The position numbers and the translations under genes are program-made. Below the pieces are notes generated by a model. The model had not been told where the DNA came from, searched no databases, and saw only the letters and a list, made by a program, of their open reading frames with translations. A stretch of 64,000 nucleotides of DNA from Gemmatimonadota bacterium (GTDB lineage: Bacteria; Gemmatimonadota; Gemmatimonadetes; Longimicrobiales; Gaopeijiaceae), in the NCBI GenBank assembly GCA_022560615.1, contig JADFSR010000010.1, positions 1 through 64,000 on the forward strand. The letters run 5' to 3'. Shown here one piece after another: positions 1-64,000 of the stretch (position 1 is its first letter; the number at the start of each line of letters is the position of its first letter).

Positions 1-1
1 C

Positions 2-235
2 CACGCCTCGGTGGCGTTCGGCGACTACCTCACCGGCGCGAACCACGTGCTGCCCACAGCAGGTAGGGCGCGCAGCTTCTCCGGCCTCTCCGTGCAGCAC
101 TTCCTGCGCTCGTACACGATCCAAGAGGTGACTGGGGAGGGAGCGGCGGGGATGGCGGACGATGTCGCGACGCTCGCCATGGCGGAAGGGCTGCCGGCAC
201 ATGCGGCGGCGGCTCTCGCGAGGTCAGGGACATGA
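2..235 (+). CDS. hisD: Histidinol dehydrogenase, C-terminal part
   Basis: This is the last 77 residues of histidinol dehydrogenase, which oxidises L-histidinol to L-histidine in the last two steps of histidine biosynthesis; the rest lies off the left edge. The fragment keeps the family signature GDYLTGANHVLPT, the segment FSGLSVQHFLR, and near the end EGLPAHAAA, whose His corresponds to the C-terminal zinc/active-site His of the family. Its TGA stop overlaps the hisC start as ATGA, so it belongs to the same operon. The identification is secure; the missing N-terminus is only the window cut. Confidence 0.95.
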   Translation, partial: HASVAFGDYLTGANHVLPTAGRARSFSGLSVQHFLRSYTIQEVTGEGAAGMADDVATLAMAEGLPAHAAAALARSGT

Positions 236-1356
236 GCCCGTTCCCTCGCGCGGACTACGAACTCCTCGCCCCATACGCGCCGGACCGGCGCCCGGTCGAT
301 ATCGACCTGAGCGACAACACCAATCTCTGGGGCACGCACCCGGCCGCGCTCGCACGAATCCAGGCCGCTACCAGCGACGACCTGGCCCGCTACCCAGAGC
401 TCTACGCCGACCGGCTACGCGCGGCAGTGTCGGAGCGATTCGACGTACCGGTCGACTGCGTGACCACCGGCGCGGGCTCCGACGACGTTCTGGATTCGGC
501 CTTCCGCGCCGCGTTCGGGAGAGGGGCCACGGTGCGCTACGCGAGTCCGACCTTCTCCATGGTCGAGCCGCTCGCGCGCATGAACGGCATCGGTGCCGAG
601 GCGGTGCCGTGGTCCGAGGCTGCCTTGGACCCTCGGCTGCTCCTGGAAGGAGATCCCGACCTGGTCTATGTGTGCCGCCCGAACAACCCGACGGGAGAGC
701 TGCTTCCCGAAGAGTGGATCGAGCGGCTGCTTTGGTACCGCAGCGACGGGGGACCGTTGATCATTCTCGATGAGGCGTACGCCGACTTCGCGGAAGAGAC
801 GCTGATTTCCTGGGCGGTGCGGACGCCACGCCTGCTCGTTGCTCGCACCGCCTCCAAGGCGTTCGGTCTCGCGGGCCTTCGCTGCGGCTTCGGCGTCGCC
901 CAACCGGAGACGACGCGGGAGATCGAGAAGTCTCGGGGCCCGTACAAGGTCTCGCGACTCGCCGCGGAAGCGGCCGCCGCCGCGCTGCTCGACGAAGACG
1001 GTTGGATGGCCGGCACAGTAGCGGAGTGCCTCACGAATCGCGCGCGACTCATCAACGCGCTTCGAAAGCGTGGTCTCGAACCACTGGAGTCGCGTACGAA
1101 CTTCGTCCTGTTCGCCTCACCCAGCGGGTCCGCGTCCAGTGATGCGCTGACGCTGAGGGAGCGGGGCATCGCGGTGCGCCCGTTCGCCGGGATCGAAGCC
1201 ATCGGCGAGGGGCTTCGCGTGACCGTCGGCCCATGGCCTCTGATGGAGCGCTTCCTGGACGCGCTCGACGGGGCCACGTGGGCCAGCGCGGCGAGCGGGG
1301 CAAAAGCGGCCAAAGGGGCCAAAGGGGCCGACTCGCCCCGAGGAGGAGCGCCATGA
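232..1356 (+). CDS. hisC: Histidinol-phosphate aminotransferase
   Basis: A fold-type I PLP aminotransferase of 374 aa, converting imidazole-acetol phosphate to L-histidinol phosphate. Visible motifs are LSDNTNLWG near the N-terminus (variant of the LNxNENP motif), CRPNNPTGELL, the internal Asp region ILDEAYADF, and SKAFGLAGLRCGFG with the PLP-binding Lys at about residue 209. TNFVLF near residue 290 is also typical of HisC. The start is fixed by the ATGA overlap with hisD. The last 25 residues are a low-complexity Ala/Lys/Gly tail encoded by short GGCCAAAGG-type repeats (about 1298-1330), which is not part of the family fold. The gene ends in an ATGA overlap with hisH. Confidence 0.95.
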   Translation: MSPFPRADYELLAPYAPDRRPVDIDLSDNTNLWGTHPAALARIQAATSDDLARYPELYADRLRAAVSERFDVPVDCVTTGAGSDDVLDSAFRAAFGRGATVRYASPTFSMVEPLARMNGIGAEAVPWSEAALDPRLLLEGDPDLVYVCRPNNPTGELLPEEWIERLLWYRSDGGPLIILDEAYADFAEETLISWAVRTPRLLVARTASKAFGLAGLRCGFGVAQPETTREIEKSRGPYKVSRLAAEAAAAALLDEDGWMAGTVAECLTNRARLINALRKRGLEPLESRTNFVLFASPSGSASSDALTLRERGIAVRPFAGIEAIGEGLRVTVGPWPLMERFLDALDGATWASAASGAKAAKGAKGADSPRGGAP

Positions 1357-1955
1357 AGCTCGCGCTCTTCGACTACGGCGTCGGGAACCTGCACTCTCTG
1401 GGCAAGGCGCTCGAAAGCTCCGGAGCGAAGGTGGTCGTGACCGCGGATTGGGCGGAGGCGCTCTCCCTGGACGGCATCGTGCTTCCGGGCGTCGGCGCGT
1501 TCGGGCATGCCGCACGGGCGCTTCCCGCTGATCGAAGCCGGATCCGCGAGGCGCTGGAAGCAGGACTCCCCTGCCTGGGCATCTGCCTGGGCATGCAGCT
1601 GCTCTTCGACGAGAGCGACGAGTCCGCCGGCGACGGCATCGGGCTCGTTCCCGGGCGGGTGTCGCTCATGCGCGCCGCGATCGTGCCGCAGATGGGGTGG
1701 AACGACGTGGAAGTCACCACCGACCCGATCTTCGCCGGCATCCAGGGGCTGGTGAGCTACTACGCGAACTCCTTTGTCTGCGAACCCACCGACCAGTCCG
1801 ATGCCATCGCGTGGTCGGAGTATGCAGGCGTTCGCTTCACCGCTGCACTACGCCGCGCCAACACGTGGGGCCTGCAGTTCCACCCCGAAAAGAGCTCGAC
1901 GGCGGGCCGCCGAATCGTAACGAACTTCGTCAAGTTGGCTCGGGGCGCCCGATGA
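1353..1955 (+). CDS. hisH: Imidazole glycerol phosphate synthase, glutaminase subunit
   Basis: The class I glutamine amidotransferase partner of HisF, about 200 aa, which supplies ammonia for making IGP and AICAR. The protein begins MKLALFDYGVGNLHS, a classic HisH start, preceded by an AGGAGG ribosome site. An upstream in-frame start at 1233 would only add antisense-like low-complexity sequence and is rejected. The nucleophile Cys78 is in LGICLGMQLL and the catalytic His-x-Glu is in LQFHPEKSS. It overlaps hisC and hisA by 4 nt each, implying translational coupling. Confidence 0.95.
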   Translation: MKLALFDYGVGNLHSLGKALESSGAKVVVTADWAEALSLDGIVLPGVGAFGHAARALPADRSRIREALEAGLPCLGICLGMQLLFDESDESAGDGIGLVPGRVSLMRAAIVPQMGWNDVEVTTDPIFAGIQGLVSYYANSFVCEPTDQSDAIAWSEYAGVRFTAALRRANTWGLQFHPEKSSTAGRRIVTNFVKLARGAR

Positions 1956-2689
1956 TCGCCGCACCGGCCGTCGACGTGCGCGGAGGACGTTGTGTGCAAC
2001 TCGTGGGTGGGCGCCCCGAAGCTGAGGCAGTCTCCTTACCCGATCCCGTAGCGGTCGCTGAGCGTTGGTGGCAATCGGGCTTCGGCACGCTGCACTTGGT
2101 CGATCTCGACGCGGCGCTCGGCAGCGGGGACAACTTCGCGCTGCTGAAAGAGCTGCTCACGGCGACGAAGGCGGAGACACAGGTCGGGGGAGGAATCCGC
2201 GACGACGACAGGGCGGACGCGCTGATCGCCGCCGGAGCGGACCGCATCATCGTGGGGACCCGCGCGCTCGACGATCCCGCCTGGCTGAAGCAGCTGACCC
2301 TTCGCCACCCCACACGCGTGATGGTCGCGCTCGACACCAGGGATGGGCTCGTGCTGCGAAAGGGATGGCGGGAGACGACCGGCCTCGAGGTCGGCGCACT
2401 GCTTCGTGAGCTGGCGGATCTGCCGCTCGCGGGGATCCTCTCGACGGACGTGGGCCGCGAGGGGCGGCTGGAAGGCATCGACCGGGCGGTCGCGGAGAGT
2501 ACCGTGTCGGCCAGCTCTCAAGCGATGTGGATATCTGGTGGGGTCACCACGGTCGACGAGCTCGCCCACCTCGACGCCCTCGGCGCGGCAGGCGCGGTGC
2601 TCGGCATGGCTCTGTACACGAACACACTGGACGCGGACGACGTGGCGCACCGTTGGGGAAACACGCACACACGGGTGGTGGAAGAATGA
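1952..2689 (+). CDS. hisA: Phosphoribosylformimino-5-aminoimidazole carboxamide ribotide isomerase
   Basis: A 245-aa (beta/alpha)8-barrel isomerase that opens the ribose ring of ProFAR. The first catalytic Asp is residue 8 in APAVDVRGGRCVQL, and the second-half Asp is in VMVALDTRDG. Phosphate-binding loops are seen as QVGGGIRDDDRA and WISGGVTTVDEL. The start is chosen at the ATGA overlap with hisH; an in-frame extension to 1697 exists but lies inside hisH. It ends in an ATGA overlap with hisB. The position of hisB after hisA, rather than near hisC, is a modest departure from the commonest operon order. Confidence 0.94.
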   Translation: MIAAPAVDVRGGRCVQLVGGRPEAEAVSLPDPVAVAERWWQSGFGTLHLVDLDAALGSGDNFALLKELLTATKAETQVGGGIRDDDRADALIAAGADRIIVGTRALDDPAWLKQLTLRHPTRVMVALDTRDGLVLRKGWRETTGLEVGALLRELADLPLAGILSTDVGREGRLEGIDRAVAESTVSASSQAMWISGGVTTVDELAHLDALGAAGAVLGMALYTNTLDADDVAHRWGNTHTRVVEE

Positions 2690-3225
2690 GCAAGCTGAAG
2701 AGAGCAACGAAGGAGACCCAGATCGTGGCGGACGTGCGGGTCGGCTCGGGGAACGCGAGCATCGACGTGGACGACCGCTTCCTCGCGCACATGGTGGAGA
2801 CGCTGGCGCGTTACGGCGGCCTCGACATCGAGCTCGAAGCCACCGGCGATCTCAAGCACCACCTCGTCGAAGATGTCGCGATCACGCTCGGGCTCGCGCT
2901 CGCCGACGAGGTGCCCACCAGCGTGGCCCGGTACGGCTGGTGCCAGATCCCCATGGACGAGGCGCTCGCCGAGGCGGCCATCGATCTGGGCGGGCGCCCC
3001 TACTACGTCGGCAAGCTTCCCTCGAAGCTCTACACGCATTTCCTACACTCCTTCGCGACCAACCTCGGCGCGACGTTGCACGTGCGCGTGCTGCGCGGGG
3101 ACGACCGGCACCACATGGTCGAGGCCGCGATCAAGGCGACGGGCATGGCGCTCAGGCAGGCACTCCTGGACCGTGGGGTCGTCTTCAGCACCAAAGGCTC
3201 GGTACAACTGGAGCGCCTCGACTGA
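2686..3225 (+). CDS. hisB: Imidazoleglycerol-phosphate dehydratase
   Basis: A 179-aa single-function IGP dehydratase, without the fused phosphatase of enteric HisB. Two metal-binding blocks are visible: HHLVEDVAITLG around residue 63 and HHMVEAAIKATG around residue 145. Both are the paired HHxxE motifs that coordinate the two Mn ions. MSKLKRATKET is a normal family start and sits at the ATGA overlap with hisA. No histidinol-phosphate phosphatase is seen in the window, so that step must be encoded elsewhere. Confidence 0.95.
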   Translation: MSKLKRATKETQIVADVRVGSGNASIDVDDRFLAHMVETLARYGGLDIELEATGDLKHHLVEDVAITLGLALADEVPTSVARYGWCQIPMDEALAEAAIDLGGRPYYVGKLPSKLYTHFLHSFATNLGATLHVRVLRGDDRHHMVEAAIKATGMALRQALLDRGVVFSTKGSVQLERLD

Positions 3226-4046
3226 TGCTCCGTCCGCGAGTAATCGTATGCCTCGACGTGAAAGACGGCCGCGTCGTAAAGGGCACGCGCTTCAAGAACC
3301 TCCGCGATGTCGGCGATCCGGTCGAGCTCGCGGCCCGATACGAGCAGGAAGGGGCTGACGAGATCGTTTTCCTGGACGTGTCCGCCTCTCGGGAAGGCCG
3401 CAGCACACTTCTCGACACGGTACGCCGTACTGCGGAAACGCTCTTCATCCCGCTAACGGTCGGCGGGGGCGTGCGCTCGGCGGACGACATCGGCCCGCTG
3501 TTGCGTGCCGGAGCGGACAAGATCAGCGTGAACACCGCAGCCGTGCGTGATCCCAGCATCCTTTCCATTGGAGCCGAACGCTTCGGGAGCCAGTGCATCG
3601 TCGCCAGCATCGACGCGGCTCGCGAAGGCGATGGTTGGCGCTGCTACACACACGGCGGATCGCAGCCGACCGGTCTGGATGCGATCGAGTGGGCCGCAGC
3701 GTGCCGCGAGCGTGCCGCGGGTGAGATTCTGCTCACCTCGATCGATCAGGACGGCGCCCGCTCGGGGTACTCGCTCGGGCTCACGCGAGCGGTCGCCGAT
3801 ACCGTTCCGATCCCCGTCATCGCCTCCGGCGGTGCGGGGCGAGCCGAACACCTCCGTGACGCCTTCATCGAGGGCCACGCTTCGGCAGCGCTCGTAGCGG
3901 GCATCCTGCACGATGGCATCACGACCGTCGATGCTCTGAAGTCGTCGCTACCCGGCTGGAACGTGAACGTCCGGCTCGGCGAGGCGAGTGTCTTCGACTC
4001 ATCCGGTATGTCCAACCTGCCTGGCGTCTCCGACCCACTTGGATAG
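3225..4046 (+). CDS. hisF: Imidazole glycerol phosphate synthase, cyclase subunit
   Basis: The 273-aa barrel subunit that takes HisH-derived ammonia and cleaves PRFAR to IGP and AICAR. It starts MLRPRVIVCLDVKDGRVVKG, with catalytic Asp11 in CLDVKDG, and the second catalytic Asp in IVASIDAAR. VGGGVRSADD, SIDQDGARSGY and VIASGGAG are the phosphate-binding loops. The start codon overlaps the hisB stop by one base (TGATG). The last 20 or so residues run past the usual family end and are poorly conserved in appearance. Confidence 0.95.
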   Translation: MLRPRVIVCLDVKDGRVVKGTRFKNLRDVGDPVELAARYEQEGADEIVFLDVSASREGRSTLLDTVRRTAETLFIPLTVGGGVRSADDIGPLLRAGADKISVNTAAVRDPSILSIGAERFGSQCIVASIDAAREGDGWRCYTHGGSQPTGLDAIEWAAACRERAAGEILLTSIDQDGARSGYSLGLTRAVADTVPIPVIASGGAGRAEHLRDAFIEGHASAALVAGILHDGITTVDALKSSLPGWNVNVRLGEASVFDSSGMSNLPGVSDPLG

Positions 4047-4050
4047 ACCC

Positions 4051-4683
4051 ATGACCGATCGAACCCTCCGAAACGTCGCCGATCTGGACTCCCTCGATTT
4101 CGCCAAGTCGGATGGACTGGTACCTGTAGTGGCGCAGAACGCGCGTACGGGGGAGACGCTGATGCTGGCGTACGCGAACCGTGAGGCGCTCGAGGCGTCA
4201 CTCTCTTCAGGCGAGATGCACTTCTGGTCTCGCAGCCGTGACGTGCTTTGGAGGAAGGGCGAGACGAGCGGGAATACCCTGCGGGTGCGCTCGCTCCACG
4301 CCGACTGCGACGCAGACTCCGTGCTCGCGCTCGTGGTGCCGAGGGGACCCGCATGTCACACCGGCGAGGCCACCTGCTTCGGAGCGAGCTCCGCGCCGGA
4401 AGGGACCGGGGACACCTTCACCCGCCTGGCCGCCACGATCGAGGCACGCGCTGCCGACCGCCCGGAGGGCAGCTACACGACGCGCCTGCTCGAAGACCGC
4501 AATCTGCGCCTCAAGAAGCTCGGTGAGGAGAGCGCCGAGCTGATCGCGGCACTCGCCACGAGTAGCGTCGAGGAGGCCGTCGAAGAGGCCGCCGACCTCG
4601 TATACCACATGCTGGTCGCACTGAGAGCCGAGGGCGCAACGTTGGCGGACGTGGCCGCAGAGCTAGCGCGCCGAGCGAAATAG
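4051..4683 (+). CDS. hisI: Bifunctional phosphoribosyl-AMP cyclohydrolase / phosphoribosyl-ATP pyrophosphatase
   Basis: A HisIE fusion of 210 aa performing steps 2 and 3 of histidine synthesis. The N-terminal cyclohydrolase carries FWSRSRDVLWRKGETSG and the zinc/magnesium ligands in HADCDADSVL and ACHTGEATCF. The C-terminal pyrophosphatase carries LKKLGEESAELIAA and EEAADLVYHM. The ATG at 4051 is chosen because it directly precedes the conserved sequence and follows the hisF stop by 4 nt; an ATG at 3988 lies inside hisF. This is the last gene of the histidine operon; the next gene is on the other strand. Confidence 0.94.
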   Translation: MTDRTLRNVADLDSLDFAKSDGLVPVVAQNARTGETLMLAYANREALEASLSSGEMHFWSRSRDVLWRKGETSGNTLRVRSLHADCDADSVLALVVPRGPACHTGEATCFGASSAPEGTGDTFTRLAATIEARAADRPEGSYTTRLLEDRNLRLKKLGEESAELIAALATSSVEEAVEEAADLVYHMLVALRAEGATLADVAAELARRAK

Positions 4684-4700
4684 CGCCGAGCGACCGTCCG

Positions 4701-5006
4701 TCAGTCCGAGCGCAACACGCTGCGTAACGCACCTGTGACGATCGCCGCCCGAAGGCCGCGCATTACGTCTCTGACGTTAGACAGCCCCTCCAGCACTCCG
4801 TGCCAGCCGACATTGGGAAGCGTCCGTGCCCACAGTACCACGATGCCGAGCATGCACCGACGCGTATGCGCCTCCCGGTATTGATCTCGAAAGAGCTCGA
4901 CCGCAGCATCCGACCCGTAGCTGCCCCTGAAGCGCCGCGGATAGATGAGCAGAAGCCAGCGATACAATTCTTCCGAGAACAGAGGTCCTGGCGGTCGCTC
5001 GCTCAC
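4701..5006 (-). pseudogene. Truncated ADOP permease, N-terminal prefix only
   Basis: A 101-residue reading frame whose start (LYRWLLLIYPRRFRGSYG, then AVELFRDQYREA) matches the prefix domain at the N-terminus of PadR-linked ADOP permeases. The long MacB-like periplasmic and FtsX-like membrane parts are absent: it stops after a short tail ending VLRSD. GTG overlaps the padR stop as GTGA, the same coupling as in the other decayed copy at 7282. It may be a deletion relic or a surviving stand-alone prefix protein; relic is favoured because full ADOPs are 800-900 aa. Confidence 0.6.
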
Positions 5007-5368
5007 CCGTCGTCCCCTGCCAGCGCCAGGTCGGCTTCGGCCGCCGCAGCGAGGGAGCGCATCCGACGCGCCTCCGCGGCGAGGACCTGGCGGCCGAAGG
5101 CGGTGACCCGGTAGTACCGACGTCGCTCCTCCAAAGCGTCCGAGGCCGGGCGACGCCCCGCCGCCTCGATCATGCTCTCCTCCACAAGGCGGCGGATGTG
5201 TCGGTAGAGGTTGCCAGGCTCCAATCGAAGGCGTCCGCCGCTCCGCGACTTGATCTCCTTCACGATCCCATACCCGTGCAGCTCTTGCCCCGTGAGCACG
5301 AGCAGGATGTGGAAGTCCACCGCTTTGAGTGGGAGGTGGGAGTGGGGGTCGCCGCGGGCCCTGGTCAT
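5003..5368 (-). CDS. PadR-family transcriptional regulator
   Basis: A 121-aa winged-helix regulator. It shows the PadR pattern: ILLVLTGQELHGYGIVKEI, then GNLYRHIRRLVEESMIE as recognition helix and wing, then RRRYYRVTAFGRQVL. A good ribosome site (AGGA) lies just upstream of the ATG. PadR proteins usually repress the adjacent operon, here a truncated ADOP gene overlapping by 4 nt. The Dam methylase fragment upstream ends exactly over this start codon (ATGA); the last codons of that frame are really the leader of this gene. Confidence 0.88.
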   Translation of the reverse strand: MTRARGDPHSHLPLKAVDFHILLVLTGQELHGYGIVKEIKSRSGGRLRLEPGNLYRHIRRLVEESMIEAAGRRPASDALEERRRYYRVTAFGRQVLAAEARRMRSLAAAAEADLALAGDDG

Positions 5369-5826
5369 GCGATCCTTCCGAGCGGAGAGGAGTTGATTGG
5401 CTCGATATGATTATAATGATTACATTGCGCGTCACGTGCCAAGACGCCCGCCGGGGTAGTCGGAGCCCTTAAGTAGGTAAGAAGAAGTCGGTCCCGGACC
5501 ACTTCGTCTTCCAGCGTATCCCCTCTGAGCTGGAACCGGCGGAGCATGGACCGTCCGCAGTTCACCATTGCCTCTCGATGAAAGAGCCCGTCCGAGATCG
5601 GCACATCACAGAGCAGTCCGCCGGACCTCTTCGTCCCGTCGATACTCAGGAGGACCTTCACGCCTCGCTCCTTGCATCTCTCGATGGCCTCAAAGAGACG
5701 AGGAAGCTCGAATGACTGAGAGCCGTAGAGGATACCCTGCGTGCAGGTGTAGGGCGGGTCGCAGTACGCAACATCTCCTTCCCGCGCTTCCTCCAACGTC
5801 TCCTCGAAATCGGCATGTCGGAACAC
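5365..5826 (-). pseudogene. DNA adenine methylase (D12 class) C-terminal fragment
   Basis: A reading frame of about 153 residues carrying the DPPY catalytic motif in DVAYCDPPYTCTQ, followed by KVLLSIDGTKR and a D12-like end RDRLLLTYLRAP. The N-terminal half of a Dam-type enzyme (AdoMet-binding FxGxG region) is missing. The first codon available is a GTG inside the conserved domain, with an open but unrecognisable frame upstream. A transposase fragment on the opposite strand begins about 65 nt away. It is very likely a remnant of a lost restriction-modification or phage segment. Activity is not expected. Confidence 0.7.
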
Positions 5827-5890
5827 CGTTCTCGCCGTTCGGCGATGCCACAGGTCGACTCTTGAACCGCCCCGGGTTTGCCGGAGACTA

Positions 5891-6295
5891 TGGACCGCCC
5901 AGCAGGTGCGTGAAGCCTTTCCTCACGATACCGCGCCCCTTTATCTGATTCGTGACCGTGACCGCATCTTCGGCACCGATTTCGTCCGGTGCGTCGAGTC
6001 GATGGGCATCGAGGAAGTCGTCACAGCCCCCGCCTCACCATGGCAGAATCCTTATTGTGAACGTCTGATCGGATCGATCTGCCGGGAGTGCCTCAACCGC
6101 GTCATCGTTCTCAATGAACGGCACCTCCTACGGGTTCTTCGCAGCTATGCGTCCTACTACCACTCGTCGCGCATCACACTGAGCGTTCAAAGCCATCGCT
6201 TGCCCGACCCCGACCCCCAGACCCCGACCCCCATGGTTGTCCAATCGTCGGCACGAAAGCATCTTCCATTTGTACCACCTACGGGATACAAATGA
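5891..6295 (+). pseudogene. Integrase-core transposase fragment
   Basis: The C-terminal part of a DDE (rve) transposase of the IS3/IS481-like type. The frame reads WTAQQVREAFP, LYLIRDRDRIFG, then SPWQNPYCERLIGSICRECL with the third catalytic Glu. It continues through VLNERHLLRVLRSY and ends in unrelated C-rich sequence from about 6195. The start and the N-terminal helix-turn-helix half are missing. No inverted repeats were found around it. It marks an old insertion next to the Dam fragment. Confidence 0.75.
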
Positions 6296-6309
6296 TCCAG
6301 GATGCTACG

Positions 6310-6579
6310 ATGTCGAACAAGACGGCTTACGTGCGGGCGAGAACGGAACCGGAAGTCAAAGAGCGGGCAGAAGCTGTATTCCGCCACGTTGGACTCACGC
6401 CTTCGGAAGCAATCCATCTGTTCTACCGGCAGGTGGCCCTACGGGGAGAGATGCCCGTCGAGCTCAAGCTGCCCAACCGGCTGACCCGGGATGCCATCGA
6501 GGACGCGCGGCACGAGAGAGATCTCATCGACGCCAACTCTGTCGAGGATCTCTTCGCCCTTCTGGACCGAGACGACTGA
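6310..6579 (+). CDS. RelB/DinJ-family antitoxin
   Basis: An 89-aa ribbon-helix-helix antitoxin. The start KTAYVRARTEPEVKERAE is the DNA-binding strand and first helix, and LTPSEAIHLFYRQVAL is the second helix typical of DinJ/RelB. The ATG at 6310 has an AGGA upstream; an alternative ATG at 6292 adds six residues. The toxin gene follows with no gap. Such antitoxins neutralise the toxin and repress the operon by binding upstream DNA; no operator was identified with confidence. Confidence 0.88.
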   Translation: MSNKTAYVRARTEPEVKERAEAVFRHVGLTPSEAIHLFYRQVALRGEMPVELKLPNRLTRDAIEDARHERDLIDANSVEDLFALLDRDD

Positions 6580-6855
6580 GTGGAGATCCGCCGCTCCCGA
6601 GCGACCCGTCGGTTCAAGAAGGACTGGCGGCGATGCGAGACGCGCGGCCTAGAGATGAGGCTGCTCCGCGAGATCATGGAAACGCTGATCCGCGGCGACG
6701 AGTTAGACCCGCTTCGCCGCGTCCACGCCCTTCGGGGCGAGTTCCACGACTGTACCGAATGCCACGTCGGCGGAGACTGGCTCCTGATATGGCGCGCCAC
6801 GGACGAGGAGATCGTGTTCGTCCGTACGGGCACGCACGACGACCTGTTCGGCTGA
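6580..6855 (+). CDS. YafQ-like mRNA interferase toxin (RelE superfamily)
   Basis: A 91-aa ribosome-dependent endoribonuclease toxin. It carries the YafQ pattern: RRFKKDWRR near the start, then HDCTECHVGGDWLLIW and VRTGTHDDLF. The His residues in ECH and GTHDDLF correspond to catalytic His positions of E. coli YafQ. Translation starts at GTG directly after the antitoxin TGA. The pair sits in a decayed region among relics, but both frames look intact. Confidence 0.88.
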   Translation: MEIRRSRATRRFKKDWRRCETRGLEMRLLREIMETLIRGDELDPLRRVHALRGEFHDCTECHVGGDWLLIWRATDEEIVFVRTGTHDDLFG

Positions 6856-6880
6856 CCTCGAAGCCACCCTGTCACCCAAC

Positions 6881-7282
6881 TCAGTTCGAGCGCAGCACCT
6901 CCACCGGATCGAGCCGACTCGCACGCCAAGCCGGCACCCAACTCGCCAGCACAGCACCAGCGCCGAGCCATGCCGCGACCACACCGTACGTGACCGGGTC
7001 GGTAGAAGTCACGTCGAACAATAGCGCGTCGAGCAGCTTGGCTAGGCCCCAGGCGCCTGCGAGGCCGAGACCGACGCCGTAGGACACGACCCCGTACAGT
7101 CCGACGAGGGCAAGCACGCCGGCGGTCACCGCAAACGCCCCCAGCAACGCCACCTACGGCCGCTCGCGTCCCGCCTGGGACAACTCGGCCGACACGAACT
7201 CTTCCAATTCCCGTCGGTGCGCCTCGCGGAACTCCTCAGGGAAGCTCCGCAAGAGGAGCTCGAGCCAACCGGGCACGTTCAC
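6881..7282 (-). pseudogene. ADOP permease relic: N-terminal prefix joined to C-terminal FtsX segment
   Basis: Read on the minus strand, GTG at 7282 begins VNVPGWLELLLRSFPEEFRE, an ADOP prefix, and runs to an amber stop at 7156-7154. Directly after, in the same frame, the sequence resumes as the C-terminal membrane end of an ADOP (GVLALVGLYGVVSYG, then DPVTYG and PAWRASRLDPVEVLRSN). About 700 residues are missing, including the REIGIRMALGA-type segment. GTG overlaps the padR stop as GTGA. The simplest reading is a large internal deletion in a once-complete gene. Confidence 0.75.
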
Positions 7283-7629
7283 GTTGTACGCGCCCGCGGC
7301 TCGGGCATCAGTGCGGCGCCGCGAGCAAACGAGACGATCTCGTCCAGGCGACGCAGCTCGTCGTCGAGCACGCCGCGCCGCGCCGATGTGATCCGGTACA
7401 CTCTTCGCCGACCCCCACCCTCGACCTCCTCGATCCAACCGTCGTTGGCCATGCGATGGATCGCCTCGTAAAGCGTGCCGGGCCCGAGCGACAGGGCACC
7501 CTCGGTTCTCGCTTCCACCGCGTGCTTGATCGCGTATCCGTGCAGCTGCTCACCGGCAACGGAAAGCAGGATGTGCAGCGCCGCGGGCGTGAGTAGATCT
7601 CGGGGATTCTTTCCTGGAGCCATGTCCAT
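7279..7629 (-). CDS. PadR-family transcriptional regulator
   Basis: A 116-aa PadR winged-helix protein: ILLSVAGEQLHGYAIKHAV, then GTLYEAIHRMANDGWIEEV and RRRVYRITSARRGVLDDEL. It is one of three PadR genes in the window, each followed by an ADOP permease gene or relic. The start MDMAPGKNPRDLL is chosen at 7629. It diverges from the ABC exporter gene that begins 120 bp away, so it could also influence that promoter; this is inference only. Confidence 0.9.
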   Translation of the reverse strand: MDMAPGKNPRDLLTPAALHILLSVAGEQLHGYAIKHAVEARTEGALSLGPGTLYEAIHRMANDGWIEEVEGGGRRRVYRITSARRGVLDDELRRLDEIVSFARGAALMPEPRARTT

Positions 7630-7751
7630 ACCGGCGACCGAGTATTTCGGTGACCGATCATGCGCTCCGGGCAGGGCCGGTCAGCGCCGGAAACCCTCTT
7701 CCGAGCGTCGGGTACGGACCCAGTCCCTGCCCGCTCTCCGCGCTCAGTCCC

Positions 7752-9557
7752 ATGGCCGAAGTCGACGCATTCCCCGAAGAAGAGGCTCTGGGGAAGGCCT
7801 ACGACGCGCGCCTGATGAGGCGCCTGGTCCGGTACCTCTTGCCGTACCGATGGCAGGTGGCGCTCGCGATTCTCGTGCTGCTACTCGCGTCGGCGACCCA
7901 GGTCGTCGGGCCTTGGCTCACGCAGCTCATTATCGATGAGGCGATACCCCGAGGGGACCGTGAGTATCTCGCGCTCCTGGCTGTGGGCTTCCTGGCGGCG
8001 ATCCTGCTCGGGGTCGTGCTGCAATACGCGCAAGCGATCATCACGACCTGGCTCGGTCAGTCGGTGATGTACGACCTACGCGCCGAGATCTTCGAGAAGC
8101 TGCAGCGCATCGATCTGCGCTACTACGACAAGAATCCGGTCGGGCGTCTCATGACGCGCATGACGAACGATGTCGAGACGCTCAACACGCTGTTCAGCTC
8201 GGGTCTGGTCACGGTATTCGGCGACATCTTCATGCTCACGTTCATCGTGATCGCGATGCTGAGGATGAATTGGCAGCTCGCGCTGGTGTCGTTCAGCGTG
8301 CTACCCCTCGTCTTCTTCGCGGCCTTCCTATTTCGAGCCAAGATCCGCCGAGCATACCGGGACATCCGTGTGCGCATCGCTCGCATGAACGCGTTTCTGC
8401 ACGAGCGCCTCACGGGCGTAAGGGTCGTGCAGCTCTTCAACCGCGAAGAGGCCGACGCGGCCAAGCACGCCGAGTTGAACCGCGACTACCTCGACGCACA
8501 TCTCCGGTCGATCACCTACTACGCGCTCTTCTTCCCGGTCATCCAGTTCTTCACCGCGCTGGCGCTCGCGTCGATCATCTGGTATGGCGGCCTGCGTACA
8601 CTCGACGGCGTGCTGACGGTCGGTGTCGTAACCGCGTTCCTCCAGTACTCGCGCAGCTTTTTCCGCCCCATCCAGGACCTATCCGAGAAGTACAATCTGC
8701 TCCAGGGCGCGATGGCTTCCTCGGAGCGTGTCTTTCAGCTGCTGGACGAGAAGATCGTGATCGCGGATCCCCCCCGACCGATCGCGCTTCCGTCGGAGAC
8801 GTCCGGCCGCATCGAGTTCCGGGACGTGTGGTTCGCGTATGCGAACGACTCAGAGGGTGAACCCGACTGGGTGCTCAAGGGCGTGAGCTTCACGGTCGAG
8901 CCCGGAGAGAAGGTCGCCATCGTCGGCCACACGGGCGCCGGCAAGACGACGATCATCAACTTGCTGATGCGTTTCTACGAGGTGAATCGCGGTCAGATCC
9001 TGCTGGACGACACGCCGATCGACGCAGTGAAGCTCGACGATCTGAGGAAGCGCATCGCTTTGGTGCTGCAGGACGTCTTCCTCTTCAGCCAGGACGTAGC
9101 ATACAACATCCGGCTCGGCTCGCCGCACATCGACGACGCACAGATCCGCGCTGCGGCTGAACGCGTCGGTGCAGCGCCCTTCATCGCTCGGCTCAGGGAC
9201 GGCTACGACCAGGCGCTGGGAGAGCGGGGCTCGTCGCTGTCGGTGGGCGAGCGGCAGCTCGTCAGCTTCGCGCGGGCGCTTGCATTCGACCCGGAGATCC
9301 TGGTGCTCGACGAGGCAACGAGCTCGGTGGACTCGGAGATCGAGGCTCAAATCGAAGCCGCCACGGACGAGCTCCTGCGGGGCCGCACGTCGCTCGTGAT
9401 CGCGCACCGACTCTCCACGGTGCGGAATGCCGACCGACTCATCGTACTCCATCACGGGGAAGTGCACGAAGAGGGCACACACGAGCAACTGCTCGAGGCG
9501 AACGGCTTGTACGCGCGCCTGCACGAACTGCAGTTCGCGGCCGCCTTAGGCGTATAG
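7752..9557 (+). CDS. ABC exporter, fused membrane and ATPase domains
   Basis: A 601-aa half-transporter of the lipid/multidrug exporter class. Residues 30-320 contain six membrane spans with the intracellular loop signature YYDKNPVGRLMTRMTNDVE. The ATPase domain has Walker A GHTGAGKTT at about 392, signature LSVGERQ (Ser-Val in place of Ser-Gly) near 495, Walker B ILVLDEAT near 516 and the H-loop AHR. The ATG at 7752 is preferred over an upstream start at 7650 because it directly precedes the conserved charged N-terminus. The substrate cannot be told from sequence. It works as a homodimer or with a partner; the other exporter is at 15168. Confidence 0.9.
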   Translation: MAEVDAFPEEEALGKAYDARLMRRLVRYLLPYRWQVALAILVLLLASATQVVGPWLTQLIIDEAIPRGDREYLALLAVGFLAAILLGVVLQYAQAIITTWLGQSVMYDLRAEIFEKLQRIDLRYYDKNPVGRLMTRMTNDVETLNTLFSSGLVTVFGDIFMLTFIVIAMLRMNWQLALVSFSVLPLVFFAAFLFRAKIRRAYRDIRVRIARMNAFLHERLTGVRVVQLFNREEADAAKHAELNRDYLDAHLRSITYYALFFPVIQFFTALALASIIWYGGLRTLDGVLTVGVVTAFLQYSRSFFRPIQDLSEKYNLLQGAMASSERVFQLLDEKIVIADPPRPIALPSETSGRIEFRDVWFAYANDSEGEPDWVLKGVSFTVEPGEKVAIVGHTGAGKTTIINLLMRFYEVNRGQILLDDTPIDAVKLDDLRKRIALVLQDVFLFSQDVAYNIRLGSPHIDDAQIRAAAERVGAAPFIARLRDGYDQALGERGSSLSVGERQLVSFARALAFDPEILVLDEATSSVDSEIEAQIEAATDELLRGRTSLVIAHRLSTVRNADRLIVLHHGEVHEEGTHEQLLEANGLYARLHELQFAAALGV

Positions 9558-9610
9558 CCGCCGGGGACCTCCGCACAAGTAGGGCACGCCGCGTTACGGC
9601 ATGAGGTTCG

Positions 9611-10984
9611 CTATCGAACCTCTGTACTGTCGAGCAGCTGATACCGGCGCGACAGAGGGATGATCTCGCCCGCGACGCGTATAAGTGGCTCCGCGGTGAA
9701 TCCCCCTTTGGGCTCCAGCGCGTCCTGCGTGTAAGAGCTGCCGGGATTCCAGAGAATCCACTCTTCGACACCGGCGTCGTACGTGGCCTGGATCTGCGCC
9801 CTCACTTCCGGCGCGCCGTACTTCGGCTCACCGAGAGAGAAATCCTGGAGCCACGGTCGGGTCATGCCTGCCCCGTCCACCAGGGCGGACCGCCGCAAAG
9901 CGTCCCGCAACGCGCGTCTCACGATCTCGTAGGGATGGGCGTTCGGCGAGTCGAAACCGAAGGAGCCCGGCCAATAGTGGCTCGGGTATACCATGGGTAG
10001 CGCGACATCGACGACGTCGATGAACGACTCCCACACCTGACCGATGCCGACGTCGCTCGACGCCGATGTCGTGACACCGAAGACGTCCGCGGTGACTTCG
10101 ACGCCGAGATCGGCGAGCCCGTCACGGGTGTACTCCAGGAACGCGCGAATCGCGTCGGGCTTGGATCGGCCAGCCGCGCCGGGATAGGTCGCCCGTTCCC
10201 GGTCCGAGACCGGCGAATCCGGGAAGCGCACATAGTCCCACTGGATCTCGGGGAACCCCAGCAGCGCAACCTCACGCGCGAGCGCCACGTGGTACTCCCA
10301 GACCTCGGTGTTGTACGGGTTGAGCCACACGATGCCGTTGCCGTCCACCCACACGCCGCCCGCCGTGTCCTGCACCGCGAGTTCGGGCCGGGCCGAGGTC
10401 AGCAGCGGATCCTTCACGACCACGATGCGCGCGATCGGGTAGATGCCCGCCTCCTCCAGCCGTTCGAGGACCCCGGGCAGATCCCGGATCCGGATCTCCT
10501 CCGTCGCACCGATCTCGTGCGCGGCCGGGAGCTCGGTACGGTGGCTGACGTACCCTGAGGCGTCCTTGATATCGATCACAAAGGTGTTGATCTCCGTGCG
10601 CGCGGCGAGCTCGAGTAGCCCTGCCAAGCGATTTCGGGAGCCAGCCGCCCACGCGTTCACGTAGAGCCCACGCACCTTGTCCGGATGAGGGAAGCGTGCG
10701 CCGTCCGTGGTCACCACCTTGCTTCCCTCGGCATCCCCCACCGGAGCCACAGAATCACCACTCGCGTCGGCAACCTCGGTTATCTCCACCTGTGCAGCGG
10801 CGGGAAGCTCGGGCAGGGTCGACACGTCCGCCGAGTCCGGTATCGCCTGCGAAACCGACGGATCCGCCCGCGGCCGGTCGAATGTTGGAGGACCGGCCTC
10901 GCACGCCGCAAAAAAAGCCGCGCACAGTGCGAGAAGCGTGAAGGAGATCCTAGAAGGGGGGCTCGTACGCGGGGGGCTCGGCAC
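9611..10984 (-). CDS. Lipoprotein with putative glycoside hydrolase (DUF4015-like) domain
   Basis: A protein of about 457 aa. The N-terminus has a hydrophobic stretch ending in a lipobox (FAAC), so it is probably an outer- or inner-membrane lipoprotein. From about residue 95 it matches the DUF4015/putative glycoside hydrolase barrel: VRGLYVNAWAAGS, INTFVIDIKDASGYVSH, IYPIARIVVVKDPLL, EIQWDYVRFPDS, PMVYPSHYWPGSFG and EEWILWNPGSSY. Acidic residues in the barrel strands could be catalytic, but activity of this family is not established. GTG at 10984 is the likeliest start, 8 nt after the rhodanese stop, so it is the last gene of waaA-rhodanese-this operon. Confidence 0.8.
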   Translation of the reverse strand: MPSPPRTSPPSRISFTLLALCAAFFAACEAGPPTFDRPRADPSVSQAIPDSADVSTLPELPAAAQVEITEVADASGDSVAPVGDAEGSKVVTTDGARFPHPDKVRGLYVNAWAAGSRNRLAGLLELAARTEINTFVIDIKDASGYVSHRTELPAAHEIGATEEIRIRDLPGVLERLEEAGIYPIARIVVVKDPLLTSARPELAVQDTAGGVWVDGNGIVWLNPYNTEVWEYHVALAREVALLGFPEIQWDYVRFPDSPVSDRERATYPGAAGRSKPDAIRAFLEYTRDGLADLGVEVTADVFGVTTSASSDVGIGQVWESFIDVVDVALPMVYPSHYWPGSFGFDSPNAHPYEIVRRALRDALRRSALVDGAGMTRPWLQDFSLGEPKYGAPEVRAQIQATYDAGVEEWILWNPGSSYTQDALEPKGGFTAEPLIRVAGEIIPLSRRYQLLDSTEVR

Positions 10985-10992
10985 CGGGAGGA

Positions 10993-11331
10993 TCAGTATG
11001 ACTGGAGCGTGGGGTCGACTTCCTCTCTCCACGCCATCACGCCCCCACACAGGTTCAGCACGCTCGAGAAGCCAGCCTCCAACAGCAGCTTCGCCGCCCA
11101 CTCGCTCCGCTGACCACTTCTGCAGTAGAGCACGATCTCATCCTCCGGATCGAGCTCGGTTATGCGGTCCATGAACTCACCCGTTGGAATCAGGACCTGG
11201 CCATGCTGCGGAAGGTCGGCGATCGTGGGCTCGTGGGGCTCGCGCACGTCGACGAGCACCGGCACGTCACCCGCGCCGAACCTCTGGTTCAGCTCGGTCG
11301 GCGTGATCTCGGGGACGGCGTCTTGGTTCAT
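10993..11331 (-). CDS. Rhodanese-like domain protein
   Basis: A 112-aa single-domain rhodanese. VLVDVREPHEP marks the N-terminal half and VLYCRSGQRSEWAAK the active loop with catalytic Cys in CRSGQR, followed by LCGGVMAWREEVDP. The start MNQDAVPEITP overlaps the waaA stop by 4 nt (ATGA). Single-domain rhodaneses transfer sulfane sulfur; the partner here is unknown. The link to lipid A sugar transfer upstream is only by operon position. Confidence 0.9.
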   Translation of the reverse strand: MNQDAVPEITPTELNQRFGAGDVPVLVDVREPHEPTIADLPQHGQVLIPTGEFMDRITELDPEDEIVLYCRSGQRSEWAAKLLLEAGFSSVLNLCGGVMAWREEVDPTLQSY

Positions 11332-12635
11332 GCGCTCGGGGGTTGCAAGAGCTCGGAGAGGACGGCGGCGGTGCGACTGGCGGCGCCCAGATGACCTTGA
11401 ATATAGCCGAACGCGCATTCCGCGGCGTGCTCGCGCGGGCCGGCGTCGGTGAGCCACGTGAGCAGGGCTTCCACGAGCGTGTCGCGGCTCACTACGGATC
11501 GGGCCGCATCAGCGGCCATCAAGTCCGCGGCCGCTCTCGAGCCGTGGTGCCTCGGCCCGAACAGGACCGGCAGCCGGGCCGCGGCCGGCTCCAGCACCGA
11601 GTGCAGACCCGCTGCATGGAAGCCTCCGCCCACGTACGCAACCCGGCCTATCGTGTACAGGTCGGCGAGCGCGCCCACTCGATCGACGACGACCGCGTCC
11701 ACGCCGTGTACCGACCCGGACTCCTCGACGCCCGACAGCGTCGCCGTGCACCATCCGTCCGCCTCCAGACGTCGGCACAGCACCCGTACGTGGCCCTGAT
11801 TCGGCTCGTGCGGTGCGAGGACTAGCCGAAGGTCCGGCACGCGCTCCCGAACGATCTCGAGCGCCGGGATGAGCACATCCTCGTCCGAGGTCCAAGTCGA
11901 GCCCGCCACCACGGTCGGGCGAGCTTCGGCGTGGAAGGGCGCCAGGAACGGCGCGGCCGGGTCGGCAGAACGGGCCCGTTCGGCAGCCGAGTCGATGCCG
12001 GGGTCTCCGGTCACCGAGAGCGCGCCCTCTCGCACGCCGAGCAACCGCAGACGCGTCGCATCCTCGTCGGCGACCGCGCAGGCGCTCCGCAAGGCGCGCC
12101 AGCTCGGAGCCAGGAGCGCACGCGCCGCCGGACGTAACCTGCTCGAGCCCTCCACCACTGTCCCCGCCACCAAGGCGATGTCGATGCCCCGGCGAACCGA
12201 CTCGTCCACCAGGACCGGCCACACCTCGGTCTTGGTGAAGACGATCAGTTCAGGGGACATGGCGTCCAGCACCTGCCCGATCGGCCCTGGCAGGTCCCAC
12301 GGCAGATAGCTTGCGACGTCCACTGACATCTGGCTCGCGAGCCGAGCCGCTGAGGGTGAAAAATGCGTGAACGCGATCTGCACGCCGGGGTCACGCTCTC
12401 GCAGTGCCTCGATCACAGACAGAGCTTGCAAGCCCTCGCCTACGGAAGGCGCATGGAACCAGACAGTCGGCCGCGCGGCATCGCGCTGCTCTTTCCCCCA
12501 ACGGGCGAGCTTCTCGTGCGCGGACCTCCGACCCGCAAGGCCCCGTGCGAGCTTGGAAGAGCCAGGGCCCACGAGCCGGCTGGCGGCGCGGGCCAAACTC
12601 AGCACCACCTTGTATGTGGCGAGGGTTACACTCAT
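11328..12635 (-). CDS. waaA: 3-deoxy-D-manno-octulosonic acid (Kdo) transferase
   Basis: A 435-aa GT30 enzyme that adds Kdo to lipid IVA at the inner membrane, which shows that the organism makes LPS. Visible features are an N-terminal hydrophobic segment, WFHAPSVGEGLQA with the catalytic Glu, FTKTEVWPVL (variant of the usual ETELWP), VAGSTWTSDEDVLI, LVLAPHEPNQG and YVGGGFHAAGLHSVLEPAA. ATG at 12635 is chosen; the alternative at 12665 adds ten residues. It leads an operon with rhodanese and the DUF4015-like lipoprotein. Confidence 0.92.
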   Translation of the reverse strand: MSVTLATYKVVLSLARAASRLVGPGSSKLARGLAGRRSAHEKLARWGKEQRDAARPTVWFHAPSVGEGLQALSVIEALRERDPGVQIAFTHFSPSAARLASQMSVDVASYLPWDLPGPIGQVLDAMSPELIVFTKTEVWPVLVDESVRRGIDIALVAGTVVEGSSRLRPAARALLAPSWRALRSACAVADEDATRLRLLGVREGALSVTGDPGIDSAAERARSADPAAPFLAPFHAEARPTVVAGSTWTSDEDVLIPALEIVRERVPDLRLVLAPHEPNQGHVRVLCRRLEADGWCTATLSGVEESGSVHGVDAVVVDRVGALADLYTIGRVAYVGGGFHAAGLHSVLEPAAARLPVLFGPRHHGSRAAADLMAADAARSVVSRDTLVEALLTWLTDAGPREHAAECAFGYIQGHLGAASRTAAVLSELLQPPSA

Positions 12636-12679
12636 GCTCAGAGCATAGATTGGCACGAGAGGCACCGGTAGATTAACGC

Positions 12680-12880
12680 ATGAACTTCCAGGTGACCGCG
12701 CGTCATGGGGGAAAGTACCAGCGCTACCACACGTACCTCGTGGACGCGCCCGACGCCAAGGCCGCGCTGCGAGCGGCGGCCGCTGAACTACCCGACGACA
12801 TCGCTCCCGAGACCGATCTCATCGAGATTCGCATAGCGGTCGATCCGGACAAGAGGATGTATATGGACGCCGAGGCGTAG
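12680..12880 (+). CDS. Small conserved-looking protein of unknown function
   Basis: A 66-residue protein (MNFQVTARHGGKYQRYHTY...) with balanced charge and no signal peptide or membrane span. The pattern of alternating hydrophobic residues followed by an Ala-rich helix (DAKAALRAAAAELPDD) suggests a small alpha/beta domain. It is divergent from waaA, whose start is 44 bp away, and precedes the SPFH gene by 75 bp. Coding is supported by strong third-position GC in this frame. No family is recognised. Confidence 0.6.
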   Translation: MNFQVTARHGGKYQRYHTYLVDAPDAKAALRAAAAELPDDIAPETDLIEIRIAVDPDKRMYMDAEA

Positions 12881-12955
12881 AAGAACCGCCGCAGGTCTTA
12901 CGTATCGATAGCACAACATCTGCTCTACACACGGCGAACGCCGTAGGAGTCAACG

Positions 12956-13858
12956 ATGAACGTCATCATCCCCTCCATATTCCTGATCGTGCTGGGTGCG
13001 GTCATCTTCGTGGTCGGCCCCAAGGCCGCCAAACCCGGCACGGAGGGCTACACCAAGTTGGCGGGGCTCGGCGCAATGGTCGGCGGCCTCCTCCTGATGC
13101 TGAGCAGTGGTGTTACGGTCATCGGGGTGGGTGAAGTCGGTGTGAAGCACTTCCTCGGCAAGATCAACATGACGCCCCTCGAGCAGGGCGTGCACCTCAT
13201 CAATCCGCTCGCGAGCGTCGAGAAGATGTCGGTGCGTGAGCAGGCGCATCCACCGGACGGAGGCGTGGAGCGCATCGAAGCCCAGACCAGCGAACAGCTC
13301 AACATCTCGCTCGAAATCTCGATCATCTTCAAGATCGATGGAGCCAACGCGCCCAATCTCTTCGCGACCATCGGAAGCGAGAACCAGATCAAGAGAAGCA
13401 TCGTGCTGAATGCGGTCCGCAACGGCGTGCGGGACGCTTTGGCAACCAGGTCGATCAACGAGATTTTCTCGCCGGATCGTCGCGAGATCGCCAACGATAT
13501 GAAGCGCGAGATCCAGACCAAAGCAGGGGATCGCATCGAGGTGGTAGACGTGTTCGTGCGCGACGTGCAGGCGCCGGCGACGGTCCGCCAGGCGATCGAA
13601 GACAAGCTCGCACGCGAACAGCAGGTCGCCGCGGAGGCGTTCCAGACCGAAATCATCCGTGAGCGAGCGCAGCAGGAGGTCGAAGCGGCCAAGGGCATCG
13701 CCGAAGCACAGCTGATCATCACGGCGGGTCTTACGCCCGCGTACCTGACGTACCACTACATCGAGCAGCTCGCGCACCTGCCCCCTGGCTCGGTCGTGTA
13801 CGTGCCGACCGAAGGTGGTATTCCGCTCATGCGGAATTTGGGCGGCGGCGGAAACTAG
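12956..13858 (+). CDS. Prohibitin/SPFH-domain membrane protein
   Basis: A 300-aa band-7 family protein. Residues 4-20 and about 33-52 are hydrophobic, anchoring the protein; the SPFH domain follows with GEVGVKHFLGKI, EQGVHLINPLASVEKM, LEISIIFKID and VVDVFVRDVQAP. A helical region RAQQEVEAAKGIAEAQLII is the prohibitin coiled coil. These proteins form large membrane rings that scaffold proteases or organise lipid domains. It may be cotranscribed with the following aminopeptidase (46 bp gap). Confidence 0.88.
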   Translation: MNVIIPSIFLIVLGAVIFVVGPKAAKPGTEGYTKLAGLGAMVGGLLLMLSSGVTVIGVGEVGVKHFLGKINMTPLEQGVHLINPLASVEKMSVREQAHPPDGGVERIEAQTSEQLNISLEISIIFKIDGANAPNLFATIGSENQIKRSIVLNAVRNGVRDALATRSINEIFSPDRREIANDMKREIQTKAGDRIEVVDVFVRDVQAPATVRQAIEDKLAREQQVAAEAFQTEIIRERAQQEVEAAKGIAEAQLIITAGLTPAYLTYHYIEQLAHLPPGSVVYVPTEGGIPLMRNLGGGGN

Positions 13859-13904
13859 ACAGGTGGACTGAAACCGAAGCGCCGTCGGGACGGTACTCGG
13901 AGGC

Positions 13905-15023
13905 ATGACGACCGAGACCCCCGACGACGCTTCTTCTTCGCCCGAAAGGAAACACCGCCGCCGGGGGCTCCTCCGTGCGGGCCTGGCCATCGCTGTGCTC
14001 GCGCTCGTCGCGAGTTGTTCGGCGTGCTCCCCGATCTATGTGATCAAGGCGGGCATAGCGGAGATGCACATCCTGCGTGCCCGGCGAGACATCCCGGAGG
14101 TGCTGAACGATCAGACCGTCGATCCGGTCACGAGGGGAAAGCTCTCCTTCGTGTTCGAGGCCCGGCGCTTCGCGGCGGACGAGCTCGGTATAGACGTCGG
14201 TGACGCGTACACGATGTTCACCCAGCTCGAACGGGATACCCTCGCGCTGGTGGTCTCGGCCGCGCATAAGGACCGACTCGTTCCCAAGACGTGGTGGTTC
14301 CCCATCGTGGGCCGCATGCCGTACAAGGGCTTCTTCTCACTCGAGGACGCGCAGAAGCAACAGGCGGATCTCGAAGCCGAAGGCTACGACACGTACCTTC
14401 GCCCCACCGCAGCCTTCAGCACGCTCGGGTGGTTCAACGACCCGATTCTCTCGACCATGCTCCGCGCCGATGACGTTGAAGTGGTGGAGACCGTCCTGCA
14501 CGAACTCTCCCATCGGCATCTTTTCGTCTCGGGGCACGTCGGCTTCAACGAGAGCTTCGCGACCTTCGTGGGGCGAGCGGGGGCAGCTCAGTTCTTCTGC
14601 ACGCGCGACGGGGGCGGGCCCGACACGCTGAAATGTCTGCGTGCTCAGGCTCGTTGGCGGGACTATCAGCGCTTCAGCGTCTTCATCGATGAGATGATGG
14701 AAGAGCTGAACGCGATCTACGACGACACCGGGCTCATCTACGACCAGAAGGTCTCACGACGAGGCGGGGTATTCGAGCGATCGCTCGCGCGCTTCGATGC
14801 CGATGTGGCACCGACCTTCGAGTCGGTCACGTTCAGCGGTTTCCGCAACACGCCGCTCAACAACGCCACGCTGCTCGCGCGCGTGCGCTACTACCACAGG
14901 CTGCCCGACTTCGCGGCACTACTGGATGCTCGAGGCGGTGATCTTGCGGCGGTCCTGGAGGAGCTGAAGAGCAGCGCCGGCACGGTCGAGGATCCGTTCG
15001 AGATGTTGCCCGGCGGCGGCTGA
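13905..15023 (+). CDS. Predicted zinc aminopeptidase (PF10023-like)
   Basis: A 372-aa protein with an N-terminal hydrophobic signal ending in SCSAC, suggesting export and perhaps lipidation. It carries the gluzincin motif HELSH at residues 199-203 and the downstream GFNESFATFVG, whose Glu would be the third zinc ligand. VIKAGIAEMHILRARRDIPEVL near the N-terminus is typical of the putative aminopeptidase family PF10023. Function is predicted from the family only. A 145-bp gap with an unusual repeat follows before the convergent ABC exporter gene. Confidence 0.85.
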   Translation: MTTETPDDASSSPERKHRRRGLLRAGLAIAVLALVASCSACSPIYVIKAGIAEMHILRARRDIPEVLNDQTVDPVTRGKLSFVFEARRFAADELGIDVGDAYTMFTQLERDTLALVVSAAHKDRLVPKTWWFPIVGRMPYKGFFSLEDAQKQQADLEAEGYDTYLRPTAAFSTLGWFNDPILSTMLRADDVEVVETVLHELSHRHLFVSGHVGFNESFATFVGRAGAAQFFCTRDGGGPDTLKCLRAQARWRDYQRFSVFIDEMMEELNAIYDDTGLIYDQKVSRRGGVFERSLARFDADVAPTFESVTFSGFRNTPLNNATLLARVRYYHRLPDFAALLDARGGDLAAVLEELKSSAGTVEDPFEMLPGGG

Positions 15024-15047
15024 CGAGGGTTACGTCACATCGAGGGC

Positions 15048-15161
15048 GCTCAAATCGAGTGCCAGGCAAGGCGGGCGAGCACGACGACCGAGGAGTAGCA
15101 ACGCTACTTCGCAGGTCGTCGAGCGGAGCCCAACGAGCATGGTGCCGATTTCAGCGTCCTC
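15048..15161. repeat. Intergenic hairpin repeat, related to the 61.9-62.2 kb element
   Basis: The outer ends, CGCTCAAATCG and CGATTTCAGCG, are near-perfect inverted repeats. Inside lie CAGGCAAGG and a nested hairpin made of GACGACC/GGTCGTC and AGTAGC/GCTACT. The order CAGGCAAGG, ACGACGA, GGAGT, AGC-nnn-GCTAC recurs on the minus strand of the element at 61920-62221. It lies between convergent genes, so a role as transcription terminator is possible. No protein is encoded. Confidence 0.6.
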
Positions 15162-15167
15162 GCGCGG

Positions 15168-16922
15168 TCAGATGCGTGCCTGCACCGTATAGAGCTGGTG
15201 GTACCTACCCTCGCGCGCGAGCAGTTCATCGTGCTTGCCACGCTCGACGATCTCGCCATCCTCGATGACCAGAATCAGGTCGGCGCGCTGAATCGTGGAG
15301 AGGCGGTGCGCGATCACGACGGTGGTGCGGCCGCGAAGGAGCTGGTTGAGGCTCTTCTGGATGAGCGCCTCGCTCTCGGTATCCAGGCTCGATGTCGCCT
15401 CGTCGAGCAGCAGGATATTCGGGTTCGCGAGCAACGCACGTGCGATCGTCACGCGCTGTCGCTGTCCACCGGACAGCTTGACTCCGCGCTCGCCGATGAT
15501 CGTATCGAGACCGTCGGGGAAGCGATCCGTGAATTCCGACACGTACGCCTGATCGGCGGCTTCTCGAACATCGTGCTCGCTCGCGTCCGCGCGCGCAAAG
15601 AGGAGGTTCTCGCGGATGGTGCCATCGAACAGGAAGTCGTCCTGGAGCACGAGGCCGAGCTGGTCCCGGTAGGTCGAGAGCTTCACCTCCCGGAGATCGA
15701 TGCCGTCGACGAGCACCCTACCCTCGTCGGGCTCCAGGAACGTGGCAGCGAGTCCCGCGAGCGTCGACTTGCCCGAGCCCGAGCTGCCGACGAGCGCGAT
15801 CACGGTTCCGGGTGTCGCCTTGAACGAGACGTTCTTGAGGACCGGCTTGTCTTCGTCGTAGCGGAAGCTCACGTCCTCGAACTCGACATGGCCGTTGATC
15901 GGCGGCATCTCGATCGTGCGTCTCGGGTCGTCGTCCTCTCGGGGCCAGGAGAGCAGCTCGGCGGTTCGGTCGAGTCCCGCGAACGCCTCGGTCATCTGGG
16001 TCCCGATGTTCGCCATCTGGACGACCGGTGCGATGAGGAAGCCGAGGAAGAGCGTGAAGGAGAAGAACTCCCCCTCGGTGAGCTGGCCTAGAAGGATCAA
16101 ATGGCCGCCGTACCCCATGACCATCACGCCCGCGAGGCCCATGAAGAACGCCCCCAGGCTGGTCACCAGGCTCGACGTCTTGAGCGTCGTCTTCACGTTC
16201 TCGAAGATGCGCATGACGCCGGCGTGGAAGATCTCGCCTTCCTTGTCGACCGCATGAAAGCCCTTGATGACGCGGATGCCACCGAGCGCCTCCGTGAGCC
16301 GGCCCGTGACCTCCGCCCGGATCGCCCCCCGCTCGCGGAACGCGGGGCGTAGCGTTTGGAACGCCTTGGTCGAGACGAACGCGAAGGCAGCCAGGGGACC
16401 GAGGGCGAGCAGCGTCATCACGGGGCTCATGCTGACCAGGAAGACGATCGCGACGATCGCGGTCACGGGCCCGCCGACGAGTTGCACGAGCCCAGTGCCT
16501 ACGAGGTTCCGCACGCCCTCGACGTCGTCCATGATGCGAGACACCAGCTCACCCGACTTCGTATTGTCGAACACGCGCACCGGGAGCTGGAGCACGTGCT
16601 TCTGCACGTCCGCTCGCAAGGTCGCGATGAGGTGCTGCGCCTCGACGCTCATCAGCATCGTCAGCGCGTAGGACGTGGCAGATTGGATGATCACCGCCAC
16701 CATCACCCCCCCGAGCAACACCCCCAGCATGGTCCGATCGCCATTGGCGAGCACGTCGTCGATCAGGGGCCGCATCGACCAAGGCAGGACGAGCCCGCTG
16801 ATGCGATTGAGCAGGATCAAGAAGAGCCCGAAGGAGATGAGTTTCCTGCGGGGCCAGATGAACTCTTTGAACGCGCTCTTGAGACTCGCGCGTGAGATTT
16901 TTTTCTTTTTGGGCTCGGACAT
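15168..16922 (-). CDS. ABC exporter, MsbA/lipid-exporter type
   Basis: A 584-aa fused half-transporter. A lysine-rich N-terminus (SEPKKKKISRAS) precedes six membrane spans; the coupling-loop region VRVFDNTKSGELVSRIMDDVE is visible. The ATPase part has Walker A GSSGSGKST near residue 376, signature LSGGQRQR near 482, Walker B ILLLDEATSSLD and the H-loop AHRLST. ATG at 16922 is chosen over in-frame starts up to 17081, which run through leader sequence. MsbA-like lipid A export is plausible in an LPS-bearing cell, but substrate cannot be read from sequence. Divergent from leuS across 216 bp. Confidence 0.9.
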   Translation of the reverse strand: MSEPKKKKISRASLKSAFKEFIWPRRKLISFGLFLILLNRISGLVLPWSMRPLIDDVLANGDRTMLGVLLGGVMVAVIIQSATSYALTMLMSVEAQHLIATLRADVQKHVLQLPVRVFDNTKSGELVSRIMDDVEGVRNLVGTGLVQLVGGPVTAIVAIVFLVSMSPVMTLLALGPLAAFAFVSTKAFQTLRPAFRERGAIRAEVTGRLTEALGGIRVIKGFHAVDKEGEIFHAGVMRIFENVKTTLKTSSLVTSLGAFFMGLAGVMVMGYGGHLILLGQLTEGEFFSFTLFLGFLIAPVVQMANIGTQMTEAFAGLDRTAELLSWPREDDDPRRTIEMPPINGHVEFEDVSFRYDEDKPVLKNVSFKATPGTVIALVGSSGSGKSTLAGLAATFLEPDEGRVLVDGIDLREVKLSTYRDQLGLVLQDDFLFDGTIRENLLFARADASEHDVREAADQAYVSEFTDRFPDGLDTIIGERGVKLSGGQRQRVTIARALLANPNILLLDEATSSLDTESEALIQKSLNQLLRGRTTVVIAHRLSTIQRADLILVIEDGEIVERGKHDELLAREGRYHQLYTVQARI

Positions 16923-17138
16923 CTGGAAACGGTGTGGCAACGGCGGGTGGGCGACGTGACGGCGCGCCTGGGTGCAAGAACATAGACTCCTGACGGGAAT
17001 CCTCCGAGACGTCATCGGATCTGGCACGCCACACGCCTTGGGCCACCCACCCCGTCCCTTTAGCTTGGGACTTCTTTGCAACCGACCCCAGTCGAGGGCG
17101 CCCGCGGGCGTTCGCCATCACGAGTCGTCGGCACACCA

Positions 17139-19592
17139 ATGTCCAACGAAGAACGCGACGGCTATAACCCGTCCGCCGTAGAGGAGAAGTGGCAGCGCCT
17201 GTGGGACGAGCGCGGCACGAACTCCTACACCCTGGAAGAGATCGAGTCCGCGGAGGACACGTTCTACAACCTCATGATGTTCCCTTACCCCTCCGCTGAG
17301 GGGCTGCACGTTGGCAACATCTACGCCTTCACGGGCGCGGACGTGCACGGTCGGTACCAACGGCTCCAGGGGAAGTCTGTCTTCGAGCCGATGGGCTTCG
17401 ACGCGTTCGGCATCCACTCCGAGAACTTCGCGCTGAAGATCGGCACGCACCCGATGGATCTGATCCCGTCGAATGTGAAGAACTTCAAGCGTCAGCTGCG
17501 CCGTCTCGGCGGCATGTTCGACTGGGACCATTCCCTCGATACCACCGACCCCGCCTACTACAAGTGGACGCAGTGGATCTTCGTGCAACTGTTCAAGGCG
17601 GGCCTGGCCGAGCGTAAGGAAGCTCCAGTCAACTGGTGCCCGTCGTGCATGACTGTGCTCGCGAACGAGCAGGTCATTGCGGGCGCGTGTGAACGCTGCG
17701 CCACCCCAGTGGAGCAGCGCCGGATCGCACAGTGGTTCTTCAAGATCACGAAGTACGCCCAGCGGCTGCTGGACAACCTGGCCCACATCGACTGGTCGGA
17801 GACGACCCGGAAGGCGCAGGGGAACTGGATCGGCCGCAGCGAGGGCGCCCAGCTGCTCTTCCCGTTTCTCGACGAGAACGGAGAAGAGACCGGAACGACG
17901 ATCGAGGTCTACACCACGCGCCCCGACACGGTGTTCGGTGCCACGTACATGGTGCTGTCTCCTGAGCACCCTCTGGTCGACGAGGTCACGGATGACGGCC
18001 ACCAGCCACCGGTCTTCGCCTACCGTGATGAGGCCACCCGGACGGACCTGATCGCCCGCCAGAAGATCGACAAGGCCAAGACCGGCGTCTTCACCGGCGG
18101 CCATTGCCGGAACCCCGCGACTGGCGAGGCGATGCCCATCTGGATCGCGGACTACGTGCTTATGGAGTACGGGACCGGTGCGATCATGGCCGTGCCCGGC
18201 CACGACGAGCGCGACTTCGCGTTCGCGACTCAGTTCGACCTGCCGATCGTGCGCGTCGTGGCGTCGCCGGACGACGGCGCCGATACGCCGCTCGAGAGCG
18301 CATACGTCGGGCCCGGGACCCTGGTGAACTCCGCTCACTTCGACGGCATCGACGTCTCGGAGTCGGTGGCAGCGGTCACCGACTGGGCCCGCGAGAACGG
18401 CTGGGGCGACGCGCGCGTGAACTACCGGCTCCACGACTGGTGCATCTCGAGACAGCGCTACTGGGGCCCTCCGATCCCGATCATCCACTGCGACGCCTGC
18501 GGACCCGTGGCCGTGCCCGACGAGGACCTGCCGGTCATCCTGCCGCGCGTCGAGGATTTCAAGCCGGACGATTCGGGCATCAGTCCGCTGGCCCGCGTCG
18601 CGGATTGGTATCAGACCACGTGTCCGGAGTGCGGTGAGGCCGCACGTCGCGAGACCGACGTCAGCGACACGTTCCTCGACTCGAGCTGGTACTTCCTGCG
18701 CTATCCTTCCACCGATTTCGACGACAAGCCGTTCGACGCAGAGATCACCAGGCGATGGCTGCCGGTCGACATGTACATCGGTGGCAACGAGCACGCGGTG
18801 CTGCACCTGATGTACTCTCGCTTCATCACGATGGCGCTGAAGGACCTGGGCCACCTGGACTTCGAGGAGCCGTACGACGTCTTCCGCGCGCACGGGCTGA
18901 TCATCGCCGAGGGCGCGAAGATGTCGAAGAGCAAGGGCAACGTGGTCATCCCCGACCCGATCATCGAGGAGTTCGGGGCCGACGCCTTCCGTACGTATCT
19001 GATGTTCTTGGGCCCGTACGAGGAAGGCGGGGACTACCAGCCCCAGGGAATCCAGGGGCCTTTTGGCTTTCTGCACCGGTTGTGGGACACCGCGACGACC
19101 GCCGAAGACGGTGAGGCCGACGTGGACGTCGAGCGGAAGGTGCACCAAACGATCAAGCAGGTAACGGAGCAGATGCCTGCCCTGAGTTTCAACACTGCGA
19201 TCGCCGCGCTCATGGAATGTCTGAATGCGATCCGAGCAGGCGGCCGGAGCGCCAAGCGCCCGGAGATCGAGCCGCTCGTGCCCATGATCGCGCCGTTCGC
19301 GCCGCACCTCGCCGAGGAGCTGTGGCAACGCTTCGGGAATGAGGGCAGCATCTTCGACGGCAAAAACTGGCCGGCGCATGATGAGGCCAAGACGGTAGAG
19401 ACCCTCGTCGAGATCGCCGTTCAAGTGAACGGCAAGCTGCGCGGCCAAGTAACCGTCGCGAGGGACGCGCCTGAAGACGAGGTGGTCGCGGCTGCGCGCT
19501 CAGACGACAACGTCGCACGCCATCTGCAGGACGGGGAGGAACGCCGAGTGATCTACGTGAAGGACCGTCTCGTGAACTTCGTCGTCGGATGA
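17139..19592 (+). CDS. leuS: Leucyl-tRNA synthetase
   Basis: An 817-aa class Ia synthetase charging tRNA-Leu. The HIGH-type motif is HVGN in [15 protein letters not shown] (about residue 57), and KMSKS is at about 594-598 in [11 protein letters not shown]. The CP1 editing domain is present: [20 protein letters not shown] and [29 protein letters not shown] and the zinc-knuckle-like Cys pairs CPSCMT and CERC are also seen. The start [19 protein letters not shown] is chosen; the upstream start at 17076 lacks conservation. Its stop overlaps the transketolase start (ATGA), an unusual operon partner. Confidence 0.97.
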
Positions 19593-21589
19593 ACGATGTC
19601 GAGCGATTGGCCATCGACGCGATCCGCGTTCTTTCCATGGACGCGGTTCAGCAAGCCAACTCCGGTCACCCGGGCACGCCGATGGCGCTCGCACCGGTCG
19701 GGTACGTCCTCTTCCATCGGCACCTTCGGCACAATCCGAAGGACCCGCATTGGCTCGACCGAGACCGCTTCGTGCTCTCCGTCGGCCACGCGTCGATGCT
19801 CATCTACTCGCTGCTCCACCTGAGCGGATACGACCTCTCGGAGGAGGACATCCGCAACTTCCGCCAATGGGGGTCGCCGACCGCTGGGCATCCCGAGCAT
19901 GGACATGTACCGGGGGTCGAGACGACGACCGGGCCGCTGGGACAGGGGATCGCGAACTCGGTCGGCATGGCCTTGGCGGAACGGTGGCTGGCGGACCGGT
20001 TCAACCGGACAGGGCACCAGATCGTCGACCACTTCACGTACGCGCTCTGCTCAGACGGCGACCTGATGGAGGGCATCTCGCACGAGGCCGCCGCGATCGC
20101 GGGGCACCAAAGGCTCGGCAAGTTGATCTGGATCTTCGACGACAACCAGATCACGATCGAAGGTGCCACGGATCTCTCGACGTCGACCGACCAGGCGAAG
20201 CGATTCGAAGGATACGGATGGCACACCCTTCACGTGCACGACGGCAACGATCTCGAGGCGATCGACCTTGCCATAAGGGAAGCGAAGCGGGAGACCAAGC
20301 GCCCGAGCCTGATCGTGCTCCGCACCGTCATTGCATACGGGAGCCCCGGCAAATCGGGAACGGCGGCGGCGCACGGTGCCCCCCTTGGGGCCGACGAGAT
20401 CGAAGCCACCAAGAAGAACCTCGGCTATCCTTCACTCGAGCCGTTCCACGTCGATGAGAGTGCCCGCAGGCATTGGTCGGACTGCGTGAGCAAGGGCCAG
20501 CGCCTTCAGGATACCTGGCAGGCACGCTTCTCCGTGTATGAGGCCGAGATGCCCGAAATCGCGGCCGAGTTTTCCAACATGATGGCGGGGCACCTGCCCG
20601 AGGGATGGGACCAGGCCGTGCCGGACCTCTCGCACGTCGAATCGGGCGACGCCACCCGCGGTTGGTCTGGTAAGGTTCTGCAGGGCCTCGCGGCGGGCAT
20701 CCCCAACCTCGTGGGCGGATCCGCCGACCTGGGGGGCTCGAACAAGACCGACATCGTCGGCGCGGACAGCCTATTGCCCCACACTCCGTCAGGGCGCGTC
20801 ATGCACTACGGGGTTCGAGAACACGCGATGGGCTCGATCATGAACGGCTTGATCCTGCACGGGGGCATCCGACCGTACGCGGGAACGTTCCTGATCTTCT
20901 CCGACTACATGCGGCCCGCGATCCGGCTGGCCAGCCTGATGGGGCAGCCCGTCGTGTACGTCTTCTCGCACGATTCGATCGGGCTCGGTGAGGACGGTCC
21001 GACCCACCAGCCGGTGGAACAGCTCGCCGCGCTACGCGCGATTCCCAACCTGGCGGACCTGCGGCCCGGCGACGCGGCGGAGACCGAGATAGCCTGGCGT
21101 GTGGCGATCCAGCGCTCCGACGGCCCGAGCTTCCTCGCGCTGAGCCGGCAGAAGGTCGCGGTGCTGGACCGCAGCGGACCGCACGCGTCGGCCGACGGAC
21201 TGCGCCGCGGTGGCTACGTGCTCACCGAGGCTTCCGCAGACCCGCCCGAGGCGATCCTCATCGCGAGCGGATCGGAGCTCGGGCTGGCGGTCGAGGCCCG
21301 AAAACGGCTGGAAGCCGAAGGGGTTCCGACCCGGGTCGTCAGCATGCCGAGCTGGTTCCTGTTCGGGCAGCAGGACCAGAGTTACCGCGACGAGGTGCTG
21401 CCGTCGTCGGTAAGCAATCGAATCTCGGTCGAAGCCGGCAGCACATTCGGATGGGAACGCTGGGTGGGATCCGCCGGTCGCTCGATCGGCCTAGACCACT
21501 TCGGAGCGTCGGCACCCGCCGACGTGCTCTTCGAGAAATTCGGCTTCACCGTCGATAAGGTCGTGGCGGCGGCAAAGGGAATCACCTAG
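19589..21589 (+). CDS. tkt: Transketolase
   Basis: A 666-aa thiamine-diphosphate enzyme of the pentose phosphate and Calvin pathways that moves two-carbon units between sugar phosphates. Motifs include [43 protein letters not shown], the TPP/metal site [14 protein letters not shown] and the second-half [14 protein letters not shown] and [15 protein letters not shown]. Full length compared with bacterial transketolases. It overlaps leuS by 4 nt and so is translated from the same message. Confidence 0.96.
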
Positions 21590-21666
21590 CGGCTGCGATT
21601 TGCGTTGCCCGCCGCCAGCGCCTACGCTGAGGGGCCACTCTCAACAGCTTGGGAACAGGAGGCACC

Positions 21667-22230
21667 ATGGTTTCGATCCTCTCGCTGTGGGCCCCGATCG
21701 TGCTCGCCGCCGTTCTCGTCTTCGCGGTGAGTTCGATCATCCACATGTTCCTCACCTATCACGTCAACGACTTCAGCAAGGTCGACGACGAAGACGGGGT
21801 GATGGACGCACTGCGCGGCTTCAACATCCCGCCAGGCGACTATGTGCTCCCGTACGCCGGAGGCATGGAGGGCCTGAAGTCGGACGCCTTCCGAGAAAAG
21901 GTACAGAAAGGCCCGGCTGCTTTCTTCACCGTCCTGCAACCCGGCGCGATGTTCGCTATGCGCAAGAGTCTGACGCAGTGGTTCCTGTACAGCGTTCTCG
22001 TCGGCGTGGTCGCCGCCTACCTCGGCGGACGTATGCTCGGCCCCGGTGCCGACTATCTCTCAGTATTCCGCGTGACCGGAACCGTCGCCTTCTGTTGTTA
22101 CGCGCTGGCGCATCCCCAGCGTTCGATATGGTTCCACCAGAAGTGGAGCACATCGTTCAAGTCGATGTTCGACGGCCTTGTCTACGCATCGGTGACCGCC
22201 GGCGCGTTCGGCTGGCTCTGGCCCGCCTAG
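21667..22230 (+). CDS. Conserved-looking integral membrane protein
   Basis: A 187-aa protein with a first hydrophobic span (APIVLAAVLVFAVSSIIHMF), a hydrophilic middle (residues 40-95) containing RGFNIPPGDYVLPYAGGM, and two or three further spans in the second half. An AGGAGG ribosome site lies just before ATG 21667, supporting that start over 21649. No enzyme motif is seen. It follows tkt after 77 bp. Its stop codon shares the palindrome CTAG with the stop of the converging anti-sigma gene. Confidence 0.75.
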   Translation: MVSILSLWAPIVLAAVLVFAVSSIIHMFLTYHVNDFSKVDDEDGVMDALRGFNIPPGDYVLPYAGGMEGLKSDAFREKVQKGPAAFFTVLQPGAMFAMRKSLTQWFLYSVLVGVVAAYLGGRMLGPGADYLSVFRVTGTVAFCCYALAHPQRSIWFHQKWSTSFKSMFDGLVYASVTAGAFGWLWPA

Positions 22231-23000
22231 CGGTCCGAGCTCCTCGCGAGGCTCAGAAGTTGCTCGGGGCTGATCTCCCCGACCAACGCCTGCTCGAGTT
22301 GTCGAGTGGACCATGTTACCACGGGCGTCTCGGATGTTGAGCCACAACAGTCCATCGATAGCGCGGGCTCGCGCGGCTGTGCGCCTTCCCGCGGCACGAG
22401 GTAGTGCGAGATCGACGCACCGTTCTTCTTGTAGATGATCATCGCACCGCGCCTCCCCTCCAGCAGACAGATCTCCGCTCCCTGCAGCTCCAGTCCCTCG
22501 AGCCGGATCGGTCGCAACTGCATGCCGAGCTCTCTGGCCAGAAACCGTCCGATCTCGTCGGGATCGGACGTCACGATGTGGTCCTGCCCCACCGCCCGTC
22601 TCAAATAGTCCTCGACGAACATCGCACCGTCAGCCAACTCGGGCGGCACGTCTGACCTGAAGTCCACGACGCCAATCGCCGCCAGCGAGACGGCCAACAT
22701 TAGCGACCACACCGCGATTCTCTTCCAACTCACACCCGCTGGCTCCCTCTCGGTGCCGTGGGGGGCCCTCGTGTCCCAGCGCGCTGCTGCCAACGCGTCG
22801 AAAACTCTCTCCCGCACCTCGCGGGGAGCGATCTCACTCCGGAGCTTGTCATACATCTCCAGCAGTGCTCGGTCCTGATTGAAGAACTCGGTACACTCTG
22901 GGCAGTTCGCGACGTGCACGCGGGCTTCGGCGACCTGGGCGCCGACCAGCCGCGGCTTCTCAGGGGGCCACAGTCCGGCCCTGGCGTCTTGACAATCCAT
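22227..23000 (-). CDS. Probable zinc-finger anti-sigma factor
   Basis: A 257-aa protein whose N-terminus carries the zf-HC2 anti-sigma motif: His29, Cys33 and Cys36 in HVANCPECTEFF. A single membrane span lies near residues 92-110 (SLMLAVSLAAIGVV). The C-terminal extracytoplasmic part contains CCGSTSETPVVTWS. The gene follows the sigma-like gene by 4 bp, the standard arrangement for a membrane anti-sigma factor that holds its sigma factor until a signal arrives. ATG 23000 is chosen since it directly precedes MDCQDARAG. Confidence 0.8.
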   Translation of the reverse strand: MDCQDARAGLWPPEKPRLVGAQVAEARVHVANCPECTEFFNQDRALLEMYDKLRSEIAPREVRERVFDALAAARWDTRAPHGTEREPAGVSWKRIAVWSLMLAVSLAAIGVVDFRSDVPPELADGAMFVEDYLRRAVGQDHIVTSDPDEIGRFLARELGMQLRPIRLEGLELQGAEICLLEGRRGAMIIYKKNGASISHYLVPREGAQPREPALSMDCCGSTSETPVVTWSTRQLEQALVGEISPEQLLSLARSSDR

Positions 23001-23004
23001 CTCT

Positions 23005-23514
23005 CTAGCTCCCGCTCTCAACCGGGCTACTACCCTGCTGCGTCGGGCCCAGAATCTCCTTGAGCAGCAGATCCCGATAGAGGAGAAACTCCTTCAGGGT
23101 GGACCGCTCGACGCCGAGAGCGCGCGCCGCATCGTCGTAGCTCCACCTCCTCAAAAGCACCAACCACAGCGCCGCCCGGGGCTGCGCCGGAACCACACCT
23201 GCCGCCCGGAAGAGTACGTCGGCCGCGAACTCGGCAACCGCACCGTGTGAGTAAGCGCCTGTCACCCGTGGAGCGGCGCGCAGCGGAACGGTTCCATCCG
23301 TGACTCGATCCAAGAACTGGCGGACCAGGCGGGCTTGCAGCCACCGCTCGAACGGCTCAGTTCCAGCCTCCGCCGCGTGTGCGCGAAACGCGTGGATCAT
23401 CGTATCCACGAGCAGCTGCTCGGCCCAGCGGCGGTCCCCCGCGCAAAGGAAGAGCGCCGCTTGATAGAGGCCGTCGAGTTCCTCGCCAACCTTCTCCTCG
23501 AATGTACGAGGCAT
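23005..23514 (-). CDS. ECF-type sigma factor-like protein
   Basis: A 169-aa protein with a divergent sigma region 2 (ELDGLYQAALFLCAGDRRWAEQLL, like the LYxxAxxLxGxxxxAEDLxQ core) and a region 4-like helix-turn-helix (WSYDDAARALGVERSTLKEFL). Between them the spacing fits ECF sigma factors. Region 2 is weakly conserved: the usual acidic DLVQ(E)TF part is LLVDTMIHAF. Partnering with the zf-HC2 gene just downstream supports the assignment. The signal and regulon are unknown. Confidence 0.75.
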   Translation of the reverse strand: MPRTFEEKVGEELDGLYQAALFLCAGDRRWAEQLLVDTMIHAFRAHAAEAGTEPFERWLQARLVRQFLDRVTDGTVPLRAAPRVTGAYSHGAVAEFAADVLFRAAGVVPAQPRAALWLVLLRRWSYDDAARALGVERSTLKEFLLYRDLLLKEILGPTQQGSSPVESGS

Positions 23515-23671
23515 CCAGCCCCTCCTGTGCCGTAGTCCTCCCCTCGACGGTGCTCCTCCGCATTCACCGCATGTGGCCAATACAGGACGATGGGGAAAAG
23601 TTCTCGTAGAACGTCCACTGAAGAGAGCGCCGCCGTTCGTCGCTGGAGCCTAGCGGTCGGTCCGTCGTCGA

Positions 23672-24451
23672 TCAGTCCGACCGGCGCTGAAGCGCGGGCG
23701 GGAGCGGGGGAACTCGATCGACGGCATCGCGGCGCCTGACTCGTCGATGCAGAGGACGGTCGTGGAGGGTCTCGGGCGTGCACCCTACTCGTGACGCCCA
23801 CTCCCGCCACGTCCGCCCGTGGTCGCGATGCCCGTTCACCAGGTAGTCTGCGGCGTGCGCCATCTCGTGGAGGAGGGTGTCGACGCGTTCCGCCCCGTTC
23901 CCTTCGAGCATCAGGTCGACGTTCAACGCGATCTCGACCACATAGCGTGCACCCTCTCCCCCGCCCGGCAACATATGGCCGAGCGCCGACTTCATTCGAC
24001 TGCTCAAGCGTACCGGGACGTCGGCCGGCAGAATTCCACTGAAGCGCGTGTGGTTGAAATAGCGATAGATGGACCGGAAATAGCGTCGCTGGTCGGCAGT
24101 CGCACAGCAGTGTGTAGTGCCCCCTTCAGCGCGTCCTGATGCGCACAGGCGAGACTCGTGCTCGGAACGCGCCTCTTCGACCGCACGCTGAAGCTCCGGC
24201 CAGTCATGAACCCTTCGCCCTGCGTCCCTGGCCTTCGGTGTGCTGACACCGCCCTCCGACGCGATCACCGCAAACGCATCGAGCAGCTCGGGCGGGGAAC
24301 GGCGATATGCGACATGCACGTTAAGCGCCGCGCCTCTCTGCGTCAGCGACCAAATCGTGCTTCGGTTTCTCCGAAATGATACACGACTAAGCTGCAGAGC
24401 GCCGCGGCGGCGGAGCTCGCCCAGAAACTCGGCAGGCGTGAGCGCGCGCAT
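23672..24451 (-). CDS. SprT-like zinc metalloprotease domain protein
   Basis: A 259-aa protein whose C-terminal half has the SprT/Spartan-like catalytic motif HEMAHAADYLVNGHRDHGRTW, with HExxH at residues 195-199 and a downstream His as likely third ligand. The N-terminal 100 residues (QLSRVSFRRNRSTIWSLT) have no recognised fold. SprT-like domains cleave DNA-protein crosslinks in eukaryotes; the bacterial role is unclear. A Cys pair (THCCAT) sits in the middle. ATG 24451 is chosen. Confidence 0.8.
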   Translation of the reverse strand: MRALTPAEFLGELRRRGALQLSRVSFRRNRSTIWSLTQRGAALNVHVAYRRSPPELLDAFAVIASEGGVSTPKARDAGRRVHDWPELQRAVEEARSEHESRLCASGRAEGGTTHCCATADQRRYFRSIYRYFNHTRFSGILPADVPVRLSSRMKSALGHMLPGGGEGARYVVEIALNVDLMLEGNGAERVDTLLHEMAHAADYLVNGHRDHGRTWREWASRVGCTPETLHDRPLHRRVRRRDAVDRVPPLPPALQRRSD

Positions 24452-24499
24452 ACTAGCAGTGAAGGGTGATCCCCAACGGAGGAGCAAACTCGAATGATC

Positions 24500-24703
24500 T
24501 CTTGGAAACGCTGGAAAACGTTAGCAAAAGAAGTATGCAATTGCGACTGTACCCACTATATATAGTGTATCTGTGTCATCGGATCACCGACATGTCGTAG
24601 GCCTATATAAATTCTTCTATTGCGCATCACCGGTGAACGCGTGTAAATAGGAACTCACTTCGACCGTCCTTAGTGTTCAAACACCGTTTCGGAGGGATCT
24701 CCA
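24500..24703 (+). promoter_or_regulatory. AT-rich leader of the histone-like gene with two palindromes
   Basis: This stretch is markedly richer in A and T than its surroundings. It holds a 14-bp perfect palindrome CACTATATATAGTG at 24554-24567 and a 10-bp palindrome CGACATGTCG at 24588-24597. A TATATAAA box follows at about 24604-24611. GGAGG before the GTG at 24704 is the ribosome site. The palindromes could be operator sites or a promoter with a cruciform; no exact -35/-10 pair can be set with confidence. Confidence 0.5.
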
Positions 24704-25156
24704 GTGGCGACCAACAACAAGAAGGCTCCGGCTAAGAAGAAGAAGGCCGCAGCTAAGATGCCGACCACCAAGAAGGCCAGCGGCGCGAAGAAGCGTCCGG
24801 CCTCGAAGCGGGCGCCGGCTCGGAAGACGAAGGCCGCACCGCAGAAGGCTGCGCCCAAGAAGAAGGCCGCTCCCAAGAAGAAGGCCGTAGCCAAGAAGAG
24901 GGCTGCGCCCAAGAAGAAGGCCGCTCCAAAGAAGAAGGCCGCTCCAAAGAAGAAGGCCGCTCCAAAGAAGAAGGCCGCTCCAAAGAAGAAGGCCGTAGCC
25001 AAGAAGAGGGCTGCGCCCAAGAAGAAGGCCGCTCCAACGAAGAAGGCCACAGCCAAGAAAAAGGCTGCTCCAAAGAAGAAGGCCGCAGCCGAGAAGAAGG
25101 CCGCTCCTAAGAAGAACGCCGCTCCAAAGAAGAACGCCGCCAAGCGGAAGAAGTAG
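24704..25156 (+). CDS. Histone H1-like Lys/Ala/Pro-repeat DNA-binding protein
   Basis: A 150-aa protein made almost entirely of Lys, Ala and Pro. From about residue 45 it consists of repeats of KKKAAP, with variants KKKAVA, KKRAAP and KKNAAP. It resembles the lysine-rich tails of eukaryotic H1 and bacterial H1-like proteins such as Hc1 and AlgP, which condense or bridge DNA. GTG start with GGAGG eight bases upstream. The DNA is a near-perfect tandem array with an 18-bp unit, so copy number could change by slippage. A strong terminator follows, so it is probably a single-gene unit. Confidence 0.85.
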   Translation: MATNNKKAPAKKKKAAAKMPTTKKASGAKKRPASKRAPARKTKAAPQKAAPKKKAAPKKKAVAKKRAAPKKKAAPKKKAAPKKKAAPKKKAAPKKKAVAKKRAAPKKKAAPTKKATAKKKAAPKKKAAAEKKAAPKKNAAPKKNAAKRKK

Positions 25157-25182
25157 AGCCCGCTCGGGTCTGTCGTAGTGCT

Positions 25183-25220
25183 GACGCCGGCGCCCCTCGG
25201 GGCGTCGGCGTCGTCTTTTT
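25183..25220 (+). terminator. Rho-independent terminator after the histone-like gene
   Basis: GACGCCG-G-CGCCCC pairs with GGGGCG-T-CGGCGTC, forming a stem of up to 14 bp with one G-T pair and a very small loop (the innermost pairs probably open). It is followed by GTCTTTTT. It lies 26 bp after the stop at 25156 and ends transcription before the next gene at 25292. Confidence 0.88.
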
Positions 25221-25291
25221 GAGGTCCTGGCGCGGGCAGCAGCTAACGAATCTTCGGCATCACGCGTCCTTGTTTACGAAGGGAGAACAGA

Positions 25292-25990
25292 ATGTCAACT
25301 TGGAGTCCCACGATGCGCATTCTCCAATGCGTCCTGTCCGCGATCATATTGATCGGCGTCGCCGGCTGCGGTGGCGGCGGTGAACTTCGTCCCGTCCCAC
25401 TTGCGTTCCAAGATGGCTTTAGCGGGACCTGGATCCGGAACGCCGGTCTGAGCGAGAACCCAAGAGAAGCGACCGGCCTCGGCAATCGCGGGGGGGCTGG
25501 GGGAGATGCGTTCGGAGGCGGTGGTCGAGGTGGCGGGAGTCGGGGCGGCGGCGGCGGTGGACGCGGAGGGGGCGGCGGGGTACGTGGCGGTGGACGCGAG
25601 GGCGCGGCGGGCGGCGACGTTGACCCGGCAGACATGCAACGGGTGATGCGGGCCATGCGGCCAGCGGAGCGCCTCATTCTGACAGTGACAGACTCGACGG
25701 TCGAGTTGAGGACGGGGCGTGGAGCGCCGCTCCTGCTCAGGCTGGACGGCGAGGAGATCGAAATCGATCTCGGCGACGATCAAACCATGAAGGTGAGGGC
25801 CGAATGGAAGGGTGAGACGCTCGAGCTTCGAACCGACCTCAGAGGGGGCTTCTCAATCAACCAGTCCTACTCACTGGACTCGGAGACGGGACGTATGGAG
25901 ATCGACGTCTCGTCTCGCGTGCGCGGCCGGCGTATCCGAACGATTCAGGTGTACGATCGGACGTCGCGGAACGATTCGGTTCCCTTATAG
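25292..25990 (+). CDS. Gly-rich putative lipoprotein
   Basis: A 232-aa protein with a signal peptide ending in a lipobox (IGVAGC), a long Gly/Arg-rich linker at about residues 62-110, and a C-terminal beta-rich region from about 120 (LILTVTDSTVELRTG, LLLRLDGEEIEIDLGDD). A GGGAG ribosome site supports the ATG at 25292; an inner ATG at 25313 would also give a signal peptide. The C-terminal strands could form a small barrel or sandwich. No family recognised. Codon composition in the Gly tract is extremely GC-rich. Confidence 0.7.
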   Translation: MSTWSPTMRILQCVLSAIILIGVAGCGGGGELRPVPLAFQDGFSGTWIRNAGLSENPREATGLGNRGGAGGDAFGGGGRGGGSRGGGGGGRGGGGGVRGGGREGAAGGDVDPADMQRVMRAMRPAERLILTVTDSTVELRTGRGAPLLLRLDGEEIEIDLGDDQTMKVRAEWKGETLELRTDLRGGFSINQSYSLDSETGRMEIDVSSRVRGRRIRTIQVYDRTSRNDSVPL

Positions 25991-26218
25991 CTCCCCAAGA
26001 AAACTCATCACCGCATCATATTCGGACTGGACCGCGGAGAAGATGCCCCTGGCACCGCCGGTATTCCCTTCCTTCCCGCACGCCCTCGACATCTACTACC
26101 CATGGGGTAAGGGAGTGGCAGACGCCGTGGCTCTGACCGTAGTTTCGGGACGTGCACCTGGCGACCTAGTGTAAACCAGGTTCGATGTCTCCCGTGGCCC
26201 GCGGCTGGTTTCCCCGGA

Positions 26219-27514
26219 ATGTCAACCTTCACAACGACCCGGGGTGGCGGCTCCGCCTCGCTACGCGATGCCCTTTTTCGGGGTCTTGCTCCCGATGGCG
26301 GCCTGTTCGTTCCCGACCCCCTTCCCTCGCTCGGTTCCGGTGAGATTACGCCGCCCCCTGCGGGCGATTTCGTCGAGTCGGCGGTGTGGAGTGCCGAACG
26401 ACTTCTGGCCGGTCACATCGACGCAGCTACCGTGCGACGAGTAACCAGGGCTGCGCTCTCGTTCCCTGTGCCGCTCGTGGAGGTGGAAGCGGACATTCAT
26501 GTGCTGGAGCTCCACCACGGTCCTTCGCACGCGTTCAAGGACGTTGGTGCCCGCTTCATGGCCAACTTGATGAGCGAGCTCGACGACTCCGACGCGACGA
26601 GCGCTCGAAGAACCGTGCTCGTTGCCACCTCAGGTGACACGGGCGCAGCTGTCGCGAGCGCGTTCCACGGGCTGGAGCGGTATCGGGTCGTGACCCTCTT
26701 TCCCCGCGAGGGAATCAGCAAGCGACAGCGCCGGCAAATGAGCACGCTCGGAGGAAACGTGAGCGCGGTCGCGGTAGCGGGAACGTTCGACGACTGTCAG
26801 CGACTGGCGAAGCAGGCGTTCAGCCAGCCTCGCATCCGGGAGCGACACCGTCTCACGTCCGCCAACTCCATCAACGTGGGACGTTTGCTACCGCAGAGTT
26901 TCTACTACTTGCACGCCTGGATACTGCTTGCCGGAGCTCCCGCCCGTTTCGTGGTGCCGTCGGGAAACCTCGGCAGCCTGTGCGCCGGACTCATCGCGAG
27001 CCTTGCCGGAATGCCCTCCCTCGGCTTTCTCGCCGCCTCGAACGCCAATGACGTATTCCCCCGATACCTGACCACCGGATCGTTCCAGCCACGCGCCTCC
27101 CTTCCCACTATTTCGAATGCCATGGACGTGGGAGCGCCGAGCAACTTGGAGAGGATCCAGTGGCTGTTTCGCGACGACCCGGGTGCCTTGCGGCGCATCG
27201 TGAGTGGTACCTCGATCGGCGATGCGGAAACCGCCGACTGCATAGCCGACGTATACCGCCGTACCGGCTACGTGCTCGATCCACACTCCGCGGTGGCGTA
27301 TCGCGCGCAGGAGCGGCACCATGGCGTCGGTGACGGCCCGACCGTCGTGCTCGCCACTGCCCACCCGGCGAAGTTTCCGGATGTCGTGGAGAAAGCCGTC
27401 GGACGCGCGGTCGAGTTGCCCGAGGGACTGGCTGCGATCATGGACGCCGAGGAACACTTTGCCCTTATCGAACCGACGCTCGAGGCCCTGGAGGCCTTCC
27501 TTGACGACGGGTAA
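26219..27514 (+). CDS. thrC: Threonine synthase
   Basis: A 431-aa PLP enzyme that converts O-phosphohomoserine to threonine. The PLP Lys is at about residue 107 in GPSHAFKDVGARFM; VATSGDTGAAVASAF and FVVPSGNLGSLCAGL form the phosphate-binding loops. The N-terminus TRGGGSASLRDALFRGLAPDGGLFVP is typical of the class that includes the E. coli enzyme. It is followed after 5 nt by thrB, giving a threonine operon. The 228 bp upstream hold no leader or riboswitch that I recognise. Confidence 0.95.
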   Translation: MSTFTTTRGGGSASLRDALFRGLAPDGGLFVPDPLPSLGSGEITPPPAGDFVESAVWSAERLLAGHIDAATVRRVTRAALSFPVPLVEVEADIHVLELHHGPSHAFKDVGARFMANLMSELDDSDATSARRTVLVATSGDTGAAVASAFHGLERYRVVTLFPREGISKRQRRQMSTLGGNVSAVAVAGTFDDCQRLAKQAFSQPRIRERHRLTSANSINVGRLLPQSFYYLHAWILLAGAPARFVVPSGNLGSLCAGLIASLAGMPSLGFLAASNANDVFPRYLTTGSFQPRASLPTISNAMDVGAPSNLERIQWLFRDDPGALRRIVSGTSIGDAETADCIADVYRRTGYVLDPHSAVAYRAQERHHGVGDGPTVVLATAHPAKFPDVVEKAVGRAVELPEGLAAIMDAEEHFALIEPTLEALEAFLDDG

Positions 27515-27519
27515 CCCCA

Positions 27520-28443
27520 GTGGCTGACACGCTCATCGCGGCGCGGGTTCGTGTACCGTGCTCCACTTCGAACCTGGGGAGCGGCTACGACACCATCGGG
27601 CTCGCGCTCAACCGGTATCTGGAGGCCACGTTCGAGCCCGGCCCCACTGGCCTGGAGATCTTTCGCGAAGGCTCGCTCGCACGGGCGGGGTACGACGACG
27701 CCGACGACCTCGTGGCACGATCGTTCGCCAGAGCTCTACGGAGCATGGGCTCCGAGGTAGGCGGCACGCTTCGGCTGACGAGCGACATCCCGATCGGGAA
27801 AGGCCTGGGGTCCTCCGCCGCGGCGTTTCTCGCGGGCTCCGATCTCGCGCTCTCTGCCAGCGGCAAAAGTCGTGACGACGCGCGTATTTTTGGGGCTGCC
27901 TACGAGCACGAGGGACACGGTGACAATGCCGCCCCCTGCCTGCACGGCGGCCTGCGAGCCGTGCTGCCAGGTGCCACGGGTCCGCTATCGATCGAACTGG
28001 CGCTTTCCCCCGACCTCGGCTTCGCCTACGCCGCCCCCGCCGCCCCGATTGAGACGAAGGCCGCGAGAGATGCCCTCCCCAAACGGGTGAGTCACGACCT
28101 TGCCGTGCGTAGCCTCGCTCGTGCCACCGCCCTCGTCCGCGGCTTGGCCAGCGCTGACCGGGAGTTGATCAAGATCGGCGTGGAGGACGAGCTCCACGTA
28201 CCACACCGCCTCCCGATGATTCCGGGTGCCTACAACGCGATCGGCGCAGGATACGACGCGGGGGCGTGGGCGATCACGATCTCAGGTGCGGGCTCGGGCC
28301 TCATCGCCCTGTGCGATCCGTCCGACGCCGAAGGAGTGGCCGCGGCGATGCGTCAGCTGTTCTGCAACGGGACCGACGACCCTGATTGCCCCGGGTTCGC
28401 TGCCACGCCGGACTTCGAGGGCCTTACGCGGCTTTCGGTGTAG
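27520..28443 (+). CDS. thrB: Homoserine kinase
   Basis: A 307-aa GHMP-superfamily kinase making O-phosphohomoserine, the substrate of the upstream threonine synthase. N-terminal VRVPCSTSNLGSGYDTIGLALN and the ATP loop PIGKGLGSSAAAFLAG are characteristic; a C-terminal AITISGAGSGLIAL is the third GHMP motif. Starts at GTG 27520, 5 nt after thrC. Its 3' end overlaps the convergent flippase gene by 20 bp. Confidence 0.94.
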   Translation: MADTLIAARVRVPCSTSNLGSGYDTIGLALNRYLEATFEPGPTGLEIFREGSLARAGYDDADDLVARSFARALRSMGSEVGGTLRLTSDIPIGKGLGSSAAAFLAGSDLALSASGKSRDDARIFGAAYEHEGHGDNAAPCLHGGLRAVLPGATGPLSIELALSPDLGFAYAAPAAPIETKAARDALPKRVSHDLAVRSLARATALVRGLASADRELIKIGVEDELHVPHRLPMIPGAYNAIGAGYDAGAWAITISGAGSGLIALCDPSDAEGVAAAMRQLFCNGTDDPDCPGFAATPDFEGLTRLSV

Positions 28444-29752
28444 GCACTCGCTGCTCGCGGAGCACCTCACGACACTTTACGAGCAAGTAGGTGTTGCTCG
28501 CGAGTCGTCCGCCCAGGAAGGCCGCAAACGCCGCGGTAGCTCCGACCAAGTCGAGCCTCCACCCAAGCGTTACGAATAAGGCTGCCACACATCCCACTTC
28601 CAGCGCACTCGCCACCGTGATATACCGGGTCTTCCGACCCTCGACGAGAATCGCTCGTTGAAGCGAGAGCAGAACGGCGAGAAACGGAAGCGGGACGATG
28701 ATCCGTGTCGGCGTCAACGCGAAGCTGGCCAGCTCCGGCGTCAGGCCAGAGATCGTCTCGAACCAGAACCGAGAGAGTGGTGTGAACGCCACCAGCGAGA
28801 GTCCGGCCGTAGTAGCCAAGCCCAGGCCGAGCGAGAACTTCTTCAGTTCCGGAAGGTGTGTGAAGCGTTCGCCCATGAGAGCGATCGCCGTGTCCTGGAG
28901 TGCGAGGCCCATCGAACGGAAGAAAAACGAGAGCGAGTGTACGACCGGGAAGACCGCGAGCGACTCGAGCGGCGCGATGCTGCGGCCCATGAAGAAGGTC
29001 AGGAGCGGCTGGATCGTGAGACCGATGAGCGATGTAAGCGCGAGCGGGAAGTAGAACGTCGCGATGTCCCGATAGGTGATGTTGCGGCCTCGAGCTTCGA
29101 GGTCGCCCTTTCCCTCGAGCAGGTCCCGCACCGTAGAGGCCGCCATGAAGCGCGCTGCGATCGCCTCAACCGTGACGCCGATGCCCAGGGCCAAGCCCCC
29201 AACCCACGCGCCGGGCATGTCGAAGATGAAGAAGCCAACGAGCGCTGCGATCACCATCCCGATGAGTCGGATGACAGTGCCCCAGGCCACGAGACGAGTC
29301 TTGCCGGCCCTGATGAGGACGCCCTGCAGAAATCGGCGGTATCCGATCGCGCTCGGCCACGGAAGGAAGAACCACAGCGCACCATAGGTGAGGTCGGTGA
29401 CCTCCGCCGGAAGGCCGATGACCGTGCCTGTCAGCCAGCGATACACGGAGGGGATCAACAGCACCAGCAGCATTCCCGTCGTGGCCAGACTCAGAAACCG
29501 AGCGAAGTTGCGCAGCTTCAGATAGGTCACCCGGTCGCGCACGATCGACGCCGCGGCACTCATGAGCATGATGACCGGCGCCTCGATCAGAATCGCGAGC
29601 GCGAATGCAACACCGTAGGCCGCCAAGTTGAACATGGGGTCCGGCAGCCGAGCGATGATCGCTGCGAGGAACGGACCCTCGGTGGCCATCATGATCCACG
29701 TCGCCGCCAAAGGCGCCCAGAAGAGGGCGATGCCGCGCTGCGTGTGGCGCAA
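28424..29752 (-). CDS. Multi-span flippase-like membrane protein (MOP/ANK-like)
   Basis: A 442-aa protein with about twelve hydrophobic spans and few charges, for example ALAILIEAPVIMLMSAAASI, LVLLIPSVYRWLTG and FPVVHSLSFFFRSMGLALQD. The layout and length fit the MATE/MviN (MOP) superfamily, and several segments recall the ANK-type (progressive ankylosis) branch; the family call is tentative. TTG at 29752 seems to be the first usable start, because a stop lies in frame a few codons upstream. Overlaps thrB tail-to-tail by 20 bp. The transported molecule is unknown. Confidence 0.7.
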   Translation of the reverse strand: MRHTQRGIALFWAPLAATWIMMATEGPFLAAIIARLPDPMFNLAAYGVAFALAILIEAPVIMLMSAAASIVRDRVTYLKLRNFARFLSLATTGMLLVLLIPSVYRWLTGTVIGLPAEVTDLTYGALWFFLPWPSAIGYRRFLQGVLIRAGKTRLVAWGTVIRLIGMVIAALVGFFIFDMPGAWVGGLALGIGVTVEAIAARFMAASTVRDLLEGKGDLEARGRNITYRDIATFYFPLALTSLIGLTIQPLLTFFMGRSIAPLESLAVFPVVHSLSFFFRSMGLALQDTAIALMGERFTHLPELKKFSLGLGLATTAGLSLVAFTPLSRFWFETISGLTPELASFALTPTRIIVPLPFLAVLLSLQRAILVEGRKTRYITVASALEVGCVAALFVTLGWRLDLVGATAAFAAFLGGRLASNTYLLVKCREVLREQRVPTPKAA

Positions 29753-29943
29753 GAAGTACCGGGTCGAAGTTGGCTAGGCGACGGTAGGAACGGCCGGGAG
29801 AAGGAGCTTAACGCAAGAGCCGGGCGGGAGAAGTCGTGGAGGCCAGCGACTCACTCTAGGATGTAGGTGATGTGGAGAGCCGGTATGCGTGGCTTACATA
29901 CTAAAAGCCCCCCCCCAGGCCACCGGACCTGGAGGGCGAAGAC

Positions 29944-30024
29944 GGAGCGCGAGGGATTCGAACCCCCAAGCCCTTTCGGGCGCTCGCTTTCGAGGCGAGT
30001 GCAATACCATTCTGCCAGCGCTCC
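29944..30024 (-). tRNA. tRNA-Ser(CGA)
   Basis: Acceptor stem GGAGCGC/GCGCTCC, anticodon loop CTCGAAA within stem CTCGC/GCGAG, long variable arm with stem GCCC/GGGC and T-loop TTCGAAT. Reads UCG. Last gene of the minus-strand tRNA array; no CCA encoded. A GC hairpin with a G and T run follows at about 29906-29936. Confidence 0.93.
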
Positions 30025-30164
30025 AGGAACAGGACGCGGACGTAGCGGACAGCCGCCGGGGCCACGCTCTGAAGAGCCTCATCGGTGTACCTCGGCGGAT
30101 CCTCGGATTTACATCCGCATGCCAGTGAGGCCCGTCGTACACGGCCTTTCGGCAGTCAACAAAT

Positions 30165-30319
30165 CGGGGCGCCCGGATGGACCTCGCCACGCTCGGTCGT
30201 CTCGGCGAAACGCCTGCAGGCCGCGTTCGCGGATCACCGCCCTCGCGCCTCGGCTCGAACCGTCTGTTCGAACCCAGGCGCCATATCAAACAGCGCCGCC
30301 TTCGGCGGCATCAACAAAT
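30165..30319 (-). repeat. tRNA-Pro(CGG) 3'-end repeat, distal copy
   Basis: A 155-bp unit, roughly 90 percent identical by eye to the adjoining unit at 30320-30475. On the minus strand it starts just after the previous tRNA 3'-end copy and ends in ATCCGGGCGCCCCG (30178-30165), an exact copy of the last 14 nt of tRNA-Pro(CGG). It contains a GCCGCC/GGCGGC hairpin, a palindromic arm GCGCCT..TCGAAC/GTTCGA..AGGCGC at 30245-30281, and the core CCGAGACGACCGAGCG just before the copy. Confidence 0.8.
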
Positions 30320-30475
30320 CGGGGCGCCCGGATGGACCTCACTTCGCTCGGTCGTCTCGGCACAATACCCCGCAGGCCGCATTCGCGGATCACCGCCTCT
30401 GCGCCTCGGCTCGAACCGTCTGTTCGAACCCAGGCGCCATATCAAACAGCGCCGCCTTCGGCGGCATCAACAAAT
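30320..30475 (-). repeat. tRNA-Pro(CGG) 3'-end repeat, proximal copy
   Basis: A 156-bp unit directly downstream (minus strand) of tRNA-Pro(CGG). It begins ATTTGTTGATGCCGCC, contains the palindromic arm at 30401-30437 and the core GCCGAGACGACCGAGCGAAG, and ends in the 14-nt tRNA 3'-end copy at 30333-30320. Together with the distal copy it forms a tandem pair, similar in design to the rtT repeats after E. coli tyrT. Confidence 0.8.
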
Positions 30476-30548
30476 CGGGGCGCCCGGATTCGAACCGGGG
30501 ACCTCTGCGACCCGAACGCAGCGCTCTACCGGACTGAGCCACGCCCCG
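30476..30548 (-). tRNA. tRNA-Pro(CGG)
   Basis: Acceptor CGGGGCG/CGCCCCG, D-arm GCTC/GAGC, anticodon loop TTCGGGT in stem CTGCG/CGCAG, T-arm CCCGG-TTCGAAT-CCGGG. Reads CCG. No CCA encoded; discriminator A. Two tandem repeats carrying its own 3' end lie immediately downstream. Confidence 0.95.
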
Positions 30549-30726
30549 GATCCTACTCGGGTCAAGCACGACAAAAACGGGGATGCGAAACGAGGGCGCC
30601 ACGCGCCCGACTTGGCCGAGCGCAGTTGGCTCGGCCTACCCACCCTTGGAATGCGAATGCTTCGCATTCGCGTTCCGTGGGTTCGGATCCCACACTAAAA
30701 CCCACTCTAGAAGAAGAACCAACAAC

Positions 30727-30809
30727 GGACGGGGTGGGATTCGAACCCACGCGGGCGTGAGCCCACACGATTTCCAATCGTGCGCCTTAAGCCACTCGGC
30801 CACCCGTCC
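30727..30809 (-). tRNA. tRNA-Ser(GGA)
   Basis: Acceptor GGACGGG/CCCGTCC, anticodon loop TTGGAAA in stem CACGA/TCGTG, 15-nt variable arm TGGGCTCACGCCCGC, T-arm GTGGG-TTCGAAT-CCCAC. Reads UCC and UCU. No CCA encoded. The 178 bp between it and tRNA-Pro(CGG) hold a GAATGCGAA/TTCGCATTC hairpin (30649-30669), a GGCCGAG/CTCGGCC hairpin and a T-arm-like GTGGGTTCGGATCCCAC on the plus strand. Confidence 0.95.
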
Positions 30810-30853
30810 ACGGCCCTTCGTGCCGCGGAAGGGCACAAAACCATCTCTCTCGT

Positions 30854-31015
30854 GGAGAGAGTGGGATGAACCTCGCTTGCGCTCGGTCGTCTCGCGAAAC
30901 AACCCTCAGGACCCATTCCGCGCCCACCCGTCGCTCGACTCGAACCCACTCTGTGATCTTCTGCGAAGATCACGTGGGTTCGAACCCCATGACCACACTG
31001 CTTCGTTCCTTCAGC
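30854..31015 (-). repeat. tRNA-Ser(GCT) 3'-end repeat element
   Basis: A 162-bp unit downstream of tRNA-Ser(GCT) on the minus strand. It ends in ATCCCACTCTCTCC (30867-30854), the tRNA's last 14 nt with one change. Before the copy lies CGCGAGACGACCGAGCGCAAG, nearly the same core as in the tRNA-Pro(CGG) units. In the middle (30941-30982) is a large hairpin, CGAACCCAC..GTGATCTTC-tgc-GAAGATCAC-GTGGGTTCG, whose arms look like T-arms. Confidence 0.78.
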
Positions 31016-31098
31016 GGAGGGAGTGGGATTCGAACCCACGCGGTGTTGCCACCAACGCCTTAGCAGGGCGCCGCCATAAGCCACTCGGCCATCCCTCC
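31016..31098 (-). tRNA. tRNA-Ser(GCT)
   Basis: Acceptor GGAGGGA/TCCCTCC, anticodon loop CTGCTAA in stem GCGCC/GGCGT, long variable arm, T-arm GTGGG-TTCGAAT-CCCAC. Reads AGC and AGU. Discriminator G, no CCA. The 162-bp element downstream repeats its 3' end. Confidence 0.95.
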
Positions 31099-31124
31099 AA
31101 GCGGAGACCGCCGTCTCCCGAAAT

Positions 31125-31196
31125 TGCCCCGCTAGGGATCGAACCTAGACTCTCCGGAACCAGAATCCGGCGTGTTGCCAATTACACCACGGGGCA
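31125..31196 (-). tRNA. tRNA-Gln(CTG)
   Basis: Acceptor TGCCCCG/CGGGGCA, anticodon loop TTCTGGT in stem CCGGA/TCCGG, T-arm CTAGG-TTCGATC-CCTAG. The U1-A72 pair is typical of tRNA-Gln. Reads CAG. No CCA encoded. Confidence 0.95.
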
Positions 31197-31202
31197 CCGA
31201 GA

Positions 31203-31274
31203 GCCACCAGTCGGATTTGAACCGACGACCCCGTCATTACGAGTGACGTGCTCTACCAACTGAGCTATGGTGGC
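31203..31274 (-). tRNA. tRNA-Thr(CGT)
   Basis: Acceptor GCCACCA/TGGTGGC, D-arm GCTC/GAGC, anticodon loop CTCGTAA in stem CGTCA/TGACG, T-arm GTCGG-TTCAAAT-CCGAC. Reads ACG. No CCA encoded. Confidence 0.95.
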
Positions 31275-31285
31275 GATCTCGTAAT

Positions 31286-31357
31286 GGAGCCGAGGGGAAT
31301 CGAACCCCTGACCTCAGCGTTGCGAACGCTGCGCTCTCCCAACTGAGCTACGGCCCC
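31286..31357 (-). tRNA. tRNA-Ala(CGC)
   Basis: Acceptor GGGGCCG/CGGCTCC contains the G3-U70 wobble pair that identifies tRNA-Ala. Anticodon loop TTCGCAA in stem CAGCG/CGCTG, T-arm AGGGG-TTCGATT-CCCCT. Reads GCG. Discriminator A; no CCA encoded. Confidence 0.96.
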
Positions 31358-31370
31358 CCTTGTTCTCCAT

Positions 31371-31443
<73 letters not shown>

Positions 31444-31471
31444 AATCCCCTTGAACCCCAGAGCCCGTGAC

Positions 31472-31544
31472 GCGCCCGGAGGGATTCGAACCCCCGACCT
31501 CCTGGTCCGTAGCCAGGCACTCTATCCAGCTGAGCTACGGGCGC
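31472..31544 (-). tRNA. tRNA-Arg(ACG)
   Basis: Acceptor GCGCCCG/CGGGCGC, anticodon loop CTACGGA in stem CCTGG/CCAGG, T-arm GGGGG-TTCGAAT-CCCTC. A34 is expected to be edited to inosine by TadA so that CGU, CGC and CGA are read. No CCA encoded. Confidence 0.95.
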
Positions 31545-31591
31545 TTACAGCAACACCTACCTGCATCCTTCGCCCAGGGGCGGCGAAGAGT

Positions 31592-31674
31592 GCCCACGAC
31601 AGGACTCGAACCTGTACGCCGTTTCCGACACTGGTCCCTCAAACCAGCCTGTCTACCAATTCCAGCACGTGGGC
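31592..31674 (-). tRNA. tRNA-Leu(GAG)
   Basis: Acceptor GCCCACG/CGTGGGC, anticodon loop TTGAGGG in stem CTGGT/ACCAG, long variable arm with stem TGTCG..CGGCG, T-arm ACAGG-TTCGAGT-CCTGT. Reads CUC and CUU. Substrate of the leuS product in this window. No CCA encoded. Confidence 0.95.
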
Positions 31675-31713
31675 GACACCTAGACCGTCCAGCCCGCTGG
31701 GCGGACCAACGAT

Positions 31714-31797
31714 GCTCGAGGAGGGACTCGAACCCTCACGGGGTTAACCCCCACAGGGTCCTGAACCCTGCGCGTCTACCAATTCCGCCACCCGAGC
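31714..31797 (-). tRNA. tRNA-Leu(CAG)
   Basis: Acceptor GCTCGGG/CTCGAGC (one G-U pair), anticodon loop TTCAGGA in stem CAGGG/CCCTG, variable arm GGGGGTTAACCCC, T-arm GAGGG-TTCGAGT-CCCTC. Reads CUG. No CCA encoded. Confidence 0.95.
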
Positions 31798-31827
31798 TCA
31801 GCACGGGCCTACTGACCCGACCAATAT

Positions 31828-31899
<72 letters not shown>

Positions 31900-31967
31900 C
31901 GCACACACGACCTGGAAGCCGACACCCTGACGCCACCTGCCGACTTCGTATGTCAATCAACTCGAGC

Positions 31968-32040
31968 GGGGCTGACGAGACTCGAACTCGCGACCTCCGG
32001 TGTGACAGACCGGCACTCTAACCAACTGAGCTACAGCCCC
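31968..32040 (-). tRNA. tRNA-Asp(GTC)
   Basis: Acceptor GGGGCTG/CAGCCCC, anticodon loop CTGTCAC in stem CCGGT/ACCGG, T-arm GCGAG-TTCGAGT-CTCGT, discriminator G as expected for tRNA-Asp. Reads GAC and GAU. No CCA encoded. Confidence 0.95.
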
Positions 32041-32072
32041 CATGTGTCCTACTGGTCCTGCGTCCTACATAC

Positions 32073-32143
32073 GCCCCGACGGGGAATCGAACCCCGGTCT
32101 CCACCTTGAAAGAGTGGTGTCCTGACCGTTAGACGATCGGGGC
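32073..32143 (-). tRNA. tRNA-Glu(TTC)
   Basis: Acceptor GCCCCGA/TCGGGGC, D-arm GTC..GAC, anticodon loop CTTTCAA in stem CCACT/GGTGG, T-arm CGGGG-TTCGATT-CCCCG, discriminator G. Reads GAA and GAG. No CCA encoded. Confidence 0.95.
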
Positions 32144-32160
32144 CCCCGCGGCATGCGCAC

Positions 32161-32232
32161 AGGCCCGGAGGGAATCGAACCCCCAACCGCCGGTTTTGGA
32201 GACCGGTGCTCTACCAATTGAGCTACGGACCT
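32161..32232 (-). tRNA. tRNA-Trp(CCA)
   Basis: Acceptor AGGTCCG/CGGGCCT, with discriminator G typical of tRNA-Trp. Anticodon loop CTCCAAA in stem CCGGT/ACCGG, T-arm GGGGG-TTCGATT-CCCTC. Reads UGG. No CCA encoded. Confidence 0.95.
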
Positions 32233-32276
32233 TCTAATCAATCTCGCTCAAGTCAGTCTTGCCCACGAGCGAAAAT

Positions 32277-32348
32277 GGCCAGGGGCAGAATCGAACTGCC
32301 GACACCATGATTTTCAGTCATGTGCTCTACCAACTGAGCTACCTGGCC
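32277..32348 (-). tRNA. tRNA-Phe(GAA)
   Basis: Acceptor GGCCAGG/CCTGGCC, anticodon loop CTGAAAA in stem CATGA/TCATG, T-arm GGCAG-TTCGATT-CTGCC. Reads UUC and UUU. It begins only a few bases after the terminator-like hairpin at 32354-32389, so the array from here on needs its own promoter or read-through. No CCA encoded. Confidence 0.95.
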
Positions 32349-32353
32349 CAGAC

Positions 32354-32389
32354 AAAAAACCCGCCCGGCCCTTAGAGGGCGAGGGCGGG
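32354..32389 (-). terminator. Terminator between tRNA-fMet and tRNA-Phe
   Basis: On the minus strand CCCGCCC pairs with GGGCGGG around an inner GCCC/GGGC, followed directly by TTTTTTG. It lies 160 bp after tRNA-fMet and only 5 bp before tRNA-Phe. It would separate the initiator gene from the 16-gene array, or act as a partial attenuator. Confidence 0.8.
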
Positions 32390-32551
32390 AAGCCGTCGGA
32401 GAAGCCGATGCTACCGGCTCCCCGTTCCCGCCCGCCTTCGCGGGCTCCACGTATCAGTGACCGTCCAGAAACTCGACGTCTGCAACGCTCATCTCCCAGG
32501 GTCGTACCAACGTGGGAAACGCCGCCCAGCGGCGGCGCTTCGCGAGCCAAT

Positions 32552-32624
<73 letters not shown>

Positions 32625-32826
32625 ACAGAGACGAGGAAGTTATACGACCGGCCAACCGGCGGTCAACCCGTTTGACGGGTCGCCATAGCACTCATCGGAT
32701 ACGTCCTTTCACAGGACAACATCGGCGCATGAGGCCACTGTCCCAACACGAGATTCGCGGTTCTCACGACGCTTCTCTCCGCCTGGAGTTGAGGGTGCCC
32801 CGGCCCACGTATACCTTTTGCCCCTT

Positions 32827-32899
32827 CGGGACGTGGCGCAGCCCGGTAGCGCACTGCAATGGGGTTGCAGGGGTCGCCGGTTCGAATCCGGCCGTCCCG
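32827..32899 (+). tRNA. tRNA-Pro(GGG)
   Basis: The only plus-strand tRNA gene of the cluster. Acceptor CGGGACG/CGTCCCG, anticodon loop ATGGGGT in stem CTGCA/TGCAG, T-arm GCCGG-TTCGAAT-CCGGC. Reads CCC and CCU. Discriminator A, no CCA. A terminator and a 3'-end repeat element follow. Confidence 0.95.
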
Positions 32900-33131
32900 A
32901 TGAGCGGCTCTACAGCTCAGGTTGTAGAGCCGTTCTTGTTCATGGCCGTTCATCGGGTCGGCCGGATTCTGCGAACTTGCGAAGCGAGTACGCGTCGGGC
33001 GACGAATGTCGCCCGACAGAACCGTAGGTTCGAGTCGAGCGGACACGCCGGTACTCGGAGAGCTCGCCGTGATTCCGCGAGACGAGCGAGGATCGACGAA
33101 GTCGACCGCAGCTCCATCCGGCCGTCCCGAT
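32900..33131 (+). repeat. tRNA-Pro(GGG) 3'-end repeat element
   Basis: A 230-bp period unit that ends in ATCCGGCCGTCCCGAT (33116-33131), an exact 16-nt copy of the tRNA 3' end plus the discriminator and next base (32886-32901). It contains the terminator at 32905-32940, a perfect hairpin TCGGGCGAC-GAAT-GTCGCCCGA at 32995-33016, GGTTCGAGTCGAGCGG, and CGCGAGACGAGCGAGG, a variant of the core in the minus-strand units. Confidence 0.78.
32905..32940 (+). terminator. Terminator of tRNA-Pro(GGG)
   Basis: CGGCTCTACA pairs perfectly with TGTAGAGCCG over an 8-nt loop and is followed by TTCTTGTT. It starts 5 bp after the tRNA discriminator base. Confidence 0.85.
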
Positions 33132-33145
33132 AGGTCTCAGGGTCT

Positions 33146-33177
33146 ACTCCTCCAGAGCTTGCATGCTCTGGGGGAGT
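33146..33177 (+). terminator. Hairpin after the tRNA-Pro(GGG) 3'-end copy
   Basis: ACTCC-T-CCAGAGC pairs with GCTCTGG-G-GGAGT over TTGCAT. It follows the duplicated tRNA 3' end just as the terminator at 32905 follows the real one, though the T-run after it is weak (CTCCTTGG). Confidence 0.6.
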
Positions 33178-33358
33178 CTCCTTGGTATGGGGGCCCCAAT
33201 CTCCTTGGCTCTTGCGCTGGCTGGAGTGTCGGACTGGTCGCCGGTACCTTCTACCGCGGCGGGATTCGATAGACGAGATCCACTCCGGTCGGCGGAGGTT
33301 GGGTGCCGATGAAAAATTGCCAGTCGCGCAATCGAGATCGAACCATCGAGAAGATCCA

Positions 33359-33679
33359 ATGAGTGACAGCGATTACGAAGTGCGTTTGAAGACCACAGGG
33401 CGAAACGACCGCTGTGCTTGTGGGTCCGGCAAGAAGTACAAGAAGTGTCACTTGGCCGAGGACGAGCGCACGCGCACCGCAACGCTCAAAGCCCTCGAAG
33501 AGGAAGCCATGGCAAAGGCAAAAGCCGCTAGAGACGTCGAGGGCGGCGAGAGCGAGGCCGACATGAAGGGCGCGGACAAGAGCACGCGGTCGACGAAGCG
33601 CAAAAAGAGACGGTCCGGGTCCAAAGGGCGCGCCTCGGACGGCAAGCCGAAGAACATCCCGCGGCGGGGCGCCGTCTAG
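33359..33679 (+). CDS. SEC-C zinc-motif protein with basic tail
   Basis: A 106-aa protein beginning with a SEC-C motif, GRNDRCACGSGKKYKKCHL, the CxCxSGxxYKxCH zinc-binding signature found at the C-terminus of SecA. The second half is strongly basic with a cluster KRKKRRSGSKGR. ATG 33359 is chosen because the upstream frame to 33182 has no conservation. It is close behind the tRNA-Pro(GGG) element. A nucleic-acid or ribosome-associated role is possible but inferred. Confidence 0.8.
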   Translation: MSDSDYEVRLKTTGRNDRCACGSGKKYKKCHLAEDERTRTATLKALEEEAMAKAKAARDVEGGESEADMKGADKSTRSTKRKKRRSGSKGRASDGKPKNIPRRGAV

Positions 33680-33793
33680 CGCCGGATCGACTTTTCCCCT
33701 GCCTGAGGTCGCAGCGTGGGTCCCGACCGCGTATGATGGCTGAGTCTCCAAACGAACGTTGCCTGGCGTCGGTCCACGGGAGAAGGGGGAGTC

Positions 33794-34219
33794 ATGCTGG
33801 TAGGCAAACTGGTGGCCCTGATCGAGGACCACGCGGACGAACTGACCGCGAGGGTCGTCCAAAAGCTGCAGAAGGACCCACGGACGCGGGAGTATCGCCG
33901 CTTCGATGCCAGCGAACTCGACTCACGCGCTCGGAGCGTCTACGCGAACCTAGGCCGCTGGCTCGGGGTGACATCCCAGGACACGGTCGAGGCGGAGTAC
34001 TTTCGCCTGGGCGAGATCAGACGCGAGGAGGGAGTGCCGCTCTCTCAAGTTGTGATGGCGCTCCTCCTGACGCGTCGCAACCTCTGGCAGTTCGTGGACT
34101 CCCAGGGTGCCGATTCCATGCTGGAGCTCCGCCAGCAGCTGGATCTCGAACTGCTCGTGGTGCGCTTCTTCGACCGGGCCATCTACCATACGGTCCGCGG
34201 CTACGAGTCGGGGGGCTAG
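33794..34219 (+). CDS. RsbRD-N-like sensor domain protein
   Basis: A 141-aa helical protein. The pattern LIEDHADELTARVVQKLQKDPRT, then LDSRARSVYANLGRWLG, then GEIRREEGVPLSQVVMALLLTRRNLWQFV fits the RsbRD N-terminal (PF14361-type) domain found in stressosome proteins and some histidine kinases. No STAS or kinase domain follows. It has a GGGGGAG ribosome site before ATG 33794. Stand-alone copies may bind a partner kinase; none is nearby. Confidence 0.7.
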   Translation: MLVGKLVALIEDHADELTARVVQKLQKDPRTREYRRFDASELDSRARSVYANLGRWLGVTSQDTVEAEYFRLGEIRREEGVPLSQVVMALLLTRRNLWQFVDSQGADSMLELRQQLDLELLVVRFFDRAIYHTVRGYESGG

Positions 34220-34310
34220 CGAGTCCTCCTCTGTAGAGTCGTCGTCACATGAAGGAGAGCCTCGCCCATCGGTGCGCTGACTTCGACTCCTACCGGGCCG
34301 CCTACGCCCA

Positions 34311-37148
34311 TCAGCCGATCGGTCGGCCGTCTCGATCCAGGACCGTCGGTTCACCCAGCCCCAGCGCTCTCAACCCGTGCAACTGGGTCCGCGCATCACC
34401 CACGACGAGCCAGATCATGCCCGCCGGGTCCAGGTATCGGTCAGCGAGTTCTCGAATGCGCTCGATCGTCATGTCGCGGACGATTTGCTCACGCTGCAGC
34501 ACGTAGTCGGCAGGGAAGCCGTAGGCGCTCATGTCGGCGAGCAGGCCCAGCTTCGCCCCTCGGGTCTCAAAGGCCCGCGCGTTCGCCCGCAGCAGAAAAC
34601 TCTTGGTCGCCTCCAGATCCTCGTCATCGAACGTGGCTCCGTGCGCCTCCACGATATCCTTCACGGCGTCGAGAGCCTCGAATGTGACGTTGGAGCGCAC
34701 CGAGGAGGAGATCTGGAACGGCCCGGGCGCATCCGTGCCGCTGAAGCTCGATCCGATTCCGTAGGTGTAGCCGCGTTGCTCACGCAGTACCTGAGTCAGA
34801 TCCGACGCGAAGCCGCCCCCGCCGAGCCGGAAGTTCATGACCGTCGCCGGGTAGAACTCCGCAGCCGACTCGGCAAGCGCAAGGTATCCGATGCGGACAA
34901 CCGACTGGCTGGCATTCGGCACGTCGACGAAGTAGAGACCGGCCTTGGTCGGGTCCCACGTCGGTGGAGCGGGCAGCGTGGGCTCGTCGCCTCGCCACCG
35001 CTCAGCGATGCCCGAGAGGGACGCGACTACCTCGTCCTCGCTGACATCGCCCGCCACGTGGAACGACGCGTGTGCCGGCGCCACGTTCGCCGCGTGATAC
35101 GCGCGCAGGTCGTCGAGCGTGATGTCTTCGATCGACTCGACGGTGCCCTGGCGAACCTGTCCGAGCACATGATCGCCGTATAGGAGGCCGGTGAATACGT
35201 CACCCGCTAGGGCCACCGGGCTAGCGGCACGCTGACGCAACGAGTTCGCGACCCTCTGCTGCGCGAGGCTGAACTCGTCGGCATCAAAACGTGGCTCTAG
35301 CAGAATCTCCTCTACGAGCGCCATGGTCGCACGATAGTTCCGAGAGAGGGTCGAGCCGGACACTACGAACGACTGCGTCCCGGACGAAACGTTGATCGTT
35401 GCGCCGAGCATGTCGATCGCCTTCTCGAGCTCCGCGCTCGTCTTGGTCGCCGTACCCTCGGTCATCGTCTCGGCGAGCAAGTTCGCGACTCCGACCTTGT
35501 GCGGATCGTCGAGCAACTGCCCGCCCTTGATTCGCAGCTGGAACTGGACCAGCGGGACCTCGTCGTCCACCACGCCGAGCACGGGCACACCATTGGAGAG
35601 CTCTGTCCGCCACACGGTGGGCGCCGAGAGCGTGGGCGGCTGGCCGTAGGGCGGCTCGACGCCGCGCTCGATCACCGACGCGGTCTTGGCGCCCCCGCGG
35701 GCAACCGCATCGAGCTCCGCTTCGGCGCCCTGCACGATCGGCTCCTCCACCACCTCGGCGCGCTGTGATCCTTCAAGTGCGAGTTCGGCGCTCCCGCGCG
35801 GCACGAAGCTGACCGCGATGTGCGGCTGATCCTTGACGTACCTCTCGTACACTCGCATCACGTCCTCGGCGGTGACAGCCAGCAACCGCTCCAGGTCTTC
35901 GCCCACGTATCCGGGGTCGTTCGCGAAGATGTTGTACTGTGCGAGTTGGAACGCCTTGCCGAGCACCGATGAGAGGCCGCCGTAGAACCCTGTCTCGTAC
36001 CCCGCCTTCACACGCTCCAGCTCGTCGGGTGGCACACCCTCCGACTCGAATCGTTCGAACGCCTTGTCGACCCCGGTTAGCACATCGTCGAGGTCCGTTC
36101 CCGCGTAGGCACGGATCCGAAAAGAGAAGTTACCGGCCAACTCAGACGACTGGTTCCCGGCGAAGACCGCCGGCGCGAGCTCCTCCTCCTCGACGAGCAC
36201 CTCATAGAACGGCGCCGACTTGCCGTCCGTGAGCAGCTCGAAGAGAACGTCGAGCGCATACCGGTCGGGGTGGTATATCGGCACTGTCGGACCCGCCAGG
36301 GTGAGCATGGGCAGTCGCGCGTAGTTGTCCTCGTGGAAGAGGCGGACGGACTCACCGAGCTGCACCGGCTCGGGCTCTGGGACCGTAGGCATCTCACGCG
36401 ACGGGATCTCTCCGAAGTACCGCTCGATCCACGCCTTGGTCTGCTCCACGTCGAGATCGCCCGCGACGACGAGCGTGGCGTTGTTGGGGCCATACCAAGC
36501 GCTGTGGAAATCGACGATGTCGCTGAGCTCAGCGCCTTCGAGGTCAGCCAGTGAACCGATGACCTGCCACTGATAGGGGTGGCCGTCCGGATACATCGCT
36601 TGGTCGATGACGTAGCTGGTGTGCCCATACGGCCGGTTGTCGACGCTCTGTCGCTTCTCGTTCTTGACGACCTGCTTCTCTTTGTCGACGACTGACTCGG
36701 TGACCGTGTTGATGAAGAAGCCGAGCTTATCGGCCTCGGCCCAGAGCGCCTTCTCCAACCCGTCGGTCGGTACGACCTCGAAGTAGTTCGTGCGGTCGCG
36801 ACTGGTCGAGCCGTTCGTCGAGCTACCTATGCGAGTCATGAGACGATCGAGTCCGCCCGGGCCGAGATTCTCCGAATCGAGAAAGAAGAGATGCTCGAAG
36901 AGGTGAGCGAAACCGGTCTTCCCCTCGACCTCGCGGCTCGATCCGACATGGAACGTCATGGCGACCGCTGCGATCGGGTCGGACCTGTCCACGTGCAAGA
37001 TCACGTCCAACCCATTGGCGAGCTCGTACTTCTCGAACGGGATCGACACGCCGCCCTCGGCTCCGTCCTCTGCCGGCGCGCACGCAAACGTCAGCACCGC
37101 CAACACCGCCGCGAGGCTCCACCCGCCCCGCACGTCCGCGATTCGCAT
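34311..37148 (-). CDS. M16-family zinc protease lipoprotein, fused active and inactive halves
   Basis: A 945-aa protein with a lipoprotein signal (AVLAVLTFAC). The first M16 domain has the inverted zinc motif HLFEH at residues 82-86 and a downstream NEKRQ glutamate region. The second half, from about residue 510, repeats the fold but has NLLAETMTEG where HxxEH would be, so it lacks the metal site, as is usual for the C-terminal partner domain. GGAGGGATCG before ATG 37148 decides this start over 37169 and 37205. Probably degrades peptides in the periplasm. Confidence 0.92.
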   Translation of the reverse strand: MRIADVRGGWSLAAVLAVLTFACAPAEDGAEGGVSIPFEKYELANGLDVILHVDRSDPIAAVAMTFHVGSSREVEGKTGFAHLFEHLFFLDSENLGPGGLDRLMTRIGSSTNGSTSRDRTNYFEVVPTDGLEKALWAEADKLGFFINTVTESVVDKEKQVVKNEKRQSVDNRPYGHTSYVIDQAMYPDGHPYQWQVIGSLADLEGAELSDIVDFHSAWYGPNNATLVVAGDLDVEQTKAWIERYFGEIPSREMPTVPEPEPVQLGESVRLFHEDNYARLPMLTLAGPTVPIYHPDRYALDVLFELLTDGKSAPFYEVLVEEEELAPAVFAGNQSSELAGNFSFRIRAYAGTDLDDVLTGVDKAFERFESEGVPPDELERVKAGYETGFYGGLSSVLGKAFQLAQYNIFANDPGYVGEDLERLLAVTAEDVMRVYERYVKDQPHIAVSFVPRGSAELALEGSQRAEVVEEPIVQGAEAELDAVARGGAKTASVIERGVEPPYGQPPTLSAPTVWRTELSNGVPVLGVVDDEVPLVQFQLRIKGGQLLDDPHKVGVANLLAETMTEGTATKTSAELEKAIDMLGATINVSSGTQSFVVSGSTLSRNYRATMALVEEILLEPRFDADEFSLAQQRVANSLRQRAASPVALAGDVFTGLLYGDHVLGQVRQGTVESIEDITLDDLRAYHAANVAPAHASFHVAGDVSEDEVVASLSGIAERWRGDEPTLPAPPTWDPTKAGLYFVDVPNASQSVVRIGYLALAESAAEFYPATVMNFRLGGGGFASDLTQVLREQRGYTYGIGSSFSGTDAPGPFQISSSVRSNVTFEALDAVKDIVEAHGATFDDEDLEATKSFLLRANARAFETRGAKLGLLADMSAYGFPADYVLQREQIVRDMTIERIRELADRYLDPAGMIWLVVGDARTQLHGLRALGLGEPTVLDRDGRPIG

Positions 37149-37210
37149 CGATCCCTCCACGGTCTTCATGTTCTCACGCTCCCCCGCCGCCAATGGCAGC
37201 GGCATCCACC

Positions 37211-37882
37211 CTAGCTGTCGGGCTCCTTCTCCCGGAAGCCGATGCGGTAGTAGGGGTTCACCACACTCGTCGCAACGTTCTTGATATGGGCGCTCACGCG
37301 CTTCAGGAAGCGCATGTACAGCGCCACGGTCGCCGCATGTCCCGAGCGCCCGGCCAGAGCTTCGCCCGCCGTCAGCGAGTGGATGTGCTTGTCGACCTTC
37401 TCGGCGATCACGCCGTGCGACGCGATGATCGCGCGGGCTCGGTCTTCGTCGGATTCGTCGAGGGCCGGCACGATGTCGTCGAACATCTTGCCGAGCCTGC
37501 CCTCGATCGAAAGCACCTCGTCGTGCAGCTCCAATCCATCGAAGGGCCCCTCAACCGCCGCAGCCAGCTCCACGATGTTCTTCGTATAGTCGCCGATACG
37601 CTCGATGTCGATGACGATCGCGGTGAGCACCAGGCCGAGGTTGATGTCCGGTTTCGTCGAAACCGACATGTGCGTCACGATCTTCCGACGAACGCTGCGC
37701 TCGTGCTTGTTGATCCGACGATCCCGACCGTAGATGTCCGTCTCCAGCGTGCCCTCAGCATGCAAAGCGGCGACGGAGTCGTCGAACATGCCATGTGACG
37801 CCTTGAGCATGAGGATCGATTCGTCGTAGGCCTCTTGCAGCGCGCCCTCCGACCTGAAGAGCCTGATAATGTCCTTCCACAT
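37211..37882 (-). CDS. PhoU-domain protein paired with Na/Pi cotransporter
   Basis: A 223-aa all-helical protein. Residues such as EAYDESILMLKASHGMF, KIVTHMSVST and VLTAIVIDIERIGDYTKNIVEL fit a PhoU repeat; ERIGDYTKN is the usual metal-binding signature. It follows the cotransporter gene after 6 bp, and standalone PhoU domains in this setting are thought to control phosphate uptake through the transporter. It is transcribed from the same operon. Confidence 0.88.
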   Translation of the reverse strand: MWKDIIRLFRSEGALQEAYDESILMLKASHGMFDDSVAALHAEGTLETDIYGRDRRINKHERSVRRKIVTHMSVSTKPDINLGLVLTAIVIDIERIGDYTKNIVELAAAVEGPFDGLELHDEVLSIEGRLGKMFDDIVPALDESDEDRARAIIASHGVIAEKVDKHIHSLTAGEALAGRSGHAATVALYMRFLKRVSAHIKNVATSVVNPYYRIGFREKEPDS

Positions 37883-37888
37883 GGCTCG

Positions 37889-39013
37889 TTACCTCTTCGC
37901 CGACCAGATAATGTACATGAGCGGAATTACGTGAAGTGCGATATAGACGCTGAAAACACCGGCGGTGCTCGCCTTCGATCGCGCCGCCAGCCTCCCCCAA
38001 CTCGTCGCTAGCCACAGCGGGATCGCCTTGAGTGGATAGAAGATGGCTATGGCGAACAGATTGAAGGATAGGTGTGCCAGCGCGACCGTGACCGCCGCTG
38101 GGCTGCCTGTGGCGAACGAGGCTAGGATCGCCGTGACCGTGGTACCCACATTGGCACCGAGCGTATACGGAAACACCTGACGGAGGCTGATCACTCCGGT
38201 ACCCGCCAACGGCACGATGAGCGACGTCGTCGCGGAGCTACTCTGCACCGCGGCAGTCGCCACCAGGCCCAGGGAGAAACTCGCCGCATCGTTGCGGAAG
38301 AGCACGCGATCGAACAAGCCCTCCATACGCTTCAGCACCCCCCCCTGCATGATCTTCATCATGCCGCGCAGAGCCCCGAACAGCAGCGCAAGCGCGATCA
38401 GGATCAGCGCAATCGTGCTCGGGACCCAACCCGTGACAAGGTCGGAGAGCGGGCGTGTGAGCATCTTGAGCGGGCTCGCGAGGCCCATGCCACCGGCACC
38501 CGCGAACACGCCTTGCAAGAAGACCGCGCTTTGCTCGACCGGATGGAATAGAATCTCGATCGGCAGGATCGTGAACGCCGCGAGCAGGTTGAAGAAATCG
38601 TGCACGGTCGACGCCGCGAACGCCCGCTCGAACTCCGCTGGACGGGTCACGTGCCCGATCGCGACGATCGTGTTCGTCGTGGTCGTGCCGATGTTCGCGC
38701 CCATGATGATCGGCACGGCCAGCTGAATGGTCAGAGCGTCCGAAGCGACGAGTCCCACGACGATCGTGGTGGTCGCAGATGAGCTCTGGATCAGGCTCGT
38801 AGCGAGAAACCCGATCAAGAGGCCCGCAACGGGATCGGACGCCATGGTGAGCAACTGCCCCGCCAGATCCGCACCGCTCATCTTGAACGCGGCGCTCATC
38901 AACTCGATGCTGGAGAAGAACAAGTACAGCATCGCCAGGAAGGACAAGACGCGCAGAACCGTCGCGAGCGGCCTGGACTCGTGTTTGGCCATCAGCGGCT
39001 TTGAGTCGGTCAC
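37889..39013 (-). CDS. Na+/phosphate cotransporter (NptA/PNaS family)
   Basis: A 374-aa membrane protein with two inverted halves, each carrying the substrate motif QSSSATT (in SLIQSSSATTTIVVG and AVQSSSATTSLIV), plus GANIGTTTTNTIVAIGH and GANVGTTVTAILA. These are the defining repeats of Na/Pi cotransporters. GTG 39013 is preferred since AAGGA lies nine bases upstream; starts at 39037-39040 are possible. Partner gene: PhoU-like at 37211. Confidence 0.9.
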   Translation of the reverse strand: MTDSKPLMAKHESRPLATVLRVLSFLAMLYLFFSSIELMSAAFKMSGADLAGQLLTMASDPVAGLLIGFLATSLIQSSSATTTIVVGLVASDALTIQLAVPIIMGANIGTTTTNTIVAIGHVTRPAEFERAFAASTVHDFFNLLAAFTILPIEILFHPVEQSAVFLQGVFAGAGGMGLASPLKMLTRPLSDLVTGWVPSTIALILIALALLFGALRGMMKIMQGGVLKRMEGLFDRVLFRNDAASFSLGLVATAAVQSSSATTSLIVPLAGTGVISLRQVFPYTLGANVGTTVTAILASFATGSPAAVTVALAHLSFNLFAIAIFYPLKAIPLWLATSWGRLAARSKASTAGVFSVYIALHVIPLMYIIWSAKR

Positions 39014-39120
39014 CAGGAGGTGTCCTTTGCGGGTCATCACCGGCGATCGCCGTCAAGATACTGAAGTCGAACAGATCGGAAAGGCCCGCTACGACATGGA
39101 TGGGCCGCATGCGTTCAGGG

Positions 39121-40308
39121 TCAGTCTCCGCCCGTGACGCGGACGATTTCGTCGTCGGAGTAGCCCAGCTCCGCCAACACCTCCGTCGTGTGCTCCCCGG
39201 CCATGGGTGGGACGCGCCTGGTCGCCGGACGCACACCGTTGAACTGCAGAGGGAACGCGACATCCCGGTACCCGGGAATCCTGGGATGATCGACGGGCTC
39301 CAGAAGTTCGTTGGCGCGTACCTGTTCGTCATCGACGACTTCCGAGACGTCGCGAATCGGAGCCGAGGGCACGCGGTGCTCGTCCAGGAGTGATCGTAAT
39401 TCAGCTGTAGTCAAACGTTCTGTACTCGGCTCGATCAGCTGGTGCAGCACGTCCCGGTTCGCGACCCGCGATGGGTTGTCTTGGAAGCGGGCGTCCTCGA
39501 GCAAGTTCCGTAGGTCCAGGGCCTGGCACAGCCTCGCGAAGATCCCGTCGTTGCCTGCCGAGATCATCAGCTCTCCATCTGCCGTTCGAAACGCCTCATA
39601 GGGCGCGATCGAAGCGAGACCGGTGCCCATCCGGCCCGGGACGACCCCGCTGGCCAGATAGCCCTGTAGGTGGTACGAGACCCAACCCAAGGACGTCGCC
39701 AAGAGCGAGGCCTCTACGTGTGTACCCTCTCCAGTCCGGTCCCGATGTCGCAAGGCAGCCAGAACGCCGAGAGCCGTCAGGATGCCTGTACCGACATCCA
39801 CGACCGAGCCACCCACGCGGGCCGGTGGTCCGTCGGGATGACCCGTCAGCGACATCACCCCTGAGTAGGCCTGGATTAGCGGATCATAGCCCGGACGCTC
39901 CGCGAGGGGCCCTCTTGAACCATACCCGGTCACCGACGCATAGATGATGGCCGGTCGTCGCTCCCGCACTTGTTCGTAAGCGAAGCCGAGCTTCTCGATG
40001 ACACCTCCACGGTACGCCTGCACGAACACGTCCGCCGAGTCGAGGAGTCGCCAAAGCACCTCTTTGCCGATGTCGGTCTTGAGGTCCAAGACGACGCTGC
40101 GTTTGTTCCGGTTGTATGCAAGAAAAAGCGGCGCCTCGCCCTCCCAGAACGGAGGGCCCCAGCTACGGGTCGGGTCACCTCCGGGCGGTTCGATCTTGAT
40201 GACGTCGGCGCCGAGGTCGGCCAGAGTCTGGGTGCTGTGGGGACCGGCGATGTTCTGAGTCACATCGACGACGCGGATCCCTTGCAAAACGTGCGGCCTG
40301 GACTTCAA
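39121..40308 (-). CDS. CaiB/BaiF (family III) CoA-transferase
   Basis: A 395-aa class III CoA-transferase. Visible are LADLGADVIKIEPPGGDPTR, VVLDLKTDIGKEVLWRLL, GYGSRGPLAERPGYDPLIQAYSG with the catalytic Asp in PGYD, and HVEASLLATS. The first usable codon is TTG at 40308, with GGGGAGG six to seven bases upstream. Substrate cannot be assigned. It does not form an obvious operon with its neighbours. Confidence 0.9.
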   Translation of the reverse strand: MKSRPHVLQGIRVVDVTQNIAGPHSTQTLADLGADVIKIEPPGGDPTRSWGPPFWEGEAPLFLAYNRNKRSVVLDLKTDIGKEVLWRLLDSADVFVQAYRGGVIEKLGFAYEQVRERRPAIIYASVTGYGSRGPLAERPGYDPLIQAYSGVMSLTGHPDGPPARVGGSVVDVGTGILTALGVLAALRHRDRTGEGTHVEASLLATSLGWVSYHLQGYLASGVVPGRMGTGLASIAPYEAFRTADGELMISAGNDGIFARLCQALDLRNLLEDARFQDNPSRVANRDVLHQLIEPSTERLTTAELRSLLDEHRVPSAPIRDVSEVVDDEQVRANELLEPVDHPRIPGYRDVAFPLQFNGVRPATRRVPPMAGEHTTEVLAELGYSDDEIVRVTGGD

Positions 40309-40481
40309 GAGATCCTCCCCTGGATGAACGATCCCGCCAATCTGTCAGAAGTCGGTGTGAATCAACAGGACGCTCCCCCGCAACCCACAGGCTCATATGT
40401 TCATGTCACGTCACACGGGAGTTGGGGCACACCCCCCTTCCCGATACACCCTTCTCGGGAGCCCGTCCAAGGAGAAGCATC

Positions 40482-41282
40482 ATGCAAAAGCTCGCATCGG
40501 TTCTGGCACTGACCGTAGTGCTCGGCACCGAGCCGTCGATGGCCCAAGAACTGCCCTCCGTCTTCCTCGACGAGCTCACTTGGATGGAGGTCGCCGACGC
40601 GATCGACGCCGGCACGACCACGATCATCATCCCGACCGCGGGGACCGAGCAGAACGGGCCCCACATGGTTCTCGGCAAGCACAAGTTCATCGTCACCGCA
40701 GCGGCGGAGCGCATCGCCGGCCAGCTCGGGAACGCCTTGGTCGCGCCGACGGTGACCTACGTCCCGGAGGGAACCGTCGAGCGGATCCGCGGCAACCGCC
40801 AGCGCGCGGGCACGATCACGCTCCCCAACGAACACTACATGAAGCTGCTCGAGTACGCGGCACGTAGCCTCGAAGCAGGAGGCTTCACCGACATCGTCAT
40901 GATCGGCGACAGCGGCGGGAATCAACGAGGGATGGAGGAGGTGGCCGCGATGCTCAACCAGGAGTGGTCCGATGGCCCCGGGCGGGTGCACTTCGTCGGG
41001 GACTACTACGCCAACAACGGCGTCAACGAGTGGCTCAACAGCCAGGGGGAGACCGATGAAGCGATCGGGTCGCACGCCGGTATCCGCGACACGTCCCAAC
41101 TCTGGGCGCTCCACCCTGAGCACATCCGTGTGGACCTACTCGCACCCGGTGGCGGCTTCGAGGGCAGCGGTGTGCGGGGCGACGCGTCTCGCGCATCGGT
41201 CGAATACGGCCGCAAGGGTCTCGAGCTGAAGGTCGCGGCCGCCGTGTCTCAGACCCGGGAGTTGATCGCCAACCGCCGCTAG
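40482..41282 (+). CDS. Exported creatininase-family amidohydrolase
   Basis: A 266-aa protein of the creatininase/creatinine amidohydrolase family: IIIPTAGTEQNGPHMVLGKH matches the usual GSxEQHGPHLPL metal-binding segment, and IVMIGDSGGNQRG the second. Unlike most members it has an apparent signal peptide (LASVLALTVVLGTEPSMAQE), so it should act outside the cytoplasm. AAGGAG precedes ATG 40482, deciding the start over 40422. The first canonical His is replaced by Asn (EQNGPH), a point to check. Confidence 0.85.
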   Translation: MQKLASVLALTVVLGTEPSMAQELPSVFLDELTWMEVADAIDAGTTTIIIPTAGTEQNGPHMVLGKHKFIVTAAAERIAGQLGNALVAPTVTYVPEGTVERIRGNRQRAGTITLPNEHYMKLLEYAARSLEAGGFTDIVMIGDSGGNQRGMEEVAAMLNQEWSDGPGRVHFVGDYYANNGVNEWLNSQGETDEAIGSHAGIRDTSQLWALHPEHIRVDLLAPGGGFEGSGVRGDASRASVEYGRKGLELKVAAAVSQTRELIANRR

Positions 41283-41286
41283 AGCG

Positions 41287-43974
41287 CTAATCTGTGTTCA
41301 GCGCTTCAGCAGGATCACGCCGCATCGCACGCACCGCCGGCACCACGGCCGCCACCATCGCGACCAGCAGCATGCCTCCGCCAACCGAAACGAAGGTCAC
41401 CGGATCCGTAGTGTCGACGCTGAACAGGAAACTCTCGAGGACACGAGCGCCGGCGGCGGCGGCGATGCCGCCCATGAAGAGCCCGATGACGGTCAATTTG
41501 AGGCCATCCCCGATGACCGAGCGCGCAATACTCGGTGCCGTCGCGCCGATCGCCCGACGGATCGCGATCTCACGCGAGCGCTGCCCTACCGCGAAAGCGA
41601 GCACGCCGTAAATCCCGACGCACGCTAGCACGACGGCGAGCGTGCTGAAGATCCCCATCAGAAAGGCGGCAAACCGCGGCGTCGCGGTCTGTGCCTCGTA
41701 TGAGGTCATGAGCGGCTGAACCTGGAAAACGGGTAGGTCCGGATCCAGATCGGCGACTACCTGGCGGAGCGACACACCGATCGCAGAAGGGCTCGAGGCG
41801 GTCACCGAGACCTCGATGGTTCGCGTAGGGAGCTGCCAATACGAGAAGAACACGTCTGGGCTGTTCCCCTCGGCCATCAGCGATGTCCTGAGGTCCCGAT
41901 ATCGGAGATCCTCGATCACTCCCACGATCTCCAGCGGAGTCCGCGCGCCGGACCGGAGGTACATCGTCTGCCCGATCGGATTCTCGTCGGGGAAGACCCT
42001 GCGAACCATCGCGGCCGTGATGACCGCCGCGCCGATGCCGTCACCGACGTCGGTGGCGTCGAGAAAACGCCCCTCGAGCAACGTGACCCCGAGCGTCTCG
42101 AAGTAGCCCGGCGTCACGGAGTGCATGTGGAACCTGATGCGGTCCTCAGGCGCGTCTTGTCGGAAGATATACGCTCCCGACGACCCGCCTCGGAAAGGGA
42201 GATCACTCGAGATGGAAGCCGCTTGAACTCCAGGGACTTCCGCAACCCGGCGCTCCAGTTCGGCCACGAAATTGATGATCGACTCCTGCGAGTCGTATCG
42301 GCTCCGCGGGAGTTGCATCCGCATCGCAGCCACCTGCTCGATCTCGGACCCGGTATCGACGGCCAACTCGGCGCGGAAACTGCGCGTGAGCAGTCCTGCC
42401 CCAACCATCAGGATCAACGCGAGCGCCACTTGGGCAACGACGAACACGTGCTGGGCCCGCAGGCGCCGCAGGTTGCCGCCCACAGCGGACCGGGCACCCT
42501 CACGTAGCGTGGTCGCGATGCCGGGTCGAGCGCTGGCTACCGCGGGGACGAGCCCCGTGACGACGCCTACAAATGCCAACACTACTATCGAGAAAGTGAA
42601 GGCACCCACGCTGAGCTGAGGCTCGACGTACCCGGGCAGCACGCCCTGCGGGATCATGGGCGCCAAGAAGCGGAGCCCCACCCATGCCAAAACGAGTCCA
42701 AAGGCCCCGCCGACGCCCGCGAGCACGACGCTCTCCGTGAGCAGCTGGAACGCGATCCGGCGTCCCTCCGCGCCGAGCGCCCGGCGCAACGCGATTTCTC
42801 GAGTCCGCCCGTGCGAGCGTACCAGCAGCAGATTGGCGACGTTCGCGGCAGCGATGAGCAGCAGTACAATCCCAGCACCCATCAGCACCCACAGTAGTCG
42901 CGCGGTGACGCCGAGGTACGCTTCACGAAACGGCTGGATCTGGGAGTACCGTTCTTCATGCTGCTCAGGAAACATGTTCTGCAAGTCAGCGGCGATGACG
43001 TCCAGCTCGGCTTGCGCGGTGGAGATATCCGCACCGTCGGCCAGGCGACCGATGACGCTCAGGAATCGCGAGCCGCGCGCGTCGAGTATGCCCACGCCGG
43101 AAACCAACGAGATCATCGCTTCGGGAATCCACACATCCGTGTTCAACGCAGTGCCGCCGAAACCCTCCGGCATGACCCCGACAATCGTGAGCGGCCGATC
43201 ATTCAGCAGGAGATCTGTACCCACCGCCTGGGGTTCGAGTCCGAACCGACGCTGCCAGAACGCATGGGAGATGACCACGACCGGAAACGCGTCCGGCTCG
43301 ACATGCTCCTCAGTCAGGAACGTTCGTCCCCGACTCGGCTGGGCGCGTAGAACCTCGAAGTACTCCGCTGTGACGGCCTCTGCCGCGACCCGCTCGGCCT
43401 CACTTCCGCCCGTCACCGCGGCCGAGAAGTTGCCGACGGCCGCCATCGGGGATACGAGCTCGGAGCGTTCGTTCCAGTCCCTGAACTCAGGGAACGACGC
43501 GCCACGGATCGAGATTTCACCGTCAACGAGATGGTACCCATTCAGGTAGACCAGCTCCTCGTGATCCTCGAACGGCATCGCCTGAAGCAACGCCGCGTCC
43601 ACCACCGAGTAGATCGCCGTGTTCCCGCCCAGCGCGAGCCCAAGCGTGAGCACCGCGACGAGCGTGAAGCCCGGGCTCCTGCGGAAGGTCCGCAATGCGA
43701 ATGCGAGGTCCTGTCTCAATCCACCCATCGTCATCGTCCTCCCCCTGTGAGCTCGTTGCCTACCCGCCTCGCGGCGCATCTCGGCTTCGATTCTCGTCAT
43801 GTCCCCGAAGCGTCGCTCGGCGAGTCGCCTCGCCTCTTTTGGGTCCATGCCCCCGTGTACGAGCTCGTCGGTACGGAGATCCAGGTACAACTCGATCTCC
43901 TGCTTGATGTCCTCGGTCTCGTCGGCTCGGACTTGGCCCGGGCGAAGAGACCGAAGGAAGGGGGTGCGGCTCAT
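41287..43974 (-). CDS. ADOP-type (acidobacterial duplicated) ABC permease
   Basis: A complete 895-aa permease. Residues 1-80 form the prefix helix region (EIELYLDLRTDELVHGGMDP, ARRLAERRFGD); then come MacB-PCD and FtsX segments, twice: FRRSPGFTLVAVLTLGLALG, ANVANLLLVRSHGRTREIALRRALGAE, and REIAIRRAIGATAPSIARSV near the end. FtsX-like domains usually need an ATPase partner, but none is adjacent, as is typical for ADOPs. It follows the PadR gene after 9 bp. It is the intact counterpart of the relics at 4701 and 6881. Confidence 0.9.
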   Translation of the reverse strand: MSRTPFLRSLRPGQVRADETEDIKQEIELYLDLRTDELVHGGMDPKEARRLAERRFGDMTRIEAEMRREAGRQRAHRGRTMTMGGLRQDLAFALRTFRRSPGFTLVAVLTLGLALGGNTAIYSVVDAALLQAMPFEDHEELVYLNGYHLVDGEISIRGASFPEFRDWNERSELVSPMAAVGNFSAAVTGGSEAERVAAEAVTAEYFEVLRAQPSRGRTFLTEEHVEPDAFPVVVISHAFWQRRFGLEPQAVGTDLLLNDRPLTIVGVMPEGFGGTALNTDVWIPEAMISLVSGVGILDARGSRFLSVIGRLADGADISTAQAELDVIAADLQNMFPEQHEERYSQIQPFREAYLGVTARLLWVLMGAGIVLLLIAAANVANLLLVRSHGRTREIALRRALGAEGRRIAFQLLTESVVLAGVGGAFGLVLAWVGLRFLAPMIPQGVLPGYVEPQLSVGAFTFSIVVLAFVGVVTGLVPAVASARPGIATTLREGARSAVGGNLRRLRAQHVFVVAQVALALILMVGAGLLTRSFRAELAVDTGSEIEQVAAMRMQLPRSRYDSQESIINFVAELERRVAEVPGVQAASISSDLPFRGGSSGAYIFRQDAPEDRIRFHMHSVTPGYFETLGVTLLEGRFLDATDVGDGIGAAVITAAMVRRVFPDENPIGQTMYLRSGARTPLEIVGVIEDLRYRDLRTSLMAEGNSPDVFFSYWQLPTRTIEVSVTASSPSAIGVSLRQVVADLDPDLPVFQVQPLMTSYEAQTATPRFAAFLMGIFSTLAVVLACVGIYGVLAFAVGQRSREIAIRRAIGATAPSIARSVIGDGLKLTVIGLFMGGIAAAAGARVLESFLFSVDTTDPVTFVSVGGGMLLVAMVAAVVPAVRAMRRDPAEALNTD

Positions 43975-43983
43975 CCTTGCACC

Positions 43984-44316
43984 CTACCGCGAACCGCCAC
44001 CCAAGATCGCGGCCACCGCCCCCGAGTATCGGGCCCAACGGGCAGCCTCAGCGGCCAAATGTTCGGCACCCGCGGGCGTGACCCGGTAGAACTTTGCCCT
44101 GCGGCCGGTGGCGGTCTTCCCCCACTGCGCGTCGAGCAGGTTGCGGCCCTCGAGCCGGTGCAGCGCGGGGTACAGCGCGCCCTCTTCGACCGCGAGCACA
44201 CCTTCCGAGCCATCGCGCAGAGCCTTCCCGATCGCGTACCCATGCAGGGGCGCGGCCTCTACCGTCCGGAGGATGAGAAGGTCCAGCGTTCCGGTGAACA
44301 GGTTACTGCCGCTCAT
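43984..44316 (-). CDS. PadR-family transcriptional regulator
   Basis: A 110-aa PadR protein: LDLLILRTVEAAPLHGYAIGKAL, then GALYPALHRLEGRNLLDAQW and RRAKFYRVTPAGAEHLAAE. It heads the operon with the ADOP permease and probably represses it in response to an unknown ligand. The 194 bp upstream, shared with the divergent methyltransferase gene, contain no operator that I can identify. Confidence 0.93.
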   Translation of the reverse strand: MSGSNLFTGTLDLLILRTVEAAPLHGYAIGKALRDGSEGVLAVEEGALYPALHRLEGRNLLDAQWGKTATGRRAKFYRVTPAGAEHLAAEAARWARYSGAVAAILGGGSR

Positions 44317-44510
44317 GTGGTGCCCCTGGAGTGCAAACCAGAATCATTGCAGAAGCCAGGTTCGACCTACCCCTGCGTGGCTCATGCATCGCCCACTTAG
44401 GTATAGGGGACGACACCTAGCTGGTCAAGGGGTAGGGCGTACTTGCGTCCGGGGACCGGACGGGTGTAATCGTGCGGCGCCGCCGGACCACCACGCATGG
44501 GAGGTCGATC

Positions 44511-45413
44511 GTGACGCCGTTGAGAATCCTGCTGTTCGGGCTCGTCTCCCTGGCGCTGGCGCCGATATCGATGCTTGGGCTCATCGCCTACATGGGCGCC
44601 TTGCTGCTGCTCAACCGTCGCAAAGGCATCTCGGGCACTGCCTATGAGCCTTTCATGGGCCGAATGATGATGCACGACGCCGGCGAACGTGAGGACGTCG
44701 CAGCGAAAAAACTGTCGGTGACCTTACCCGCGCTACCGCCCCCGATCTGGTCGTTGTTGATGGGACCGACCATGCTCGCGGGACGCCTGAGCGGCTACTT
44801 CCCGGAAACCTTCCGGTACCCCGGCCCGCGCCCCGCAGGCCTCGCGTCCGCGATGGGCATCCGCACCGAGTTCTTCGACCGCACGCGGCGGGCTTCGCTG
44901 GACACCGCCGAGCAGGTCGTCATTCTCGGAGCGGGCTGGGGTACCAGAGCGTACGGCATCTTGCGTGAGTGGGGTCACCCTGTGTTCGAAGTCGACGCCC
45001 GACCGACTCAGCAAGCGAAGCTCGCGGCCCTCCAGAAGGCGGGCATCGACTCCTCCCACGTCACCTTCGTGGAGGTCACGATGTACCTGGAAGAAGAGGC
45101 CATCACCGACACGCTGCGTACCGTGTCGTCGTTCCCCTCGGGCAGCACGCTCGCGTTCGACTACTTCGCCCGGCAGCTGGTGAAGGCCGAGCCGCCGCTG
45201 CGTCTGTTGGGCATGGTAGCCACCGCAAGCATTCGTTGGTTCTACGGCGAAAACATCATGTTCGGCTTCGACATGGAGCCCCCAGCGAAGGACACGATCG
45301 CCGCCCGGTTGAGCGAGCACGACCTCGACCTACTCGACTACGAGATCCTGAGCGGCGAAGAGAAGGGCAAGATCGCGATCTACGGCTTCGCGCTGGCCTC
45401 GCCGATGGGCTAG
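44511..45413 (+). CDS. SAM-dependent methyltransferase (TIGR00027-like) with membrane anchor
   Basis: A 300-aa protein with two N-terminal membrane spans (ILLFGLVSLALAPISMLG and LIAYMGALLLLNR), then a class I AdoMet domain of the leucine-carboxyl-methyltransferase-like type: GIRTEFFDR, QVVILGAGWGTRAYG as motif I, and VFEVDAR as the acidic residue after strand 2. GGGAGG before GTG 44511 decides the start over 44472. The target molecule is unknown. Confidence 0.8.
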   Translation: MTPLRILLFGLVSLALAPISMLGLIAYMGALLLLNRRKGISGTAYEPFMGRMMMHDAGEREDVAAKKLSVTLPALPPPIWSLLMGPTMLAGRLSGYFPETFRYPGPRPAGLASAMGIRTEFFDRTRRASLDTAEQVVILGAGWGTRAYGILREWGHPVFEVDARPTQQAKLAALQKAGIDSSHVTFVEVTMYLEEEAITDTLRTVSSFPSGSTLAFDYFARQLVKAEPPLRLLGMVATASIRWFYGENIMFGFDMEPPAKDTIAARLSEHDLDLLDYEILSGEEKGKIAIYGFALASPMG

Positions 45414-45429
45414 CTGGTCTACGCGCTGC

Positions 45430-46485
45430 CTAGCGCCACTCCCTCTGCAACTCCTCGAGCGCAGCGCCACCGGGACACAGGGTTTCGTATGGGACGTCGA
45501 CCAGCGGCCGATCCACGGTGCCGTGGAAGCCGTGCATGTCGGCGCCCGCCTCCTCCAAGAACAGAAGGCCCGTGGCGATTTCACCTCGCGACCTGGTCGC
45601 GCCCAGATAGTCGAGCACGCCACCCCGGTCGCTGGGGTCGTACTCCTCGTCGACCTTCCGCAGCTTCACCACGCTACCGTCGTGCATGGTGATTGCCCGC
45701 ACGGACCCGTCGGCGTAGTCGGTCTTGATCTCGGTTCGCAGCGGAACGAAGTCGGTCGCGATGACCTCGTGCATGTTGTCGCGCGTATGCGCGTAGCTCT
45801 TCGTGGAGCCCTTGTGGTCGGCGAAGGTCACGCATGGCGAAATGACATCGACGAGGGCGAAGCCATTGTGCGCCAGCCCGGCCTTGAGAATAGGCACGAG
45901 TTGGGCCTTGTCTCCCGAGAACGAGCGCGCCACGAAGGTCGCACCCAGCGAGAGCGCCAGGTTCACCGGATCGATCGGTCCTTGCTTGTTCACCTCACCG
46001 CGCTTCGAGGTCGTGCCGATGTCCGCAGAGGCCGAAAACTGGCCCTTGGTGAGGCCGTACACACCGTTGTTCTCCAAGACGTACAGCATGTTCACGTTGC
46101 GACGGATCGCGTGGCAGAACTGGCCGAGGCCGATGGAGAGCGAATCGCCGTCTCCGGAGATGCCGACGAAGAGCAGATCTCGGTTCGCCGCATTCGCCCC
46201 GGCGGCGATCGCAGGCATGCGACCATGCACGCTGTTGAAGCCGTGTGCCTCGCTCACGAAATAGGCCGGCGTCTTCGAAGAGCAGCCGATCCCGGACAGC
46301 TTCGCGACCCGATACGGCTCGACGTCCAACTCGAAGAAGGTCTGAACGAGCGCGGCGGTGACCGAATCGTGACCGCACCCGGCGCACAGCGTCGACATGG
46401 TGCCTTCATAGTCGCGAACCGTGAGCCCGAGCGCGTTCCTCGGCAGCCTTGGGTGCCTGGCCGAAGGCTTGGTGATATAGCTCAT
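45430..46485 (-). CDS. 2-oxoacid:ferredoxin oxidoreductase, beta subunit
   Basis: A 351-aa thiamine-diphosphate subunit. STLCAGCGHDSVTAAL carries the Cys residues binding a 4Fe-4S cluster, AKLSGIGCSSKTPAYF a further Cys, and GDGDSLSIGLGQFCHAIRR with ENNGVYGLTKGQ the TPP/Mg site. The enzyme class decarboxylates 2-oxoglutarate or similar acids with CoA, passing electrons to ferredoxin. Its ATG overlaps the alpha-subunit stop. Likely KorB-type, but the specific 2-oxoacid cannot be read reliably. Confidence 0.93.
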   Translation of the reverse strand: MSYITKPSARHPRLPRNALGLTVRDYEGTMSTLCAGCGHDSVTAALVQTFFELDVEPYRVAKLSGIGCSSKTPAYFVSEAHGFNSVHGRMPAIAAGANAANRDLLFVGISGDGDSLSIGLGQFCHAIRRNVNMLYVLENNGVYGLTKGQFSASADIGTTSKRGEVNKQGPIDPVNLALSLGATFVARSFSGDKAQLVPILKAGLAHNGFALVDVISPCVTFADHKGSTKSYAHTRDNMHEVIATDFVPLRTEIKTDYADGSVRAITMHDGSVVKLRKVDEEYDPSDRGGVLDYLGATRSRGEIATGLLFLEEAGADMHGFHGTVDRPLVDVPYETLCPGGAALEELQREWR

Positions 46486-48308
46486 GGGACCTCCACGGCG
46501 AGCGCCTCCAGGTAGGGGGCGACACCCTCGAGCACGATTCCCTTGCTCAGCGGCTGCCCCCCATAGTCGGTGACCGACACCAGCTTCTGCTTCACGCAGT
46601 TCGTCTCCAGCAGCAGCAGCTTCCTCAACTGCTGGTCCCGGTTCTGTTCGACGACGATGACGAGGTCATGCTCGTCCAGGAACTGCTCGACCGTGTGGTT
46701 GAACGGAAAGCCGCGAACGCGCAGATAGTCGATCAGCACGCCGTCCCGTATGAGTTGGTCCCGCGCCTCGAGCACCGCCCAGTGGCAGCCGCCGATCGAA
46801 AGGAGCCCAAGCCGTGAGCCACCCTCCATCGCGTGCACCTCCGGCTCCGGCACTGCATCAGCCGCCGATTCGACCTTCTTCAGCAAGCGGTCCATGACTT
46901 CGCGGTACGCGTCCGAGTCTTCCGTATAGCGTCCGTACTTGTCGTGGCCCGACCCGCGCGTGAAGTACGCGCCCTTCGGATGCACCCCCGGAAGCGTGCG
47001 CGCCGCGATGTGGTCACCGTCGACATCCAGGTACCGGTAGAACTGCCCCGCCTGCTCGAGATCCTCCGCGGAGAGCACTTTGCCGCGATCCGGCACGAAA
47101 TCGTCGTCCCATTCGAGCTTTGGGATCATCCAGTCGTTCATTCCGATGTCCAGATCCGACACGACGAAGGTCGGAGTCTGGAAGCGCTCTGCGAGATCGA
47201 AAGCGGCGACCGCGAACTCGAAGCATTCCTTTGGATCCGCCGGGAAGAGCACAATGTGCTTGGTGTCCCCGTGGGATGCGTAGACACAGAGCATCAGGTC
47301 GCCCTGTTGCGTGCGCGTCGGCATGCCGGTCGAAGGGCCCGTACGCTGGATATCGAAGAAGACGCTCGGGACCTCGGCGTAGTACGCAAGCCCAATGAAC
47401 TCGGTCATGAGCGAAATGCCGGGTCCGGAGGTCGGCGTGAACGCCCGCGCACCCATCCAGCCCGCGCCGATGACCATGCCAGCCGCCGCCAGCTCGTCCT
47501 CCGCTTGCAGAATGCAGAAATTCTTCTTGCCGGTCTCGGGGTCGACCCGGAATCGATTGCAGTACTCGGTGAAGCCGTCCATGACGGACGTCGCGGGCGT
47601 GATCGGATACCAGGCGCCGACGGTGGCACCTGCGTAGACACAGCCCAGAGCGGCAGCGGCGTTCCCGGTGACCATGACGCAGTCCTTCGTCGCGTCCATG
47701 GTCTCGAGCCGAATCGGGAGCGGACAGTCGAAGTGTTCCTCGGCGTAATCGTATCCGAGCTCGATCGCGATGAAGTTCGCGTCCATGAGGTGCTGCTTAG
47801 TCGCAAACTTCTCCTGCAGCATCCCCTTCACAACGTCCATGTCGATGTCGAGCAGTGCGACGAGCGCCCCCACGTAGGTGATGTTCTTCATCAGGATGCG
47901 CGTGCGTGATCCGTCGAAACGGTGGACGCACAGCTCGGCGAACGGAACGCCGAGGAACGCGACGTCGTCGCGCTTGAACTCGTCAGACAGCTCGCGGCTG
48001 CTGTCGTATAGAATCCACCCGCCGGACGCGACCTCCTCGATGTCGCGCGCGTAGCTCTCCGGGTTCATCGCCACCATGAGCTGAAAATCGGGGCTGCGCG
48101 CGGTGTACCCGTCCGCGTTCACGCGGATCTCATACCACGTGGGCAGCCCCTGGATGTTCGACGGGAATACGTTCTTGCCCGATACGGGGACGCCCATACG
48201 GAACAGCGCCTGCAGCAGCAGTCCGTTCGCGCTGGCTGACCCGGTCCCGTTGACCGTGGCGATCTTCAGGCCGAAGTCGTTGACGCCGTAGGTGCTGTCG
48301 TGGGCCAA
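46482..48308 (-). CDS. 2-oxoacid:ferredoxin oxidoreductase, alpha (gamma-alpha fused) subunit
   Basis: A protein of about 608 aa containing a fused gamma domain (KIATVNGTGSASANGLL, SGKNVFPSNIQGLPTW) followed by the alpha domain (WYPITPATSVMDGF, ARAFTPTSGPGISLMTEFIG, VPSVFFDIQRTGPSTGMPT). The start is uncertain: TTG 48308 with AGGA is proposed and overlaps the upstream gene by 43 nt. It forms the catalytic heterodimer with the beta subunit downstream. The fused architecture is as in KorA of aerobic bacteria. Confidence 0.9.
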   Translation of the reverse strand: MAHDSTYGVNDFGLKIATVNGTGSASANGLLLQALFRMGVPVSGKNVFPSNIQGLPTWYEIRVNADGYTARSPDFQLMVAMNPESYARDIEEVASGGWILYDSSRELSDEFKRDDVAFLGVPFAELCVHRFDGSRTRILMKNITYVGALVALLDIDMDVVKGMLQEKFATKQHLMDANFIAIELGYDYAEEHFDCPLPIRLETMDATKDCVMVTGNAAAALGCVYAGATVGAWYPITPATSVMDGFTEYCNRFRVDPETGKKNFCILQAEDELAAAGMVIGAGWMGARAFTPTSGPGISLMTEFIGLAYYAEVPSVFFDIQRTGPSTGMPTRTQQGDLMLCVYASHGDTKHIVLFPADPKECFEFAVAAFDLAERFQTPTFVVSDLDIGMNDWMIPKLEWDDDFVPDRGKVLSAEDLEQAGQFYRYLDVDGDHIAARTLPGVHPKGAYFTRGSGHDKYGRYTEDSDAYREVMDRLLKKVESAADAVPEPEVHAMEGGSRLGLLSIGGCHWAVLEARDQLIRDGVLIDYLRVRGFPFNHTVEQFLDEHDLVIVVEQNRDQQLRKLLLLETNCVKQKLVSVTDYGGQPLSKGIVLEGVAPYLEALAVEVP

Positions 48309-50083
48309 GGTTCCTGTCCCGCGTAGGGGATGAGAAGGTCGAACTGCATCATGTCCCAGGCGGCGGTCGGGCATCGCTCAGCGCACAGACCGCAGTGGAC
48401 GCACAGGTCCTCGTCCTTGAACATGATGCGCGCCGTTTGGGGAAGGGCCTCGGAGGCAAAGAGCGCCTGTTCCGTATTCTCGGCCACCGCCGTGAGCCGC
48501 TGGCGAACCTCTTCCTCTTCACCGTTGTGGGTCATCGTGAGGCAGTGAGTCGGACAGACGTCGATGCACGCGTCGCACTCGATGCAGAGGTTGGTCGTGA
48601 AATCGGTCTGAATGTCGCAGTTGAGGCAGCGCTCGACCTCACGCACCGATTCCTTGAGGTCGAAACCCAGCTCGGCTTCCACGAATATGTCGGCGAGCCG
48701 CGCCTCCAGATCCTCGTAGCGCATCTCGGTCCGCAGATTCGGATCGTAGTCGTTCGAGTAGCGCCATTCGTGCAGACCCATCTTCGTCGAGACGAGGTTC
48801 ATGCCGTACGGCAGACGGTCGGTGACCGACTCGTCTTGGCAGTACTGATGGATCGAGATCGCGGCTTGATGTCCGTGCTCGACCGCCCAGATGATGTTCT
48901 CGGGGCCCCACGCGGCGTCGCCACCGACGAAGACACCCTCGCGGGTGGTCATGAACGTGGCGCGATCCACGACTGGCATGTCCCAATCGCCGAACTCGAT
49001 GCCGATGTCACGCTCGATCCACGGGAACGCGTTGTCCTGCCCAATCGCGAGGATCACGTCGTCGGCCTCGATGAACTTCTCACCCAGCTTCTTGCTCACC
49101 AGCCGACCGTTCTCGTCTTCGTCCCATTCGACCAGGTCGAAAATCATGCCGGTCAAACGCCCGTTTTCCATCACGAACTTCTGCGGCGAGTGGTTCACCA
49201 GAATCTCGATCTGTTCGTCCTCGGCGTCCTCGAGCTCCCACGGAGACGCTTTGAAGTACTGACGCGACTTGCGCGCCATGACCTTGATGTCATTGCCGCC
49301 CAACCGCAGGGAGGACCGGCAACAGTCCATGGCGGTGTTCCCGACGCCGATGACCAGGACGCGCTCGCCGACCGAATCGATGTGGCCGAAGTGGATGGAC
49401 TCGAGCCAGTCGATGCCGATGTGCACGTTGGCGTCGGCCTCTTGGCGCCCCTCAATGTCGAGCTCCTTGCCCTTCGGAGCACCGGTACCGATGAAGATCG
49501 AGTCGAACTCGCCCGAGCCGAGCATTTCCTTGAGCGATTCGATGCGGTGGTCGTAGCGGATCTCAACTCCCATATCGAGGATCATGTCGATCTCTTCCTC
49601 GAGCACTCGAACCGGTAGGCGGAACGACGGGATGTTGCTGCGCATGAGGCCACCGGCCTTGGGCAGCGCCTCGAAGATCACGCACTCGTAACCGAGTGGC
49701 ACGAGATCGTTGGCCACCGTGAGTGAAGCGGGGCCAGACCCTATGAGCGCGATACGCTTGCCGTTCTTACTCTCGGGCGCCTTCGGCAGCAGGTGATCGA
49801 CGTCACCGCGCAGATCGGCCGCAACACGCTTCAGGCGACAGATGGCGACCGGTTCGTCTTCGACACGCGTGCGTCGGCAAGCCGGCTCACAAGGCCGGTC
49901 GCACGTCCGCCCCAGAATCCCGGGGAAGACGTTCGACTCCCGGTTGAGCATGTACGATTCGGTGTACTTTCCGTCCGCTATGAGGCGGATGTATTCCGGC
50001 ACGTTGGTGTGCGCCGGGCATGCCCACTGGCAGTCGACGACCCTGTGGTAGTACTGAGGGTCCTGAGTATTGGTCGGTTGCAT
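48266..50083 (-). CDS. GltD-like FAD oxidoreductase with 4Fe-4S domains
   Basis: A 605-aa protein with the GltD-type N-terminal Cys cluster (CQWACPAHTNVPEYI, then CDRPCEPACRR), an FAD-binding motif in IALIGSGPASLTVA and a second dinucleotide fold in VLVIGVGNTAMDCC. The C-terminus has Cys-rich segments CIECDACIDVCPTHCL and CVHCGLCAERCP, predicting two 4Fe-4S clusters. It heads the operon with the two oxidoreductase subunits and probably transfers electrons between NAD(P)H and the ferredoxin pool for them. ATG 50083 is chosen; a TTG lies just before. Confidence 0.9.
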   Translation of the reverse strand: MQPTNTQDPQYYHRVVDCQWACPAHTNVPEYIRLIADGKYTESYMLNRESNVFPGILGRTCDRPCEPACRRTRVEDEPVAICRLKRVAADLRGDVDHLLPKAPESKNGKRIALIGSGPASLTVANDLVPLGYECVIFEALPKAGGLMRSNIPSFRLPVRVLEEEIDMILDMGVEIRYDHRIESLKEMLGSGEFDSIFIGTGAPKGKELDIEGRQEADANVHIGIDWLESIHFGHIDSVGERVLVIGVGNTAMDCCRSSLRLGGNDIKVMARKSRQYFKASPWELEDAEDEQIEILVNHSPQKFVMENGRLTGMIFDLVEWDEDENGRLVSKKLGEKFIEADDVILAIGQDNAFPWIERDIGIEFGDWDMPVVDRATFMTTREGVFVGGDAAWGPENIIWAVEHGHQAAISIHQYCQDESVTDRLPYGMNLVSTKMGLHEWRYSNDYDPNLRTEMRYEDLEARLADIFVEAELGFDLKESVREVERCLNCDIQTDFTTNLCIECDACIDVCPTHCLTMTHNGEEEEVRQRLTAVAENTEQALFASEALPQTARIMFKDEDLCVHCGLCAERCPTAAWDMMQFDLLIPYAGQEPWPTTAPTASTTSA

Positions 50084-50266
50084 CAACCGGTATCATCCCT
50101 GAAGAAAGTGTGCCACTGCACGCTCCGCCGGCTGTCCGAGCGAAGGCGGGGTCGGCCCATCATGTTCGTAGCTTCCACACTCCTTAAGTACTGGCTTTGG
50201 CCGTAAACCGTTGCGTCGGTAGGGTTCCCGCGGGAATCATCGGCGCCATGGCGAGCCCCCCACGCG

Positions 50267-51142
50267 CTACTCGTTCTGACGGAGGTTCCTCAGGGCGATA
50301 TTCACCGCCCATCCGAACATCATGTCGTCCACCCCACCGGTCTCTGCCCGCTTGCGAGCCTCCGCTACGATGCGAATGACGTCGATGTTCTGGAGGGAGG
50401 AAGCGGTCACGGTGTCACTATAGCTCGACCCTGTCCGGTATTGGAACTGGGACGTCGTATCCATTCCAGTCGCGTACTCGATCAGGCTCTCTCCGTATGC
50501 CTGCCGGAAGAGCCCGACAGTCGTCGGGTCCATGACCGAGGTCTGGAACTTGAAGGTCGTCTCGCGGAAGAGCATGAGGACGTCGCCCACCGCCGGATCA
50601 GCGCCAAAGAGAGTCGAAAGAACGGTCTTCTGGAGGCGGTAGAAGTCCGATGCGACAGATGCCGTATCCGCTCCATTGACAGCGCACTCGTTGCTGGGGG
50701 TCCCACCTCCACGGTCCAGTGACGACCAGTTACTGTTCCCGTACGTCCACGCGCCCGTGAGCGTGTCGCGAGTCGCCGCTCCGGCGACCTCGGCGATGCC
50801 CAGGCCGGCGATTCCGCCATCGAAGTACATCGTAGCGTGACTGACGCCTATATCACAGACCACCATCATCGTCATCGGAGTGCGGATCGTGAGCGTCTTC
50901 TTGCCCGCCACCGTTATTCCAGACTCCATGACCGATCGTATCTCGCTCGCCATCAGCTCGGTCGCCGCTCTCGCGTTGTCGTGGGCTCCGGTCGCCAGGA
51001 TCTGCGTCGAGTAGTACTGGTTCTGAATCAGAAACGTCGTGCTCACCAGGATGATCACGACCGACGAGAGCAAGAGCGCGAGTATGGCTTCGACGAGCGT
51101 GAAGCCGGCAAACCCTCTAGCAGCCCGGCTGCTAGCTACCAG
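50267..51142 (-). CDS. PilW-like prepilin
   Basis: A protein of about 290 aa with a prepilin leader: RGFAGFTLVEAILALLLSSVVIILV shows a cleavage site before FTLVEA, where Glu5 of the mature protein is present. The rest is a globular domain with no recognised features except PilW-like size. No ATG, GTG or TTG lies between the PilV stop and the leader in this frame; a CTG at 51142, overlapping the PilV stop region, is the only close candidate, so the start is uncertain. Confidence 0.7.
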   Translation of the reverse strand: MVASSRAARGFAGFTLVEAILALLLSSVVIILVSTTFLIQNQYYSTQILATGAHDNARAATELMASEIRSVMESGITVAGKKTLTIRTPMTMMVVCDIGVSHATMYFDGGIAGLGIAEVAGAATRDTLTGAWTYGNSNWSSLDRGGGTPSNECAVNGADTASVASDFYRLQKTVLSTLFGADPAVGDVLMLFRETTFKFQTSVMDPTTVGLFRQAYGESLIEYATGMDTTSQFQYRTGSSYSDTVTASSLQNIDVIRIVAEARKRAETGGVDDMMFGWAVNIALRNLRQNE

Positions 51143-51525
51143 ACGGCGGACATGTACGAGGTCACGGAATACGACGGAGCGGCGTCGTTGAGGGGCGTCA
51201 GCGTCACGACGATCATATACAACACGGGGGTTATCTCGCTGATCACGGCCTCGCGCTCGTACGAGAACCCCTCGACCGCAGTCGTGTCTGCAGCCGTCCC
51301 TATCGAAAGTGAGTCGAACGGCGTCGCTTCCAAGGAGTCCAGCCGTTCGTTGGCGAGCACGACGATCTCCGACTGGACGGCCGCATACCTTATCTGGATC
51401 CCCAGAGCGGCGCTGAGCTGTAGCACCATCAAGACGCCCATCGAGAAGATGAGGAGCGCACCCATCACTTCGATGAGCGTAAAACCGCTGCAGCGGCGAG
51501 TGGAGGTCCATGGTTGTTGGTTCAA
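51136..51525 (-). CDS. PilV-like prepilin
   Basis: A 129-aa protein starting near a prepilin leader: RRCSGFTLIEVMGALLIFSMGVLMVL, with Glu5 after the Gly-Phe cleavage site. It resembles type IV minor pilins or type II secretion pseudopilins in length. Start at TTG 51525, overlapping the previous gene's TGA (TTGA). It lies in a cluster of three such genes without pilin assembly genes in the window. Confidence 0.78.
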   Translation of the reverse strand: MNQQPWTSTRRCSGFTLIEVMGALLIFSMGVLMVLQLSAALGIQIRYAAVQSEIVVLANERLDSLEATPFDSLSIGTAADTTAVEGFSYEREAVISEITPVLYMIVVTLTPLNDAAPSYSVTSYMSAVW

Positions 51526-52028
51526 GTCTGCTCGACTTTCGACGCTCCCATGCTGTTGAACGAGACGGTGTACATGGTGGCTCCGGAAGAAAACGATGCC
51601 GTTCCGAGCGCGCCAGAAGCCCCGCTGAGGTCGGCGATTCCTCTCGAGTTGAAGACCAGAGAGTCTCCGGTCAGATCTAGATTGATGGCGCTCAAGTTGA
51701 TATCGGCGTTGTCGCCAAAGCGGCGACTGGACAGCTCCACCGAACCGGACTGAGTTTCAACGACGTACCATCGACTGGACTCGTAGAATCGGATCACCAC
51801 GGATTCACGGATGCGCACAGCGGTCGCGCGCGCCAAAGTCAGGTCCTGCGCGAACACCAGCGCGGCACGTCGCGCAGCGATTCGTTGGTAGTAACCGCTG
51901 AACGAGAGTGAGGCAAAGCCGAGCGTGAGCGCGGTCAATACCAACACGACCGTCATTTCCAGAAGCGTGAAGCCCCGTGTCTTCCGGCTCGAGCCGGTCT
52001 CCGGGTTGCGCGCACTTCCGGTCGACAA
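51522..52028 (-). CDS. GspH/FimT-like prepilin
   Basis: A 168-aa protein with leader KTRGFTLLEMTVVLVLTALTLGFASL, a typical pre-pilin cleavage site before FTLLEM, and a C-terminal beta-rich GspH/FimT-like domain (YESSRWYVVETQSGSVEL). The start is TTG 52028, supported by AAGGG seven bases upstream; starts to 52151 lie upstream of the conserved region. First gene of the three-gene minor pilin operon. Confidence 0.8.
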   Translation of the reverse strand: MSTGSARNPETGSSRKTRGFTLLEMTVVLVLTALTLGFASLSFSGYYQRIAARRAALVFAQDLTLARATAVRIRESVVIRFYESSRWYVVETQSGSVELSSRRFGDNADINLSAINLDLTGDSLVFNSRGIADLSGASGALGTASFSSGATMYTVSFNSMGASKVEQT

Positions 52029-52229
52029 TCTGATCCCTTTGACGTTGGTGGATATCTCAAAGATCCTACACTCCGGGCTTGGCTTCAACGTTTTTCCTTC
52101 GCTCACCCCCAACGCGCACGGGGGACAAGCTGCGCTATCCATCCCGCGCATGCGCCCTCGCCTGTAACTTTCTCGCGACTAATGGACGGGGAACTTCCGA
52201 CTAATTCCCACCCGGAGCACACTTCCCGG

Positions 52230-52814
52230 ATGCATCACAGCCTCTGCCTCACCCTCGCCGCGCTCGCGACCTTCGGCGTACCTGTCCAGGGACAGATCGC
52301 CGCGTCTGAGTCAGCAGCCGCCATGGCGTTCGTGTCCGTCGGCACGAGGAGGACCTCTCTCAGAAACAGGGGTGCCTGGATGGTCGGCGGCGACGCCCGG
52401 ATCTCCTTCGGCACCTCTTTCTCGTTGGGAGGGGGCGGGTGGGCGTTGGCGAAGCCACTGAAGATCTCAGGCGTCGCGGGCGCGTCCGACCTCGAATTGG
52501 CGATCTCATACGCGGGTGTGCAGTCGGAGTATCGGCTCGCGCAAGCGCGAGCCATCGGCATCGGGCTGCGCCTGCTGGTGGGTGCGGGCAACGCCAAGAT
52601 CAGCCTGCCCATCGTCGGCACCGAGCTCGCCGCGGACAATTTCGGCGTCGTAGAGCCTGAGGTCGTCGGCGTTTTCCCCCTGAGCGACCTCGCCGAGCTC
52701 CGGGCCCAGCTCGGCTACCGCTTCGTCTACGGCGTCGAAGATCTCCCTCAGGTCGGTCCCGAACATCTGCGTGGCGCAACGCTCACCGTCTCGCTCTTGT
52801 TGGGGCCCTTCTAG
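52230..52814 (+). CDS. Probable outer-membrane beta-barrel protein
   Basis: A 194-aa protein with a signal peptide (LCLTLAALATFGVPVQGQ) and then alternating hydrophobic/polar strands, such as GDARISFGTSFSLGGGGW and ELAISYAGVQSEYRL, ending GATLTVSLLLGPF with a terminal aromatic. This fits a small outer-membrane barrel. ATG 52230 is preferred over 52182. Convergent with the large glutamate dehydrogenase, whose stop is 17 bp away. Confidence 0.72.
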   Translation: MHHSLCLTLAALATFGVPVQGQIAASESAAAMAFVSVGTRRTSLRNRGAWMVGGDARISFGTSFSLGGGGWALAKPLKISGVAGASDLELAISYAGVQSEYRLAQARAIGIGLRLLVGAGNAKISLPIVGTELAADNFGVVEPEVVGVFPLSDLAELRAQLGYRFVYGVEDLPQVGPEHLRGATLTVSLLLGPF

Positions 52815-52830
52815 CGCCACTCGATACGGC

Positions 52831-55800
52831 TTACGAAAGGCGATCGGCGAGCGCGGACAGCTCGCGCGTGGTCACCGAGACCGCGGCCAATCCCGGCGCT
52901 TCTTCGCCCTTGAGCTCCTCGACGATGTCCATGAAGCGCTGGACCTCATGGGGGTGCGAGCGCAGCAACTCGCTGGTAGCCCTGGACGGATCCGCTGCAC
53001 CTACGGTCTTCGTGACGGCCGCGAAGACGAGGCGTCTGTGCGCCCGGGAAAGCTCCGCTGACAGAACCTGCGCGGCACGCTGCTCCCAGTGATCGTCGCC
53101 CGCCGCCGCAAACGTACTACGGCGCAGCCAGGGCACGTGGAAGGCCTCTGAGATCTCGTAGTAGATTCGGCCGGTGTCGAGCGTGCCCGCCTCGGTCTCG
53201 CGCCCGATCTCGAGGATCTCCAGTAGTTGGTCCAGGAAGCGGAGCGTGATCAGCCGCTGAGAGAAGGCCTCGTCGGCGCCGACCTCTCGGATCTCATCCA
53301 CGCGGGCCTCGAACAGCGCGCGGTCTTCCCCGGTGACGATCTCACTAAACGAGTTCCGGAGGGTGGCCAGTCCTTCGAGGTTTTGTGCGACGATACGTGC
53401 AGGCGATACGTCCGCGTCGACGTTGCCCAAGACCCATCGAGCCGTGCGCTCGAGCACCCGGGCCAAGCCGAGCAGCCAGCGATACGTGACACGTGAGTTC
53501 ATCGCGGCCTGAGCACCCATCTCGTTCAGGAGCGCCCGGTGGTCAGCCAGCCGCGACGCCACCAGCCAAGCGCGCGCGATCTGCTCGGCGCTTCGGCCGG
53601 TATCACGGACCAGACGGTGCACGAACGTCGCCCCCATCAGGTCGACGAGATCGTTCGTGAGCTGGCTCGCGATGATCTCGCGACGCAGACGGTGCGACGC
53701 GAGGTGCTCGCTCCCCACCGCGACCATCGCGGCCGGGGGGAAGTACCCGAGCAAATAGCTCTCGGTCACCGGATCGTCCGGAAGGCCGCTGCGCAGCAAG
53801 CCGCTCATCAGGGACAGCTTGGAATAGGCGAGCAAGATGCACAGCTCCGGGCGGGCCAAGGTCTGCCCCCGATCCCGTCGCTCGTCGAGAACGTCACCGG
53901 TCGGCAGGGACTCGGAGCGTCGGTCCAACTCACCGGTCTTCTCGAGCGCGAACATGAGATCGCGGAAGTCGTCAGCCCCTTCCTTTGCCCTCCGTGCATC
54001 CAAGGAGATCGCGAGACTCTGCGTCCGGTTGTTCATGAGCACGAGCTCCGCCACGTCCTCGGTCAGTTCTTGGAGAAGCTCGTTGCGGCCGTCTTCGCTC
54101 ATGCTGCCGCTCGCGACCGCGGGCGCCAACAGGATCTTGAGATTGACCTCGTGGTCGGACATGTCGACGCCGGCCGAGTTGTCGAGAGCGTCCGTATTGA
54201 TGCGGCCGCCGTTCAGCGCGTACTCGATACGCGCTCGCTGCGTGAAGCCGAGGTTACCGCCCTCGCCTACGACCTCGCACCGGACATCCGGCGCGTCGAT
54301 TCGGACCTCATCGTTCGATGAGTCGCCGACATCGGCGTGGCTCTCGGAGCTCGCCTTCACGTACGTACCGACGCCGCCGTTCCAGAGTAGCTCTGCGGGC
54401 GCCCGGAGCACCGCGCGGATGAGGGCCTCCCCCTCCATGATGTCGGGAGCGTCGTCCGGCAAACCGAGCGCGCGGCGGGCCTGCGGCGTCAGCTCGACCT
54501 CCTTTGAGCCCCGCGGCACGATCATGCCGCCCTCGCTCAGCAGGCTCGTGTCATAGTCCTCCCAGCTCGATCGCCCGAGCTCGAACACGCGCGTCCGCTC
54601 GGCAAACGTCGTCGCGGGATCGGGGTCCGGATCGATGAAGATGTGCCGGTGGTCGAACGCCGCGATCAAGCGGATTTGCTCGGAGAGCAGCATGCCGTTG
54701 CCGAAGACATCGCCGCTCATGTCGCCGATGCCCACCACGCTGAACGGCTCGCTCTGGATATCCTTCCCTATCTCGCGGAAGTGACGCTTCACGCATTCCC
54801 ACCCGCCCCGTGCCGTGATGCCGATCGCCTTGTGGTCGTAGCCGTTCGAACCACCGGACGCGAACGCATCGTCGAGCCAGAAACCGTACTCGGACGAGAT
54901 GGAGTTCGCGAGGTCCGAGAAGGTCGCGGTGCCCTTGTCTGCGGCGACCACGAGGTACGGATCCGCCGTGTCGTACGCGACGACGTTCTCCGGCGGTACC
55001 GTCTTGCCGTCCGAGAGGTTGTCGGTGAGGTCCAGCAACCCGCGTATGAGCGTCTGGTACTGGGCACGCCCCTCTTCCCGCCGCTGCTCGGGGTCGGACG
55101 GCACGACGCGGGTCACGAAGCCTCCCTTCGAGCCGCCCGGAACGATCACGGCGTTCTTCACGATCTGCGTCTTCACCAGGCCGAGCACCTCCGCGCGGAA
55201 GTCGTCGGGCCGGTCACTCCAGCGGATGCCCCCTCGCGCGACGCTCGAGCCGCGCAAGTGGACGCCTTCCATGCGGGACGAGTGCACCCACACCTCGAAG
55301 CGGAGCCTCGAGCGGCGCAAGAACTCCATCTCCCGGCAGTCGAACTTGTACGAGATGTACGGCACACCGCCGGAACGGAACGTCGGCTCCTTGCCGCCGT
55401 GCATATAGAAATTCGTACGCAGCGTCGCGCCGATGAGCTCCTCGACTCGGCGCAGTGCACGGTCGTCCGGCAACGCATCCACACTCCGCAGTGACCCGTT
55501 GAAGAGAGCCCGGATGTCCGCGATCGCGGAGAGCCGTTCCTCCTTCGAGGCACCGGTCGACGGATCGAACTTCGTGGCAAAGAGATCGAGAAGCTCTTTC
55601 GCGATGCCGGGATACCGCACGAGGGCCGCGGGGATCGACTTGCGACTCGGTACGGCCCCGATCTGGAAGGCGGACGCCGCGTACGCGCGCAGCACGTCGA
55701 CCTCTCTCCAGTGGAGTCCCGCGCTGACGACCAGTGCATTCAGCTGGTCGCTGAGGGCATCGCCGGCACGAGCCGCGAGAATGGTCTCCGACAAGTTCGG

Positions 55801-57741
55801 GCCACGGCGCTCCACGTCGAGCAACCGTTGCTCGGAGTCCTGAACGGCGAAGACGCAGATCGTAGCGCCTTGCGACCCCGACTCGCCCACCTCGAAGGGC
55901 TTCACCGCGATCACCCGTAGCCCTGCGTGCTCCAGGATCGGCATGAAGTCCGAGAGGATCAGCCGCTCGCCTCGCAGAAAGACTTTGAGCTCCGTCACCC
56001 CCTGGACACCCGCGACAGAGATCTCCCCGCCGCGGTTCGCGAGCGCGATCGATATCGACCGGCCGCTGGCCGCCAAGGCCTCGAGTTCGAGCACATCGGC
56101 GACTGCGATCTCGGGATCGGTCGCCGCCTGGTACTCGGCTGTGAGCCTTGAGCCGTAGAGCGTAGCCAGCCTAAGCGCCTCGTCCGCCGACTTCAGCACG
56201 GCCTCGAGCCCCTCTTGCAGGCGGTCGATCCAAGTGCGCGTGAGCAGGGCGACGCGGCGCTCGATCTGCCTCGCGTCGATCTTTTCGAGCCGTTCACTCG
56301 TGGCGCCGATATAGAAGTGGAGACGGGCCTGGTCCCCCTCGCCCATCGCGAGATGGTAGTTCAGGACCTCGCCCTGCAGCTCCTCCACTAGAGCGGCCTC
56401 GATCGCTTTGCGGACAGTCCCCGAGAAGCGATCCCGGGGAATGATGACCATGACCGCGGCAGCGCGCTTGAGTGGGTCCTCGCGCAGCGTGACACGCACA
56501 CCCGATGTGTGGTACCGGCTGAGCACGGTCCGGATGTCGCCGCCTATCTCCGCTGCCGAAGTGAGGAAGAGCTCCTCCTTCGGCAGCGAGTTGAAGATCG
56601 TTATGATCTCCTTGTAGTCGTATGACCCCTGGACCGCCTCAGCCCCGCTCAGGATCTGCGTGAGTTTCTGACGCAGGATCGGGATGTTCTCGGCATCCTC
56701 GGAGTAGGCCTTCGAGGTGAACAGGCCCACGAAGCGATGCTCGCCGGCCGCGGTTCCATCGGGCCTGAGCTTCTTGACCCCGATGTAGTCCATGCGCACC
56801 CGGCGATGGACCGTCGACTCCGACTTCGTCTTGCTGATGATCAGCACAGGGCCGCCTTCCACCAGATCGCGAACCCCGTCATCCAGCTGCGACAGCGGGA
56901 CCGGCCCCGCGTAGCGCGACTGGCCCTCGTTGCGAAGAACGCCGAGTCCGGAGCCGGGCTCCACCAGTACGCTGCGCTCTCCACCCGGTCCGTCGACCAG
57001 GTCGTATCCGCGATACCCGAGGAACACGAGTCCCCCGTCTCTAATCCAGCGCAGGAACTCCTGGATCTCGTCGATTTCCTCGCGTCGATCCTCGAGCGCC
57101 CGACCGTGTTCCGCGAGCTCCGCCACCACGGAGTTCAGTGCGTCGATCATGGGGCTGAAGTCGTCCGTCGCCCGCACGACGTCCTGGAGACAGCTGCTCA
57201 ACTCCCGCTGGATACGGTCGAGCCTCTTATGATCATCGACTCGAGCCACTTCGCAGTACACGAGCGACTCCTTCGACCCACCGTCTCCCGGCGGCCGCAC
57301 CGCGACCAAGTTCCCCTGCTCGTCACGATCAATATCGAAGAGAGGATACACGATCTGGGAGATCGAGAGTTGCTGCGAGTGCAGGAACTCGCGGATCGTG
57401 TCTACGATGAAGGGGCGCTCGCTGACGTTGGTTTGCACCGTCGTGACGGGAGCACGCCGGCCATCGCTCTCGGGGTCCGCATTCGACACGACGACGTTGA
57501 CACGGTCCGGCTTCGCCTCGGCGAAAAAGCGGAACAAGCCCACGACCATCTGGGTCAGGTCGTCGGTTCCCCGCTCCTGCAGCAGCTCGCGCGGGGTCCT
57601 GGAGAGAAAGATCTCCGCGAAGTCGACCGCCAGGCGGGCCTCCGGCCCGCCGATGATCTGGCCGACCTGCTCGCAGACCACGCTGACGGTGGGGGAATCC
57701 TCTCGGAGTCGGCGATCAGCCGTTTCCGTCGTGTCGCTCAT
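52831..57741 (-). CDS. gdhB: NAD-specific glutamate dehydrogenase, large (180 kDa) type
   Basis: A 1636-aa enzyme of the L-180/GDH-180 class that converts glutamate to 2-oxoglutarate and ammonia. The N-terminal half carries ACT-like regulatory segments (residues 1-600); the catalytic core shows GGIRWSDRPDDFRAEVLGLVK, KNAVIVPGGSKGGFV, DTADPYLVVAADKGTATFSD and GDMSGDVFGNGML. The C-terminal region includes QTLARPELCILLAYSKL, which is typical of the family. Its product feeds the 2-oxoacid oxidoreductase operon 2.8 kb away, at least metabolically. Confidence 0.95.
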   Translation of the reverse strand: MSDTTETADRRLREDSPTVSVVCEQVGQIIGGPEARLAVDFAEIFLSRTPRELLQERGTDDLTQMVVGLFRFFAEAKPDRVNVVVSNADPESDGRRAPVTTVQTNVSERPFIVDTIREFLHSQQLSISQIVYPLFDIDRDEQGNLVAVRPPGDGGSKESLVYCEVARVDDHKRLDRIQRELSSCLQDVVRATDDFSPMIDALNSVVAELAEHGRALEDRREEIDEIQEFLRWIRDGGLVFLGYRGYDLVDGPGGERSVLVEPGSGLGVLRNEGQSRYAGPVPLSQLDDGVRDLVEGGPVLIISKTKSESTVHRRVRMDYIGVKKLRPDGTAAGEHRFVGLFTSKAYSEDAENIPILRQKLTQILSGAEAVQGSYDYKEIITIFNSLPKEELFLTSAAEIGGDIRTVLSRYHTSGVRVTLREDPLKRAAAVMVIIPRDRFSGTVRKAIEAALVEELQGEVLNYHLAMGEGDQARLHFYIGATSERLEKIDARQIERRVALLTRTWIDRLQEGLEAVLKSADEALRLATLYGSRLTAEYQAATDPEIAVADVLELEALAASGRSISIALANRGGEISVAGVQGVTELKVFLRGERLILSDFMPILEHAGLRVIAVKPFEVGESGSQGATICVFAVQDSEQRLLDVERRGPNLSETILAARAGDALSDQLNALVVSAGLHWREVDVLRAYAASAFQIGAVPSRKSIPAALVRYPGIAKELLDLFATKFDPSTGASKEERLSAIADIRALFNGSLRSVDALPDDRALRRVEELIGATLRTNFYMHGGKEPTFRSGGVPYISYKFDCREMEFLRRSRLRFEVWVHSSRMEGVHLRGSSVARGGIRWSDRPDDFRAEVLGLVKTQIVKNAVIVPGGSKGGFVTRVVPSDPEQRREEGRAQYQTLIRGLLDLTDNLSDGKTVPPENVVAYDTADPYLVVAADKGTATFSDLANSISSEYGFWLDDAFASGGSNGYDHKAIGITARGGWECVKRHFREIGKDIQSEPFSVVGIGDMSGDVFGNGMLLSEQIRLIAAFDHRHIFIDPDPDPATTFAERTRVFELGRSSWEDYDTSLLSEGGMIVPRGSKEVELTPQARRALGLPDDAPDIMEGEALIRAVLRAPAELLWNGGVGTYVKASSESHADVGDSSNDEVRIDAPDVRCEVVGEGGNLGFTQRARIEYALNGGRINTDALDNSAGVDMSDHEVNLKILLAPAVASGSMSEDGRNELLQELTEDVAELVLMNNRTQSLAISLDARRAKEGADDFRDLMFALEKTGELDRRSESLPTGDVLDERRDRGQTLARPELCILLAYSKLSLMSGLLRSGLPDDPVTESYLLGYFPPAAMVAVGSEHLASHRLRREIIASQLTNDLVDLMGATFVHRLVRDTGRSAEQIARAWLVASRLADHRALLNEMGAQAAMNSRVTYRWLLGLARVLERTARWVLGNVDADVSPARIVAQNLEGLATLRNSFSEIVTGEDRALFEARVDEIREVGADEAFSQRLITLRFLDQLLEILEIGRETEAGTLDTGRIYYEISEAFHVPWLRRSTFAAAGDDHWEQRAAQVLSAELSRAHRRLVFAAVTKTVGAADPSRATSELLRSHPHEVQRFMDIVEELKGEEAPGLAAVSVTTRELSALADRLS

Positions 57742-57988
57742 GGGGAAGGGGGTGTGCGCCTGGGCACGACTCTTCGGTAACCGACGTTGAGCGCTAGAAA
57801 GATATTGAGTGAAGGATACCCGTGAAGCTGTCGGCGGGAAACCCGCATTGGCAAGAGAAACGGCCTTTCACAATGCAAGTGGCCGAATTCGGGGCTCGTT
57901 TTGGGGCTCACAGTCAGTGTCCCATGGTAGCCAACCGTAGACCCGCCTAGCGAATTCCCAGGGATTGAGCTTTGCTCTAGCTTCTGCC

Positions 57989-59245
57989 ATGCGTTTCGTC
58001 CACCTGGCCGACGTCCACCTCGACACCTCCTTCGCAGGCCGTTCAGCGACCGTACGACGTCGACTCCGAGAGGCGTCCCGGGATGCCTTCCGCCGCACCG
58101 CCGACCTCGCGATACGAGAGGACGCCAACGCTCTCCTGATCGCCGGCGACCTCTTCGACGGCGACCGACTCTCCTTCCAGACCGAGCGGTTTCTCCTGGA
58201 GCAGATGCGCCGCCTCGAGCAACACGGTGTCACCGTGGTATACGCGACGGGCAACCACGACCCCGGGTCGCCGCTCTCCGGCCCGCGACCGCTGGATTGG
58301 CCGGCGAACGTGCACGTCGCCTGGGACGCCACTCCCAAACGGATCCTCATACACGACCGGGAAGGTGAGCCCGCGGGCCACGTATCGGCCGCGGGCCACG
58401 CAGGCGACCGGGAGAAACGGGACCTCTCGCGACTTCTTCCGGCTCCGACGGGCGACCTGCCCGAAGTGGCGTTGCTGCACACTCAGGTGCACTCGTCCCT
58501 CGGAGCTGAAGCTCATCACGCGTACGCACCCTCGGAGCTCACGTATCTCATCCGTTCCGGCTTCGACTACTGGGCGCTGGGCCATGTGCATGTCCGCCAG
58601 GAGCTCTCCCTGGACCCTCCGGTCGTGTACGCGGGAAGCCTTCTGGGGCGTACCCATACCGATACCGGGGCGCGCGGAGCGCTCTTGGTCGACCTCAGCG
58701 ACCGCGAGGCGCCGGAGATCTCTTTCCGGGCCCTGACGCCGATCCGGTGGGAGACGATCACCGTCGACCACTTGGAAGGAGCCGACTCCCTCGACCGGCT
58801 CGAGCAACGCATCGGAGCCGTGTGGCGGTCGTTCCGCGACGGGCAGGCAGCCGCCTCGGACGTCGAGTGGATGGTTCGTGTCCAGCTCGCCGGACCGTGC
58901 CCTCTCTGGAAGGAGCTCCAGGACGACGAGAACCGGGACGAGCTCGCTCGGGAGCTGGCGGAGGCGCTGGGTGCTCTCGACGTCGTCGTCATGGCGGACC
59001 GGGTTCACCCGGTCATTCCGATCCATGAGCATCGCATCCGCACCGACGTGCTCGGCGAGACCCTGCGGCTCAGCGAATCGATCCGCCGGGGCGAGACGCG
59101 GTTGACAGCGCTCGACGCCGGCACCCTCGCGGGTGTCACCTCCGAAGACGCGGCGGTCGTCGACGCATACGTTCGCGAATTGCTGCGAGAGGCAGATGGG
59201 GAGCTCGCGGCGCGTCTGCTCGCATCCGAGGGTGACGCACCGTGA
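57989..59245 (+). CDS. SbcD/YhaO-like DNA repair exonuclease subunit
   Basis: A 418-aa calcineurin-like metallophosphoesterase. Motifs: HLADVHLDTSF, GDLFDGDRL, ATGNHDPGS, LLHTQVHSSLG and WALGHVHVRQ, all expected metal ligands of Mre11/SbcD nucleases. It overlaps the next gene by GTGA, forming an SbcCD- or YhaO/YhaN-like pair. ATG 57989 starts right at the conserved MRFVHLADVH. Confidence 0.92.
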   Translation: MRFVHLADVHLDTSFAGRSATVRRRLREASRDAFRRTADLAIREDANALLIAGDLFDGDRLSFQTERFLLEQMRRLEQHGVTVVYATGNHDPGSPLSGPRPLDWPANVHVAWDATPKRILIHDREGEPAGHVSAAGHAGDREKRDLSRLLPAPTGDLPEVALLHTQVHSSLGAEAHHAYAPSELTYLIRSGFDYWALGHVHVRQELSLDPPVVYAGSLLGRTHTDTGARGALLVDLSDREAPEISFRALTPIRWETITVDHLEGADSLDRLEQRIGAVWRSFRDGQAAASDVEWMVRVQLAGPCPLWKELQDDENRDELARELAEALGALDVVVMADRVHPVIPIHEHRIRTDVLGETLRLSESIRRGETRLTALDAGTLAGVTSEDAAVVDAYVRELLREADGELAARLLASEGDAP

Positions 59246-61929
59246 GGATCGAGCGCATCCATGTCCGCGCGTTCGGGCGGCTCAGCAACTTCGACTCGGG
59301 CGCTGACGCTCTGCCCGGACTCGTCGTGGTTCTCGGCCCCAATGAAGCGGGCAAGTCGACGCTCTTCCACTTCCTTACCACAATGCTATATGGCTTTCAC
59401 CCTGCCTCCAGGGAGGGAAATCCCTACCTGCCATGGGATGGCGAGGACGCCTGTGGCAGCGCACGACTGCGCCTGGACGGGGAGGGGTGTGTCGAGGTCG
59501 AGCGTCATCTGCGTTCACAGCCCGGGGGGAGGCTCACGATCGACGGGCGGGTCGATGAGCTACGCAATCGTGCCCTCCCGTGGGTCGATCATGTTCCGCG
59601 CTCCGTCTTCCGCCAGGTCTTCGCCGTCACGCTCGCGGATCTCGCGGGTCTGGACTCCGAGACGTGGGCACGCATTCAGGATCGCATCCTCGGCTCGATG
59701 GGAACGACCGACCTCTTGCCGGCCCGTAGCGTCGCGGACGTGCTCGAACAGGAGGCCGGCGCGTTGTGGCGACCTCACCGACGCGGGAATCAGCGGGTTA
59801 GAAGAGTGCAGGACCACATCCGCACCCTGCGTTCACAGCGACGACAGGCGCTTGAGCGCGATAGGGAGATCAGGGCGCTCGCCGAGGAGCTCGAGCGGAC
59901 CCGGACCGAGTTGTACGACGCTCGCGAGGCGAGAGAGCGAGAGCGCGTCGCGGTGGAGCGCGTACAGACCCTGACCCCAATCCGAGCCCAGCTCCTCCGC
60001 ATCGCGACGCTTCGAGAGGAGGGCGGGCCACGTGAGGCACTACAGTCGCAGCCGTCCGATCCGAGTGCGCACCTCAGCGCTCTCGAGGCTCGGGTGCGCG
60101 AGCTGGCGGAGCGTACATCGGAGACCGACCGGGATCTGCAAGAGCCGGAGGCTGCGGTCGCGAGCTACGACGAGAGAGCCCGGGCGCTACTCGACCGCTC
60201 CGAGGAAGTCGAGTCTTTCCTGGCACTGGCGAGCGGGGCCCTCTCGGACCGAGCACGCCGTCAGGGGTTGAAGCAAGAGACGAGCGACCTCGCCCGTCGG
60301 ATTGACGAGCTGGGCGGAGAGCTGCTTGCCGTTCCTATCGCTGAAGCTCCGAAGGGAGCGATCTCGGCGCTGTCCGCCCGGGCGCTGCGCGCCCGAGTCC
60401 GAGATGCTCGCCGGGCCCGCGACGAGCGGCGCTTACTCGACGACGGCGATCCCGAAGCGGCGGAGGCCGGGAGAGCCATCCCCGTCGTTGCCATGCTGAT
60501 GACGCTTTTCGGAGTCACGCTCGTGGTGGCGGGCACGCTCTCGGGTCTCGGCATTTTGACGGCGCTCGGGGCCGCCGCCGGTGCGATCGGGCTCACGTTG
60601 TTGACCCAGTGGCAGAGAGCCCGAACGGCGGCCACGTCCGCAGGGGCCCAGCGTAGTCCAGCCGCTGGACTCGCTCGAGCGCGGCAGCTCGAGCGGGAGA
60701 CTCGCGACCTCGTTCTCGAGCTTCTGAAGGACATCCCCACCGAGCCCGCTCTTCTCGACGAGCCGTCGGAAGGCCTCGCCTCCGATTTCGAACGGCTTCA
60801 AGGGCTCATGAGAGATCACCGGGAGCGATCCGGGGAGAGAGATGATCTCATGGAGCGGATCGACCGCGTCGATGCGGAGGCGGCCGCTCTGACCGCGAGT
60901 CTCGGGCTGGAAGTGCCTCTCGAGGCCGAGGTCCTGACCCACCTGCTCGACCGCGAACTCCGGCGCGCGGAGCGACTCCGAGAGGGCGCAGCGGCAGCCG
61001 ACCGCGAACTTCGACGTCTCCACCGCGAACGGGATCGGCTCGTGACGGAGCTCGGGCAAACCGAGGCCGCGTTGGGGGAGTTCACCGAGTCCATGACCGC
61101 CCTCGGAGGAGGCGATCTCGAGCGAGGTGTCGATGCAACCACAGCACGGCTCGCCGCGCACATCCGGGCCGACGAACTCGAGGACGAGCTGGAGCGCACT
61201 CACCCTGACCTCGACGAACTGCGCGACCGCATCGGCGCATCCGAGGAGGCCGGCGAGTCGTGGACCATCGTCGAGGACGACCTCGCCAGCCGCCGCACGG
61301 GGATCGAGCAGCTGAGTGAGCGAATAGAGCTACTGGCCACCCGCGCCAAGGGGCTCGACCGGGACATCGCGCACCTGCATGGAGAGGAAACCGTGGACGC
61401 CGTGGACGGCGAGATCGCCAGCCTCCAGGACGAAGAGGCGCGGCTCGTCCGGGAACGGGACCGACGCTGGGTGCTGGCCCAACTCATCCGTGACGCCGAT
61501 CGGCGCTTCCGTGAGGAACACCAGCCGGACCTGATCCGGCGGGCGGGAGCGTATCTGAAGCACCTCACGGGCGGACGCTACGACCGCATCCTGGTCAGCG
61601 AAACAGGTGCCGGTGACATTTTTCAGGTGCTCGGGCCCAGCCTGCCAGCGCCAATACCGCTCATGCCGCCGATGTCTACCGGCACGCTCGAGCAGGCGTA
61701 CCTCTCGCTGCGACTCGCGATCGTGGACCATCTGGACCAGGGGGGAGAGCGCCTCCCGCTCTTCGTCGATGAGGTCTTCGTCAACTGGGATCGTGAGCGA
61801 CGCGGCCGGGGCATCGAGGTTCTGGGCAGCCTCTCGCGCAACCGCCAGCTCTTCGTCTTCACCTGCCACCCGGAACTGGCCGAACAGTTCAGCGGCTGTG
61901 GGGCCGCTGTGCTCGAGTTAGAAGGCTGA
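59242..61929 (+). CDS. YhaN/SbcC-like ATPase
   Basis: An 895-aa AAA ATPase. Walker A GPNEAGKST at about residues 31-39, a long Arg/Glu-rich coiled coil (residues 180-400 and 470-780), two central hydrophobic spans (VVAMLMTLFGVTLVVAGTL and LTALGAAAGAIGLTLL), and Walker B LPLFVDEVF near the C-terminus with an FTCHPE ending. The central membrane segments in place of a zinc hook match YhaN rather than SbcC. GTG start overlaps the nuclease stop. The last codons and stop lie in the left arm of a 32-bp inverted repeat. Confidence 0.9.
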   Translation: MRIERIHVRAFGRLSNFDSGADALPGLVVVLGPNEAGKSTLFHFLTTMLYGFHPASREGNPYLPWDGEDACGSARLRLDGEGCVEVERHLRSQPGGRLTIDGRVDELRNRALPWVDHVPRSVFRQVFAVTLADLAGLDSETWARIQDRILGSMGTTDLLPARSVADVLEQEAGALWRPHRRGNQRVRRVQDHIRTLRSQRRQALERDREIRALAEELERTRTELYDAREARERERVAVERVQTLTPIRAQLLRIATLREEGGPREALQSQPSDPSAHLSALEARVRELAERTSETDRDLQEPEAAVASYDERARALLDRSEEVESFLALASGALSDRARRQGLKQETSDLARRIDELGGELLAVPIAEAPKGAISALSARALRARVRDARRARDERRLLDDGDPEAAEAGRAIPVVAMLMTLFGVTLVVAGTLSGLGILTALGAAAGAIGLTLLTQWQRARTAATSAGAQRSPAAGLARARQLERETRDLVLELLKDIPTEPALLDEPSEGLASDFERLQGLMRDHRERSGERDDLMERIDRVDAEAAALTASLGLEVPLEAEVLTHLLDRELRRAERLREGAAAADRELRRLHRERDRLVTELGQTEAALGEFTESMTALGGGDLERGVDATTARLAAHIRADELEDELERTHPDLDELRDRIGASEEAGESWTIVEDDLASRRTGIEQLSERIELLATRAKGLDRDIAHLHGEETVDAVDGEIASLQDEEARLVRERDRRWVLAQLIRDADRRFREEHQPDLIRRAGAYLKHLTGGRYDRILVSETGAGDIFQVLGPSLPAPIPLMPPMSTGTLEQAYLSLRLAIVDHLDQGGERLPLFVDEVFVNWDRERRGRGIEVLGSLSRNRQLFVFTCHPELAEQFSGCGAAVLELEG

Positions 61930-62221
61930 TGAAGAAGTACAGCGGGCCGCGTTGCGGTGCCACGGCCTCATATCCTAGGCGGAGCTTCGAAGGCCTAGCC
62001 GTCGCTACGTCGAGGAGCTCCAACGACGGAGATGGGGCCGTGCCACCACAACCCACGAACTTGTGTGTCCTTTCATCCTGGTGTTGGGCACATGGCGGTT
62101 GCGCGGTTGATCCATCGTCTCTCCTCGTCGCCGTAGCTCGGCTACGACTCCTCGTCGTTCCTTGCCTGAACGCGCGCAAGCACCATGTGCGCGGCCCACT
62201 GTACTTCTTCATCAGCCTTCT
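61920..62221. repeat. 302-bp element with 32-bp inverted ends
   Basis: The left arm (61920-61951) and right arm (62190-62221) are inverted copies of 32 bp with one mismatch; each contains GATGAAGAAGTACAG. Inside are further hairpins (CTAGGC/GCCTAG, GTAGC/GCTAC) and inverted segments resembling each other, so the whole element could fold as one long hairpin. The block order of its right half, read on the minus strand, recurs at 15048-15161. No transposase or reading frame is seen inside. Confidence 0.75.
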
Positions 62222-62224
62222 CGC

Positions 62225-63064
62225 GTGATCGGAAGGCAGCTTCCCCTCCACGTAGAGACGCTGGGCCTGGAGCCCGCGCCTGACGTGGACACTGTGCTCA
62301 TGATCCACGGTTACGGAGCTTCCGCCTTTTCCTGGCGCTACTGGGCGCCTCGCCTCGCGGAGCGCGCAACCGTGGTACTCGTCGACCTCAAGGGATCGGG
62401 GGCGGCGCCCAAACCGGACGACGGGCGGTACCGGCCGGAGGACCAGGCCGAGTTGCTCCATCGACTCGTTCTTCAACGAGACCTCCGGCGGCTCACGGTC
62501 GTCGGTCATTCCCTCGGCGGTGGAATCGCGCTACTGCTGGCGCTGCGACTTCAAGACGACGAAGAGGCTAGACTCGCACGGCTCGTCCTCGTGGCCAGCG
62601 CCGCGTACGAGCAGCGACTGCCGCCCTTCATCGGTCTGGCGCGTTACCGCTGGATCGGGATCGCGCTCTTCCGACTTCTCGGCGCGCGGTTCGTGATCCG
62701 AAAGGTGCTACGCTCCATCGTGTACGATCCGCACGCGGTCGCCCGAAACCAGGTCGAAGGGTACGCGGCACCACTGAACGACACCGAAGCGCGGCGCGCG
62801 CTCATCGACTCGGCGCTCAACCTGGTGCCAGAGCGGATCGACGCCCTCAACGCTCGCTTTTCCGACCTGGTCGTGCCGGCGCTGATCCTCTGGGGACGAC
62901 ACGACCGTGTGGTCCCGTTGTGGGTCGGAGAGCGGTTGCTCGAGGCGCTGCCCAACGCGACCCTCCACGTCTTCGAAAAGTGCGGACACATGCCCGCCGA
63001 AGAGATCCCAGAGGAGTCGTTTGTGCGCCTCGCTACCTTCTTGGACGAGACCGCCGCTACCTGA
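62225..63064 (+). CDS. Alpha/beta hydrolase
   Basis: A 279-aa alpha/beta-hydrolase. Oxyanion region LMIHGYGASAFSW, nucleophile elbow GHSLGGG (Ser), acid in LWGRHDRVVP, and His in EKCGHMPAEE. GTG 62225 is used as start because it lies just outside the right arm of the inverted-repeat element; the frame upstream is within it. Converges with the glycosyltransferase, overlapping by 8 bp. Substrate unknown. Confidence 0.88.
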   Translation: MIGRQLPLHVETLGLEPAPDVDTVLMIHGYGASAFSWRYWAPRLAERATVVLVDLKGSGAAPKPDDGRYRPEDQAELLHRLVLQRDLRRLTVVGHSLGGGIALLLALRLQDDEEARLARLVLVASAAYEQRLPPFIGLARYRWIGIALFRLLGARFVIRKVLRSIVYDPHAVARNQVEGYAAPLNDTEARRALIDSALNLVPERIDALNARFSDLVVPALILWGRHDRVVPLWVGERLLEALPNATLHVFEKCGHMPAEEIPEESFVRLATFLDETAAT

Positions 63065-63770
63065 GCCGCTCGCGAGCGAGCGTATAGAACATCTTCGCAC
63101 CGACCTTGAGCGAGGTCGCGAGATTCCCTGAAATTTTCGATACGCCTTCGGTTCGACGCCGATGGGTCACCTCGACCTCGACGATCCGGAGCCCCGCACG
63201 CACCGCCCTGATCTGCATCTGTAGCGTCCAGCCCCAACTGCGGTCGTCCATGTGCAACGCCAGCAGCTCGGGGAACGACACGGCCCGGAACGGCGGCAAG
63301 TCGGTGAAGGAGTGGCTGAACAGCAACTGGGTAAGGCCGAGCACGAGATGGTTGCCAAAACGCGCGTGCGGCAGGATCGTGCCCACGTCTCCATCGATGC
63401 CACGACGAACGCCGAGCACCAGCTCGGCCTCACCCCTCTGGATCGGAGCGACCACGTGGGCTATCTCGTTCGGATCGTCGCTCCCGTCCGCATCGAGGAA
63501 TACGAGTACTTCGGGAGGGTTCGTCTGCTCCGAGAGATGCCGGATCCCGGCCAGGCACGCGGCACCGTAACCTCGCTCGGCCTCGAAAACGACTTCGGCA
63601 CCATGCGCCCGCGCGACCTCCGCTGTCCCGTCCGTCGAGCCGTTGTCCGAGACGACGACACGATCGACGTAGTCGGGCATGCTCGAGAGGATCCCCGGAA
63701 GCGACTTCTCCTCGTTGAGCGCTGGCATGATCACAGCGATTCGAGGCCGGGGCTCGGATGACGCCATCAT
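63057..63770 (-). CDS. Family 2 glycosyltransferase
   Basis: A 237-aa GT2 enzyme, dolichol-phosphate-mannose-synthase-like in size: IAVIMPALNEEKSLPGIL, VVVSDNGSTDGTAEVA, VLVFLDADGSDDPNEIA (the DxD site) and EVEVTHRRRTEGVSKISG. The C-terminus lacks membrane spans. ATG 63770 (or 63767) is chosen; it overlaps the start of the divergent membrane-protein gene. Sugar donor and acceptor are unknown. Confidence 0.87.
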   Translation of the reverse strand: MMASSEPRPRIAVIMPALNEEKSLPGILSSMPDYVDRVVVSDNGSTDGTAEVARAHGAEVVFEAERGYGAACLAGIRHLSEQTNPPEVLVFLDADGSDDPNEIAHVVAPIQRGEAELVLGVRRGIDGDVGTILPHARFGNHLVLGLTQLLFSHSFTDLPPFRAVSFPELLALHMDDRSWGWTLQMQIRAVRAGLRIVEVEVTHRRRTEGVSKISGNLATSLKVGAKMFYTLARERLR

Positions 63771-64000
63771 CGGACAGCTATCCGTCCAAGCCCTGGCGCG
63801 TCCTGGCCATCGCCGGGGTGGTGGAGCTGGCACTGCTCGCCGGACTCGGGTGGTGGCCGGGTGCGACCTTCCCGTGGATGGGGCTGTTCATCTTCGGTGG
63901 GGCGTTCGCGGCGTACGCGGTCGGCGCGAGCCAGGTCCTGCACACGCGCGGCGGACACCTCTATATCTGGGGCATCGCCATCGCAATGCGCCTGGTCTTG
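63758..64000 (+). CDS. N-terminal part of a membrane protein
   Basis: An open frame to the window end (81 codons) starting MTPSSDSYPSKPWRVLAI. It contains hydrophobic spans (VVELALLAGLGWW, MGLFIFGGAFAAYAVG, YIWGIAIAMRLVL). The layout recalls polyprenol-sugar-using glycosyltransferases that often neighbour GT2 genes, but too little is present. Its start overlaps that of the divergent GT2 gene by 13 bp, so one of the two starts may be placed too far upstream. Confidence 0.55.
   Translation, partial: MTPSSDSYPSKPWRVLAIAGVVELALLAGLGWWPGATFPWMGLFIFGGAFAAYAVGASQVLHTRGGHLYIWGIAIAMRLVL

Follow-up and report, generated by a model that had tools for sequence, protein, structure and literature searches.

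What is the 302-bp inverted-repeat element at positions 61920-62221 of the window, the 64,000-nucleotide stretch of a Gemmatimonadota genome analysed here, and why does it lie exactly at a gene end? An earlier note on this DNA had offered three possibilities, a non-autonomous mobile element, a structured RNA or a large bidirectional terminator. Our analysis supports the first two together and argues against the third. We consider it likely that the element is a MITE carrying a structured-RNA payload of ~240 nt, which is moved by IS1182 transposases into CTAG sites, has exchangeable ends and acts in the host transcript. The features of the window copy are collected in Table 1.

Table 1. Features of the inverted-repeat element in the window, with the strand on which each is read
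Feature	Window positions	Strand	Basis
Whole element, MITE-like	61920..62221	- (RNA, folded strand)	Arm pairing; >50 relatives in own genome
Left terminal inverted repeat, class 1 (AGAAGGCTGATGAAGAAGTACAG...), doubling as outer RNA helix P1	61920..61951		
Right terminal inverted repeat, class 1	62190..62221		
TTAG, presumed left copy of the CTAG target duplication, overlapping the yhaN end	61918..61921		Clean duplications at L020 and L026
CTCG, presumed degenerate right copy of CTAG	62220..62223		Other family members
P2/P3 RNA arm	62088..62190	-	22 of 29 pairs kept through changes on both sides, 26 relatives
Apical P3, tandem sheared-type G·A/A·G pairs with single covarying Watson-Crick pairs between	62112..62163	-	Alignment columns 61-105
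Variable linker or hairpin joining the two arms; only a UUCG loop in distant relatives	62053..62087	-	
P4 RNA arm, with near-invariant GUCGUUGG	61951..62052	-	18 of 27 pairs kept through changes on both sides, 31 relatives; model R1

The two 32-bp arms pair at 31 of 32 positions (97% complementary) across 238 nt, as the earlier note had described, and a 21-mer of the arm, searched with up to 3 mismatches, occurs in the window at these two sites only, where shuffled sequences are expected to give 0. Upstream lies the ORF of a YhaN/AAA_27-type ATPase (59242-61929), whose final codons and TGA stop are indeed supplied by the left arm. In a sister species of the same genus (genome G001), yhaN ends with GAG TTA GAA GCC TGA and the element is absent, and so the last yhaN codons in the window appear to be largely host sequence that coincides with the element end TTAGAAG; this refines the earlier view, as these codons would not be something the gene needed from the element. 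Downstream, an in-frame GTG of an alpha/beta-hydrolase ORF stands at 62225, 3 nt past the right arm, again as had been noted. This GTG, the likely hydrolase start, has no obvious counterpart start at the G001 junction (window 62222-62300), so that start and ribosome binding site are assigned only tentatively; the insertion would abolish any translational coupling to yhaN. A Pfam search of the internal ORFs gave no match, in agreement with the earlier statement that no transposase lies inside.

The element belongs to a multicopy family. A BLAST search of its own genome (4.5 Mb in 105 contigs), which the earlier note had proposed, returned at least 40 scored matches; the core motif was found there at 35 exact and 16 one-mismatch sites, versus 3 for a reversed control pattern, and these sites together with further copies that we read bring the copy number above 50. 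Copies range from ~210 to 440 nt in length, because hairpin modules come and go. With the own genome counted, 15 of the 39 genomes searched contain matches, and presence among relatives is patchy. Many relatives' contigs stop inside the element, so that the copy counts are lower bounds. When a 34-nt core pattern was run over 84,980 species genomes, it hit 66 contigs, all titled Gemmatimonadetes, Gemmatimonadota or Gemmatimonadales; the same pattern had no match in viral contigs, nor had the element in plasmid and phage collections. A covariance model of the P4 arm (R1) matched 28 of 298 genomes of the phylum, from four families of one class.

Comparison with the sister species gave evidence of insertion. 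For 16 copies of the own genome, we joined the two flanks and looked for them in G001: 13 orthologous junctions were contiguous and lacked a full element, one gave a one-sided match and two had no match. CTAG stands on both sides of L020 and L026, versus a single CTAG in G001; L008 likewise has CTAG on both sides, and its G001 site has a single TTAG, the TAG of which is the stop codon of the upstream gene. The G001 site of L005 reads CTAT. At L016 and L025, G001 retains only a terminal-repeat stub (L193 and L194), which suggests that elements may also be lost by internal deletion. For L001, L003, L007 and L010 the duplication was not cleanly readable, and older copies have degenerate junctions. 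The copy number, the element-free sites and the 4-bp CTAG target duplication establish that the element is multicopy and mobile. The window junction itself is empty in G001, where it reads ...CTCGAGTTAGAAGCCTGA...; this may be either the original site or a near-precise deletion. The earlier note had regarded occupation of this junction in distant relatives as an argument against mobility; the junction was inspected in the sister species and is unoccupied there. In the window, TTAG and CTCG form the best boundary of the element and are presumably mutated copies of the CTAG duplication. Many copies start within 15 nt of a stop codon. Because TAG is itself a stop codon, many insertions lie at gene ends with the upstream stop kept. 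One copy, L021 (G000:C28:51050-51330), is a class-2 element inserted in a CTAG at the edge of a class-3 terminal repeat, that is, into the end of another element.

With terminal inverted repeats, a short length and no transposase, the element has the make-up of a MITE, and its ends match those of IS1182-family elements. Near-identical ends were found in related genomes of the same order, in L067 (CTAGAAGGCTGTTGAAGAAGT, class 1, identical over 21 nt to the GTTG form that is commoner in the window's class), L069 (CTAGCAGGTCGCTGAAAAA, class 4) and L066 (CTAGAAGTCTGTTGAAAA, class 7). Similar ends are carried by L078 from a related genome (CTAGGAAGGTGACCGGAAAG, less similar, corresponding to class 2) and by L063, the one intact IS1182-family element of the own genome, which encodes 472 aa, carries CTAGGAGCCCGTGG, has the ends CCTAGGAGCCCGTGG and corresponds to class 3. 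The best family for the transposases of L063, L066, L067, L069 and L078 is NF033551, most of them, L063 included, scoring below its strict equivalog cut-off. The own, fragmented genome yielded no intact IS1182 element whose ends are of class 1 or class 2, and in another genome (G016) a small class-1 element (L037) and a class-1 IS1182-type element (L068) occur together. From the matching ends we infer that the terminal repeats would be bound in trans by IS1182-family transposases, whose insertion at CTAG would duplicate those 4 bp. The interior has no protein-family match and shows no derivation from an IS1182 transposase gene. Some IS1182-family members have been reported to prefer palindromic or inverted-repeat targets (PMC5678879), which the palindromic CTAG target fits. 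Another member of the family, IS1272, reportedly takes the place of a stem-loop in its target and leaves no target duplication (PMC5678879); this mode was rejected for our element, since CTAG is duplicated at L020 and L026.

The earlier note had also seen that the interior halves look inverted relative to each other. Indeed, predicted folding is far beyond that of shuffled sequences on both strands, with z = -9.3 for the plus and -12.7 for the minus strand. In both RNA arms, changes on both sides of a pair keep the pairing (Table 1), and the covariation scores, 0.522 versus 0.166 in shuffled alignments for P2/P3 and 0.371 versus 0.127 for P4, are about three times the shuffled values and well above every slid control. 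The minus-strand core is the better fold in 64 of 72 copies. One of the two tandem steps in P3 is G·A plus A·G in 48 of 49 sequences, and the other is G·A/A·G in 33 sequences and G-C/C-G in 12-13; on the opposite strand, these steps would turn into C·T/T·C mismatches. Three G·U pairs are kept on the minus strand, two of them strongly (49 of 49 and 42 of 49 sequences). Over all common pairs, G·U and A·C are about equally frequent (77 versus 91), and the argument for one strand thus rests on the tandem G·A pairs, the three conserved G·U pairs and the orientation bias described below. On these data we take the ~240-nt interior to be a structured RNA that is specific to one strand and has a conserved tandem G·A motif, and the structured-RNA proposal is right as far as a strand-specific predicted fold maintained in evolution is concerned. 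In Rfam, the window copy had no match at E values up to 10 and eight relatives had none up to 1, and no match reached a gathering score. A hammerhead-like CUGAUGA in the left repeat of the window copy was considered and dropped, as most class-1 copies read CUGUUGA.

Paired sequence of this kind could also be kept in an ordinary selfish MITE, as palindrome-like DNA whose arms are held complementary by template switching or arm conversion, while the RNA has no function. Quasi-palindrome correction can imitate compensatory change, the almost perfect outer repeats vary in concert, and the helix swaps and hairpin modules agree with events of a conversion type. Such correction, however, would erase mismatches and do so equally on both strands, whereas the tandem G·A pairs and specific G·U pairs have survived across long evolutionary distances and can be explained on just one strand. 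As copies moreover preferentially have the RNA strand sense to transcription, we regard this explanation as unlikely. The fold might instead be at work in single-stranded DNA, for instance on the lagging strand or in the course of transposition. The mobility of the element is itself DNA-based, and tandem G·A and G·T pairs form in single-stranded DNA too. IS1182 transposases, however, are of the DDE type and recognize double-stranded ends, which needs no such fold; the core is common to elements with different ends, and its orientation is biased relative to the transcription of its neighbours. We thus give a single-stranded DNA role little credence.

The orientation bias was scored with genes called by a codon-position GC heuristic rather than from annotation. 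Of 41 distinct sites flanked by co-directional genes, 33 have the RNA strand in sense and 8 in antisense (p=1.1e-4); strict gene calls gave 13:1, and an earlier subset 22:3. The window copy departs from this, with an RNA strand antisense to both yhaN and the hydrolase gene; a few other copies are likewise antisense to their genes. A terminator acting in both directions at gene ends, the remaining proposal of the earlier note, or an insulator there would agree with the adjoining stop codons and with strong folding of both strands, and yet it predicts no orientation preference between co-directional genes, in conflict with the 33:8 observed. Many copies part same-strand genes, where termination would silence the downstream gene. 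Scans for an intrinsic terminator (GC-rich stem plus U-run) and for a sigma-70 promoter found none, and the fold lacks a terminator-like U-run and appears strand-specific; a terminator is therefore quite improbable. If the structured-RNA MITE reading holds, an element between co-directional genes would usually be read as RNA in one sense, and the folded RNA would then work within the host's transcript, where its most likely role is that of a 3'-UTR or intercistronic structure governing the decay or processing of the mRNA, in the manner of ERIC and NEMIS. Any such activity in the host is a proposal.

The same interior was found with at least seven classes of terminal repeat, several of which match distinct IS1182 elements. 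Both arms of an element always belong to the same class, with 0 cross-class hybrids among ~65 typed elements. A tree built from the cores alone requires at least 25 class changes where 8 would do, and classes on this tree are still clustered compared with shuffles. In the same-genome pairs L054/L032, L017/L023 and L001/L005, cores that are 93-96% identical carry different ends, which match at just 15-18 of 22-23 positions. The window core, likewise, is 93% identical to class-2 and class-4 copies versus 89-91% to the same-class copies L002 and L003. It could be supposed that the ends are fixed and have drifted, the classes being point-mutation variants and not products of exchange, and classes 1 and 1b and some class-7 ends are in fact only a few bases apart. 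Drift does not account for such dissimilar ends on nearly identical cores, for arms that always change together, for classes that match separate IS1182 elements, or for the number of changes on the core tree, and we consider it very unlikely indeed. The payload would accordingly not be bound to one transposase: the occurrence of one core with varied but matched left and right ends suggests that recombination or conversion between co-resident elements has repeatedly given it new ends, or given the ends new cores. Conversion of the core between ends and exchange of ends between cores are expected to leave the same pattern, and either may have been the route.

Other genomes show further end classes, one of which lacks CTAG (AGAGGGTGTTTACATAC; L196 and L201 in G043). 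These two elements share the core and have the ends AGAGGGTGTTTACATACTACG, with class-1 copies in the same genome; their CTAG-less ends possibly point to a different transposase family.

Smaller modules are nested within the elements. A 27-nt hairpin, GGGCACCGCCGCCGAAGGCGGTGGTCC, occurs 48 times without mismatch and three times with one mismatch in the own genome, for example twice in L010 (G000:C9:96372-96398 and 96518-96544). Where checked, it lies inside elements, in two different loops and in both orientations, and the cores around identical copies differ by 10-30%. Other hairpins with the same feet (GGGCACC...GGTC) also occupy those loops. The hairpin thus looks like a nested mobile or homogenised module. 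A more speculative reading, possible in our view though doubtful, takes the structured RNA, selfish and phylum-specific, as the unit that really replicates: it would swap ends to ride host IS1182-type transposases, ease its stop-codon insertions by acting in cis in host mRNA, and collect hairpin modules; the RNA might then be a ribozyme or a protein-binding RNA.

Transposable elements carrying structured RNA are known, among them IStrons and those with OMEGA/HEARO-type RNAs. Our element resembles them in this respect and differs in having no associated nuclease ORF; Rfam returned no self-splicing intron or OMEGA/HEARO RNA for the window copy (E up to 10) or the eight relatives (E up to 1). The RUP element of pneumococcus is, like ours, non-autonomous, with ends that copy those of a resident insertion sequence, and is tied to the IS630 family. 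Unlike our longer element with its several end classes, RUP is 107 bp long and belongs to one IS family. The review PMC2229807 reports for it no structure or function signature beyond its ends. ERIC, NEMIS/Correia and similar bacterial MITEs are also small, multicopy, non-coding inverted repeats near genes with transcribed secondary structure (PMC2229807). The nearest documented behaviour is that of ERIC, which controls mRNA in an orientation-dependent way, and of NEMIS, which is processed by RNase III (PMC2229807), and our element, on its predicted structure and its orientation, shares a conserved RNA structure that is preferentially sense to the neighbouring genes. It differs from them in being longer, in its predicted three-way-junction RNA with tandem G·A motif and deep covariation, and in having one core with many end classes, and we found no relation to any described element. 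In open-access text on Gemmatimonadota MITEs, on IS1182 and MITEs and on structured RNA in MITEs, we found no description of this element family. We regard the family as new and as a real feature made of parts of known kinds, namely a MITE, a conserved structured RNA and exchangeable ends.

The usual view of bacterial MITEs is that they are insertion sequences with an internal deletion and depend on a single transposase. In this family the structured RNA is conserved but its transposon ends are replaced, and the payload is thus separate from its vehicle. Should the RNA act in mRNA, this little-studied phylum would have a regulatory or protective RNA that spreads itself, and a single genome offers more than 50 natural insertions, with element-free orthologous sites available for direct comparison. 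Elsewhere in the window, the repeat list also contains a tRNA-like overlapping inverted repeat (GAGGAGGGACTCGAACCC...) at 31717-31774.
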